Origin: Cloeon dipterum
Taxonomy: Eukaryota; Arthropoda; Insecta; Ephemeroptera; Baetidae
Length of the DNA: 64,000 bases
Assembly: GCF_949628265.1 (NCBI RefSeq)
Contig: NC_088789.1
Coordinates: forward strand, 13,880,886 to 13,944,885
Direction: 5' to 3'
Position 1 is the stretch's first letter, and every line of letters begins with the position of its first letter. This document shows, piece after piece, positions 1 to 64,000 of the stretch. Below the pieces are notes generated by a model that was not told the DNA's origin, made no database searches, and saw only the letters and a program-made list of their open reading frames with translations. The position numbers and the translations under genes were made by a program.

Positions 1-2479
1 GTCCTCATCAGGAATGGGAGCAGGAGTGGGAGGAGCCTCGCAGTCTTCAGTCGGAGGGCTCACGCAGCGGAGAGTGCGCTTGTCAAAGACCAGCTGGGCA
101 GGGCACCTCTGCAGTCGGGGGTAGCCACCCTGGCACTGCCAGTACCTGTTGCAGGACTTGCCAAGAGGCACGTTTCCGTTGGGGTCTTCATTGCAGAGGG
201 CTGGAAAATAATTTTTAGAACCAATGGATGAGCGAAATTATGGCAGCCTCTTACGGTGCTTCTGGCATCCTTCAACGTTGTCGGGCCAATCGCATGAGTG
301 AGCCTGTTCGCTGTAGAGCAGACCACCGATGCAAAGCTGCTCAGTGGAAGTTCCGTTCCAGCAGGTCCAGTATCGGGTGCACGAGGTTTCGTGTCCGAAA
401 ATGCCGTACAACCAGTCGCAGTGCTCAGTGGAAATGGGGGAGTCTGCAAAAGAACAGTTTCAAATAATTCAAGCGCTATACAAGAAATTGGAATAACTCA
501 CTGGCGAGCTGTTTGCCTTCGCAGTAGTTGCCCCTCCAAGGGTAGTCGCAGCCCTCGGTGACTCCGCGGTTTTTGCCAGCATACACGAGGCCGTTGGGGC
601 AGTCAAAGAGCTCAGGTTGGCCTCCAACGCACTCCCAGTACCTATCGCAATAAGTCTCATCTGGTACGACTCGGCCCTTTACTTGGCACGGGTCCAACTG
701 ACCTTTGCGAGGTGTTTGCTGCTGCTGCTGCGCCAGGCCTGCAATAATGTATTTTATTGATCTTTACGTATTAAGTAACATGACTCGAATATCAACGGTA
801 CGATGAGTACGTTGAATGAAAGGAGCAGCATTTATAAATATGTGCCAATTTTGCAGTCTCGCCTCAAGTGACAGTTCACTTTTATGATGGTGTGTGTAAG
901 AGAGTTCATGAACTAGGAAGTGTGACGTGCGATGAGCTCTATCCACATAACGTTGCAAACCGACTTGAGATAAATTGTTCTCAGTGTATTACTATCTTAC
1001 TTGGGCGTGCGTCTACTTCTCGCGTATTGATGTTACGCAAACGAACTTCGCGCAGCTCTTACTCTTTCGACCCAGAGCCACCTTAATTACATAATGAGCA
1101 GCTATAATCATTATGGGGATCAGTAATTTTTGGCCATTATTTATCTCAGGTAAAGATTAACCGCCTACCACATTTTGGAGGAAATTCAGAGTCGAAAATG
1201 ATTTCACCTTTTAGAAAGTTTTTATTGGTAAGAATTAATTTTAATATCTTTTAATAACTCGAAGAGAAACAGGGAAAGTGCTAACAGTTAGTTTTCCGAG
1301 ATTCAATTCAATAATTATCTGTAATTAAGACTAGTTATATATATATTCTTTTTATAGCAAACAGCACACGTCTCAGGTGATACCTGAAGCATATAATATT
1401 AGACCCGGTTGCTGATCGCGGCGCGAAAAGAAAGACAGTGAACGCCCTTGATAAGTATGCATGCTCGGAGTTGTGGTTGAGCTTGACATTTTTTAGTTCG
1501 AGCTTTTTAATTGCTTTCACGTTTCACCGACAGCATATATATTCGAGCCAACTCCTGATCACGTTTTCAGCTACTTATATATTTCCACTCGAAGTTATGC
1601 GAAGAAAAATGGAATGGAAATTATTTGCGCAGTGACCAAAATTGCTAGAAATTTAATATATTCAATTAAGCACATCAATTTGAGTCAATTGAGTTAAAAA
1701 AGGACAGGGACGACCATTAGTTTCATTCAGTCTGACTACTTCACCGTCTTATTTTAAGTGGGAACTCTCCGCGGAATGCGAATATCTTACACGGCCCATT
1801 GTACTGCTGAATTATATCATTATATTTAAAGTGAGCTAATTTTTTCTCCAGTGCATCTCGCAATGCGCTCCATAATGCCAGATGTGATACAATGTGTTTC
1901 AAACCCATTAAAACTGGGTTTGAAACAATTTAATAGAAAGAAAATGTAAGGTTCTCTCACTTGTGTTTGTAATTACAGCTTTAGAAAACTTTGAAAGCAA
2001 GGTTTCTTTATCCTACATCTACCTATTTTCTTTCACACGATTCACGCCAAGAGCAGAATGTAAATTTTCGTTGGCACCATTTAGCTTTTTCCGTTGCTGG
2101 AATAATAATTGACAGCGATGTAGCAAAGGCGAAAGAGAGATAAAACATTTAAGTGAAGAGAACAAACGCTTTTCGTTTCAATACCCACTTTCTCAAAAAT
2201 TAAAATCCGATAGATCAGTAGATTTAGCCTAAAGCTCCTACCGATTAAGCTACGAGAAAATTAAATTAAAAAACGAGAACCTTCTGGAACATCGTATGCT
2301 GGGGTTTATCAGTCAATAAAAATACGAATTTTGTGTGCTATATGCTGTAAATAGTGTTACTATCTAGACACCGCAGAACCATAAATTGACAGTCACATAT
2401 CAGACATTTTTTTAGATAAGTTACATACCAACAGCGATGAAGCACGAGAGGGAGATGAGGACTTTCGATGTGGACCTCA
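1..2479 (-). CDS. CPAP3/obstructor-type protein with three chitin-binding (peritrophin-A) domains, 3' end outside window
   Basis: A secreted chitin-binding protein expected in cuticle or another chitinous matrix. Exons on the minus strand: 2479-2429, 738-502, 443-255, 200-1 (continues off the window). Exon 1 encodes a signal peptide beginning MRSTSKVLISLSCF. Three six-cysteine ChtBD2 modules follow: the first around CDRYWECVGGQPELFDCPNG (exon 2), the second around CTRYWTCWNG (exon 3), the third around CNRYWQCQGGYPRLQRCP (exon 4). A Pro-rich, acidic tail (PPTPAPIPDED) runs off the edge. All junctions have GT-AG ends and keep one frame. Three closely spaced ChtBD2 domains after a signal peptide is the CPAP3/obstructor plan, but I cannot say which member it is. 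The 1.7-kb first intron (739-2428) shows nothing I recognise. Confidence 0.88.
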
Positions 2480-5400
2480 TGGTGGCTCAGGAACGACTGC
2501 AGACACCACGGAAGAAAGTTGAGCTCCACCGCTGAGGCCCCGTGTGTGTAGGAGAGAGTTGCCCTCGCGCGCTACGAGCAGGCGCCTCTTCGCGTTGTTT
2601 CCACCGCCCGACGGCCAGCATCTTCCACTCCAGCGGTAATTGGCCCTTTGGCCGTCGATCGGCTCCCCGACGCGGCTCCATAATGCGATTGTGGCCCATT
2701 CAGCAAGTCTGCAACTCATTATTCAGAAATGGTTTTTGCATAAATTACACATTTACGGACGAGACGCGGAAATGTCAAACATAATTTCGTATGTGCGTGT
2801 TCAGAGCTGTGTTAGGCAACTCGTAAATCATGTAATTTTCACCACACTATGGAAGTATCTTTGAGGGAGCTTATCTGCAAAATTATTATATTGCGCTATC
2901 AAGTACTATATTATTACTTGTTCAAAACCAATAAAATTCTCAATTTCCATTTCACAAAACCATAAAAATTATTTGCTTTCGCTTTAGAACTCTCAAATCT
3001 ATCAAAAGTAATTGTTCTTGCAATATTTTGCTAGTATTAAATGCCTTTTCTTTGCTGTATTTTCTTTTAATTGTTTAATTTTATGTATTTGACATTAAAG
3101 AATAAATAATATAATATATAATTACATATGCTTTTGTGCTTAAGAGTGAGTGTCAAGAAAATTAGAATTTTAATAGAATTAAATATTATAAGCAAAATAG
3201 ATCAGCGAAACGTCTAAATTTTTACAGAGATCTCGAAATATGAAATTGTGGTTCTATTTAGGAGCAAGAAAACATCAACTCAAAAATCACATGAATGTAG
3301 TATTCAAGTAGTGTAGTGGATTGCGCTCATCTCCGTGCTTGCTAGCGTTGTCGCTATTTTTTATACGCGAAAGTTGGGCGCCAGATGTAAGTGAAGTGTA
3401 AGTAGTACAGAGAAGGTGATCCACCCCATGCCTTCTCACTTGCCAAAGAAATTTGAGCGAAAGAAAGCGGCGAAGAAACGAAAGAAGAGGCGACAGGGCC
3501 GTGCGCGAGCGCGCTTTCAAGATCTCTGCATGTGCATCCAGTTGAGCCTGAAAAATTATCCTCGCTGCATGTCATCTGCGCTCTCAATGAGCAACTCGAT
3601 CGCTGCTTTTACTTTTGTTTGCCAACGCGCAATCCTTGCAAGGAGAAATGCACGACACGAGAGTACCATTTTGCACAACATACATATATATTATATGATG
3701 TGTGTGTGCTCCTCCATTAGTGGGGCGTTTGTGTTTGATTCTCTCTCCTTATATTTAAATATGCTACGGTCAAGAAGTGTGAAAAGCACTATTTTTATAT
3801 CAACGTGAAAGCGGTGTGATATTCGCCGCTTCTGATATCCTCGTTTAATCAAAGCCACTCCTGACACACGCAGCAATTTTTAAAGTGGAGATTTTTAATT
3901 AAAACTTTATGAAATAGAGACGATGATAATGTTTTCTTACTGAGGCGTTAACATCTTTGGTTATAGTTTTACCTCATATCCAATTTCATTTTAAGAATGC
4001 TGGGAACGTTGCTAATATTTATTTCGGTACTTCAAATGAAAACAATTATAAGAAATTCATCATTAAACATTAAAATGAAAATAGCCAGAAATAATGTTAG
4101 ATTAATTACTGTTCAGCAGCAATTATTTAACAAAATCAATGGCTTGCAGACAGCTGAGGCTCAATATTTAAAAAAAAAACGCTTATTCCAATTTATAAGA
4201 ATGAATTTATTTTATTCACTAGACTGCTTTCAGGTTTTCTGCAAACAATGCCAACTCAATTTTTAATTGTACTTTTACAGTATTTTTTCTAACAATCTGC
4301 GCTTAGTGCTAAGCTGAACATATATTCAGCATAAATTAAAATAGGAGAATACCCTGACCTGCAAATATTTGAATTATTAACCATGAAAACAATAAAAAAT
4401 CTTCACGCTGAATTTGCAGCCTCTTGAGCAGAAACTTCTTGAACCAAACAAGTGTGATTACGCGGCATGAGTAATTAATTAGGGTTTCAAAAGGCGGCTG
4501 CTGGAGTCGTGTGTGTGGGGCCGGAGAAAGTGCCGCCGCGTGCACATACCCAGCAGCTACTGCGCGCTTGTTTGCATTTTAAGGTAAGCATCACCCGGCT
4601 GGCTGCTGCGAGATCTCATGCATAAAAACCAGGGAATTACTCAAAAGGCGCGCGCGCGCGTGAACTCGTGAGCGGCTTCCAGAGACTTTAACGAGCGACT
4701 TTGTGCATTGTGAGCTACAAAAAAGAGGTAATTGCGGCGCTCCGTTTGCCAATCAGCAAGAGAGATGACCATTCGTGAGAGGGACGAATTTTTGGGACAA
4801 ACAATCTCTGTTATTTCTCTGAAGGCGAGAAGCGCGTCTTTTTAATCTTCCAAGCAGTTTTTACTGCCATTTAGAGAAAGTGCGATGGCGCGCCTTTTGA
4901 GGTTTTCAAAGAACCAGTCCAGCGACAGTCGAGATCAAAGGTTAAACCCACCCGTTGCATCACTTTTGGGCCGGCAAAAAGAGCCTCTCGTCTCTTTCTT
5001 TCGCGCCATCGAGCCAGAGAAAGGTCCAGCACCTAATTTGAATATTTTCCTTCATCCGCATGCGTTGAATAAATATTACTTTCCTTACGGCCTTGAGTGC
5101 GGCATAAATTTGCTTTCAATGTCTCTTTTAGAGTTGGATAGGGCTCAAATTAATTGTTGGAAAGAAATTCAGCGACCTTTGCACTTTCCAAAATTTGCAA
5201 GACATTATTAAAACCACAGCGTGAGAAAAAAAAAACTATATTCCTTTATACGAGAATGGATATTTGAGAAGAAAATGCGCGACACAGATATCGTGCAAGG
5301 CTCCCAACTCATTTTTTTTTCAAGATAATATTATATATAACACACTCGCAGAATAAACACGTATTATTCAAACTAGGTTGGGCTATTTGTATAGCTTCAC

Positions 5401-7316
5401 TCTCAATCACTTAAAACTGGTTTAGTAATTCATTTAATCAATGTTCCTTTTTGTAACAAATTTGCAATGGTCATTTACGTTATGTTGTAACATGATGTTT
5501 CATAAGAACAAAATATATTCTCAGAGAAATAATTCTTTTCAATTGAAAATCCAGAAAAAATGTGATCCGCAAGTTGCAGCTAGTTATTTTAACAGTTTTT
5601 TAGATCATGCGTTATGATGCAGTTTTACATGACCAATAATTATTGTTGAATCTCTTGTGTGAGTTTTGGATAAAAACTTGAAAGATATTAATTTTTGCAA
5701 TTCATCTTTCTACATAAAACAATGCTGCTTGTATTTGGACAAATAATCTTGATAGAAACCGCGCTATTTCAGAATTAAAACACATTGCTCCTTTCAGTGG
5801 TGCCAGGGCGTGCTTATTTTATGAGATCACAACGGTGAAAGTTCAATAGCACAATATCTGTAAGGTACTCTCGTGCACACCTAATTTATGGCAACGTCTT
5901 AGGAAAATCGCTGCGGAAACAAATCATTATTGCTCCTCTCATTTTGAGTTAATGTATAGCTCATTGCCTTATTTCCATGCATTAAATTACATATCCATAA
6001 AATGCAATATTTTAATGTAACTATAATATTAATTCGATTCGCTCTCGTGTAATATCAAAGAGTGAGAATTCTTAATTATTCCCTTGAGGCGGCGGTTCAA
6101 AATTATATTACATCAGACGTCTTTGTTGCCGAGGAAATAAAAGAGAATAAAAGGAGCAGGAGAGTGACCTAGATTTTGGTCATTGTTCTTGCAATCACGT
6201 AGTTTTGCAGTAATTTATTTTGTTTGAAACCAAAAACTTCCTAAAAACGATCAACCTTCCCTAGGAGAGCAATAAAAATTGCGCAAATAATTTATTTTCT
6301 TCTAGATATGAGTCAGAGCTAACGTAATTTGGTTTCAAAAGTCCTGCAATCGATGAGTCAAAACTAAATGGTGAAAAATGCACGTAAATTGCGTAGAGCT
6401 TGATCGAGTGAGAATATTTTCCAAACACAACTAGGCACAAAAATATTGAAACCTTATAATATTATCGGTTTTGTCCTTTCATTAAAAACTGTATTTACTA
6501 TTTCTTTAATGCATTTCATGGAAGCTAACAAATTGTCAGATTAGTCCCAGATGCAACCTGTGGTGATTGTATGTACTGCGGATTGCATACCTGCGAAGCA
6601 CGCAGTGATTAGGCCTTCAGTGTAGCTGCTTCCAATGCAGTCGCGGATTGCGCATGAGTGTGCCCGCGGGAGGTACGTGACGAAACTCACAGGCAGCTCT
6701 GGCAAAATCTGGCTGATGCAATCCCTTTCTATTTGCTAGAAAAATCATACCAACTTACGAATAAAATAATGTCTCTTACGAACACAAAATTATGATACTT
6801 GAAATAGCTTTCATTTGTTAAATAATTTTTTAATGTTGAAATTTATCATTTTTGATAATTATTCTAACATTTGAGATTTAAAAATGTGAAATATAAATAT
6901 AATGCATTGCGTTAATTTCATTTTGTTTTCAAGTTTGCAACGCTTTCTCCATCACGTTGGTACTACCTACTGTTGGAAGCGTCAGCCATGTTTATTCTCA
7001 CAATAACACAGTAATGATTCACACGAGTAAATTTGAGATCTTCTTAAAAGCTATGGAAAAGAAATAGGGAGTGTGTTACCCTTCGAAATTCGCTTTCAAG
7101 GTATTGTGGAAAATGTTCTCGTCCGTGGATCAACAATTTGAAGAAACATCGTGCTTCAAAACTTGTGGAAAAACGCAACATCTGGACTCAAGGCTAGCGT
7201 TGGTCAGAAAATTAGATATTGTTTTTTGTACGGGAAGAGGCACGTTCCAGTATTTTCATCGTCCGCTGGTTTCACCCCTCGATAGAATTTTGTGTTGCTG
7301 AAGTTCTACCTCGCAA
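2480..7316. other. Intergenic region between the obstructor-like gene and PPP1R15
   Basis: AT-rich sequence holding the divergent upstream regions of the two flanking genes. No recognisable protein domain was found on either strand. One short GC-richer, exon-like island lies near 6588-6730 and is reported as a finding. A 108-codon open frame at 4885-5211 has no recognisable features and was rejected. Confidence 0.6.
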
Positions 7317-10300
7317 ATGAAGATCACAGACTCTGTAGCGTCTCGCAACGAAATGGCACCTAAGGAATTCAATCCAGACACCATTAGTCTTCCGAAAATT
7401 GGATTCCCAATGACCATTGTGAACTCGAGTTTCGCCTGCCCTCCTGAACTAACGTATGCAGAGGTCGTCAAGCTCATACCCAGGTAATAATTTTATTATC
7501 TACATATAATCTACTCCGATCTGCATAGAATTACATCTAATTTTTATTACTTTCTAACCTTTTTTTAGATGCTTATAATGTTACCATGTTTGCAAAGCTG
7601 AATCACGTGTGCCACTTACGTATAGATAAATTTCAGTTTGTGGTTCTGATTGTTACTTATTTTGCGTGTAGATTTAATTTGTTTGGATTATTTATCAGCT
7701 TTTATTCGCATTTTCGTGATTTTAATTCGCACTGACACCCTGCTGCATCAAAACTGCCTCATATTTTCCAACTAAAAACTGCATGGTGGAAACTCAATAA
7801 GCGTCCAAATCATTAAGTGGCCACCCCACTGTCAGTATCCCGTTCATGCTAAGATGGACATTATTTCATAAGTGACCAGTGGCCACTAACCGACTCACAA
7901 AGAATTGGACGCTAACCGACTTTTAACCAGTTGACTCACGCTTTTCCACGACACGTGGTTCTTTCTAGATGTTGCACCTGTATAAAGTTAAGTAATTATA
8001 AAACATATTATCTTATCATTCAGTTCTTCTTAATCTTAATTGCCATTATCTATTAACGGTTTTTTCTGCGCCTTTTACAAAGAGAGATCCTGCTATTTAC
8101 AAACGTTTACTGTATGAACAAATGGAAATATGGTACCCTTCGGGTACCTATTCACACACAAAATGTGCGCGAGAAAGAATCTAATTGCGTGTTTACCATT
8201 TTATGTGTGCAATTCACGCTCTATTAAATATAAAAAGGCGTTGAAATATTCTTTTCCGAAAACTTAAAAAGTTGAGTATTCATAATTATATTGGGTGTAT
8301 ATAAGGTGGAAGTTGCGTCAGACATACCCCTATTCGCACCTCACTTACTCTCACCCCAATGAGGTGTACTCACCCCCCATTCGCACCTTAATGAGGCGTG
8401 AGCATCACACATCCAAGCTATTTGCAGAGTTGCCCAGTAATCTACAACAAAATGTGTTGCAACAATGAATTCTATATTTATGGAGTACAAACATTTTACA
8501 TAGGTCAGATTAAATTGACAGTTACATGAACCGTGGCAAAAAGGGACGAGCAGGAACTGCATTACTGACCGAAACAAAAAATTGTAATGACGTTGTCACG
8601 TGCCGCACTATATAATTAATAGTTAACCACTATCACAACATATTAAAAATTTACACCACAAGAACTGCTCGCACAGGGAGGGAAATTTTTGCAAAACACA
8701 ACTTTTTATTTATTTATTAGAACCTCTGCACAGCACATCCCGTGGGCGAGCTCACTGAGTCCCAGACCTCAATAACACCGCCGAGCGGATAACATGGTGC
8801 CTGAGTGGCCCGAGTGGCCGCAAATGAGCTTGGGCCCAATGTGGCCATCTTTTCGCCACCAGGAAATATAGGAAAATTTTCAATCTGCAAATTGCAGCTA
8901 GTTATTGTCTGCATTATAAAGCTTAACTCACAATCAGAAATTTCTTTTACACGTGTTTTAGATATCAACTTGAGTGCCCCTTCTCACACCCAGCTTTAGT
9001 TGCTTCATGGCTCGTACGCTATGCTTTGTTTGCCGCTGATTGTGGGTGGATGATTTATTCAGGACTAATAAAACCAGCCTATGTTGGGTATTATATCTTA
9101 AGAACTTTATTTCGTTTATTTCTGTATTTTTTAGTTTTTTTTGCATTACCTGTAATTTTTAAGGCCTAGCATCTGAATATAATGACGTTGTGCTTTCTTT
9201 CTTTCTAAGGTTTTTGCTTAACAATTCTCACAGATATATACTAATCATATTGCATCTGGTGGCTGTTGGTTGCGATAGTTAATTACAATAATTAAATTTC
9301 GTAAGCATGTGTGTATGTTTCGGGTTTCATTATAATTGTAACTCCCTTCTTTCTTATTGTGATTGTTTGAAAATTTCGAATTATCTTGCATCACAAGTGT
9401 TGTGTCATCCATTGAAAAATAGCGTAAATCCAATGTAAATACATCACTATGTTACAGTACGGCCATAACATCCGCTCTCTTCCTTTTTCTTCTCGTTCAA
9501 AAATATTATCGTGTTTTATTAAGAACAAGATTGAACAGAGAATGCAGTTTGTACCAACCAAATAGTTATACCATCCATCATCGATATACATTATGAAATT
9601 AAGAATTTTTAATAACATAAATTCCGATAAATATAACGTTGAATAACTTTAAAAATTGTTAACAACAACAACAACATCAAAAACATTAAAAGTGAAGCAA
9701 TATTTTTTGTATTTACAATGGTAGCTGGATTTGATTAAAGTATTCCTGTGTAAAATGATAGTAAGACAGCTATTGAAACTTTGGTCACTATTGAGCATTA
9801 AAATATTTTGTTCTTAATTTTTCAGAATTCCTCATCTGTCCAGTGCAAATTCCAAAGCAACATTCTTCGCACCTGCGGAAAAGAAACCTCCAGCCTTGTA
9901 TTTTGAGTACAAATTACCATCACCAATTATTGATCAGTGTCTCCTGGTCCCGTATAATCGCTCTCAACCGAGATACTTTACACCGTGGCGATTCAGTCGT
10001 CAAATACAGCAAAATAATCAGCTCTCCAGGAAAAACAATCGCTCGGTCTTTGTTGAGTATAACTGGCGAAATCCCTCCGCCGCTTCAAACCAAGAGCAGA
10101 AGATGAAAGAAAAGAATGAGCCAAATTCTCAAGAAAAGGAAGAAAATCATCTGAATGAAAAGTTACTGGACACTGAACAGCCCAAAATGGATACATCACC
10201 TGCTGATAAGACTGAATCACTCGCTCTCTGTGAGAGCAGCCCGCCCTCAATGCTAAGATGCCTATCTGTATCCTCAATGGTGCGTATATCACCTAAAATT

Positions 10301-13300
10301 ATTAAAATTATTCTGACCACGAATTTTTACAGACCAGTGAAGATAGTGCGGTTACATTTGACAGATCCTGCAGTCCACCAAAATTGGAAATATCTTCTGA
10401 TGAGTATGAAGAGAGTGAAGATGACGAAAGCAACACTGACATTGAACAGCTAGTGGACAGTTCAAGCGCATATGAATCTGGAGTGGAGATTGAGAAGGCA
10501 ATAAATGATGGGGAAAATTTACAGGTTGGTTTTTTTAGCCCTTGTAATATTAATTTTGTCTTAAAATTTAGTGCTCACCTGGTGTTGCAATAATTTTTGA
10601 TCCTTAAGACATCCTAAAAACTAAACTAAAAAAAGCATTTATGACTAATAAATATTCCTTTGATTGTTTCAGGCTGAAGAGTGCAGTCAAACAAAATTGC
10701 CCATCAAATCAAATGTTCCTTTAACTTCAAGACTGCGCACACACTCTAGTTCGTCTGATTCATCCGAGACTGAAGAAGAAGAAGAAGAAGAAGAAAGTGA
10801 GGATGATGAAGATGATGACGAAGAAGACGATTGCGATGAATCTGAAGTCAGTGAAGATGACGGTATTGTATTTGCAGATGAAGAAAATGAATGCGTCGTA
10901 AATGGTCATCTGGATGATAGCGAAGATGAGGATGATTTCATTGTCTTTGGAGAGGTAAGGAAAAACTTGAGTAATAAGTTTGTGTCAAAGCTCTCGTTGG
11001 ATAATTTTGCTTATATTGTCTACTTTTGAGCATCTTAACTCTTAATGCGTTCTGAGCATCTGGCAGCGGTCCAGTTCAAACAAGATGAGGAATCATGTTT
11101 GAATTAATTGAATTGGCCCATTATCAAACTTAACCAAGCAGTATTAGACGAATTGTCATTAACATGATAAGCTCACACGTGTCTGATCATTAATTGCGCC
11201 GTTGAGGAAGTGAGGTGATACTACCCGAAGACCATAAAATTTGAGCGCAAAGAAGGAGGGCGCTGGGTTCTATTTTTAATTTGTGCGTGAAGAGAGAAAT
11301 TCTTGTGAGCAGATTTTTTTTTGCATCACGCACACTAGTAATTGAGCGAGAGTGCGCCGCGAAGGGGTTAATAATTTCAAAGCGAATTGCGCTATAGTTT
11401 GAGCTCTCAGGCTGTTTGCCAGTTGTTTATTGCGACAGCCAAATAATGCAGCGCTCTTTGGCGCATCTCAATGTCCAAAATATTCGGTGCATTTTGCGTG
11501 TGCTGCGTTAGAAGGAAGGACGCTCTTGTTCTGCAAAGAAAACACACCGCCAAGGTTTGACATTTTTGCGGTTCACTAGTTTGATTTCATATCATTGTGC
11601 AAATGTTGCGTTTTGTGGAACGATTTAAAGTAATGTGAACATTTCTAGCTAGCAATGATATAGTAAATTAATGCTTTCCCCTGTCTCAATTTTTAAAAAT
11701 TAGTCTCGAATAATTGCATTTACACTGATACCTGCTTTTAAAGTGTCTCAATAAACTTGTGTGGAACCTGAAACGCCAGAATACATCTCCTGCTTGCTCC
11801 CCTTGAGCATGATTGTGAGTCACTTTATTTAATTGAATTTATATTTACACGTTTCTCGTGTTCGGCATGGCAAAGTTAGGTAATTGAATTCGCTCTATAT
11901 AGGAATTAAAATATATTTAATAAATCGCAACGCCTTCAATTTTCTCATCTCGCATCTATAAACTCCTCAGGTATTTCGCGTTTTTACAGTTATGTAGTAA
12001 TATGTTTGTATTGAGTTTTTACTAATAAGCTTTCAACGATGTCAATTTCTTAATTCAGATTCTTAAAATCATACTATGAGTTTCATTGATACCCACAGTC
12101 ATTTTTTCATTTTCTCCTAGCGAAAATCATCTCTGCCAGCAAATACCTTTTGCGAGGTTTACTTTGCTAGCCTAAGATCAAATCCACATGAAACACATAT
12201 CCTGGGTTGCCAAGAAATTTGAGGACTAACATTCACATGCACTTCTCATTGTTTGACAATCTGCGAGAGCAATAAATTTCATAGTGCGCGGAACACGACG
12301 TGTTAAGTATTTGTCATAACTTGACCAATCTGAGAATAAATCAAAGTTTCGCGTCCTTTGGCAAAAGAGCAAAATACTCGCCTCTTGAGCAATGCCGCGT
12401 TAGGATTTCCACTGCTTCTCTATCTGCTCCGTGCTCCGCTCTCAAGCACAGATGCGGACGCGCGACAGATGAAGCCGTTTACTGAACTGACCAAGCGGCG
12501 ACTTAACGATACTTCTGTGTCCCAATCAATTAGACACCCCAAGGTAACGAATGCTAAATTTAGCCCCTGAGCTGCCGCTTTGCCATCTGATGCTCAGACA
12601 CACCGTCCGACAGCTTTTTCCGATCGCCATCGATATTACATTACGCGACTAAAGTACCTACGGACAGTTAAAATTAAGCCTCCTTCTGATGTCCAGGGCT
12701 CCGGTGACGAGGAGGAAGAGGAAAAAGACGAGAAACGGGAGGAAGAAATCCAACGAGAGGAGGAAGAAAGTGAAGACGAGACCGATCGCGTGCGAGTAGA
12801 ATCTGCAGTTCGTCGGAAAAGATATCCTGATAAAATCAAACCTGCTAAATCAAATCTGAAGGTATTTATTCATCTCATATACATACGTTGACGTTACTCA
12901 TTAAATGATCCTAAGAAATTATGCTTTCACAAAATAACCATTACTAGCTTAAAAATTAACTATTTCTTTCGGCTTTTTCATTATCATTGTTTTTTGCACA
13001 ATATTTTTAGTATCATGTGTACACACTCCTATTTAAATTAATTCTAATGATTTAATAAATATTTGAGATTAAAATATAGTATCGTACTCTAATCATTATT
13101 TATTATAATGAAATATTTTCATATTGAGCCGAATTTCACGCTGCACGAAGCATTTAACATAAAATTGTTTTTTCTTCTAGTAATTAATGTCACTGACACT
13201 TGGCTCATGTCCAGGTGGTCAGTAACCTTTGCTTTTAGATGTAATTAATGGAGTGTTGAATGACTTTCTTTTGGGCTTTCTTCTGCTGACATGACGCATA

Positions 13301-13549
13301 GAAAATCATTAACTTTAACACCCATACAACTCTTACTTTTTTTATTTGACAGACACATTTAATTAGCTTGTTTGCTAATTCTAAATTAAATTGATGTAAA
13401 TAAATTAAACTTGACCAAGTTATTGTAATATATTACATTGTTTATTTAAAGTAACTAAAACGAAGCAAATAATGTAGTTAATTATTATGGTTTTAATGCT
13501 TGCATCATGCTAATGGAGAAGTAGTATGAAATATTTCTTGCGATTGCTG

Positions 13550-13622
<73 letters not shown>

Positions 13623-13985
13623 TCGATCTGGTTTAGGGATGGTATTAAATTACCTCTTCAAGTAGTTTTGTTTATTGAAGTAGCATTTTGAACTGCATTT
13701 TCCCCAATACATAATAATTATTTTGCTTTCCAGGTTCGTTTCGCAGAAGTTGATGATATCTGCATCCTCTACGACGACGAAGATTACCAAATGGCCAGGG
13801 TCAGCGAGTGGGAGAAAAGGGCTACTGACAGCATCCGCTTTAGAGAGAGGATAGCTAACACTGCTTTAGTGCTTAACCCAGTGCTGGCTCCAGAGCACCG
13901 ACTGAAAATTCAGGAACAACTGAAGATCGTTACGGAAGGGAATCCTCAGAAACACACATGTTGTGTTGTCAATGGGAGACACTGA
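7317..13985 (+). CDS. PPP1R15: PPP1R15 (GADD34/CReP family), regulatory subunit 15 of protein phosphatase 1
   Basis: It recruits protein phosphatase 1 to dephosphorylate eIF2-alpha and end the integrated stress response. Six exons: 7317-7483, 9826-10279, 10333-10524, 10673-10954, 12697-12861, 13734-13985; total 503 aa. The decisive part is the C-terminus: a PP1-docking RVxF motif, KVRF, made across the exon 5/6 junction, then a block with WEKRATDSIRFRERI, matching the conserved GADD34/CReP core (in vertebrates W-E-x-x-A-R-D-x-x-R-F-x-x-R-I). The middle is very acidic, with long Glu/Asp runs in exons 3-5, as in family members. The N-terminal third is not recognisably conserved. The start at 7317 is the first in-frame ATG of the open exon. 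A poly(A) signal AATAAA lies at 14514. Intron 1 is 2.3 kb and intron 4 is 1.7 kb. Confidence 0.9.
7798..7917. repeat. Imperfect inverted repeat in PPP1R15 intron 1, possible MITE
   Basis: Two arms share AGCGTCCAA (left about 7800, right as TTGGACGCT about 7907) and an inner pair AGTGGCCAC/GTGGCCACT. The outer ends lie next to TA dinucleotides. No coding content. Confidence 0.35.
8722..8862. repeat. Dispersed repeat, copy A (PPP1R15 intron 1)
   Basis: About 140 bp, GC-richer than its surroundings, bounded by A/T-rich stretches. It aligns along its length with 49432-49556 in the same orientation. Shared blocks include AACCTCTG, GCCTGA(G/A)TGGCCCG, GAGCTTGGG and TGTGGCCATCTTTT. By eye they agree at about three quarters of positions with small gaps. 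Two copies suggest an interspersed family, perhaps a SINE or MITE fragment. No terminal repeats or target duplication are clear. Confidence 0.6.
13553..13618. repeat. (AT)n microsatellite in the last PPP1R15 intron
   Basis: An uninterrupted run of about 33 AT dinucleotides, about 110 bp upstream of the last coding exon. Confidence 0.95.
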
Positions 13986-15214
13986 TTTGTCGTAATAAAC
14001 ATGGTGGGGGCCCTGGTGAATGGACGCTCTCTATAATAAGCAGCAATTTCAACTACAAAATTAAGGTTTCTTTCTTCAATTATATTTTAATGCACCTTTT
14101 GACCGGATGGCACCTCAGCTCACAGCTGGGATGGTTTGATTGACTGATTACTCTCAAGTTTAGGGTACGTTTGCATGTCTAGCAGTCAAACTTCTTCAGT
14201 AATTTCAATCTTAAAAAGGTGCCGCCACCATATCAAACTTAACTCGAGATGAGTTATCACTTAAAAACACAACGCTTGCTTGGACTGGCTGTATTTTATA
14301 TTTTTGTTCCACGTACCTTACAACTTATGCATTAGTTGCAACATGCTGGCTTTGTTTGCGATTGTTTTCAAGCATTGTCTTGCAGACTATGTTTGATTGT
14401 TAATTGTAAAAATAGCCATTGATTATTTGAATCAGCCCCTTTGACTCAAGCGTTCTCAATATTGTTAACAATAATTGAATTGTATGGTGTACCATTTATA
14501 AGAAATAGCTACCAATAAAATGTATTTTGATAAGTAAATAATTCTTGTGTAGAGTGAACACAAACCCTTGGTTTTGGATTATGAACATTTAGTGATTTAT
14601 TCCAATTCCACTTCATAGTACAAAGTTTATTGAAAAAGTATAAAATGAACAGCGACTGATTGAATAGATGTCTGTTTGATATTTAGGTAATCAAGTGAAA
14701 ACTGATCAGTCTAGTAAATTAAGGCTTAGTACACGAAAAAGGCACGGAATTTTCTTTAATACAAAATGAGCTTTTCTGTTATTTATAGATATGTAAATTT
14801 TTTTCAATATTCCTGTTTTACTAGATTTTACAACAACAGTTGCTAGTAGTGATGTCAGCAATAGTTTGCGCATCAAGTGAAGCTCAAAATTGAACACAAC
14901 TTCATGAGCTGAATTGACTTGATTGGGCAGAGTTCAATTATTGGTTACGAATATGAACGGATTTTTTAAGTTCCTGACTCACGCAGTACATTAAAACACA
15001 TTACGGGCACGACCTTAAATTTCTGCTTAGTGTAACTTGGTATTTTACAACATTAATTTATTTAATACGTCTTCAGAAAGTTAAGTTAGCTAGAGAGCAA
15101 TCAAGATCAAAAATAATCTATAAAATTCAGCAGTACTTATAATTCATATGCTACAAAAAGATCAAGAATTTAAAGAATTGGTATCTTCCAGCAAGCAGAG
15201 CTCGTTGACTGATT
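13986..15214. other. Convergent 3' region between PPP1R15 and the C1orf198-like gene
   Basis: Holds the PPP1R15 3' UTR (AATAAA at 14514) and the expected 3' UTR of the minus-strand neighbour. Nothing else recognised. Confidence 0.6.
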
Positions 15215-16840
15215 TTACCAATTGTCCAGGAAGTCGAGCCCAGTCTTTGGGATCCCCTGTAAGAAAATTTCAGCTATTAGCAGGGAAAATGCACAAATCG
15301 GAGGAAACTACTACAGCATCAAAATCTCCCAAGGCAGGACTGGCTGGCGTAAGTAGTGGAGTATCTCCATCTGTTTCCTCTTTCCAATCACTTCGAGCGT
15401 CAGAAAATTCATCTTCGGTTGTGACTACATCCTCAGGAGAATGTGCCTGTCAAAACCAATAATAACCTCACATGTAAGAAGAAAATTAGTACTACCTCAA
15501 GAGAAGTTTGACCATCATCATTAGGTGACGTTTCCTTCCTTTTTGGAGGCGGCGGCGGAGGCAACTTTGGTTTCAGGACCGACGGCTTCACTATTTTGGC
15601 ACTGACTTGTCGCGGAGTGAGCAGATTTTCATTTTCAACCTCTTCAGTGTCATTGTTCCCATTGAGCTTGCTAAAATATGAAATAGAAATTTAAATGAGG
15701 ATTGAGCACAAGGAAACATAAATTGTAACTAGATATCAGACTGGATTGTGGAAGGTACAGAGATTTTAGTTTAGAAATGTGTGATTTTTCTTATATGCAT
15801 ATATTTATTTGATGAACCATTATCGTGGTCTGAAGCATACTTAGGAAAAGGTAGTTTAAAGACCCCAGTTTTACTGATGAGTCTGTTCAGGATGGTTTTC
15901 TTAGATGGGCTGAGATTCTCGTCTTCTTCGATGAGTTGCGCACTAGACCCACCAAGCACCAAACTCGGTGGATCCATGTGATTTTCAGGGCAAACTGGAG
16001 GAGCAGGTGCTTTGGATTTCCTTACTGGCGTGGAGCTTTTAGATTTTTTGTGAGTGGGGGTTGGCTGGGGATCATTTGATCCAAAAATTCGCAAATCCTG
16101 TTGGCTCCTTGTCAGCCAAGAAAAAGGCGCCGAGTGTTCATCTCGCCATTTCACACCCTGAAAGAGTTAAAATTATCTGATTACGATTACTCAGCATATA
16201 GGAATCACTTAAGGACGACGTATTTAAGATCCATGCTCAAGTGGCATAGAGGGATTAAATTACGCTCACTGACTCACTCATTGCAAAACATTCCTCAACA
16301 GAATATATTAAAGCGGAATAATGCCTGTGATAAAATATAATTAGCATGACCTGCTGGCTGTTCTTACAACATATTACAAATCATTAATGAAAAAAGATTT
16401 TAGAACGGATTATCAATCTTCTAGTAGATCATTTAAAACTATACTGAGTGTGTGTATCTTGCTAATTAAATAAAAGTATTTCTATTCTATATTAGAGACT
16501 ACGATGCAGTGTAATTATTGTGTGAAAATAGTCGTATCAGACTTACTTTGCCATTTGAGCCATCATCGTAGTGCACAAATTTAGAGCCGGTTTGGATCCT
16601 GATGCAAGGGTAGACCTCCACTTCAGTCACTTTGCTAGCTGCCGACCTACTGTATTTCAGGATAGCCTCAGGTTTTATTATGGCCTCGTCGAGGATCTGA
16701 CGCTGTTCAGGGACACTGAGGCCATCCCAAAGGGCTTCGTAAGCCTCCCTAGTGTGGCAAATCTCCTCAACAATCCTTTTTGCCAAAGGGCTTAGTGTGT
16801 GAAAATATTCTTCAGCATAGTTGATAATAGTGGGACTCAT
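15215..16840 (-). CDS. C1orf198 homologue (uncharacterised conserved animal protein)
   Basis: Function unknown. Exons: 16840-16547, 16157-15841, 15670-15496, 15446-15315, 15256-15215; the sum is 319 aa, close to the 327 aa I recall for human C1orf198. Three parts match the human protein from memory: an N-terminal block (YFHTLSPLAKRIVEEI), the central motif WRDEHSAPFSWLTRSQ, and the extreme C-terminus TGLDFLDNW, encoded alone in the tiny last exon. The middle is Pro/Ser/Lys-rich and likely disordered (a PPPPPP run in exon 3). The start codon sits one base inside its exon; a 5' UTR intron spans 16905-16842. An in-frame ATG further upstream was rejected because that frame crosses this intron. 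The gene is head-to-head with mRpS6. Confidence 0.85.
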
Positions 16841-16984
16841 CCTAAAAGCAGAAAGGCTAAAACTGAACTGCGCCCTTGTTCCAGTTTTTCGGCAAATTAA
16901 CTTACTTTCGTGACGGCCCTTCCTCCTTCCTATGTCTTGTTGATGAGGAACGAGATGAATGTAAATAAAAAGAAATCGGGACAC

Positions 16985-17527
16985 GCCCAGCGGCGTAGCA
17001 GTACAAGATACGAAGACTAAAGGCGCACGCGCAACCCGCCTTCTCTCATTAATCGTTTCTAACCAAAAATATATTATGGCTAATAAGTTAAGTTAAGTTA
17101 GACTGGGACTGGAACAGCCATCATTCTTCTTGTTCTTATTTAGTTATCATTTTCAGATAATTCTAAAAGCTACCACTTCAAACCAAATTTAATTTTACAA
17201 AATTCAATCCCACTTAAAAGATGGCAACTCTGTCTTGTTCTCCTGCTTTATCTCAACAGCTCTTAGTCCCTCTACCGTACATCATCAAAATTAAAATTTG
17301 GTCATCCAACTCATCCACTCCCGGCACTCCCACCTCCACACTCCGCACACATGAACATTATGAACAACAATCCAAAAATCTGATCCAAGCAAGCATGCTG
17401 TTTTACCAACTTCAGAGCCACAGAAATTTTGTTTGAATTCTTTCTTAACCTCATCGTGATTGGATTGAATTGATTGATAATTTACACAGCCTAATCGCTT
17501 CTCTGATAGAAAAAAATATTGGAAGAA
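16985..17527. promoter_or_regulatory. Divergent promoter region of the C1orf198-like gene and mRpS6
   Basis: About 0.5 kb separates the 5' leader of the minus-strand gene from the mRpS6 start codon. No TATA box stands out at either end. The arrangement suggests shared or adjacent promoters; this is inference from layout only. Confidence 0.4.
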
Positions 17528-18180
17528 ATGCCTACGTACGAGTTAGCATTCTTGCTGAAAAATATGAGCAAGGTATGTGTATGGCTGCTAAAAATATTAT
17601 CTCTTTAATTTTTGACTATCATATATATAATTTTTGTTCAGGAATTAAGTGATTAAATGAAGAAAATAATTGTGTATGATATTAGAAAAATCTAAATTTC
17701 TTTCAAATTCAAATTGTAGCCCGACATAGCTGTATCCTTGAAGAGAGCAGCCCAGGAAATTTTCCTTCGAGGTGGCTTCATCAGGAAATTAGAAAATTTG
17801 GGAATCAGCAAAGACACGCCCTACAAAATATCATCCCATGGACAGGTTCATAGAACAGCAAGGTAAATAATTCACCTTTGAATTTTTCAGTTTATAATTA
17901 AAATAAAATTTATATTTTTAGCTACTTTGCTTTACAATTTGATGCTCCACCGACGACCGTTGTTGACTTGAAAGATGTTTACAAGAGAGATGTCGACATC
18001 GTGCGGTATAATATTTTTAAAGTTGTAGAACCAGAAAAAGCCGAGTGTACCTTGCATGAAGAAATTTTGCCTCCTGCATACCGAAAGGATGTCCAGGAGC
18101 TGTTGGCTGAAAGTGAAAAAAAGAAACCCAAGCAGTGGGACGCAAAAACTGGTCTGGATTATTATCCTTTCCAGAGGTAG
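17528..18180 (+). CDS. mRpS6: Mitochondrial small-subunit ribosomal protein bS6m (MRPS6)
   Basis: Component of the mitochondrial 28S ribosomal subunit. Exons 17528-17572, 17720-17862, 17922-18180 give 148 aa. It begins MPTYELAFLL, the first beta strand of the S6 fold, with no long presequence, as in other MRPS6 proteins. Conserved blocks follow: LKRAAQEIFLRGGFIRKLENLG, split here as LKRAAQEIF and RGGFIRKLENLG, then YKISSHGQVH, YFALQFDAPP and RDVDIVRYNIFKV. The C-terminal extension (WDAKTGLDYYPFQR) lies beyond the bacterial-type core. AATAAA occurs at 18239. Introns are 147 and 59 bp. Confidence 0.95.
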
Positions 18181-19208
18181 ACATTGATTTAATTGTTCAA
18201 CTAGTTAGTATTAATAGATAACTAAACGCAAAATATTAAATAAAATCGAAGAATTTTTATTTCATTGATATTGCCTCAATACAGTTAAAGTATTTTGTCT
18301 GGTAATTTAGGCGTCATTTATGCACGCACACAATGATTATTTTGGATTTATTGGGAAAATCAAAATGCACAAACATATATATAGTAGAAAAGATTATCAG
18401 ATTTTCAATCTGATTTATAAGCACAAAAAAGGAACCAGAGTTTTTGGTATCAAATAAAATTCATGAGACTCATGTCAAACGCGATCGTTAATGCTGCGCA
18501 GTGAACCTTACAACGTAATCTATAATGCTGCAAAGTAACCGCCTTAATACAAATTCCTTGTGACCTTTCGATAACATCCCTCAATACTTGTAAATACTCG
18601 TCCCAGTCTTTTGGTTCTAATTCTTCAAAAATAGATTCTCCACAAATCTCTCCGATTCATAATCAAGGCCAACCTCAGCACAATCTAAATTAAGTGAAAT
18701 TATTTAGTAGCGTTGACAGAGAGAAAGAGCACACAAAATATTATTGCATTCTGCCAGCTACACTTCTGTGTTACCTTTTTGAAAGATTACATAATGACGA
18801 AATGAGACAGAAAAAAATAATGCAATGCATAGTTACCATGCTATCTCTAAATACAAAAGCAGCAGATGAATCTGATCTCATTTCTAGGCAGATTAACACT
18901 ATCATTTATGGCACATAACATATTATATTTAATACTTGGCCTTCCACAAGCATTATCCACGTTGATATCATAGGGTTCTCAACCCAAATTCTTGAAAACA
19001 TCAATCCCAAGCTTCCTTTTAAATGGAGCAGACTTCCCTTATGATCTACTGTCACTTCATCTCTTTTTGGTTTATAGTATTCTGTTTATATTATTAATGC
19101 AAAAATCACCACTCTGATTTTAAAGTTCAAATTAAAATTACAAAACAAAAATGGCGTGCTGAATTTTGCCAAGCTGCAATAATTTAAGAGATCCAGCGAT
19201 GCTCTCAA
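18181..19208. other. Convergent 3' region between mRpS6 and the BTB-psq gene
   Basis: AT-rich. Holds the mRpS6 poly(A) signal and the expected 3' UTR of the BTB gene. A 74-codon open frame at 18694-18918 shows no recognisable domain. Nothing else seen. Confidence 0.55.
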
Positions 19209-20065
19209 TTACTGGATGGCTGGTGGTCCATTTTGTTGAAAGTTTTGAGACCGCAGGATTTCATCGTACCTGTTGACTCGACCTCTCTTTCTTCTTGGCA
19301 GGATTCCTTTGCGTGCCATGTAGAATCTTATGGTTGAAATAGGTATGTTGTATCTAAAATACACGCATTCATTTGAGAAAACGTCCTGTGCTTAGCATCT
19401 TATGCAATTCTAGTTGCTAAGTAAATGACTCGTTTCTCTCCAACAGAACTGATCCTCAAATTTCCCAGTATTTTCAACAGTTGAATTGAAAAAAGAAAAC
19501 ACCAAATCAGTTTTTCTTTTAAAATTTCAACCCTCCAGTTTGTTTCTCTTCGAGCTCCATTACTCATTTATAGAGGTCTCAGCCAGCCACACCAGCCGCC
19601 GGTTAAATGTCAAATATATAAAAAAGAGCCAGATTATGAATTGGTCTTTTCGTCTGGGCCGTTGAGCACTATCAGAATTCACTTTTCGAATTGTGTTAGC
19701 CGTGCCAGCCGCCACCGGACTGGATTTCAGCTTAAGCCGTTAAGCCAGCCACCGCCTCTAAATTGAGCAGCTGAGACCTCTACTCATAAATTTACTAACA
19801 ACCTTCGTTAAAAAGAAATAGATAAAAAATGAAATGGCTATATATTTTCTTTCAAAAACTTGTAGAGGAATTAATTACTTGTCTGAGACAGCTTGGAAGG
19901 TTAGGCCTCGGCTGATTAAGTTCGCTGCTTCACTGAGTTCTTCTTCAGAGCGTCTAATCCGCTTGTTGGGGTTGTTTGCAATTTCTTCTTCACTTGAGCT
20001 TATTGGGCCTGCCATGCTGTGTTGCAGCTGCAGTTGATGGTGAGGATAAACTGCGATACGGTTGC
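19209..20065 (-). CDS. Alternative terminal exons B (two exons) of the BTB gene (second HTH-psq)
   Basis: Exons 20065-19879 and 19353-19209. The phase-1 acceptor is the same phase as exon A, so either module can follow the common exons. The intron interrupts the HTH between SDK and YNIP. The C-terminus is short and basic (RRKRGR) and ends ...GPPAIQ. Confidence 0.75.
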
Positions 20066-22622
20066 CTGCAACAACATTCCAGTCGTGCTGAGCAACTTTC
20101 GTCAACATTGCATGTCCTGACCATAAAACATAATCAACTTGCGCCTCCAACATTCCCGATTAGTGCGATGGGAATGAAGAGTTAAGTCTTGTTAGTAAGA
20201 CGTTGCAGACCCACCCTCCCCCCTCCCTCAGCAACAATTGGGCGCACGTTAGTTTCTGCACACTGCAGACACAAACACACACGACCAAGAACAAATCATG
20301 CGTACATGCGACTGCCAGAAAAAAGCAATTGAAATGCGTGGGAGTTTTAATTAAAATTGAACTTTATTGGATGATGGGCGTCTGGATTGCCGCACATTTG
20401 TTCTCGCGAAAAACACCAGTACATTGTTCAAGTCTTATTCAAGTGTCACCACCATCAAGTCACAAAGACAGAGAGAAGAGAGATCATTTACAGCTAGGCG
20501 GCATGCAGTAAGTATCACTTTGTGCATTGGCTCAGGCGGCCAGCTATAGGTCCGTGTCGTTCGGCGTGAGTTCTGGCATTTCAGGCTCAGTGTTGGCGTA
20601 CACAATGTTGTCCTGAGCGTAAACTATGTTGTCTTGTGCGTACACAATGTTGTCCTGGTAGGCCGGCCTGATTTGCTGCAGCGGTCGCTTCACCTTCTTG
20701 GTCACCGTCGCTTTTTTGATGTTGCTCACCACTTTGTCCGGGTTGCGTGGTGCGGGGCCCGGGACGGTGCCAGTAACTTTGCCGCTCGCCTCCCGCTTGC
20801 GCATCACATAAGAGTATATTGTACTTTTGGGAATGTTTGTCAGGCTGGCCACCCGGCGATAGGAAATGCCCTTTTCCACTAGATCCATGGCCAGTTTCTT
20901 CTGCTCCAGTTGCAGTTCTACGCAAAAGTGGGCTTTGCTTTAGCTGCTCGGCCATATGCGACCGGAGTCGAGCTGATCAAATGCGTCCCTGGATTTTGAA
21001 TGTGGCATTCATTCATCAAAACGCTTTACATCGAGAGTCGCTAGACAGTATACTGCTAATTATTGTTATTGCCAAACAACAAAGTCAAAACACAAGTTAA
21101 TCTCCAGTCTGGAAGGAAGTAACAAACGTCATGCGCTCCCCCCTCACTATTGATCGATTGGAAGTAATGCCAAATTCAGAGCCAGGGCTTATTGACCAGC
21201 ACCCTCCGAAAGGGTAACTAACTAACCTTTGCTGTCCTCGCTCCACGCTACAGACCGGCTAAATTTTATTTCGCAGGCGTCTGCGTCCTCCTCCCAGGTT
21301 GACTCCAAGAGCTCAGCCCCATCTGGGGACACCATCATCCGAATTTCAGTCTTCATACCACTCCCCGATTTTTGTTTATTACCGACTGCCCAATTGTGCA
21401 TAGTTCATTTACTCTCAAGTTTGAAACTTTGGATAGACTCCCAGCTCAGCAAAGTTAGTAAAATCTAGGGTTATTATCAACAACGGTTTTCAAACTGCGT
21501 TCAATGCTTGCTTTTTGAGTTAGAACACACTCATATAAGCAGAAACAAAAACACACAAGGGTAACTCACCATCCAAAGTGCTAGTGTTCATGCATGGGGT
21601 CATCGAGGTCGGGGTCATGGTCATTCCAGAAGGGCCAGCCTGTGGTGTGCCTCTCGGCGGTGGGTAGTGCTGGTCTCCTACAAAGCTCTCAAACTCCTGA
21701 AAGCACGAGCACCAATATGTGGTTTAGTCTCTTTAAACTTGACGGAGTGCAACTAAATTACTTGAGAGGTTGTGTAGTCGTCATGGCTCACGTCTTCAAG
21801 ATCAGATACAGATTGCTCTTCCATTAATGAGATATCCTCCTCCAACTTGACCATTTGCTGAAAAATGTGTTTTGTTTTTAATATGCCACGTTAGGATAAG
21901 TATTCAGCTTACTTCATGGGAAGTATCCTGCTGGGAAGCATCGGGACTAGACTTTTCTTCGGTAGTCATGTTAACTGACACTGAAGGTGTGATATTATCT
22001 GGGTGGCTCTCGTCGTCATTAAGATTCTTCTCCGTTGCTTTTGTGACGGCAGCAGCCACCTTTTGCTGCTCATTCCCATACAATCCTCTTATCTACAAAA
22101 GATCAATAAAATACAAGATTGTAAATCAACGAATTTTGTGCAATTTCTTGATTTTAACGTTCTAAGAAAATATTAAGCCGAGCATCAAATAAAACATATA
22201 TAATAAAAACTGGCAATTATGTGTTAACCCTATATCCTTAACAAAATCGTTGAGAAACTAAATAAGATAGGAGTAAGTTAGAATACCTGCAACGCTTCTG
22301 CAGCTCGCAGTAGACTGTTCAGCTCCTCCTGAGTCACATTGACCTCTCCCCGGTACATGAAGTCAACCAAGGCGCGGACTTCCCAAAATCGCATGTCTTT
22401 CATGAATATAATGGGATGCTGGCAAGGATTTTGGCTGAGCAGTTGCTCAAAGTAGGTACTGCATGCCGAAAGGACCACCTTGTGGCATTTGACCATTTGT
22501 CCCTCGCAGGCTAAAGTAACGTCCACAAAGTTCTCATTAACCAGCAGTTTCGGGAACACGTTCTGAAGGTTCGACTGGTAGCTGTTCCAGCGAACGCAGA
22601 ACTGCTGGGATGAAGACCCCAT
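19209..22622 (-). CDS. BTB/POZ transcription factor with two alternative HTH-psq C-termini
   Basis: Nuclear DNA-binding regulator of the insect BTB 'ttk/bab' group. Common exons: 22622-22287 (BTB; QQFCVRWNSYQSNL, FVDVTLACEGQ, KVVLSACSTYFEQLL, FMYRGEVNV), 22092-21913, 21857-21762, 21696-21570, 21385-21227. The last common exon ends after codon base 1. It can join (a) 20917-20544, a terminal exon with an HTH-psq domain (LVEKGISYRRVASLTNIP, STIYSYVMRKRE), giving 423 aa; or (b) 20065-19879 plus 19353-19209, with a different HTH (LISRGLTFQAVSDKYNIP, STIRFYMARKG), giving 409 aa. Both close in frame. For path (b) an acceptor at 20116 is an equally in-phase alternative. The ATG is the first codon of its exon; a non-coding 5' exon ends at 22741. 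I cannot assign it to a named fly gene. Confidence 0.85.
19571..19782. mobile_element. Small hAT-like MITE in the BTB gene's last intron
   Basis: 212 bp with 13-bp perfect terminal inverted repeats, TAGAGGTCTCAGC at the left and its reverse complement at the right. Flanking octamers CTCATTTA (19563-19570) and CTCATAAA (19783-19790) agree at 6 of 8 positions, fitting an old 8-bp target duplication. The ends fit the hAT start consensus (T/C)A(A/G)NG. The inside is non-coding and contains several copies of a CCAGCC(A/G)CC-type word. Confidence 0.7.
20544..20917 (-). CDS. Alternative terminal exon A of the BTB gene (HTH-psq)
   Basis: Phase-1 acceptor at 20917 and stop codon at 20544-20546, with no good donor inside, so it acts as a terminal exon. 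After the HTH it encodes a Lys/Pro-rich linker and three tandem copies of the heptapeptide QDNIVYA from a 21-bp direct repeat around 20590-20660. Confidence 0.8.
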
Positions 22623-22740
22623 CTGGAAAAAAAAGGAATAACAGGTCCGTGAAACACCAGTGTCCGGCCCCGGGCGTCCAGCAGATCGGACGAGACTGTC
22701 CGAATCTTGGTGTCCGAGAGAGAAATTTTGAGCAACCCAC

Positions 22741-23202
22741 CTTTATCTTTTGTCGGTTGCACTCTCTCGGTGCACAATTTATCCCTTTGCTCTCAACAAA
22801 ATCCGATATTGTAGAAAACAACCATCTGAAGGGGCAGTGTTTGGCCACCAGGAAAGTATCAATATGGCCGCCGTGACGAACGACGCTGAGGCGGGGACAG
22901 CCGAAAGGCGGAATCTCTCGACTTCGGTCGTTTCCGCCAACCCATGTTTATCGATCTGCCAAGGTGAAGTTTGTGGAAACTGAGCCTTAATCAGCTGGAG
23001 AGCTGGGCATTTTTTGCAAAACGAGGTTTGCAGCTGCAGCTACCTAAGCATTACAAAGCACATTCACTGGCTAATATCCTCGATTCTGACTAAACGGTAT
23101 TTTGGTGTTTTCAATTCAATTAAAATTGTGCTAGCCACAAGTAAGATCACGTGCCTGATATTGTTCATTTTGCAGGCAAGTGTCGCGAGTGCTCGTCAAA
23201 AA
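22741..23202. promoter_or_regulatory. Divergent promoter region of the BTB-psq gene and Pex19
   Basis: The non-coding 5' exon of the BTB gene (donor GTGGGT, exon edge 22741, running to about 22870) and the Pex19 leader lie within a few hundred bases. The interval near 22860-22980 is GC-richer, includes ATGGCCGCC and a TATCGAT word near 22948, and has no obvious TATA box. A 5' intron for Pex19 may end at the TTTTGCAG just before its start codon. Confidence 0.4.
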
Positions 23203-24568
23203 ATGGCAAGCGAAGATAAAGTTGTGCCTCCTGAGGAAACCGAAGAGGACCTTGATGAACTTCTGTGCAGTAAGTCTGAACAACTGTTTAAATCCTCCAC
23301 ACTTTTAAGGAAACTTACACTTGTGGACAAAAATTCGTAAATATTAATTATTTGCTATACATATGTACTTTACTCGAAAAAATCTTACTACATATGTATG
23401 CATATTATTATATTTTTGGTTGAAAGTATTATAAAAATTAAATTAATTAAAATTTGACTAAAATTACTAAGTTGAGAGTCCCTATTTTAAATTATTTACC
23501 AGAGCTTTCTATGTATAAGTTTCCACACTATGTGTATATTAATTATTGTGACCTCTTTTCTGTACAGGCGCATTGGATGACCTAAAAAAACCAGCTGAAG
23601 AGCAGGCTGCTCCAAAGAAAGAGAAAATCAAAGCGCCTACTGGCCTGCCGGGTGAACTAGAAAAAGCATGGAGCGATGAGTTTGCAAATCAATTCCAAAA
23701 GTATCTTCAATGTAAGCATGTTATTTGTCCCATTTTTAATCATTCCCACTTTAATAACATCTCAAAAATTTTAGCTGAGGGAGGTGAAAGCGCTGAAGCA
23801 GTGGCAGCAAGTCTTCAAAAAATGACGGAGGCTGCCGCAGAGGCTCTTCGCAGCACTGGAGTTGAAACACCAATGACGCCATCTGCTGAGGACCCTGTGT
23901 CTGCAGCAATTGCACAAACTCTCAAAAACCTTGCTGACAGTGCAAATACGTTACAGGTATTTTGTTTCCTAACTTACCGACGTACTCGTCATGCAAGTTT
24001 TCCCATTTTAGAGCCCTCTGACAGAAGATGAGCTCATGAACATGTTTGGCAGTTTTGGTTTATCCGATGGACCTAACGGAGAGTCCGACATCTTCCCATT
24101 CATGCAGAGCATGATGCAGTCTCTTCTATCCAAAGATGTGTTGCACCCTGCACTGAAGGGGATCATTGAAAAGGTGGTAACCAATGATAGCAGTGGAAGA
24201 TGATGCTAAAAATCTCTTTACATGCAGTACCCAGCCTGGCTTGAAGAGAACAAGGCGTCCCTAACAGAAGAAAAAATTTCTAATATTATGCGGCAGCAAG
24301 AACTGATGAAAAAAGTCTGTGATGAACTGGAGAAAGAACTGCCATCAGACACAGATGACGTCAAATCTAAAAGATTCGATAAGGTCCTCGACCTCATGCA
24401 ACAAGTATGCTGTCTCCATGATTCAAATATCGTGGTATCAACTGAAAATTTAATTTTTTGCAGATGCAAGAGTGTGGTTTACCACCCGCAGAGCTAACTG
24501 GGGAGTTGCCTGCAGATTTGAGCGCGACAATGGGAAATGGAGACCCAGCACAGTGTTCAGTCATGTAA
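23203..24568 (+). CDS. Pex19: Peroxin-19, peroxisomal membrane-protein chaperone and import receptor
   Basis: Cytosolic receptor that binds new peroxisomal membrane proteins and docks on Pex3. Exons: 23203-23269, 23568-23711, 23775-23956, 24012-24173, 24228-24404, 24464-24568; 278 aa. The N-terminus is acidic (EEDLDELL, the Pex3-binding type helix). The C-terminal domain includes MFGSFGLSDG, FPFMQSMMQSLLSKDVLHP and the YPAWLEENKASLTEE block typical of Pex19. It ends CSVM, a CaaX farnesylation box (human Pex19 also ends in a CaaX box). Introns of 53-298 bp all have GT-AG ends. It lies head-to-head with the BTB gene and tail-to-tail with Rop. Confidence 0.96.
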
Positions 24569-27500
24569 ATCGTCATTTTAACTTAATTTTAGGCATGCTA
24601 GGGAAATTGTTACTTTTAGACAAAGAGATTTTAGGATGGTTCGTTCTCTTTCTCCTTCAAATGTTCCATTTTACAGAGAAAAGTTTAATGCAGAGCTGTA
24701 GATATCTGCAATTAGATGATTGACATTGGTTATAGTCAAAGTCACCATTTATTATGTACGAGCCTGGAAGTGCCAAATGTTTCCTGTCAATCGAAGTTGA
24801 AGAATGACCAATTCATGCGTTGGGTAACAAGGTGGAATGCTGGTAATTGAAATTGAACAGTCATTGCGGGTGCACTAGAATGAGGGCATTTAATGAAGCA
24901 GTCCTCTCAAATTAAAGATGATTTTTTTACCAGCCTAGTGCCCAAGTTTGACTATAAATTGCGATGGGGCATCAAACATGGACATTAGCTAGCTCTAATT
25001 TCGTACGCAGTACTCTCCTGTAGGTGTCAGACTTGTTAACTTGGTGTTAATTTTTGTGATTTAAGCATTATCGCTCTTTTGCTCATTATGTGGAAATGTG
25101 TATGAATGAGTTCTGGCATTCTGATTAACAAAGGAGCAATATAAGAAACACGTTGAACCACACAACAAGATATATAATAACTTAAAGTAACACGGAGACT
25201 GTTAAAATATAAAGTAAGATTGAGCATTACTCTTCGTGACAGCTAAGGCGGAATATTTTTGCACAATCAAGTTTGGCATTTTGCAAGTTGGCATTGAACT
25301 CGAGACAATTAAAGACCGAAGATATACAATAGCTGCTCACGACAATTTTCTCGTGGCAACTTCGAGCCGGAGGACGAACATGTGATCACCAGATAGTGAT
25401 ACATAATTATACCAGATTGGAAGGTGCAACTATTTGAAAATGTGATAAAAAATATATACCAAAAGTATGGAATTAACGAAAAAATTTCCCTGCCCGGTGT
25501 GTCCGTTTGAGCCAAACAGCTTTACAAATTCCACCTCATCCTCATGTGGTGTAAACTAATCCAAACTCATGTATTCCGCAATTCATAAATTAAGTTCACT
25601 TAACACTTTTTTAGGTTCAATATAAAATTTGCACAATGCTATGCATTTGTGTGCGCTATTTTTGTGAGAATTGAACCTACAAGCGAGCGTGCAAACTTTT
25701 CAGTTCTCACAAAACTGCTACATGGCCTATTTATGAAGATAATAAGTCGATTCGATCTTGGTAGGCACTCTGCTAATCTACCAGTAATTTGCTGTTTATG
25801 TGAGCCGGACCTTTTTGTGTCGATTGCTCGGAATTTACCCTAATTCTATGTGTATGGCTCTAGAAATTTTAAGGTCTTCATATTGATTGTTGTGGCGAAA
25901 TAAATAAAATGTTGCTTGAGCTAAAATTGACCAAAAATATTTTCTTAAAACGTATTATAAAGATGGTACCTAGGAAATGAAATGCGCGTCAAGGTTCTTT
26001 ACAAGGTGAAACTTTTATTTTTGAATACACACATTAATTTTGAATGGTGTCCATTGGCACAGGGACACCTAACAACTTTAATGTAATTTTAGTTGTTACT
26101 TGCCTGTTAGTTGCCTTTGTATCAACCAGCAAACTTCATAATGCTTTGATTCTAAAATTGATCTCATAGTAGCAACAGCTATAACCTAGTGTTTGGAATT
26201 CAACGAATGAATTTTGCGGTTCCGGTGTTATCTTTGAATAAATCATTTTCATAGATTCATCACAAAATTTACAGCACTACGCAAGACAGCACTTTAGTTG
26301 ATCATTTACAACATTGCGAACAATGCGTCTTTACTTAACACAAAAACGTAACACAACCGTAACCTAACCTCAGTCGATACACAATCAGCAATCAAACGTA
26401 CTGGCCGCACAAACACGGATTTGCAACTTTTTCAACCGTGCGATGTGTTTTTATTTTAAAAATTTTCTATTGCACATGAGACGCAGGACAATCGTGTACT
26501 AAAAATATATTCGGTGTTCAAGGTGAAACAATATAGTGATAGCTATGATAATATGATGAATTAATGAATCTGCCTGGAATAGAGAAGTGTGTATTTTTAA
26601 AAATCCTCTATATTATATTAAGTATAATACAAGAAGGGTTTGACTTACTTTTCTGTGTAATTATCTCTACAATAATGCGTGTGTTTATTCATTATTTTTC
26701 TTGAATGGTTGAGATGAATTATTTTCATCTTGTATGATAAAGTAGAAGTTGAAACGGTAGTACAGCACGTCACAATTCTAATGTAAATGCCTCAACATGA
26801 AGGCCTAAAATGAATACATAAATCGTTTGTAGTGTCTTTAAAATTATGCTACTCTACACATTCATTGAGGAGAGAAGCACATCCAAGAATTTTTCAGCGT
26901 GGGAGGACTGATTTTTTTCAGAATAAAATAGAAGCAAATAAATGCTTGACAATGGAAGGCGCATCTTTTTGCTATAATATTTTTTGGCGCAGCCTTAAAT
27001 GTTCTAAAAGGCCCTCTGGACAGCAACAAATACAAAGCGAAAAACAATATAATAAAATTTGAATAGGGTTTAATTCAAGGTAGAAAGCCCTTCAGTTTAC
27101 TTTTCAATATAACGTATCAATAAACTATTAACCATTTCAACCTTTTTTGAATTCTATGTCTCAAGAATCGGGGGAATATTGGAAATGCTCAAGAGAAGTT
27201 TAACTTCCTGCAGGGCCTTTGAGAGTCTTGGATGTGTGAAGCTAGAAATAATCATAATTAAAGCTTATGCATCTTGAATGTTATTGTTCAACTCATTGTA
27301 TTCCTATATTCATCTCAAACTTTAAATAGGTAATGATAACATACATGTTGTTCTCCGTATCAGAGTGACTAGTTTCATGTTTAACTATGTTGTGTGTATC
27401 ATGCATTAACTCATGCAAAGTATTGGTTGCATCATCATATCAGAGTTCCTCAATTCATTTTTTTATATAATATGAGAGAAAAATTGACAGTTTTAATTTT

Positions 27501-27989
27501 TCGTTTTCATAGCTAATAAATATAATTTATGTTATTGCGTTCGTTTTTAATTTTACTACAGCAGAGGGGACTGAGCGACGGCCAGCCCCTCCTAATTTCT
27601 AGCAACATCTTTTCAAACGAGACGAGCCAATAATGTGACTACTAGAATTCCAAAACCTATCAGGATCAACAGGTTAGGGGCATTTAATTAAAAAAAAACG
27701 ATATTTTAAAACATCGAAAAAAGTAAGAAAGCTTGGTAAAAATACTGAAGGCTAGTTGTTCAATTCTAGTAGCCCATTCATTGAGGTGGGATAAAAATCC
27801 AAAGTTGCTAATAAACTCTAAAGGCAATAAAATATTCTGCAAGCAATACCAACACATGGGTTGATCACTACCTAGTAACACCTAATCAAGGCAAAAGTTT
27901 CATGTTTCTCTTTTACTCGTGTTTACAGACGTTAAATGGCTCTGCCCCCAGGGATGTTTGAATCTTGGCAACTGACTTGGTACTTGCGT
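24569..27989. other. Convergent intergenic region between Pex19 and Rop
   Basis: About 3.4 kb of AT-rich sequence with the 3' UTRs of both neighbours. No domain-bearing open frame, tRNA or clear repeat was found. A short inverted match (CACATCCAAGA at about 26878 and its complement at about 27225) is too short to call. Confidence 0.55.
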
Positions 27990-30900
27990 TTAGTTGCTCA
28001 ACTCTCGCAGACTAGTCAGGAATCCACTTGGTGTCATAATATTGGTTGAACCTGAGAAATAAGCACATTGCTTGACTGCTTTTTAGGTTTCACTATTTGC
28101 TACACTCACCAATAATCACTTCCCAATTCTTCGTACTCTGAGTGACCTCATAAGCACAGCGCATTTCTGAGAAACTGATTCCACCCATTACGAACACAAG
28201 TAGTCGAGGGACATTCTTGACCGTCTGCTGGCTCTTGTCCTTGTGCCAATGGCCGTAGCGGGCACTGCAAACAAATTTATCAGACATGAACCAAGGTGAG
28301 GTCAAGAAGCACCAACCTGGAAGGTGCGTGGTAGCCTGTGTTTCCACCGGCACGGCCAGCAAGGTAGGGGAAGTGCTTGACATCCAACTTGTCTTCAATA
28401 CTGTCTTCCATGAGATCTTTAATGATAGGAGTCCAGCGGGACATCTGATAAGTCTGCTCTGTGATTCGCTCCTTTTTTGTTGGCTGCCAGATTTTCTTGC
28501 GATTTCCCTACAGAACAAGAGATATATTATGGTCGGTTAATTTATTAAAATCAAATTAGAGGCGGTTTTCACTAACATAAAAATTTAAATAACCAATTAA
28601 TGGGTAGATAAATAATTAATGTAGCAGAAAGGTTTACTTACATCAATAACAATATTGCAACCAAGATTTGCCATGTTCACGATCGTCTGCTTCTCCTCCT
28701 GGACTTGAGCGTGCTGAATGAGTTTAGTCAAGTTCTCGTCAGATATCCCATTCTTGCTGATGATGTAGAGCAAGATGATGCGGATTTTGTCATTGTTGCT
28801 GACGTTCTTGTCAAGAAGAATGGGCACAATATTCTTCATGTGGTCGCGGATTCGCTCGCCCTCAGCATCGGTGCCCATGGCCAAATCCTGCTCCACCTTG
28901 CAGAGCTTGTCGATGTTGTCCTTGTAGTTCTTCATGCAGTCCTCTGCCAGATGAAGGTGAACAGAGTACTTGGACAACTCCTTCTGATACTGAGGCATCT
29001 TTTTGATCATCTGTGACAGGTCTTTCATGCTTTGTTTGTCGCCGGAAGGCATTCGCTTGGATTCAGTGAAGCCTTTCAGGTTCTTGGTTACACTAGTGCT
29101 CACAACAGCGATGTGCTGATGTCGCAAATCAACCCACAATTCGTCGTTTTCGTCTAAAAGCACTTCCTTTTCAGGAGCATTTGCTGACGCTTCATACCTG
29201 AGAACATTTGTATTTTAGCCACTTCCATACATAAATTATCATCAATATGCATTAGGTGCGACTCAGTAAATTAATTGAAATTGAAAGTGATTTTGAGAGA
29301 ATGTTCTTTGGTACTAGCTTACTTATAGACGTCGTTTTCAATCGGCAGCAAGTCGTAGGCCATAGCTTGGAATGTCAACTCGTGAAGGAGAGGAGAAACA
29401 CAATCAAATCCTCGATCCAGAATCAGGAGCTGAGAGCGGGCCTTCTCAGGACCCTCTCCCATGGTGGGCTCGTCAGCCTTGTAGGCATCAAGTTTCTGCT
29501 GAACAATGGTGGCCAGCTCAGCGTTCTTGTCAAAATCCCTGCAAATTTTAGTCCATTAAGAATATTTATACTTAAAGGGGAATAATATCACTCACCCTCG
29601 GTAGCGCACTGAAGGATATTCGCCCAGTGTGGCGCAAAGAGTGGCGATTTGCTCTGCCATTCGTTCCATGTTTGCTGTTCGTCCACTTGATTTGTTAGGA
29701 TTGTACAGGTACTGGAAGGTGTCTGCACAATCAAGAGAGAACACCTGAAGGGATAAACAGAGTTATGTAACAAGTCACTTGTTAGGGGAAATTTTATACC
29801 TGGCTCTCATAGGGCAAAAACGCTATGTTAATTTCTTTCAGCGTCTTAATTTTGCGAGAGGCACAAGACTTGCACAATTCATTAAATAGCTCCTCTCCAC
29901 ACACTGAAAAGCATGCCGTTAGTGAGTTTTCATATAAACATAAATTTCTACTATCTAGCCATTCTGTTAGTTCCCAAAGTCGACTTATCGAGCAATTCCA
30001 AATGCAGAAAAAGATAAAAATGGCAAATTCAAATCACTCTTAGAAATGCATATTCAATAATTAATGTCAGGCGTCAAACCATCAAGAAAACCACCCTCTT
30101 GGTAAAAATCTAACCTGGCGCTCAATTGGAAGGACACAACAATTTATCTCTTCCAGAGCCAAAACAAACCTCTTGCCTAACCGGCTATTACAGAGCATTT
30201 GAAAAAGATCTTTTGGAATAGCTGAAAACAAATCGATACAAAATTAAAAGCATAAACATATTTCTGATACTGATATAAAATAAGTGAAAATTGATTTCAC
30301 CTTCAGTGAAGTAAACATGAGCACCGCGGTACATCGTGCGGTTTGGACTAGCAAAATCGTTCATCAGTGACTCCACAGACTTCTTTGTAGGAGTAATTAA
30401 ATAAACAGCCTCCATGGTGGGCAGTGGTTCTCTCCTCTTGTTGATGTCCTCTACGACTGAAATTTTGGCAGAAAAATTAAAAGCATTAATATCCAAATCA
30501 GAGATGGTGTATTTTATACCAATTTTTACATTATTATGTCATTATTACCACTGTGAAAATTATTTCTTTAATATAAACCAACTAACTAGTATAATTTATG
30601 TACATATTTATAAAACATTTTTTGACTCACTGGTGATTCCTTCTGCTGAGATGTCATGCATCTTGCAGCAGGCGGAGACCATCCTCATTGCAAGCTGATC
30701 AACAACCAGCACGCGCCAATCCACATCCTTGGCGTTTTTCTTTTGGCCTTTCTGCTTGATAACTTCATTCATTATTTCTGTAACGAAAAATCCTCCATTA
30801 GGAACTCAACAAGGAAAAAGGAAATTAAATTATTGCACATTGCCCTGCTTGTCCTTTGCACTGTTGACTGTATGTGTACATAATGCAGTGATATGACGTC

Positions 30901-31272
30901 ACACCCCATTGTGAACTTTTCGTTTTAACTTTTTTTTAACATTCTGTCATAGCAGAAAACTACCGAAAATTAGCCGAGAGGAAAATAAAAATCGCAATAT
31001 CTCTCAACACTGTCCATTCAAAGTGCCAAGCTTGGAAAAACAGAAAAAATAGAACCGAAAAAGTGATTATGACAGATAAGTCTTGAGGTTAACGCCCCCC
31101 TTATCAAAATTTCCATTTTTCTCGGCTCTACGAGAAGATCACACCAAAAATTAATCACACGCAGTTAAACAAAATGTTTAAATTTGTACTAGAGGTAAAA
31201 ATGTTTTCGTGGGTTGCAATAAACTAAAAGTTTTAATCACTTACTTTGACCGACCATCGCTTTGAGCGCCAT
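27990..31272 (-). CDS. Rop: Rop / Munc18-1 (STXBP1), Sec1/Munc18 protein of synaptic exocytosis
   Basis: Binds syntaxin-1 and templates SNARE assembly for vesicle fusion. Exons: 31272-31245, 30777-30631, 30456-30301, then either 30221-30115 or 29903-29800, then 29744-29596, 29538-29323, 29197-28642, 28507-28317, 28264-28110, 28051-27990. The protein is 587 aa with the lower exon or 588 with the upper, close to the family's usual length. Family hallmarks: [40 protein letters not shown] (split: [15 protein letters not shown] and VRYR), [78 protein letters not shown] and [11 protein letters not shown]. Start [10 protein letters not shown] matches fly Rop. The two alternative fourth exons are discussed as a finding. 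Confidence 0.97.
29800..29903 (-). CDS. Rop: Rop alternative exon 4b (canonical version)
   Basis: 104 nt, phase-1 in and phase-0 out, acceptor TTTTCAG and donor GTATAA. Encodes [20 protein letters not shown], then [14 protein letters not shown], nearly identical to fly Rop and mammalian Munc18-1 at this position. Confidence 0.92.
30115..30221 (-). CDS. Rop: Rop alternative exon 4a (divergent version)
   Basis: 107 nt, phase-1 in and phase-0 out, with acceptor TTTTCAG and donor GTTAGA. Encodes a 36-residue version including [20 protein letters not shown] and LPIERQ. It shares LF..LC.S, L.EIN, LP and a final Q with exon 4b but differs at most other positions. Confidence 0.85.
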
Positions 31273-34200
31273 TTTGGTGACTTTTGGTGTTGCTAGTTTT
31301 CTCGCCGCTAGATGGCCAAGAAGAAGTAGATCAATATTTTGTGGCGGGATTCGGGAAATCGGGGGTAACTAGGAAGTTTTCTTGATTTGGCTTCATTGCC
31401 TCTTGCCTTTGACCATTTTATTTGGCAACGTATAAATACATATTGTTAAATTCAAAGGCCTTGTATAAATTTAATCTCAAGATCGTAAAATTTGGAGGGA
31501 AACAGGAAAGACAATAAAAATCTTAAACAGCATGTATGATTATCTTTCAAACTTTTTTATACATTTTTGCCATTTTTGGATTGTGGGGGAATGAAAGTGT
31601 GTGAGTAAAATGTTGTGCTGGAATTTAATTCTATAGAACAGAAAACCACCTTATGAAAAAGTGTTTATATTTACACTAGTAAAATTTTGAGTACCTAAAA
31701 TCATCTAAAGTACGCGATAATGTTTACGATTTTCCTAAAAATAAATATATTATGTAAAAATTATAATAACAGTTATGCTTAAAATAAATATATTTAATTA
31801 AAAACAACCAACTTTAAAAAGAGCGAAATTTTGTAATTTGTTCTGAGTTTTTGGACTAAGAATGTATCATGCCATGATATGATACTGATGATGGTTCGGA
31901 AAATAATCTTTACACTCTTCTTAGACTTGAACATTATATTAATGTATCATGGAAAGCAACAACTAATACTAAACAGTAAAACATTTCATGTAGATAGATT
32001 TTAATTGCGAAAATATTCAGATTAATTTTAATAATAAGGATAATTAATTAAATCAATAATAGTGAATTCATTTGTAAAAAAGTACCATTATCTGTTTCTC
32101 TCTCACGGAAAACTACACCAAAAAATCGGAGCAGGATATGTAGTGTGAAGTGTGTTAAATGGTGGCTTCAAAAGAGTGATGATATAGGGAGCGCAAGTGC
32201 GAGAAATGTGGATACTCTGCGCGGCTCGAGCTGACAAATTTAACTGGGTCCCATCCTCACATCTCATGACGCGGACGTAAGGGAATCAAAACAAGTCATT
32301 AGTCTCTGTGTTTTGTGTGGTACAAAATGTCACCCGAGACACGGCAGCAATGAGCGGGATAATATTACTTAATCACCCATCTGTCAAACAAAGCTAAACG
32401 CTATTCGCTTTGTGTGGCCACCGCATGTTACTCTCGATAAATATAAATAATGTGAATAAAATCTCTGATAATTATAGCTTGATGAAGAGAGGGAGAACGG
32501 AGATAAAGTTTCCTGGGCGTATTTGGCACAATGTTATATTTTGTCAATCTGTGTGATGTTTCATTATTTTCATTAGGAAAAATTTCAAAATACTGAGCTG
32601 GCTTTGTTTCCCCTTTGATATTGATTTAATTGAAGTATAACTCTTACGAGAGCTAAAAATAATTTTTGTAAAACAATGAGTGAAATACCGGTGCGCCTAA
32701 TAAATACTTATTATTATTACATTCAATATATTATTGAAAATTCATGTCATACCGATTATCCTTTGTTTTTTACATTTTTTGCTTTCCTTTAAAAAAGCTT
32801 TTTATAGTTTGATTATTCTTGGAAATTCCAAATGAAATGCTTTTGTTTTTAAAAACTAGAGGTAATTATCGGTGTTTGTTTATGGTCTGAACCACGCGCG
32901 TGTTTCTCTTGGTGTTGTGATGAATAACTTTCCTGATTGGTACTAACTAGATCTCGCATTTCTCTGGTTTAGCTTGAGGCAAAATAGCACTCTGCGCACA
33001 TCAGACGTCATTGCAGTTAATTACTGAACAGGGAGTCCAAAATAATTTCGTAGGATCGCCTTTCACATATTTTTTAATAATATTAATTAATTAAACCTTT
33101 GTTTTGACTTATGACAAAATGCTATCCAGGATATTTAACAAAATTACAGTATAATAAATTTTCTATGACTACTTTTATTTAAAAACAAGAATACACTCAG
33201 GTAAATTTATGAAATTAAAAATTAAGAAATGGCTCAAAATCAGCGCTGCACAGATTTTCCTAGAATAGCTCTTACCAGCACGCGGATCATACTCCACAGC
33301 GGCTGTTTCAGCCTAACAGTTCACTACATCCCCCATAACAGTGAGGATTTTCAATATATCAACTTTTTCTAAGAAAATATACAATTGAAGTATTTTTTTA
33401 CTAATAATTTTTTCGTAGTTTTAGCTGTAAATTTTTGTAATCTTAAGAAATCTCAGGAGCGTTGTGAAAGTAACGTTACGCGCGTCGCACCACAGAATGT
33501 GTTTGTGCGCGGCACTCTGCGCGAGCTCATAAAAAATTAACGCCGTCTCGTCTATTTTGGTTTACAAGTTAAATGTCTCTTTATAGACATTGATTGGACT
33601 TGACAATGCGCTGGCTTTTATATCTGCTGGCGCGCACACATTTTGGCTAAATATACTACGGCAAGGGGCGCGTTCGTCGAGATGAAACAAGGTTTTATTT
33701 TCAAAATCATCTTCAGAGCTGAGGAACGAATTTAGAAAAACATGCCTCATCATCATCAACACCTCGGTGGCGTCGACGAAAGTCCACCCGAGCTACTGCA
33801 CAAAGTAAGCGAGTGTGATTTTCGCTCTTAATATTTATTAGGCAGAGCAAATTTTATTGCCTACTCTCAGCATAATGAGCGAGACACTAAGTTGGGTAGG
33901 AACACGCCTAATTAACTCAATTATCTGTTACAAAGGGTTTGGAGGAGATTGTCACTTAATTAACTAAATTTCTCTCCAAAAAGTTTCTTTGATTTAAAAA
34001 GATTTTCTTCTCTATTATTTATTACCAGTTTTTCTTGGTCCTGTCTTATGTTAAAATAATTTTGTTTTTTAAACTTAAATTTATTTTGATTAACTCGCTT
34101 CAAACATGGTTTGTGGTTTGTATGCCTACGGAATTTTGGTGCAAAGTTATGTTTGATTAAAAATTATAGACCCAAAAGTATTTGACCACATTACATTGAA

Positions 34201-36743
34201 TTTTTTCACATAAATTCACTTCACTAATTTAAATTTTTAATAAGCACAAATTTTTCCGCGAAGATTTAAATTAGAATTAAACATTTTTCCCGACGAGACA
34301 TAATTATATACTGTTTCATTTTATGACAATGTTGTTATTTAAATTTTTAAATTGAATAATTATCAATTAAATTTACTAACAGGATTTTCGAATAAAAGCT
34401 TTTTAACGTGGAAAGAAACTCATGGGTGGCGAAATATCCCTGCTATTCAACTATGATGGATTCGAGCGGATGTGTTGATTTGCTAGCTAATGAGCCCCTG
34501 TGCCGTGATAAATGCCTGGCACTGGCAGAGGCGCCGCTAAAACCGCAGCAGCGAAAAATCCAATTTTAAAAGCTAAGCTAGGCCACCGGCATCGTGCACT
34601 CAACACAACTTTTATCCTCTCGTTACCCATTGTTCCTGCTTCGAGAGCAATCGTAAAACGAAACAATGGAGTTATTAAAAGCTAAAAATCATCGAAGAGA
34701 CGACGAGGCGCGACACTAGGTTCAAAGCGCTTGCAACGTTTTTTTCTTCGCTTGCGTTTCTTAGGAACCAAAATGTGCTCCGAGAAGAGGCCCGGCGCAA
34801 AAAGTCATCGAGGAAAGTGGCATAGAGATGATGATGTTATCAAACGCAAGATTTTTCTTAGCAAGAGCGCCAGCCTAATTAATTTGATTAGCGAGATAAT
34901 TGGAAGGGAGCTTAACTTAATTAACGCCTGCTGGCCTGTGCCGAGATCGAGAATAATTTATATTTTGTCTTTGCAAGTCAATGGCGCGCGATGACAGCTC
35001 GTCTTCCTCTCGAGATGAATTGCCGGCAGGTCGGATGTTGTACCGCTCTGCTAATTACAGCCAGCTCGAATAACTACCCCAGCGCACAGCTTCCAACACA
35101 CCCCTCGAACATAAACTGCACTTCCGCCAAATTTTTACTTTTTGGGGACCACACCAAAGAAAGCACAAGGGGTGGCCAAAGACCAAGAAATTTAAAAGTA
35201 TTATATATCTATCGCGTTTATAAAACTTCTCCGCGCGTGCATTAACAAAAAAATCAAAGGGAATTTGAGCATGGATACTTGTTTCCTTCTAAATACATTT
35301 GCATAAATTTTTAATTTATAAATTCCTATGATTTGAACTAATTTATCCAGATAATTCCCTATTTATTCTCTGCAGCTCTTAAATTGGCAACCATATTTAA
35401 AATCGTCTGCGTAGTTTAAAAAATAGAAATAGCGAGTTAATGAGAAGGAAAAATATGATTGCTGTTAATCAAAGTGCTTTTCAAACTGGTAACTTTTTAT
35501 TCCTTTCCTAAAGTAGGCCGAGAAATATGGTTTGGAAGGAAGCATAAATAAATGTTTTTCTCCCTCACTAAATATATATATGAAGTTCACAGAGCAACCG
35601 ACCACATGAATCGAGTCTCGCGAAGCGACGAGAAAAAGCTTGCGCTCGCAAACATAAACCGCGCACCTGTCACTAGTACGTCTTATGTGTGTATGATCAA
35701 ACACATTCATGAGTTAGAGCTGCGATGCGTGCCATAAAGCAGAATGAGTTTTGTGTCACCCTTTTGCATCAACATTCCTTCTCTCAGCTGCAGTTGTACA
35801 TTTCTTGTCTCTATTTATCCAATTTCTCGACTTTATATATTAACGTTATAATTTTTGGCTACATGCAGTGTTTCTTTGAAAATATTTTTCTAATAAAAAT
35901 ACAAGAACAGAGCACTTAAGAAATGCCTTAGTTGATTCCTTCTGTATTTTACTTATGCTTTACTTTCAACAACTTGAGATAATCATCATTTATATATAAT
36001 TCTAATTCGCGTAATTTGATTTGTACGCCAAACGTATTCTTGTTAGCGCGCTATGACTCAGAGAGAGGGCAATTAGTTTATTAAGAAAAATCTGTTGAGT
36101 TTATCTAATTTGCGCTGCAGACCGTGCGAAAATGAAAAGCAGCACCGCGTACAGATGAAAAGCGGAACGTCTGCTTCTGTTCAACTTGCTTTACGAGAGT
36201 GCAATTTATAAATGTGATTTTAATTTAATTAATTATTAAATCTATGCTTTAGAATTTTCAAGTAGCTGGCAAATTAAATGTGACGGTTGAAACCCCTCTT
36301 ATTGCTTTGTTTTAACAGAAAAAAGTTAAATTTACTAAAAATAAACAGGCAATATCTGGATTCCTAGCGAATTCGTCCTCTTAAGAACTCGGGAGAAACA
36401 ATTTGATTTTTGAAGAGAGAGTATATCTAGAGTAAAATATACATATATTATATATGCTTATTTGTATTTAATTGTAGGGGGTCTGTGAACAGCAAATAAG
36501 ATTAGTCCCCATTGCCTTCTTAATAAAAGAGTAACTCAATTTCGAGCAATTTTAAAATTGAATTAGTTATCCAATTGAGGCCCGAAGAGCGGCGCGGAGA
36601 CGAGAAATGTTTGTCCGCTTGCATTTAAAGGAGGAGCGAAGAGGCCGAGGGCTGGACCAAATCCCGAATCCACCTCGTCAGTTTGAACTGTTTTGCGTTG
36701 GGGTGAGCCAGCCCGCTCTCATTGATCGCATCTGCTTTGCAAC
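31273..36743. other. Intergenic region between Rop and Prrx
   Basis: About 5.5 kb, AT-rich with GC-richer islands. It holds the Rop upstream region and the Prrx leader, whose last non-coding bases run to 36743. A possible short coding exon at 33742-33804 (MPHHHQHLGG..., followed by donor GTAAGC) could not be joined in frame to any Prrx exon and remains unassigned. No repeat or RNA gene recognised. Confidence 0.5.
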
Positions 36744-39700
36744 ATGTGAGTACAACTTTGGGCATCACTGATTCTTAATTTGATTTAACAGCCATAGGCT
36801 CTATAATTGAGAATTATTCGTTGCGGGCTGTTAAATTTTCCCTTTTTTTATTTTTCGCTTTCACTTGACGATTTTCGCTTCATTTTTAACTTCTTGCAAT
36901 TTACCTAAAAGAAAATTAAACAAGATTTTAAGATATAATTGGACACATAAATATTATTCCGTGCTATGAATTTTTAGCTATTTTATTTTCAATCAAAGTA
37001 GAGAATGTTTAATTGGTGATCGATTTCTAAAACTTTATAAGTTTAAAGCATTACCATGTACATATTTAAATGAGCCTCGTGGGTTACCAAACAGGTTGGG
37101 TCCGTGGAGTTCGACCCTGAGTGCGGCTAACCCGCCCCTTGAGCCTTACACACAGTGCTCCAGAGTGCCCGTCACCTCAGACAACACATGCAATTTCTCT
37201 GTGAGCCGGCTATTGCAACTTGACCGTGCGGCAGCAGCCCCACCTGTGGCTCCTCCAGCCGCGCCTGCTGGATCACATCAAAGCAGGGGCCATCTCCTTG
37301 AGTCTGACCGCAGCGAAGACGGTAAGGCAATCAATATTTTAATTTATTGTCAAATGAACACCGCTTCCGAGCTTAAAAAATTAATCTGCTGTTAATGAAC
37401 TAAAACATTCATGAATGTTATTTCATAAAACTATGGGATTTTCTGAATGCTATGGTTTTCCTCTTAAAATAATCTTATATGAGAGGAATAGATTTTGGGA
37501 CGAAAAAATTGATGCAGATAATGCGCAAAAATTCCCTTCAAAATCTGGTGAATATTACCGTGAAAATTTTATGCTTCTAAAATGCAGCCCCTGTAGAACA
37601 AATTTTCGAGCTTCTGATTGAGAAGCATTAATGAGCTGTTTGATTAACGCAATAAGCAGCTCTGGTTCTCTCGCATATGTGGAACAAAGCGCGACAGGGC
37701 GCGAGGATGTTGAACACTTGAAGCGCACACGGCCCAGGCGCCTTGTCACTCAAAAGTCACTCGATGTGCTTCATTGAAGCAAATCGCCACTAACATCTCT
37801 TCGCGCGCTGAACAACTCGACTGCGCCTAGCAAGTTCTAATGACGAGACTATTTCGCTATATTTATACACCCACTTCGAAATTCGATACTATTTCAAATA
37901 CGAGCCAAATCAAAAAATGCGTGTTCATTTCAAGACTGCAGACAGTTCTACTCCGTTTCCTTGAAATTCTTGCCTCTATGACAGAAAGTGCTGACAGGAA
38001 ATCTTTGGGACACACACATTTTATTTTGAGCACAGTGGCTTTAATTTTTTAAATTAAAAAATGTCGGCTTTATTTGATGATCCATATTTATACATTACTT
38101 CTTTTGATATGTAGCTACAGTCCTAAAATTATTACTGCGGTAAAATGGCATTTTGTCTTCTACCTGTCAGTAAGCTCCAATATATAGATTCCTCAAGCTG
38201 TTGACTCGCATATTGTTGAGTAAATGCTTTGCGTGCATTTGCAATGTGACAATCCAAGCGATGTTTATGGGGGTCGAGTGCGGGTGCGGACTGATTTGCG
38301 CCTACATTTGATTCTCTTGATATGCAATGACGAGTCCATTCGGATTTGGGAGGTTTGCGGAAGTAGTCCGACTCGTTATATACTTGCTGGTTTGCCCCTT
38401 TCCAGTATGCCTGAATTAATTTCACGGGACGAGTGTCTAGCGTTTCAAACCAAAAGACCCCGGTGCGGGGGCAGTAAAAGATGAGGTGGTCCTTTTCTGA
38501 ACTTGTCTTCCTCCAATGAGGCCCGTGCGCTCATGATATTCATTCGCGATGTTACTAGGTAAGATCAATAAATAATAAAGTACTCCAAATTCAAGCCGCT
38601 GATTTTTCGCTTATATTTCCTTTAGGTAGTTAAAACACTAATTTAGGCTATTTTGTTCGATCAAAAGATTGCTCAGAAAAACTATAATTTAATGGTGAGC
38701 GAAGCTTTTTCTTTCTGTCAAAATTAAATTGAAAAGTCTCGATTAAGGACATCTTTAGTCTCAATTCATTTTTGTGGCCAAAAATTACAGTCTGAATTTA
38801 TAATGAGCAGGTTTAAAAATTAAAATCCCTTTTTGAAGTATGCTGTCTAAGTCGTTAATTTTTTTATTATAACTATTCTAGAAAAATTTCAACTCCAGAT
38901 TTAATACATTTTTAAAATTATTAATATCCAGCATCATAAAGCCTGCATAAAGTGAAGAAAAGATTTAAAGCAATTCGTGACATAGCAATTTGCAAAAAAA
39001 TTGCTTCAATGAGCGCCAGCAAGTCGTCTGGAACGCATCACATATGCCGATTTGAGAGAATAAAGGGTTCAGTTTGTTTATTGGGCGCGCAAGTAAAGCA
39101 TCTCAAAGGCGAACTGGCTAAAGAAAGACGAACGCACTGTGCATTGCACACGTGGTAGCAAAAAGTGCTTTTCACTTTATCCGAATAATAATAAATGAAC
39201 AGCCTCGCATGAACCTAAAATTTAATAGACGTGGCGCAGCTCCTCAATTTCATTCTTGAAAGCAAAAAGTTGGTTGGCATTAAAAAACGTAGCGCGAGGA
39301 AAGCGATTTAATTAAGCGCGTGCTGACATCTCAAACTGGGCGCATTGTCATGCACAATTTATCAACCCGAGTGAAACTTCTCCAATTAAAACAGAATTCA
39401 ACCATTCTATTTTGAAATTCTGGATCCCTCTCAATATCTGTTAATTATTATCCACAGACGACGAATCCTTCTGCAGGGACGACCTGAGCACCTCAGGGTC
39501 TCCGTCCGTGGCTCGTCATCGCCGCCAACCAGGCATGCCACCCTCAGGGTGCTCTCAGGGAAAGCAGCGCAGGAACAGGACTACTTTTTCCACCACCCAA
39601 CTAGCTGCTTTGGAGAGAGTCTTCGAAAGGACGCATTACCCTGACGCGTTTGTCAGGGAGGAACTTGCCCGGCGAGTCAACCTGAGCGAGGCTCGAGTAC

Positions 39701-40130
39701 AGGCAAGGCTACAATTTTTTGTGATCAGCTTTTGTTAAGAAATAAAATTTAGGTCTGGTTTCAAAATCGACGTGCCAAGTTCCGGAGAAACGAACGAAGC
39801 CTTTTGTCTCAAAGGGGCTGCTGTCCTTCTCCGCAGCAGAGCAGCGGCATCAGTTTAGCTCCAAGGGATTCTACGCTGCTGCACCTAGCACAAAGCGACC
39901 AAGGTGATTTATTGTGACCGGCATGGTCACTTATTTCAAGTCGTCTTATAGCAAATTTTTAATAAAGTCATGCCGTGTTTCTGTCTCATTTATTTTCAGT
40001 GCCGGTGGTAGGTTCGCCAGCTGGTTTAGATTACACGCCGTTTGTGACCTCGCAATGCTGGAAAACAGCCACGTCGTCTGCCACACAATTTCACTCATCG
40101 CCGCCGTCATGCGCTCTCATGACGGGTTAG
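36744..40130 (+). CDS. Prrx: Prrx, paired-related (aristaless-class) homeodomain transcription factor
   Basis: DNA-binding developmental regulator. Exons 36744-36745 (only AT of the start codon), 37095-37321, 39458-39702, 39753-39903, 40000-40130; 251 aa. The start codon is split by intron 1: AT|G, giving [10 protein letters not shown]; an in-frame TGA lies just upstream in exon 1. Exon 2 encodes [11 protein letters not shown], matching the PRRX motif NFSVSHLLDLE. The homeodomain begins [10 protein letters not shown] and includes [32 protein letters not shown] and [14 protein letters not shown] (Gln at position 50). The exon 3/4 intron is 50 bp and starts GC rather than GT. After the homeodomain I see no C-terminal OAR motif; the frame ends ...CALMTG. 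A donor-like GTTAGT overlaps this stop, so an extra 3' exon is possible. Confidence 0.9.
37322..39457. other. Prrx: Prrx intron 2
   Basis: 2.1 kb intron. A 98-codon open frame on the minus strand (38132-38425) has no recognisable domain. Nothing else identified. Confidence 0.6.
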
Positions 40131-40836
40131 TATATTTTCGACGATCATAATATGATATTCAATTTAAATTATTATAGTATATAGTTTAATGTTTTTGTCA
40201 TTATACCTACAAATCGGAATGACCATAACATTATTTTCTTGAATATTAAATATAGGTAAATGTGGTAATTAGCCGGCTATTAAAAGCTTTGAAAGTTTGG
40301 AAAGCTCCATGTTAGTCTACATTCACAAGAGGTCTTGTTAAGATTATAATAATTACTAAAACACAAATCATTTGTGACATTATATATATGTATTATTAAA
40401 TACCATATATAAACCTAGAGAATTCTGATGAGTCTTGCTTCATGTTTTTTGCGTTCAATAATAATCAATCGAGTTTACCCATTTCTATATTTATGCATTG
40501 TTTTCTAGGCGAAATATTCCAAACATGAGGAATAAAAACAATAAATAATAATATTTATCAAAGAAAAACGATCGGAATCAAAAAAAGGTTGGTTTACCTT
40601 GGGGGACATTTTATCAAAGGCTATATTAATATAGCTCTTAGGCAAAATATAAACATTCAAAATTTATTAATAAGTGAACAAAGTACACGAGTCAACACGA
40701 CACGACACGTGTGGGCTGCCTTTCGCTGCTGCTTGAGAATTGAGAACCGTGGCGCCGTAGAAGTGAGGGCGTAACCAAGCGCAGCTTGTCTAGATTTTTC
40801 AGCCAATCAGTGTATTTGTTGTGCTCATTCTTAACG
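40131..40836. other. Interval between Prrx and mL64
   Basis: AT-rich 3' UTR of Prrx (AATAAA words near 40530-40550) followed by a GC-richer 0.15-kb stretch that is likely the mL64 promoter. No other feature. Confidence 0.55.
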
Positions 40837-41912
40837 ATGGCAGCCTCCGTTTCACGTGCCTGTCTTAGTTTGTGCCGAAAAAGTGTTAGAGTAGGCGCTT
40901 TTAACTTGAATACAGAATGCCGAATAGTGCGGAAAATTTCTGGATATAATTTGGACTGCGTCAGAAGATATTCCAGTAAAAATGAGGCGAAGGAAGAACT
41001 TCAGGAATTCGACTTTGAAGATCAGGAGGTTAGATTCATAAATCTTTATTATCATATTTAGATATACAATTATGTATCCTTTCCCAGTAAAAAATCTATA
41101 TTTTAACATGAAAGGTCAATAATATGGAACACATATAATCTTTCAAATCAAAATCATTTTGTCAATATTTGTTTTCGTTCTTATTAATGAATCTTTTCAG
41201 GACGAAGAATTATTGGAGAGCCGCCGTCATCTTGAAAAGAGTAGAAACAAGTCTCGTCTAAGGGAAAATCACTTCAGGGTTATGCACGGAATGCAGCCCT
41301 ATGAGGAGCCCGTGGCCTGGTTTCACCACTCGGTTAAATACAAGAAGAGAATGTTTGGACGTTACGGCATAGATGGCACAGACATTCCTCTAGGTGCTCT
41401 GTGGCCCAATAAGGTTGGTTATTATACATATGTAGTACATAAATAAACTTCAAGGCAATCAAATTAAAACTGTGTGTTTTTGTTTCAATTAGGAGGAAAT
41501 TGCTGACAAAAATGCGTATGAGGCTACTGTCCGACCTCTATCTTTGAAAACTGTAATGGAGAAAGTGCAGAATGAGAAGATTCAGGCTGAAGAAGAAACC
41601 GCTAAACGGCAAGCAGATTTGGCTGCTAAGTTTGACAAAATTGAACAGTCGAAGAAGGAACTTCAAGCCAGGATTGATAAGAAGAGAAGAGATGCTGAGC
41701 TAGCCAAAGAAAAAAGAGAGAGACTAATTGAAGAAGTACGCCGGCTTGTTGGCTACAATGTTGACCCTAAAGATGAGAAATTCAAACTGCTGCTTGAGCA
41801 GAAGGAAAAGGAGCAGAAGAAGAAGGAAAAGGAAGAGAGGAAGGCACAGAAGGCTTCAAAATTAATGGAAAAAATGATGGCCAAGGCTAAAGCACCGGAG
41901 ACCGCAGCATGA
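40837..41912 (+). CDS. mRpL64: Mitochondrial large-subunit ribosomal protein mL64 (CRIF1/GADD45GIP1)
   Basis: Mitoribosome component near the polypeptide exit tunnel. Exons 40837-41028, 41201-41413, 41493-41912; 274 aa. The N-terminus is basic and Arg/Ser/Cys-rich with few acids, a mitochondrial targeting type, ending near VRRYSSKN. The middle has FGRYGIDGTDIPLGALWP, matching human GRYGxxSGVVPGSLWP. The long C-terminal helix is Lys/Glu-rich coiled coil with the signature LVGYNVDPKDEKFKLLL (human LLGYQVDPRSARFQELL). A poly(A) signal lies at about 41969. Both introns are short (172 and 79 bp). I am confident of the family; gene names vary (mRpL59 is also used). Confidence 0.9.
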
Positions 41913-44900
41913 AAACCTTAGATTGTGAATATGTGAATTGTACCATTAGTCTGATTTTGGTTGTTAATAATAAAATCCATTAAAAGAAAATTTTACCTTT
42001 TTGTTACGCCGTCAATCTTTAAGTAGGATGTAATTTATGTAAGTCGGAATTGCTGGTTATTTTTAAATAAGTATGAAAATTATTTTAAATTCTCCTCACA
42101 GAAAGATGCATCATGAAAATTCCATATAATGCCCATTGGCTTTAATCTGATTTCAGCTGCTTATGGTGCTAGTCCATCACCTTACAGTGTTTCTTCGAGC
42201 ATTGCCAGCTTAAGATTCAGAGCTCAAGAATATCAACATGGACATCAAAATTCTTTGTAACCATCCAATTTGTATTTTTATTGTGTCAACGAAATCTTGC
42301 AATAAATTGTGGATTTGTGAAAGTAACTTATTATTTTAAAGTTTATGCAATCTGCCCGGCTAGTGTGTTTCGCAAGTTGCCTACGCGGCACTTCTTGAAA
42401 TGCCCTTTAAATAGCGCAGGTGGCAGCAGTATACAAAGCCCGTTATTAGACGTGAGAGAAAAGGGGGGCGTTGCAGGACCCATTCTTTCCACATCTGTGC
42501 CGCCAGCTAGCCTGTCTGTCGACTCCGTCTAGTTGCAGAGAAATCGTGTTTTTGTTCGCGGTTACCAGCGGATTTATCAGTGGAGAGTTCATTTAAGATT
42601 TCCTCTTGAATCTCCACGCAATCAGTAGGTAAGAATAATACTGATAATCGATCTAATCAAGCGTTGACCTAATATAGACTAAAATTTATGTATTTGTTGC
42701 TTTGTTCCTTACTTGATCAAAGGTCAGTCAAAGTTATTTTTTATCCTTAGATCTCTGCTCCTAGTTGACAGGAAACAGAAGTTGCCCATAGTCATTAGCA
42801 TCATGATTGGCTTAGAGTGTAAAAATACTTATGGGCTGTAATTCTATTTTATTACTGTCATAAACAGAAAAAATGTAAATATATTAATGACAAATAATTA
42901 ATTATTTGATCATTTTCGTTTCTATTCTGTTTGATTAAAAAACTTCTAACTGATACATATTTAGATAACACAATGCGCCATTGAAAACAATTCTTCGTTT
43001 AATAAAACCGTGAATAGCTTTTCGGCACACTGTCACGTATTATATGAAGAACTTGTTTCGAAATTAATCCTGATGATCCCTCTTATCAGGTTGTTTAAAC
43101 GATTGAAATTGTGAGGCTAAGTAAAATTATCAGAAAATATTTAAATTTTATCATTTTATTGTGCCACGATATTTTTGAAATATGTAATTGTGTTTTGATA
43201 ATTATTTACCTAAAAAGCATCGCTCAAATATGTTTCAGGATTTCTGTGTCAAAAAATGTTCGAATTTAAATCCGTCAATGCCAATCAGGCTAATTTGACA
43301 CCGTTACATGTTTGTGGTTTCCAATGCCTCAATCAATGTAATATAATTATTATGCAATTCCTGGAAGTTATTTTACTGCTAAATTTTAGTGAAAGTGTTT
43401 AAATATTGGTCTAATAATTTACTCTTGTACTGAATAACTTTGCTCATTTTGTTCTATACTAATATGTAAACCCATTTACTGTCATTTTTGTGAGCTCTCA
43501 TAGAAATTTAAGTCCTTTATTTTCTTAGGAACCAATTGGTGCAAGCAGAAGGAGAAAGCGCAAATGTACCTGTATACAGAGGTGCCTTGATACAGGAATT
43601 TCCTTTTACCCGTCGCTTGGTGTTTTTTCCTTTCACTATCTGCACTTAAAAAGATCGATCCACTTACTAGTGCTCTCCATTCTTGAGATGAAAACGTGCT
43701 TATTGGAAAATACGGGTCAAGTTTTTCTTGAGTCAATCAAAGACTCAGTATTTCTGACAAAAATTTTAATAACAAAATATATTTGCTGTCTTCTTTCTTT
43801 ATATTCTCTTATGTTCTCTGTATTATTTTTAACATAAACTTTCACTATCAACTTGGGCTTTGCGGCAAAGAGACAGCCTTGAAAAAAACCTTGGAGTTTT
43901 GGTTTGCCCCGGCAATAAAGGCATCCTCTTCGCGGCGTTCATCGTCACTTTACGTTAAAATAAATTAACGCGGAAATGACGTTAAGCTCTGTTCACTCAA
44001 ACCGACTCAAACAAAACACTGCCCTAAAATTCGCATTTAAATAGTCACTTTTTGTTCCAAACCATTGCGTAACTTAATCGTTTTTGCAGTATGGTGAACA
44101 TTTGCTTTTAAAAACTTCCTGTTGATGAGTCATTACTAAACATATATGCTACAATAAATAACATAACAAAATAAAAAATAAATATTATAGTAAAAAATCA
44201 TCGTCAGGATGTTTTTAATAGCAAAAGAAGTTATTACATATATTTTGTGAACATTTGCTTTTAAAAACTTCCTGTTGATGAGTTATTACTAAACATTTAT
44301 GTTACAATAAATACCATAAAAAAATAAATATTACAGTAAAAACTCATCGTCAGGATGTTTTTAAAAGCAAAAGAAGTTATTACATATTTTGTGTTGTTTA
44401 AGGGTCACTTTTACTTCCGCTTTTTTGCCAAATTAATGCTGTAGATTGAGAAAAACTATTGATCGGCGTGCTCGAGGGGAGGAATGGAATTTCGATGAAA
44501 ATTCCATCTGGTTCAAGCCATGGAGGAGGGCTTCACGATTGTGAATTGGAAGCCCCATTAGGCACCAAACGCATTGGGCAATATCACAGTTCATTGCAAC
44601 ACTGCTTTTCAAATGCCTCTCTCTTGCAGTAGATCAGCGAGAATAAACTTTTCAAACTAATTAATTGACGTGGCAATTAATTTATTTTTGGAACAAACTG
44701 TCAGTAGCCTCAAAAGTTTTTTTCTGAGAAGGCTAGTTAGCATCAAAACCATGGCAACGCTTCTGTTAGATCTCCAATCGTGCGTGTCAATAAGAAACGA
44801 GCTAACCTCCTAACACTCTTTTGGTTGAACGTTGACCCATTTTTCACTGTTTCGCACATTTTTTAAAAAAATAACCGCAGCAAAAATAACTCCAACCTAA

Positions 44901-46283
44901 AAACTTATCTTTCTATAAAGATGGCAGATTTAAAAAGACCGATGGTAATAATAATATTTGCTACCAGAAATTACTAGCACTTAAGTTAATTTATCGTTTG
45001 ACCGTCTTTGTGCAACCTTCAATTGTGTACATCGTTCTGCTATTTACAATTAGTATGGCTTATACTAACTTTAGAAAATTCTCGGTTATCTGTTTCCCGT
45101 TCCTTCACTTTTGGTTTCTGTAGCTTTTTTACTTGTTTTATCTTGCTTTTAAAACAACTCTATTTTAGTGTCGCACAATATTGAATAACGTCCATGTTTG
45201 TATTTACTGTTAATCTAGAATATATGTTTGATTTGATGCAGAAAATACCTATGTGAATTGATTATTTAATACCATTGCGCATTAAACAAATGACAATAAA
45301 ACTAGTTACGAAGATGCCATTGAGCAAGTCGTTTTTATCATTATGGTTGCGTGTGTTTCCCTTGATCTTAAAGATGCATCAAATAATCCTTTCTCATTTT
45401 TGAATATAAATTGCAATCCGTAACTTCAGTAACTTGGACGCGACCAGGAAAGAATAATAAACCTTAAGGGCTTCTTATCGCAAAAAATTAACTCTCAGAA
45501 CTTGTAAAATAATAATGATTTTTAGTGTTTTATTCACTTCATTGTCTACGCAGGTTCAAGATTATGGAGAAACGTTGATAAGATTCATATTACACTCTAT
45601 TAACGATTTCCTTAACAAAATTGTGACCTTTTGGAAAGAAAAAAAGACATAGATTGGCTTAACAAACGATTCGCTTATTGAAACTCGAAACATAGTTGGG
45701 TTTTGATGCATGAGAGAGTATTAATGGAGGGTCCAATTGACAAAGGGCAATTGAAATCCTTGCTGTGTACAATAGAGAGCACTTTTGTTGACTCCATGCT
45801 TCGAAACGCTGATTACTACGCTCCTTTCTAGTGACGAAGTCATCTCGGCAGTTTTCTTCTCACATAAACTTTGCAACATTGCCACTTCTCAAAGAATTGT
45901 TTTCCAAGTATTTTGCAATAGCTTAGCGGATTGTTTTCCTCAGCGAAATCTTTCTTGTCCTAATTTACTTTACTCTTTAATCATGGCGCACAAGCGTAAA
46001 ATAATTATATCGTTTCACCTCCTTTAAAGACGTTGTCTTTCATTTGTAGATTCACGTGTGGGCTGGTTCGCCCTGAAAAGCTTTTTTTCCATTTAAGTAC
46101 TGTAGTATTTAATATTTATATTCAATACATTATTATGGAACAGGCTCTTTTAATATGTTATATAATAAGCTTGCTGATTTGATTACCATTCTAAAAATTC
46201 GATATTTTAATAAGAGCGTGTCTCTCAATTTTTACATTCTGTTTTGGACAGATAAATTTGAGTGTTTACTTTATGATTACAGG
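41913..46283. other. Interval upstream of Ctr1A, probably its promoter, first exon and long first intron
   Basis: After the mL64 3' end, the likely non-coding first exon of Ctr1A ends at 42628 with donor GTAAGA. The coding exon at 46284 follows an acceptor TGATTACAG, so a 3.65-kb intron is inferred. Inside it lies a 153-bp tandem duplication (44094-44393). Otherwise AT-rich with nothing recognised. Confidence 0.45.
44094..44393. repeat. Tandem pair of hairpin-forming units, period 153 bp
   Basis: Copy 1 starts at 44094 and copy 2 at 44247; both begin GTGAACATTTGC. Each unit is itself an inverted repeat: the left arm GCTTTTAAAAACTTCCTG is mirrored by CAGGATGTTTTTAAAAGC near the right end (copy 1 has one change in this arm). 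The copies differ at a modest number of positions and small indels. This resembles a palindromic MITE that was duplicated in tandem. Confidence 0.8.
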
Positions 46284-47654
46284 ATGGATCACAGTCACCA
46301 CGGACACCACGGTCATCACGGACCACCTCCGGTTTCTTCAACCGTGGAATCCCTATTAGGCGCTGCGGAAGACACAACCGGGATGCCTCCTATGGACGCA
46401 TGCAGCCATATGAACATGGGCCACCACATGATGTCGATGTCTGTAAGTATGGGATGTGGTTTATTCATGATGAACAATAAAATAAATGTAGGTCACATTT
46501 AATTTTGTCGGCCGATCCTGAAATTTGAATATATGTATTATTTTTTTTATTTAATATTGAAAATATAAACTTTGTATGTTTTAATTTTTTATTTCATTTA
46601 TATTTATATTCCAACAGTTCCACTTTGGCTACTGCGAGGTCGTGCTCTTTGATTTCTGGAAGGTGCAATGTGTCAGTTCCCTCATCGGCTCAATGATTGG
46701 CATCATGATTATTGCTGCTCTCTACGAAGGACTGAAATACTACAGGTAGTGGTGCCAGATATCTATTGAGTATTATCTTTAATCTAGTTTGGTGATTTAT
46801 TCTATCCAGGGAGTACCTTTTCTGGCAATCAAACAACTCAATCCAGTACAGATCAGTGACCCCACCTGAAAAAGCTGGCAGCGCTGAAGAAGCAAGAGTT
46901 GTTCAGTAAGTAAAATTATACCAAAACATCTTCTCCTACGTTCATGACACTCGGTTGACTCAGAACTCTTCTGTGGTTCATTGCTTTGTCCATGGTTGCA
47001 TAAGTCATTTTCTTAATTCTCACATTAACGCTTAAATAAAGCAGAACCATAATAAATATTACTTTGAAACTAAATAATTGCGGAATTAAAAACAATGTTA
47101 TTTTACAAATTGCATTAATTAACAATTTTATTACATCTCTAAAATCACAAAAGTAAACAACAATTTCCATCCCCTTGTACAATTATCAAAACTTATGCTT
47201 GCTCTTTTCCTTGCATGTGCAGTATGGTGCCCGAAATCATTCATCGGCAACCGTAAGTATTTTCAAATTCTTACTATTGCATGATTTAGTTCACTGGATA
47301 TTTATAGGAAAATTAAATTACTCCGCAGTAATGGGATTAGAAATTTTGATCTGATTAAAGGGTAATAAGCTCAAGTCAATTGAGAAACAATGAAGCACAC
47401 TGTTAAAATATTTTAACCAATTTAGTAAAGTGCATACTTTTTTTGTTAACAGACCAACAATGCTGAGCGGCATTCATGCCCTCCAGACTGCTCTGCACGT
47501 GCTTCAGCTAGTGATAAGCTACCTATTGATGCTTATTTTCATGACCTTCAACGTATGGCTCTGTTTGGCGGTCATTGTTGGTGCTACTATTGGTTATTTT
47601 TTGTTCGGATGGAAAAAATCCGTAATCGTGGACGTAACCGAACATTGTCATTAA
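46284..47654 (+). CDS. Ctr1A: High-affinity copper transporter Ctr1, copy A
   Basis: Trimeric plasma-membrane Cu(I) importer. Exons: 46284-46442, 46618-46745, 46810-46905, 47223-47252, 47453-47654; 204 aa. The N-terminus is His/Met-rich ([13 protein letters not shown], then [11 protein letters not shown]), the extracellular copper-collecting segment. TM1 follows [18 protein letters not shown]2 carries the copper-selective MxxxM motif (MLIFM). TM3 carries GxxxG (GATIG). The C-terminus ends EHCH, the HCH metal-binding tail. The short fourth exon (30 nt) lies in the cytosolic loop and has no counterpart in copy B. The start follows a splice acceptor by one base. AATAAA at 48535 may mark the 3' end. 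Confidence 0.95.
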
Positions 47655-48193
47655 AAGGTGTAAAAATTCTGTAAATTATGTCGGAAATGTGCATACATAT
47701 TAATCTGCTATAGTGACAACGCAGTTTGTCTAATGTTATGATTTTTCACATTTACTGGTTAAATGACACCTCATTTAAGTTTTAAATTGTTAATGAGTAT
47801 TTTATTTTTGTTTGTCTGACCAAAATGTAACATGTCGGTAGTAGGATGATTTTTGATCAAAGACTTGACTTTGTTGCAGTTTATTGTAATCAAAGAGCGT
47901 TCTTGTTTTAATTGAAAATATTTTTTTGAAATAATATCACATCAGCACAAAGATTTAGCGTGTTTTCCATCTGCCAAACCTTCTAAAACAATTTTTTCCT
48001 CGTACAATTTTAGCCTACACAGAATAATTATAAATCCTTCTCTTACGCGCAGTAATTTGAAATTTTACACCTCAGCAACAGGCTGAGATAAGAAGGGGCA
48101 CTAACAAGGTTTATTGGACCATCATCTTGAGATTACAGCTCTGACTGATTGTGCTCTAAAGACTAAAGTAGTCTGGACTGACTATCTCTGAAA

Positions 48194-48232
48194 TTTGCAC
48201 ACGACTCTTTGTTTTAAAGCCGTGTGCAAAAC
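48194..48232. promoter_or_regulatory. Inverted pair of metal-response-element-like sites forming a hairpin
   Basis: TTTGCACACG (48194-48203) and its exact reverse complement CGTGTGCAAA (48221-48230). Read on the minus strand the right arm is TTTTGCACACGGC, which fits the MTF-1 consensus TGCRCNCGGCC. The left arm matches the core TGCRCNC. A further core TGCACAC lies at 48331. The pair sits about 0.6 kb upstream of copy B and may also fall in the Ctr1A 3' UTR. Confidence 0.5.
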
Positions 48233-48759
48233 TACAGGTACGGCCTGCTTAACATTCGACAGTTTCTTATTTTTTATATTGCAGCAGTTGATATGCAGAT
48301 TACTGTTAAATCAAGTTAGTCCGTGCCTGGTGCACACTGCACCAATCTTTTGCATTTGGCACCAATAGTGATGGGGGTCAATCTCAAAAATTCTTTTTAC
48401 TCTGGTTAATATTCTCAAATTTTACACAGAATTCAAAACGTTTATAGTCAAACTAACAATACTTAATTTTGCTGAGCCAGTTGGACATAATATCTTGTGT
48501 CATAATATGTATGGTATACTGCTGCCATATGCGAAATAAAGTGAACAATGCTTTGATTTATGTTGAATTGAAATCCCGGATATTTTTCTCATAGCAAAGC
48601 TCTTTATTAAGCTCAACCAGTTTCGGCTTCTGCCCAAAGCCCCATTTCATGAGCGAACAGTTCTGACCATCTAGTGTAAAAAATTGTGACTTTAAAATAT
48701 CTTTGTAAAACTAGAATATTTTTTAACACTCGTAATCAGCAATAAATAAATGCGACTGT

Positions 48760-48835
48760 TGATAAGATTCCATCTCTACCACACTTATCGATCGGTCAGT
48801 TCCATATAAAAGCTTGAGCAATGTGGACAGAGACA
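48760..48835 (+). promoter_or_regulatory. Core promoter of Ctr1 copy B (TATA box with two GATA words)
   Basis: TATAAAAG at 48805-48812 predicts a start near 48835, about 70 bp before the ATG at 48904. Upstream are TGATAAG (48760) and CTTATCG (48784), GATA-factor-type words in opposite orientation. Confidence 0.55.
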
Positions 48836-48903
48836 CACATCGCAGATTTAGAACCAACCATTATAGTAACTTAAAGTGAACTTCGCAGCAACAGCAGTCA
48901 AGA

Positions 48904-50276
48904 ATGGATGACGAGTGTAGAATGATGGTGACAATTTAAATTTAACATTGATTTTTAAGCCAATCCTTACTCACGATTTTTGTTGCCTCTTAGATGTATT
49001 TCCATTTTCGCTACTGCGAAAGGGTGGTCCTCTTTGAAGGATGGGAGATCAGAGATGTTGGAACCCTCATTGGATCTATGATTGCGTTCATTGTGATGGC
49101 CTTCTTGCATGAATGTATTCGATTTTACAGGTATATGAAGTGATTAAGCTGGAATTTAAAATATCAAATAATGGCTTTTAAGCCCTGCGCTGATTTACCA
49201 AAGGACGAATTTTTTAAACTTATTCCAACTCTAACTGGGATTCTGCTCTCTAACCTTTTTATTTTTATTTCACTTAATTGTCCATGAAAATATTTGTAGC
49301 TCTTTTTATTGTGTTAAATTTTTTATTTAAGTTCAAGACCTTTGACCCAAGTCGTTTTCTTGACTTTGAAATTTCCGTTTGATAACAAGTCATTCGTGGG
49401 CCCGAAATGCTTTCACATTGTTTTTTAACCTCTGCTCAGTACATCTCATGGGCTATTGAGCTAACCGAGTTCCATCACATCACTGAGCGAATAACTGGCG
49501 CCTGAATGGCCCGTTGAGGAGCTTGGGCTCATTGTGGCCATCTTTTTCCACCCTGTATGGAGCTTTTTTTTATTGAAGCACGCCAGACATTTGTTTTGTC
49601 CCTAAAGCTTCTGGATAGGTTTGCAAACCAGCTACAGTAGCAAATCGGCCTACATCTATTTGCTGGTCCACTATACTCACCGTTGCAAAATGTATACATA
49701 CGGTGTTTGTTGGATGTGGTTGGCAAATGATCGTCATTTTCAAATTTGGCCAATCACCAAGTTATGTTGTTTCAGAATGAAACTCCCACAATATAAAATA
49801 CATTAAATTGAAGATTAGTATAAAAATAAAAAATAAAAAAATATTTATAAAAAAACATGTACAGGGAGCATCTATACTCAAAATGCAAAATGCCACAATG
49901 CAAACCAGAGGATCCAGACACCAAATATGGTACATCCCAGCAGCCACTCCATTCCGCTGAGCAATCTGCAGAGTAAGTATAAAAGTTGAAGACAAATTTG
50001 TTAAAAATCCAATTTGTCTATATTTTTGCAAGATATTAACTGCATCAAATTGTTTTTAGGAAAGAGAGACACGCAATACTTAGCAAGATTCACTTTCTGC
50101 AAACTGGACTTCATGCATTGCAGTTAACCCTTAGTTACCTACTGATGTTAGTAGTCATGACCTACAACTTCTACCTTGGCATATCTGTTTTGATCGGAGC
50201 TGTGATAGGATACTACGCTTTTGCATGGAGACGATCCAAGTTCATTTCTGTCGCAGTTGATGATTGCTGCCATTAG
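48904..50276 (+). CDS. Ctr1-family copper transporter, copy B (tandem paralogue)
   Basis: Exons 48904-48927, 48994-49130, 49865-49972, 50060-50276; 161 aa. TM1 follows YFHFRYCERVVLFEGWEI; TM2 has MxxxM (MLVVM); TM3 has GxxxG (GAVIG); the C-terminus ends DDCCH. The boundary of the TM1 exon falls at the same place and phase as in copy A (...FYR|EHLY versus ...YYR|EYLF), proving tandem duplication. The extracellular N-terminus is cut to MDDECRMM, with no His-rich segment, and copy A's 30-nt exon is absent. A tight core promoter of its own suggests separate regulation. In flies a comparable second gene, Ctr1B, responds to copper starvation through MTF-1; orthology to it is unproven. AATAAA at about 50515. 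Confidence 0.9.
49432..49556. repeat. Dispersed repeat, copy B (Ctr1 copy-B intron 2)
   Basis: Homologous to 8722-8862 in the same orientation, starting AACCTCTGC(A/T)CAG and ending in TGTGGCCATCTTTTT. It is somewhat shorter because of small gaps. Lies in the 734-bp second intron. Confidence 0.6.
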
Positions 50277-51034
50277 ATGGAATGAGTATTTGTTATGAAA
50301 ACATCTTAAATTTGAAATGAGATAATTTGATATTGAATGGAAAAATCGTCAAGAGTAAAAATAATTCTGTGACACTAATATTTGACTCTCATTTATTTCA
50401 ACACTTGATGGAAGGAAAAATTCCTTCTATAGATCTAATACTCACATTTAATTTTTTGCTTTTACTTATACAAATATGCTAAATATGTAAATATTTTAGG
50501 TAATGAAGAGAGCAAAATAAATTGTAGCACTGGTCTGCTCGTATATCTGCACAATCGATCGAAATTATCAACTCCTAACAGCACATGGCTACAAGCGAAA
50601 ATTAAAAAAAATTATTCGCTATGATACATGTTTGTTTAGTTTAACGTTATGCACGGTAAGAAATCACGCTACACAAGCAAACTTTCTTTGGTTATTATAA
50701 AAATGGAATTATTAAACATTAAATTGGAAATTTGAGCAAAATACTAATACAAACAAATAATGCAAAGAATAAACGAAAACTATGTTATTTACAGCAAGTA
50801 TATGGATATTTTTATGAAAAGCTCAATCGGTTGGATTTATTTATTTACTCTACCAACTCATACCAACTCTGCGTTGTGTGGTGAATGGGAAAGCAACATT
50901 GGTAGACTCATTTGGTCAATTTTAACACTGTTTTCTTGTCTAATGGAACAAGCAGTCGTGATCAGGTCGTGATTTGGCTATAAGCACTATTTCCCATTGC
51001 GCCAGTGTTTTTAAAAAATCCCATACCTGCACCT
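50277..51034. other. Interval between Ctr1 copy B and the hAT element
   Basis: 3' UTR of copy B, then AT-rich sequence without recognised features, up to the target-site duplication CTGCACCT at 51027-51034. Confidence 0.6.
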
Positions 51035-51202
51035 TAGTGATGGGAATCTTTGAGAAAGTACCTATCGAGAACCGATAGGTAGTTTTTTTTCACTACCGAA
51101 AAAATATCGATAGGTTAACCGAAAAACTATCGATAGTCAATTAATCGATAGTTTTTAAAAAACCTTTAAAAATGCGTGTTTTAAATCCCGGAAGTAAAAA
51201 AA

Positions 51203-51366
51203 CCGGTTAAATTTGGGCGCACCGGTTTCAGCTGGTAAAATAGGCGCGCCGGTTGCAGCTGGTAAAATGGGCGCGCCAGTTGCAGCTGTTTAAATGGGTG
51301 TGCCGGTTGCAGCTGGTAAAATGGGCGTGCTGGTTGCAGCTGGTAAAATGGGCGTGCCGGTTGCAG
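51203..51366. repeat. 27-bp minisatellite array 1 inside the hAT element
   Basis: About six units of the form GTTGCAGCTGGTAAAATGGG followed by CGTGCCG, with GGCGCGCC in some units. Same orientation and unit as array 2. Confidence 0.85.
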
Positions 51367-51677
51367 TAAATTTAAAGTTCGCGCCTAAAATTGTGGAAAA
51401 CTGTTTATTTCATTTATTTATTAAAGGTGGCAGCACTCGAGCACTCACGATTGCTCCCTCTACCCTTATTTAGAAAATAAACAAAACAACTATGACGTCA
51501 CGCCATTTCTTTTGTCTTATTAATGATGACTTTTAATTGATCAATTACTTTCAATTTGTAATTATAGAGATAAATTGTTCAACAGGAAACTCATATAACA
51601 ATATTAATTTATAGTATGTATAATTGATCAGGATTTTAAGTGCATGCAATTAGCCGCCTTTCCAGAGTTGGTGTGAC

Positions 51678-52079
51678 TTGTTTACCGCATTAGTGTCAAC
51701 CACCTGTCTCGGCTGTCTCTGTGTTGTGATTGAGTTTATTATTGCTTGTTTTGTTATTATTTATTTTGTTACTGTTGTGTTTGTTTTAAGTATGTGCAAT
51801 GTGGGAGTGACGAGTGAGCGAACGACAGCTGTTAAAATGGGCACGCCGGTTCCAGCTGTTGAAATGGGCGCGCCGGTAGCAGCTGGTAATATGGGCGGGC
51901 CAGTTCCAGCTGTTAAAATGGGCGGGCCAGTTCCAGCTGATAAAATGGGCGGGCCAGTTCCACCTGTTAAAATGGGCGCGGCGGTTCCAGCTGATAAAAT
52001 GGGCGCGGCGGTTCCAGCTGATAAAATGGGCGCGCTGGTTGCAGCTGTTAAAATGGGTGTGGCGGCTCAAAAATCATGA
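51678..52079 (+). other. 133-codon open frame within the hAT element, spanning minisatellite array 2
   Basis: Begins MFTALVSTTCLGCL and has a strongly hydrophobic N-terminal 45 residues, then about nine copies of a nine-residue unit of the KMGAPVPAV type encoded by the 27-bp minisatellite (51826-52070). Because the unit is a multiple of three and lacks stops, the opposite strand is also open. Not a transposase. Whether it is translated is unknown; I think chance is more likely. Confidence 0.3.
51826..52070. repeat. 27-bp minisatellite array 2 inside the hAT element
   Basis: About nine units of CCAGCTGTTAAAATGGGCG plus a variable GC-rich half (GGCCAGTT, CGCCGGTT or CGGCGGTT). Separated from array 1 by about 460 bp of AT-rich sequence. 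Confidence 0.9.
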
Positions 52080-52225
52080 GATATTTTTTCCGATAGGTTT
52101 TGACCAAAAATATCTAAATTCGATAGGTGATTGAGCAAAAATACCTATCGAAATATCGATATTTTCACCGAAAAATATCGATAGTTCAAACTATCGATAG
52201 GAAAATTCCCATCACTACTGCACCT

Positions 52226-52658
52226 GATTCGCAGGCTGGTGGAGTGACGTACTGACGTAGAACCCCGCCCATATCAGATCTGCAGCTGAGTGTGACCGAC
52301 AGTGACGGAAATCTGAAGTTTATTTTTATTGTTCTGGGAGTCTGGATCGTCGGGAAAATACAATTTCCGGTGACTTGAGCCACAAGTACCAATGATAAAT
52401 CGATTAGATTGATAGGTATGTATGTATGCCATGGAGTGATGGTGTTTGGAGTCTTGGTATGAAGGGAAGTCACCAATTATTGTGGCATCAAATTGTTAAC
52501 AATTTGTACTGTCTATTATGGGGCAGTTTCCTGAATTTTATGACATTTCGTTCATTTTGTATCTGTTTTGTATGTGTTTATTCCTGGTACACACGAGTCT
52601 TTTGCCGAAACAGTGCTCTTATAAATTATGTGATCTGGTTGCAGCATCATTGGGAACG
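52226..52658 (+). promoter_or_regulatory. Putative promoter and 5' leader of myotubularin
   Basis: Immediately after the transposon's target duplication. Two CRE-type words TGACGT(A) occur in tandem near 52243-52258. A likely donor GTATGT at 52415 and an acceptor TTGCAG before 52644 suggest a non-coding first exon and intron. Confidence 0.35.
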
Positions 52659-55600
52659 ATGGATCGGAAAATCGGAAGTTCTGAGATGTTGAATCCTGCA
52701 TCAGCTGGATCCAGAAACGCGAGCACCGACTCCCTCGATTCAGACTCTAAGTCTAGCTCTGTCAACTCCAAACATGACACTGTATGTGTAAAATTCTGCT
52801 TATTTTTTTAATTTTAGGGTTTATCCAAAACCAGTTAAATTATTATAGTTTAATTATTAAGATATGTACATAATATATTATGTAGTAATTTTAAAATAAA
52901 TATCTTATTCATAATTGTATAGTAGTTCCAGTCGCCTTTTCTCTTCCATTGTCATTTATGACATACAGTGTCTCACTAGCTTTGCATTCTTTTTACTTTT
53001 GTCTCAAGTCTTGATAGCTAACAACAATAATAATGAATCATTTATATTAATTTCTCTCTTGTTTGCAGGGTGAGACCTCTAGTGTTGGACAACAAAGTGA
53101 GAGCACTCCATCCCCACGGCCAGAGGACCTACCTCTTTTGGCAGGAGAAAAGACACAAGGTGTTGCTAGAGATGTGACCTACTTGTGTCCTTATACAGGT
53201 CCTGCACCAGGTGTTCTCACTGTAACTAACTACAAATTACACTTCCGAAGCACAGACCGAGATTCGTTGTACACCCTAGAAGTACCACTAGGAGTGGTCA
53301 GTGATACTTGATTGGATTGAATGAATGATGAACTAAAATTATTTTCCACATCAGGTCAGCAGGATTGAGAAAGTTGGCGGTGTTTCAAGTCGAGGAGAGA
53401 ACTCTTATGGCATCGAAGTGTTTTGCAAAGACATGCGTAATCTCCGATTTGCCCACAAGCAAGAAAATCACTCAAGGCGAAGCGTATTTGAAAAACTGCA
53501 GTTGCGTGCCTTTCCCCTGTCCCACAGCCTGCCTCTCTTTGCTTTTGATTACCAGGATACATTCCCTGAAGATGGCTGGGCCGTTTATGAGCCAGTTGCA
53601 GAATTGAAAAGAATGGTACGTAGAATCAATTAAAACCAGTCACACTAACAGAAGGTGATACTATTTTTTTCAGGGAGTTCCAAACGACTCTTGGAAGATT
53701 TCCAGGGTCAATGAGAACTACGAGATTTGTGATAGCTACCCTCAGATTTGGGCTGTACCTGCCTGTGCCTCAGACGAAGATTTGAAGGCTGTGGCTGCAT
53801 TTAGAAGCAGAGGGCGAGTGCCCATCCTTTCATGGATCCACCCCACATCACAAGTACAAGATCTTTAATTTCATATGACATCTCAAATATGAGTGAATCC
53901 CTCCTTAGGCTGCTCTCTTGCGCTGTGCCCAGCCATTGGTTGGTGTTTCTGGCAGACGGAGCCGCGAAGATGAGCGCTACATCCAGCTCATCACTGAGGC
54001 CAACGCCCAGTCACACAAACTTTTCATCACAGACGCCAGGCCGAGTGCCAATGCAATTGCTAACAAAGCCAAAGGAGGTGGATATGAGTCGGAAGATGCA
54101 TATCCCAACGCAGAGCTTGTTTTCCTTGACATTCACAACATCCATGTCATGCGTGAGTCCCTACGGAAGCTGAAAGAACTATGCTTCCCCAACATTGATG
54201 AAACTCGTTGGTTAACAGGTTAGCTTATTGATTTATGTACTCTGGATTTTATTATGAATACTCGCTTTGGATAAATATTGATCAGGGACGCTTTGGGAGC
54301 GTGCTAAAATTAAACAGTTTCTTTTTCCCTTGCCAGTTACTCCCAAACTACAATTTCTTGAAAAAGCATTTTTTGCCTTTCTAAAAATAAAAAAACAAGC
54401 TTCAAAGTCTGCCCCTCAAGTAAAGCGCAGAAGCAGAGATGAACTGAACAAATTCATGCTCTTTTAACATAATATTTGAATATAAGGCTTCACTTATTGT
54501 AAAACTTTGCGTGGAGTATTGTCCTCTTAAGTGAATAAATATCTGTTTAAATCTTGTTTTGAAACACATGAATACATATTTAAATCCTAAAAATTAAATT
54601 TTGCTTATCATTTGAGCAATTTTGTTTGGGATTTACCAACTCATTAAAAAATGTGAAGGATTATCCAAATTTACCAAATTGAATTGGAAAAATTTGCAAA
54701 TGTGCCTTAGGTATTTCTTATTTAATTTAGTAAATCACGCCATATAATTTCGCGTGAAAAAAGTTTCTCTCGCCGCACTTTTTTAAACTTTCATTTAAAA
54801 GTGACTATTGTGTTTCCTATCGCTTCCAGGCCTTGAATCCACGCTTTGGTTAAAACACATTCGCTACATCCTTGCTGGCGCTATTCGGATTGTGGATCGA
54901 TTGGAGAATCACAAAACGTCTGTGCTTGTGCACTGCTCTGATGGCTGGGACCGAACCGCTCAGCTGACTGGTTTGGCAATGATCATGCTGGACCCGTATT
55001 ACAGAACAATCCGTGGCTTTGAGGTTGGAGAAATTGGAAATGTGATCACTTGAGAGCAACTAGATAATTTATTTTCCAGGTTCTGGTTGAAAAAGAGTGG
55101 CTCAGCTTTGGGCACAAGTTTGCCCACAGAATCGGCCATGGAAACGAACACCATTCTGACGCAGACCGCTCCCCAGTTTTTTTGCAGTTTGTTGACTGTG
55201 TTTGGCAGCTGACACAACAATTCCCCACCGCATTTGAGTTCAATGACTCCTTTTTGCTTCACATCTTGGACCACCTGTATACCTGCCGCTTTGGGACTTT
55301 CTTGTTCAACACGTAAACAGCAATCATTCTGACTTGAGCTAGTTCTTCCACTAACCTACGTTGTGTTTCCAGCGATCGAGAGCGGCACAAGGAGGAGGTG
55401 AAAAAGAAGACAGTATCGCTCTGGTCATTCATGAATGCTTACTTGGATGACTACCGCAATCCTTTGTACTGTCGACTTCTCCATGCCAGACACGTGCTCT
55501 TGCCTGTAGCCAGCATGAGGTGATTTGATATTATTAAAAATTCATGGTCGTGACCCTTACTAATTCAATTCTAGGCACATGAAACTGTGGAAAGGATATT

Positions 55601-55841
55601 ACTGCAGGTGGAACCCTAGCATGAGGACCCAAGATCCTCTCATTCCAAGGTGCAAGGAGCTGTTGGCTCTGCGATCGCAGTTGCAGGCTCAGGTGGGTGA
55701 TTATGGCCCAGTGAAAATTGTCCTTGTTAATAAGGTTTAAATTTCCAGGTGGAGCAGTACAAAAGGGATGTGGAGGCCAAGAACAGCAACAGGCCAAACA
55801 TTGGCAGTCCTCAACGCCTAGCTTCACCTATCCATGGCTAA
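52659..55841 (+). CDS. mtm: Myotubularin (MTM1/MTMR2 group), PI3P and PI(3,5)P2 3-phosphatase
   Basis: Removes the 3-phosphate from endosomal phosphoinositides. Exons: 52659-52781, 53069-53296, 53355-53615, 53674-53853, 53909-54218, 54830-55023, 55080-55312, 55373-55519, 55575-55692, 55749-55841; 628 aa. Order: Ser-rich N-terminus; PH-GRAM domain ([32 protein letters not shown]); phosphatase domain with [30 protein letters not shown] and the active site [12 protein letters not shown], with catalytic Cys and Arg intact, so it should be active; the SID region after [10 protein letters not shown]; and a C-terminal coiled coil ([20 protein letters not shown]). Length and ending fit the MTM1/MTMR1/MTMR2 group; I cannot tell these apart. 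Introns are mostly 55-60 bp. Convergent with raskol. Confidence 0.97.
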
Positions 55842-56714
55842 CTACATTTATCTCTGTATTCTTTCAACTGGTGGATCCGTTCATTTAGTCTGCTTTCAGT
55901 CAGGTTAGCTTTTAATTTGAATATATCTATTATATATATATTTGGAACAAAAAATAAATTATTTAAATTTCTTATTCAATCTATCCAACTTGCTAGTTTC
56001 TGTTTGGAAAATGAAACATTACTGCGTCGGCTACTGAGGATCTTGGTTTATTTTCTTAAAAATTTTAAATCTGACAAAACCATTCTGCCAGACTTTCAAC
56101 AAAGAATTAAATAGTTTTGATAATACACAATTCGCTGAGATAACAAATGAAAAAGCATATTTTATACAAGACGTAGCGTCAAATAATAAAATGATATTCT
56201 TGGCAGAGACGTTGAACATAATTCTAATTTAAGTTTACAATATATAAGCACATCTACATGTTTTACTAACATTCGTGTTTTTACACTACATAATAATGTG
56301 TGTACATTTTTGCCTGCTATTCTTTAGTGAGAGAATACATTTTGAATACATAATCAAAGCAAAACAAGAGCAAAGTGCTTTACAAGAATATTATGGGGAA
56401 AATATCTTGTGCTGAGAATACTTTCATAATGCAGAAGTCTTTTGAGTGAAATACAAGCCTTGGCTATGAGGAGTATCATATCAGCAGAGAAGAGCATCTT
56501 TCCGGTTTAATAACAGGTCATTTTAGCTTGATGTTTATCAATCCAATGCACAAAATCTTCTTTGATATTTGTCAAGCTCAAGGCATACATTTAAGCGAGT
56601 GAAAGAGGCAATATTTATACAAGAGAAAGAGTTTGAAGAATATTTGGCTCGCCACTAATACAAAGAATTGTACTTCTAACAAAGAGTGCGCGGTTAGTAA
56701 AAGCTGTGAGGTTC
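55842..56714. other. Convergent 3' region between myotubularin and raskol
   Basis: AT-rich, with AATAAA at 55953 on the plus strand and TTTATT (minus-strand AATAAA) at 56047. The predicted 3' UTRs lie close together or overlap. Nothing else recognised. Confidence 0.6.
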
Positions 56715-59700
56715 TTAGCAGGAGCTGCTCCTCAGTTCGGCCAGCTCTGCCAACAGACTGGCGGCAGGCGATCTCATGGCGCCATTGGTGGTGACACTGT
56801 CGTTGTTGTTGTTATTGTTGTTGTTAGTGAGGGCTCCGTTTTTGGCTTGTATGGCGCAACGCTCCTTGAGCAGCTGCAGTGCTGTCACCAGCCGCTCATT
56901 GGCTGCTTCGACTGCTTCCAGACGAGCCTAGGGAATTAAAAATTCGTGCTCAGAAATAATTTTACATGCAAAGGCATGACTGGTATTTGATGAAACTTTT
57001 AGTACGTTTTTTTCCTGCAAGAGCAACTTATGTTTCTTTAGATTCTAGATAAGGTTCATTTTAGTTAAAAATAATAAAAATATTTACAAGTACCAACTTT
57101 TTCTTCAGTTTATTTCTATATTTCTTCAAAAATGTTTTATTTGTAACTTTTAATCCAATCAAGATTTTAAACCATACATTGTTTCTCACAAAACAAAATT
57201 TTTATTGCGTTTACCTCCTGAGCTTGAACCAGTCTTTGTGATCTATCTAAAGCGCTGGCCCAGTCAGTGTGGCTGCGGTGCTCAACTTGTTTCGCAGCGG
57301 CAAGGGCCAACTGACCCTCAAGTCTCTCAACATAAAGTTGTAATTGGTGAATTTCTCTTTCGTACTGGACCAAGAACATACATTAGTTAATTTGAGGAAA
57401 AGTATGGGATGGAAGCGCGTCTCACCTGTTCAGGTGTCTTTGGTGGCGGGGGTCCAATGCTGGGCGAGGGCACAATGCTGATGACCCCTCTGCTGTTGCT
57501 GAGCCGGTCTTCTGTCGAAGAATCATCAGACAACTCGTCAGAGTGTCTCCTTCTGCCCTTCAGCTGAGCCAACTGGGGATACTGCGGCTGCGCAGCCCTC
57601 CAGCCCAAGCTCTGGTGGGGGTTGGTCCTCGGCGCGGGTGGCCGGGCCGGCAGTCTGGGGCGGGGGCTGGGCGGAGGGGTAGAGTCCTCGTCGCTTGAGC
57701 TGCACGATGGCTCCGGCCGGCGCCTTGACAAACCACTCTGGTTGCGATGCGGGGGAGTGGGCATGTGATAGACAGGGTTGTTGAAGGCCAGGGCCGGCTT
57801 CAGCGGGGCGGCTCTGGTTCCAGGGTCAACGGGCGAGGAGCTCTGGCTGTAGGCAAAGCTTTGGTAGCCAGATGAAGCGACGTTGGACAGCTGAGAAATG
57901 CTCAGTTGGCTGCCCTTGTGGTCGGCTTCGTTGGACGAGGTGTCATCTGAGATTTCCCTCTTTACTGGCAACGGCGACCGGTGGCCGTTCTCCTGCAGAC
58001 GCGGTGGCGGCAGGTGAGAGTTTCGTGGCAGGGTGGAGGCTCTGGTGGCCATCGGAGACATCTGCTTGATGGTCAGGCTCTCTGCGGGGCAGTTGATCGT
58101 GGGGTCGTTGAACCTGAAGATGTTCCTCTGCAGGGACTGGTAACTGTGCGAGGCGCTGTCCGTCGAGTGTCTGTGGGCAGTGCCATTGGTCTGGACATTT
58201 TGCGAGACAAGCGCGAGTCTGGGCGTCATGGGCGCCGGGGAGGAATGCTGGCGCATCACAGGTGGGTGGTGGCTGGTGCCGCCGTTGGTCTGCACTGGCG
58301 TGATGGCTGACACTCTCAGGTTGTCCAGCACTTTGGTCAGGCGATCGAGACTTGAAGAGCCGGGACCGCTTGTCGAGCATTTTGGAAGGCTCTCGGTTAG
58401 CAGAGTTTGCAGGATGCTTAGCTGCTTGCCCAGGTCAATGAAACCGTCGAATTCGGGAACGCTGCGATCTAAAGGACTCTGCAATAAAGCGATTTATTAG
58501 TTTTGGTCTCCCTAGCAAGTATTAGGGCACAATGGAACTTACAGAAATAGTTCGGAGGTAGTTCTTCATGGCATTAGCCTCGCGCTCAATAAAATCGTTG
58601 AGGAACTCCATGAAGTTCTCCTTGCCTTGGAATCTGGTGAAGTTGGCCAAGGTTTGCAGTGTCTTGGCCACTAATGTCAAATTCCGCGCTGTTCGCTCAT
58701 TTGGATATTCTGTATGATAAATTTTTGTTAATTAATAACCTCGATTGCAGAGGAAATGATGGCGCAATCATTACCATGCGTGATTCCAAAGAGACTGGGT
58801 GAGAGAATAGCTGGGCAAAGGAATCTCAGGAAAATTGATGCAGAAATCAGATTATCACTGATGTCCTCCCTTTCCGCTTGCATGAGCCTGAGCCTGAATG
58901 TGTGGAAAACTTCCCTGAGCTCCCTGTTAAAATAAGCTTATAAATTGGATGCAAAAGCTTCTCAGAACTAATTTACGTTGGGAATGAGTGGCGAGAAGAG
59001 AGGATTTTGCTCCAAGCCAGTTCTACTTTGGATCTGAGATTCTTCTGCTGCTTCTGTAGGGCAGTTTGGCTTCCAACCTTCAGAGGGTCAACCTCGCATT
59101 CCTCCTGACCCAGGTTGACCTCAGCCACAAATTGCGCCAGCGTGGAGCGCAAGTATGAGTCGCCAACCAGCTTCAAATACGCCTCCATCGCTTTTGTCGC
59201 AAGAGAATTCCCTCGGAACGTAAGCCGCTCATCATCTGAGAGTAACAGTCAAAAAATAATTTAATACCAATTGTTACAGAGAAAAACACAAATTACTCAC
59301 CAACGCGGTCAATATCTAGCATAACAACATCAGCCAAGAAATTTTTGGCAAGTCCTTCTTTCTGCATTACATGCACAAGGGCAGTGGCAATGTCCTCTTT
59401 GGCCTTGACGCCAACCGCTGGTTCCAGCAGTTCGCAAATATTCAAGTAGTCTTTTTTCAGGAGCTGCAAATTTATTTCAATTTGTTATGTCATGTCTGTG
59501 TTTTCCACACATGCTATTTTTGTGTCTTACATCCAGGAAATCCTGATAGTTGGCAATCGGCAGGATGTCAATGGTTTGGAACCTGCATTTAATTCTCAGC
59601 GCTGGTGAGTCTTTGCTGCCGTTGGTCGAGCCAGACGAGGAAATCGGAGGCAACACAGGGTACCACTTTTCGGAGAGATAGCGCGACGCTATGTCATGGA

Positions 59701-62700
59701 CAGGAATATTGACAGTGCCTGATGCAATAAGAAAAGTTAGAATACTGGCTATTTTTGAACCAAATAAAGACTGACCTATTATCGTGCCTTTGTCCCGTTT
59801 TCGTTTCCTGTCTGCCTCCCGGTAAAGGTGGACATTGATCGTGTTGACTGACGGGAGGCCATTAAATTCAAACTGCTCGCCCCAAAAACATATTTCGCCT
59901 TTTTGTTTGCACGACGTCCGGGCGTAAAGCGTGCGGTCCAAATACAGCTCGCAGAAATATCTAAAATTCAAAAGCCACAACATCCAGGTTATTGTGCGAA
60001 ATACTTGTTAACTCTTGCTTAGTCACTGCATACATACACATTTTAAAAATTCTAGCAAAGAAAAGGCAAGGCTTGCAAAAAAATGCGAAAACGATAAATT
60101 ATAATGGCAATCTAACGCTGCAATTTATCACCTAAAATTAGGTTTTCTTGTAAATTTGTTCGAATTATAAATATAATTTATATAGTATCTGTTCAGTTGA
60201 AAAAACCCCAAATATTTGAACTTGACTGCTTTCCTTAAGAAGCTTATCAACATATTGTGCTGGTTAATATCTCTGTTCAATTGACAGTTGAATGAATTTC
60301 GGTTGAGAAATCATTAGTGTCCTACATATCAACAAACCATTATCAAAATATTAAAAAAATAAATAAAGTAGTCCAGAGAACCGAAAGCGATTTCAATAAA
60401 CAAGGAAATGAACAGACCTCTTTTTGTTCGGAATTCCCTTGGCTTCTAGAATCCAAAACTGCAGCGAGCTGTCGGCGCGGCGTTTGTGATCCTGATCGGG
60501 TTGCACTGTCCTCCGCAGACTGAAATCATCACCACAATACTCATTTTCCAGGCGGCGCAAGATCTTCTTGATTCGGATTTCTCGGTCAGACATATTGGTG
60601 CCTGAAGTGAGACCCAAAGCACGACGTTCGCGATAAGATTACTAAAAGTCGCGCAGCCACTGAACTTGCTGATTAGGTGGTAGAATTAAAATGCGACAAA
60701 AGCAACTTTTTTGTTTTCCGCTATGGTGGGAATGGATAATAAAGGGCATGTGGAGCGTGTCGCTGATAATGTCACAATGACACTGTGCAAACAGCGACGC
60801 TGTTGGCTCTCGCTCTGTCGGTCGGTCGGTCACTCGCGCACGCACAGCACAGAGTATGCGGTCGGCTCGGCCCCCCAAACAAACATAAATATCACGACGG
60901 CTAATGAGTGGTACTAATTAATGTGGCAGACTTAGGAAACACTCCTTGCTATACATTGTTTGCTACAAACGAACTGTTAAAGCTCACTTTTGCAACGTGG
61001 CTGACATCACACTTTATAAGAAAAGTTCACAGAACCATGATATGATCTACAGCATTGTAAAAAATGCGTTGTACTAAATCACTCAGGGTTTGGGCTTTAC
61101 TGCTGTGTTCACCGCGGAGCGTGGCGAATTGTGGGAAATTAATTTTCGTGCCGCTTGATCTGACCCAGCGCGCTTAAAGACCAAAAATACAGACATATTA
61201 ACGTATGATGCGTACCTGTGCACCCACTTGTCCCTCTCCTCAGCGGTTCTGCATGAGAAATATCGAATGCCTCCATTACCCTGTGATGGACTTGTGGTCA
61301 CCTGAAAAATTGTAGTATGGAAACGTGAGAAATGCATAACACGATAAAATCAGCTGACGTAAAACTGGCTCGTGACTCGTAGAGAGTCATGCCACTTATT
61401 ATTCTAACATTTGACCGCTGACTATGACATGCGAGTTATTTGTTATTAAAATAGGATTTCCAGAACTCGGTTGGAAAATTTATTAAATTTTGACAGTTTT
61501 ACCTGAAAGCAATTTTCTCTTCCAAGCACAGAAGGGTGCAGGGGTTTTATTTCGACGCCCTCGGCAGCCAAGTCGAGCGTCTGCATCATATTTTGGCCGC
61601 ACAGCAGGGATTCATGCGAACGCGAGGTTCTCAGCCGTGGAGGCCCATCCAGTCCAGCACTGCTGGTGCACAAGAAAAGGAAGCTTGATTAATCAATCGT
61701 CGTGGCACACACGCGGGAAATGGAAAATCCACACTTGAACAGCAATATCCTAATAGAAAAGTCCGTGCAGCAACCGAGAGAAAACCGTCGACGAGTCGAT
61801 TTGGAGGAGCGAGAGCGTTCGAATGAGCACCGGACGCTGGCTGCCTGGCTGGAGAACAGGGTCAAGTAACTGGTGGGTGGGCGCGGCCAGTGCGCGAAAT
61901 ATTAAGACACACACACAGCAGCAGCAGCAGCACCCCACCTGTGTATGTTCGGTAGGTCGCGTTAAAAGCAATTAAGGACCAATAATCAGGTCGCTGACGC
62001 CGCCTCTCCAAATCAACCGGCGATTTTTGACTGTTTAATCAAATCAAGTTGCTGCGGTCAAGGGAATCTAAGGCATGGGAAATAGATTTGTAGCTATGAT
62101 GTAAGCTAGTCACAGTCGACCCCCGGGGGCACAAAAGGCTTAAGGATCAGAGCTGACGCTGCTGATTTTTATCGCGGAATCGTCGCATCGTCGAAGCGAT
62201 ATAACTTTACGGGCGCTACTTTTTGGATTTCACACTGTGGTAGGTATGTTTAAAAAGGCATGATGTCACCTTGGCGTTAACCTGAATTCGGCAAGATTAA
62301 AAATTACTCGAAGAATTAAATAAACGTGCTGCAGACGCAGCGTTTCGCCAGGAAATCATAAATAAAGCAAGTTTCTATACGGGACGTGTTGATGCGAACT
62401 CTAAAGGACTTTGGCAATTTATTTACGACCAATTAGGCAAAATCCTCGGGAGCACGTACTACTTGAAGCGTATTCTGCAAAAGGTGCTTTGCAAAAATTT
62501 AGCGCTCCATTAAAGGAACGCGTGAGCGAAATACTTTACGCAACTTTTGCAGCCATCTGTTCACTTCATTTGCTGTTCTTTCCGTGGCAAACACGTACGC
62601 ACCGTTTTTCGAGAGTAAAGAGCTTTATGTTGGTTATTGACTAATACGGCCCTTCTAATCCTAGAGAGACGCACGTGGCCGGTTTCGAAAACGAAACAGT

Positions 62701-63438
62701 GAACTTTCATCGCCAAAAAAGAATTGAAATGATGCATTGTTTTTTCTTAAAAGAGAGTTTTGGGCCGAAAAAGGAGACTATAGAAAAGCTTAATCCACAC
62801 GAAATAAGTCGTTTTTGCCTTTGAATAAAACGTTCAAAAGGTTCAGCATCCATATACACCATTTTTACCTTTCTGGTTCCATGACGCCACTGCGCTTTCG
62901 CTCCAACTTCGTCACACTCTTGGTCCGTTTTAGAGGATTCGAGCGGAACGATCGTTTGGAGAAGAAATTCTGCAAGAAACAGTACAAAATGTTTGTTAAA
63001 AAAATTAGCGAGTCTTGCGCAAAGAGTGAGCGCTAAATTAGCGTGAGAGAGATGAAAGTCCTGCTCCGCTGGCATGAGTAATGGCTTGCGCAAAGAATTA
63101 GATGACTTAACAAATGATACTTATCTTATAATACAATAAAGGAAATGATTTTTTTTTAATTCAATTTAAGTATAACATTTACAAGCGGCGCCATGCAGTG
63201 GCGGCTACAAAGTCAAACTTTATTGAAGAGTGAATCGTCAATTATGTTCATTATTTTTTTTTTAAAGGAAATGACGAATCGATTTAACAAGTGCTCTTCG
63301 CAATGCAAATAAGATAAGACTTGAAAATACTCACGACAATCCTGGAGGGGGTCAACTCGAGACCTCTTGAGCCCAGGACAGGGGTGGCGGGGGCACTGCC
63401 CCTGCGTGGGTTGCTGCATGCCTTCTCGTAAGAAGTGT
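56715..63438 (-). CDS. raskol: raskol, Ras GTPase-activating protein of the DAB2IP/SYNGAP/RASAL2 family, 5' end outside window
   Basis: Speeds GTP hydrolysis by Ras-family GTPases at the cell cortex. Exons: 63438-63335, 62969-62869, 61662-61503, 61301-61216, 60519-60418, 59960-59776, 59718-59531, 59463-59301, 59235-58977, 58923-58775, 58709-58543, 58478-57426, 57364-57215, 56927-56715; about 1025 aa visible, frame closes. Order: [13 protein letters not shown]; split PH domain ([21 protein letters not shown]); C2 domain ([32 protein letters not shown]); RasGAP domain with [19 protein letters not shown] and [19 protein letters not shown], which includes the FLRFLCPA signature; a long Pro/Ser-rich region; and a C-terminal coiled coil ending ELRSSSC. 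The acceptor of the 61662 exon could be 3 bases lower. Upstream exons lie beyond the window. Confidence 0.94.
60418..60593 (-). CDS. raskol: raskol alternative 5' coding exon (extends the 60519 exon)
   Basis: The exon that starts at 60519 by an internal acceptor (TGATTTCAG) is in frame with upstream sequence reaching an ATG at 60593, encoding [20 protein letters not shown] and GDDFS before LRRTVQPD. Joining the PH exon to the upper acceptor (60601) would break the frame, so this part fits an alternative promoter isoform lacking the PH half. The GC-richer stretch near 60720-60880 could be its promoter. Confidence 0.6.
61667..62868. other. raskol: raskol 5' intron
   Basis: 1.2 kb between the 62969-62869 and 61662-61503 exons, with a CAG/CTG trinucleotide run near 61916-61932. 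No further exon is needed to keep frame, and none was recognised. Confidence 0.5.
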
Positions 63439-64000
63439 CTGAAACAAAAGGAAAAGTCCCTTTAGTGAAAAGTACTCTTGAGTCGCGATTGTTATTGTTC
63501 AGCCCCCGCAACCAAAACATATCGCATTTCGCCTAACTTTGCATAAACACGAGAGCTTGAGCATATAGTAAAACTACAACGGAATGGTGACTAACAATGT
63601 GAGAATTCTTGAATACGCCTCACACGTGAGATCCTTTTCAATGCGGAGAGTAAAAGGTGGAGAAAAAGCTAGATGTCACTTTTACTTTTGAAGATTTTGG
63701 CCTGACAAAATTTTTGTGTAATCGAGTTGTCTGGTCTGGCTCTTAAATTCGATCAATGCACATTTCTCCATCTTCATCAGGTTGTTTTGAGCGACAAAAC
63801 TTTCTCACATTAATTACGCTTCACTTGTGCTGGCATGATTTATTTATCTGGCAATTTTGTGCGTGTACACGACGCAACGTCAAAGCGGGTTTTCACAGTT
63901 AGTTAAACCAACAAACCTCGACAGACGAAAGTTGCTTCTTGAATCGACGAGCCAAAATAAATCTGCTGTAAATCAAGTGCAAATTTCTTTCTCTTTTATT
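63439..64000. other. raskol: raskol upstream intron to window edge
   Basis: The first visible exon has a phase-1 acceptor at 63438, so coding sequence continues upstream. No exon was recognised in these last 560 bases. Confidence 0.5.

What the first reader, a model, noticed from the sequence alone, without database searches (positions are those of the whole stretch)
29800..30221. Mutually exclusive exon pair in Rop/Munc18 swapping about 35 residues at the end of domain 1
Two adjacent exons (30221-30115 and 29903-29800) both accept phase 1 and end in phase 0, and each fits between the exon ending at 30301 and the one starting at 29744. Using either gives a full-length frame (588 or 587 aa). 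Using both shifts frame and soon meets a stop, so they must be exclusive. They are homologous (LF..LC.S, L.EIN, LP...Q) but agree at only about a third of positions. The lower exon is almost the fly/mammal sequence; the upper is divergent. The segment lies at the end of domain 1, the region of Munc18 that helps grip syntaxin, so one gene could make two SM proteins with different SNARE binding. I am not aware of this in the well-studied Rop or Munc18-1 genes.
Basis: partly seen in the sequence, partly recalled or inferred. Interest (0 to 1): 0.85.

Follow-up and report, generated by a model that had tools for sequence, protein, structure and literature searches.

The report
Duplicated swap exon in Munc18 gene
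An animal gene for nerve signalling and secretion carries two alternative copies of one exon, so it can probably make two versions of a core membrane-fusion protein that differ in the patch that holds the tail of its partner syntaxin; no transcript has yet been seen.

Summary
The minus strand holds a complete Rop/Munc18 gene (31272-27990). Two homologous exons, U (30221-30115) and L (29903-29800), fit one slot. Either gives a full protein (588 or 587 aa); both together stop after 167 aa, neither after 114. U is not chance: among 897 open segments only L and its shorter form score higher, and 0 of 5000 shuffles reached its score. It keeps 13 of 13 positions hydrophobic in three references; 10 of its 14 residues identical to L use different codons. 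L fits human STXBP1 exon 6 in phase, position and inferred length. The slot is Munc18-1 residues 109-143, in the domain-1 part that takes the syntaxin N-peptide rather than the closed-syntaxin cleft. U keeps F115, L130 and E132 but changes 11 of 23 invariant residues. Most likely it is a real mutually exclusive pair tuning N-peptide docking, with frame loss removing wrong products. No transcript or relative could be examined, so expression, exclusivity and function are inferred. Five searches aimed at it listed no earlier report; gene-database models could not be checked.

The parts
31245..31272 (-). Rop/Munc18 exon 1, coding part with ATG
30631..30777 (-). exon 2
   Evidence: tblastn
30301..30456 (-). 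exon 3, ends in phase 1; weak donor AAG|GTGAAA
   Evidence: donor scores
30222..30300 (-). intron 3, 79 nt
30115..30221 (-). U: divergent alternative exon, 107 nt, encodes [36 protein letters not shown] with the split first codon
29904..30114 (-). intron between U and L, 211 nt, with CTAAC branch-like motifs 67 and 19 nt before L and a GCATG 13 nt before L
29800..29903 (-). L: canonical exon, 104 nt, encodes [35 protein letters not shown]; lowest-scoring donor of the gene, CAG|GTATAA
29745..29799 (-). intron after L, 55 nt
29596..29744 (-). shared downstream exon 5, starts in phase 0 (VFSLD...)
29323..29538 (-). exon 6
28642..29197 (-). exon 7
28317..28507 (-). exon 8
28110..28264 (-). exon 9
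27990..28051 (-). exon 10, coding part through the stop codon TAA
   Evidence: which counted one base more, past the stop

Best explanation
U and L are a pair of mutually exclusive exons, made by an old tandem duplication of one ancient exon of the exocytic SM protein gene Rop/Munc18. Each mRNA takes one of them. Transcripts with both or neither lose the frame early and would be removed (frame loss shown; removal inferred). L makes the standard protein. U makes a second SM protein that is identical except for residues 109-143 (Munc18-1 numbering): the end of domain 1, which carries the outside groove for the N-terminal peptide of syntaxin, plus the start of domain 2. U keeps the hydrophobic positions and the residues that I recall as the pocket (F115, L130, E132, with I127 changed to V) but changes the surface around it (D/E112 to K, E117 to M, K120 to N, K128 to L, T129 to A, K/T131 to E). 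The most likely effect is a changed affinity or partner choice for syntaxin N-peptides with the closed-syntaxin cleft largely unaltered (inferred). Exon choice is probably set by regulators acting on two weak donors, that of exon 3 and that of L (inferred). My separate estimates: U is a used alternative exon 0.88; used exclusively with L 0.82; effect mainly on N-peptide docking 0.5.
For: Frame logic and intact GT-AG sites. Homology of U to L, squid Sec1 and Munc18-1: scores 53, 75 and 52, 0 of 5000 shuffles each; a 51-residue stretch with U and shared flanks finds squid Sec1 at E 1.5e-12 and Munc18-1 and -2 at about 1e-7 among PDB sequences; the full U isoform scores 466.1 bits on Pfam Sec1 against 477.5 for L, cut-off 30.7. 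Signs of protein-level constraint: identical bases by codon position 15, 22, 12 of 35; 10 of 14 identical residues use different codons; neutral decay from L to the same divergence stayed open in 2212 of 20000 simulations and 0 of those reached the observed similarity; 13 of 13 positions hydrophobic in L, squid and Munc18-1 are hydrophobic in U, 0 of 20000 shuffles (the one inserted residue of U left out). The slot is an ancient exon: human STXBP1 donors at c.325 and c.429 imply a 104-nt exon 6 over codons 109-143, like L. The three published sequence criteria for mutually exclusive exons are met (PMC3228551 passages). N-peptide site on domain 1: PMC4224468, PMC3693963, PMC9623535, PMC7470827 passages. 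Natural differences in the N-peptide groove separate SM classes: Vps33 fills both pockets, with Arg-115 and Leu-129, and is said not to bind N-peptides.
Against: No transcript evidence. No relative: two viral-contig scans, two genome-contig scans and one plasmid search found none, so constraint on U over time is inferred from one genome. U alone (36 aa) has no Pfam match even at E 10, while L alone matches Sec1 at E 0.019; tblastn at E up to 1 did not link U and L. Codon-usage score of U (-6.9 bits) is below every constitutive 36-codon window of the gene (minimum 6.0) and 59 per cent of 2713 random open segments score at least as high; but L, certainly an exon, also scores low (-0.2). No docking/selector pairing among the three introns and no unusual fold. 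That U keeps F115, L130 and E132 argues against a complete loss of N-peptide binding; the pocket assignment is recalled, not from a call.
Confidence: 0.78

Rival explanations
1. U is a dying or dead duplicate exon: once alternative, now rarely or never spliced in, with the ORF and sites surviving by chance.
For: No transcript or comparative evidence; codon usage of U looks like non-coding open sequence.
Against: The copy is strongly diverged (49 of 105 aligned bases identical), so it is not recent, yet it is open; its acceptor (9.4) lies within the in-sample range of the constitutive ones (7.9-13.9) and its donor (6.3) within their leave-one-out range (4.4-7.8); it keeps 13 of 13 hydrophobic positions; 0 of 2212 open neutral simulations match its similarity to L.
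Confidence: 0.1
2. U is a real alternative exon but not strictly exclusive: transcripts with both or neither are made on purpose as unproductive mRNA to lower Rop dosage, and the U protein is minor.
For: Both-in and both-out give stops after 167 and 114 aa. Rop acts in a dosage-dependent manner in fly neurotransmitter release (title of Wu et al. 1998 in the reference list of PMC7503973, and its summary there, passages).
Against: Two frame-intact homologous exons with signs of protein-level constraint on U are not needed for a simple off switch.
Confidence: 0.08
3. The pair is real, but the difference acts elsewhere: at the domain 1/domain 2 border (I135C, A136C, F137V, Y140I, S142R) or on another domain-1 partner, not on N-peptide docking.
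For: The residues recalled as the pocket are kept in U, while 5 of the 11 changed invariant residues lie at 135-142, at the domain border (domain limits PMC9623535). [quoted passage not shown]
Against: The other changes lie in domain 1 (112, 117, 120, 128, 129, 131), where the N-peptide binds.
Confidence: 0.3

Closest known systems
Mutually exclusive exon clusters of arthropods (Dscam, muscle myosin heavy chain)
   Same: Tandem homologous exons of like length and phase in one gene, one per mRNA; in insect Mhc one gene with swap exons does what a gene family does elsewhere (PMC2257972, start of abstract in the listing).
   Different: Here a single pair, in a cytosolic SM protein that chaperones SNAREs; no competing RNA pairing was found and no transcript has been seen.
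Rop / UNC-18 / Munc18-1, -2, -3 (exocytic SM proteins)
   Same: The gene is a full-length member with ten exon slots and matches squid Sec1 and Munc18-1 along its length. L sits in the same exon frame as human STXBP1 exon 6 (inferred).
   Different: Vertebrates have three genes and C. elegans has the paralogue uncp-18, while Rop is the sole fly homologue (PMC10697816 passages). A swap exon for residues 109-143 was not listed in the five searches aimed at it.
Class I versus class II SM proteins (Vps33)
   Same: The N-peptide groove of domain 1 decides whether a Qa-SNARE N-peptide can bind; Vps33 fills both pockets (PMC3693963 passages).
   Different: Vps33 is a separate gene in a tethering complex; here the variation would come from splicing in one gene and the residues recalled as the pocket are kept.

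Membership tests
Mutually exclusive exon pair | Neighbouring exons of about the same length (difference up to 20 aa) | tested here: met
   107 and 104 nt, one codon apart; criterion from PMC3228551 passages
Mutually exclusive exon pair | Same splice-site pattern and reading frame, no in-frame stop | tested here: met
   GT-AG, phase 1 in and phase 0 out for both, both open
Mutually exclusive exon pair | Sequence homology (minimal score of 15 per cent in PMC3228551) | tested here: met
   score 53 against a self-score of 183 for L, 29 per cent (my reading of the paper's relative score); 0 of 5000 shuffles
Mutually exclusive exon pair | Transcripts contain exactly one of the two | not testable with these tools
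   No RNA data; frame loss with both or neither shown
Docking/selector (competing RNA pairing) type | Complementary elements between the flanking and internal introns | tested here: not met
   z 1.31, 0.98 and -0.42 for the three intron pairs against 300 shuffles each; region fold z 0.2 against 60 shuffles; one genome only, so weak elements could be missed
Steric or U2/U12 incompatibility type | Donor to branch point under 50 nt, or mixed spliceosome types | tested here: inconclusive
   U-L intron is 211 nt with CTAAC 67 and 19 nt before L; a CTGAC 167 nt before L starts 44 nt after the donor, but is far for a branch point; all sites look like the major type by eye; the 50-nt criterion is from PMC5740500 (passage)
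SM protein of the Munc18/Rop family | Pfam Sec1 match over nearly the whole chain above cut-off, best matches to exocytic Munc18/Sec1 | tested here: met
   466.1 (U) and 477.5 (L) bits against 30.7; best PDB sequences squid Sec1 and Munc18-1
N-peptide-binding (class I) SM protein, U isoform | Pocket residues of domain 1 kept | tested here: inconclusive
   F115, L130 and E132 kept, I127V, surrounding charges changed; pocket residue list recalled; no binding test

The most novel reading that the evidence does not exclude
One Munc18 gene makes two SNARE chaperones by swapping only the N-peptide docking face, so that splicing does the job that the Munc18-1/2/3 gene family does in vertebrates. The duplication is older than the residues that mark L: at the 7 sites where L differs from squid, U never shares the L residue and 3 times has the squid one. 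So the second form would be an ancient part of the secretory machinery that some well-studied lineages, flies among them (from recall of fly Rop), would have lost.
Probability: 0.3. Interest if true: 0.8.

Novelty: new member of a known kind. Interest (0 to 1): 0.56.

Why it matters
How the syntaxin N-peptide mode and the closed-syntaxin mode of Munc18 divide the work of release is disputed (review PMC4224468, passages). A natural splice pair that changes the N-peptide face and leaves the rest of the protein untouched would be a ready-made separation-of-function experiment. It would also show a single-gene route to the diversity that vertebrates get from three Munc18 genes.

Tried and rejected
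Chance ORF: rejected by the window-wide pseudo-exon scan and by shuffles. Recent duplicate: rejected by divergence and by codon pattern.

Relatives: two viral-contig scans, two genome-contig scans and one plasmid tblastn gave none, as expected for an animal gene in collections of viruses and prokaryotes. No genome is held for the window. The species is not known; that it is an arthropod is my inference from recalled fly-like sequence features and was not tested.

RNA pairing between introns: none. Regulator motifs: of the patterns scanned in three introns, GCATG occurred once, 13 nt before L; one TTGTTT and three YCAY matches also occurred and the RBFOX hexamer TGCATG did not. No chance expectation was computed. 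Codon usage: uninformative, since L also scores low.

Donor strength: the first score made U look weaker than the constitutive donors, but it was circular because those donors trained the model. With leave-one-out the seven constitutive donors score 4.4 to 7.8, exon 3 2.6, U 6.3 and L -1.2, so only exon 3 and L are weak.

Four-taxon likelihood for the age of the duplication: the tree with U next to squid was best in each of three gap placements, but by only 0.65 to 0.91 log units, and no tree was excluded. The site pattern in the novel case is therefore suggestive only.

Closeness of U to other SM families, U minus L in bits: SCFD1 +6.0, VPS33A +3.1 and +3.2, the other three Vps33 rows +0.1 to +0.3; squid Sec1 -28.7, Munc18-1 about -30, Munc18-2 -21.8, Munc18-3 -27.0, Monosiga Unc18 -6.2, Sly1 -3.1, Vps45 -4.1. 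U is not a Munc18-3-like copy; the small gains on SCFD1 and VPS33A were not followed up.

Literature: ten searches were made. Five were aimed at a swap exon in Rop, unc-18 or STXBP genes (listings showed 2 of 2, 2 of 2, 20 of 27, 6 of 7 and 15 of 23 papers). Three were aimed at the N-peptide pocket, one at human splice borders and one at exon prediction (10 of 3938 listed). Of 13 papers I saw passages found by search terms, of no paper the whole text. Subscription journals and gene-database annotation were not searched. One search translated L in the wrong frame and was not used.

Full report
WHAT IS THERE. The minus strand from 31272 to 27990 holds a complete Rop/Munc18 coding region. The exons were assembled at GT-AG borders. 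The lower protein matches squid Sec1 (1epu, 903 bits, residues 1-587) and rat Munc18-1 (868 bits) and scores 477.5 bits on Pfam Sec1 against a cut-off of 30.7. Between exon 3 and exon 5 lie two candidate exons, U at 30221-30115 (107 nt) and L at 29903-29800 (104 nt). Both enter in phase 1 and leave in phase 0. U alone gives 588 aa and L alone 587 aa. Both together stop after 167 aa, and neither stops after 114 aa. The name Rop, and the idea that the animal is an arthropod, rest on recall; the calls show only that the closest PDB sequences are exocytic Sec1/Munc18 proteins.

IS IT CHANCE? No. U against L scores 53, against squid 75 and against Munc18-1 52; 0 of 5000 shuffles reached any of these, with shuffle maxima of 23, 24 and 18. 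In the whole window, both strands, 4495 AG...GT segments of 90-125 nt fit the frame and 897 are open. Averaged over the three references, L scores 147.3, a shorter form of L 124.0, U 60.0, a shorter form of U 41.7 and the next segment 3.0. A 51-residue stretch with U and its shared flanks finds squid Sec1 at E 1.5e-12 and Munc18-1 at about 1e-7; part of that signal comes from the flanks. Results on the other side: the 36-residue peptide of U alone gave no Pfam match, while L alone gave Sec1 at E 0.019, and tblastn at E up to 1 did not link U and L, though blastp of open window fragments did at E 4.4e-4. The full U isoform scores 466.1 bits on Sec1.

IS U UNDER CONSTRAINT? One genome allows only an indirect answer. 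Of 35 aligned codons, identical bases number 15, 22 and 12 at positions 1, 2 and 3. Of 14 identical residues, 10 use different codons. If L is mutated at random to the same base difference, 2212 of 20000 copies stay open and 0 of these reach the observed similarity or identity. The 13 positions that are hydrophobic in L, squid and Munc18-1 are all hydrophobic in U; 0 of 20000 shuffles do that (the one inserted residue of U was left out, and A, C and Y were counted as hydrophobic). Codon usage does not help: U scores -6.9 bits and L -0.2, and both lie under the lowest constitutive window, 6.0.

AGE. [quoted passage not shown] If these are consecutive donors, exon 6 is c.326-429, 104 nt, codons 109-143, in the same phase as L. 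So the exon unit is old. At the 7 sites where L differs from squid, U has the L residue at 0, the squid residue at 3 (109, 111, 126 in Munc18-1 numbering) and another at 4. At the 28 sites where L equals squid, U agrees at 14. This suggests that the duplication came before the changes that mark L. From recall, not from a call, fly Rop shares several of the L-type residues, which would make U lost in flies. A four-taxon likelihood test agrees in direction but excludes nothing.

WHAT THE SEGMENT DOES. By alignment to 3puj, whose 594 residues are taken as numbered from Met1, the slot is residues 109-143. Domain 1 is 4-134 and domain 2 starts at 135 (PMC9623535, passages). The syntaxin N-peptide binds on domain 1 on the side away from the cleft: Asp and Arg side chains meet oppositely charged regions, and a Leu or Phe enters a hydrophobic pocket (PMC4224468, PMC3693963, PMC9623535, PMC7470827, passages). 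An insertion at Leu118 of Munc18-1 left the measured syntaxin binding intact, and the authors note that mutations in this region affect binding to the syntaxin N-terminus (PMC3061876, passages). E132A of Munc18-2 is listed among disease mutations that disrupt cytolytic vesicle fusion (PMC9492833, passage). That F115, I127, L130 and E132 form the pocket is recalled; no call gave a residue list. U keeps F115, L130 and E132 and has V for I127. It changes 11 of the 23 residues that are the same in L, squid and Munc18-1: C110I, E117M, K120N, I127V, K128L, T129A, I135C, A136C, F137V, Y140I, S142R. It also reverses charge at 112 and 131 relative to L and squid. So the fold and pocket floor should survive while the rim and the start of domain 2 differ. 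This favours a tuned or re-aimed N-peptide site, with an effect at the domain border as the main rival. No structure was modelled.

HOW THE CHOICE MIGHT BE MADE. Frame loss makes wrong combinations unproductive; [quoted passage not shown] No pairing between introns was found. The donors of exon 3 and L score below the leave-one-out range of the seven constitutive donors, while that of U lies within it. This would suit an activator for L or for exon 3, but ten donors are few. A GCATG, the recalled motif of RBFOX proteins, lies 13 nt before L; with one site in one genome this is only a lead.

KNOWN OR NEW. The pair meets the three sequence criteria of the published predictor of mutually exclusive exons: length, splice pattern with frame, and homology (29 per cent relative score; PMC3228551 passages). 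In that paper 90 of 16180 exons annotated as constitutive or differentially included on the fly X chromosome share these features. Rop was not found as a word in that paper's main text, nor STXBP, Munc18 or syntaxin in the main text of the human survey PMC5740500. The five searches aimed at it listed no swap exon in this gene (two of these listings were capped). Gene-database models were not available, and automated annotation may already list such isoforms.

VERDICT. Its kind is known; its place, the N-peptide side of an SM protein, is what makes it worth following. Expression, exclusivity and function are unproven.

Noticed in passing
about 46284-47654 and about 48904-50276, + strand: Two neighbouring copper transporter (Ctr) genes in tandem; their last exons are about 51 per cent identical over 73 residues and both match Pfam Ctr. 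Gene starts were read by eye and are approximate.
   Followed up: partly
1-763, - strand: Three neighbouring open stretches with similar cysteine patterns (34-40 per cent identical); the one tested, 479-763, matches Pfam CBM_14, chitin-binding peritrophin-A.
   Followed up: partly
51214-51366 and 51826-52057: Two arrays of a 27-base repeat (5.7 and 8.6 copies); the second lies in open frames of over 100 aa on both strands.
   Followed up: partly
22278-22742, - strand; 20544-20939, - strand: An open stretch with a BTB/POZ domain, and a separate one with a homeodomain-like (HTH_23) match below its cut-off.
   Followed up: partly
29896-29898 (third codon of L), - strand: L itself has Gly where U, squid Sec1 and Munc18-1 have Pro (residue 111), so the canonical exon is also slightly unusual here.
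   Followed up: no
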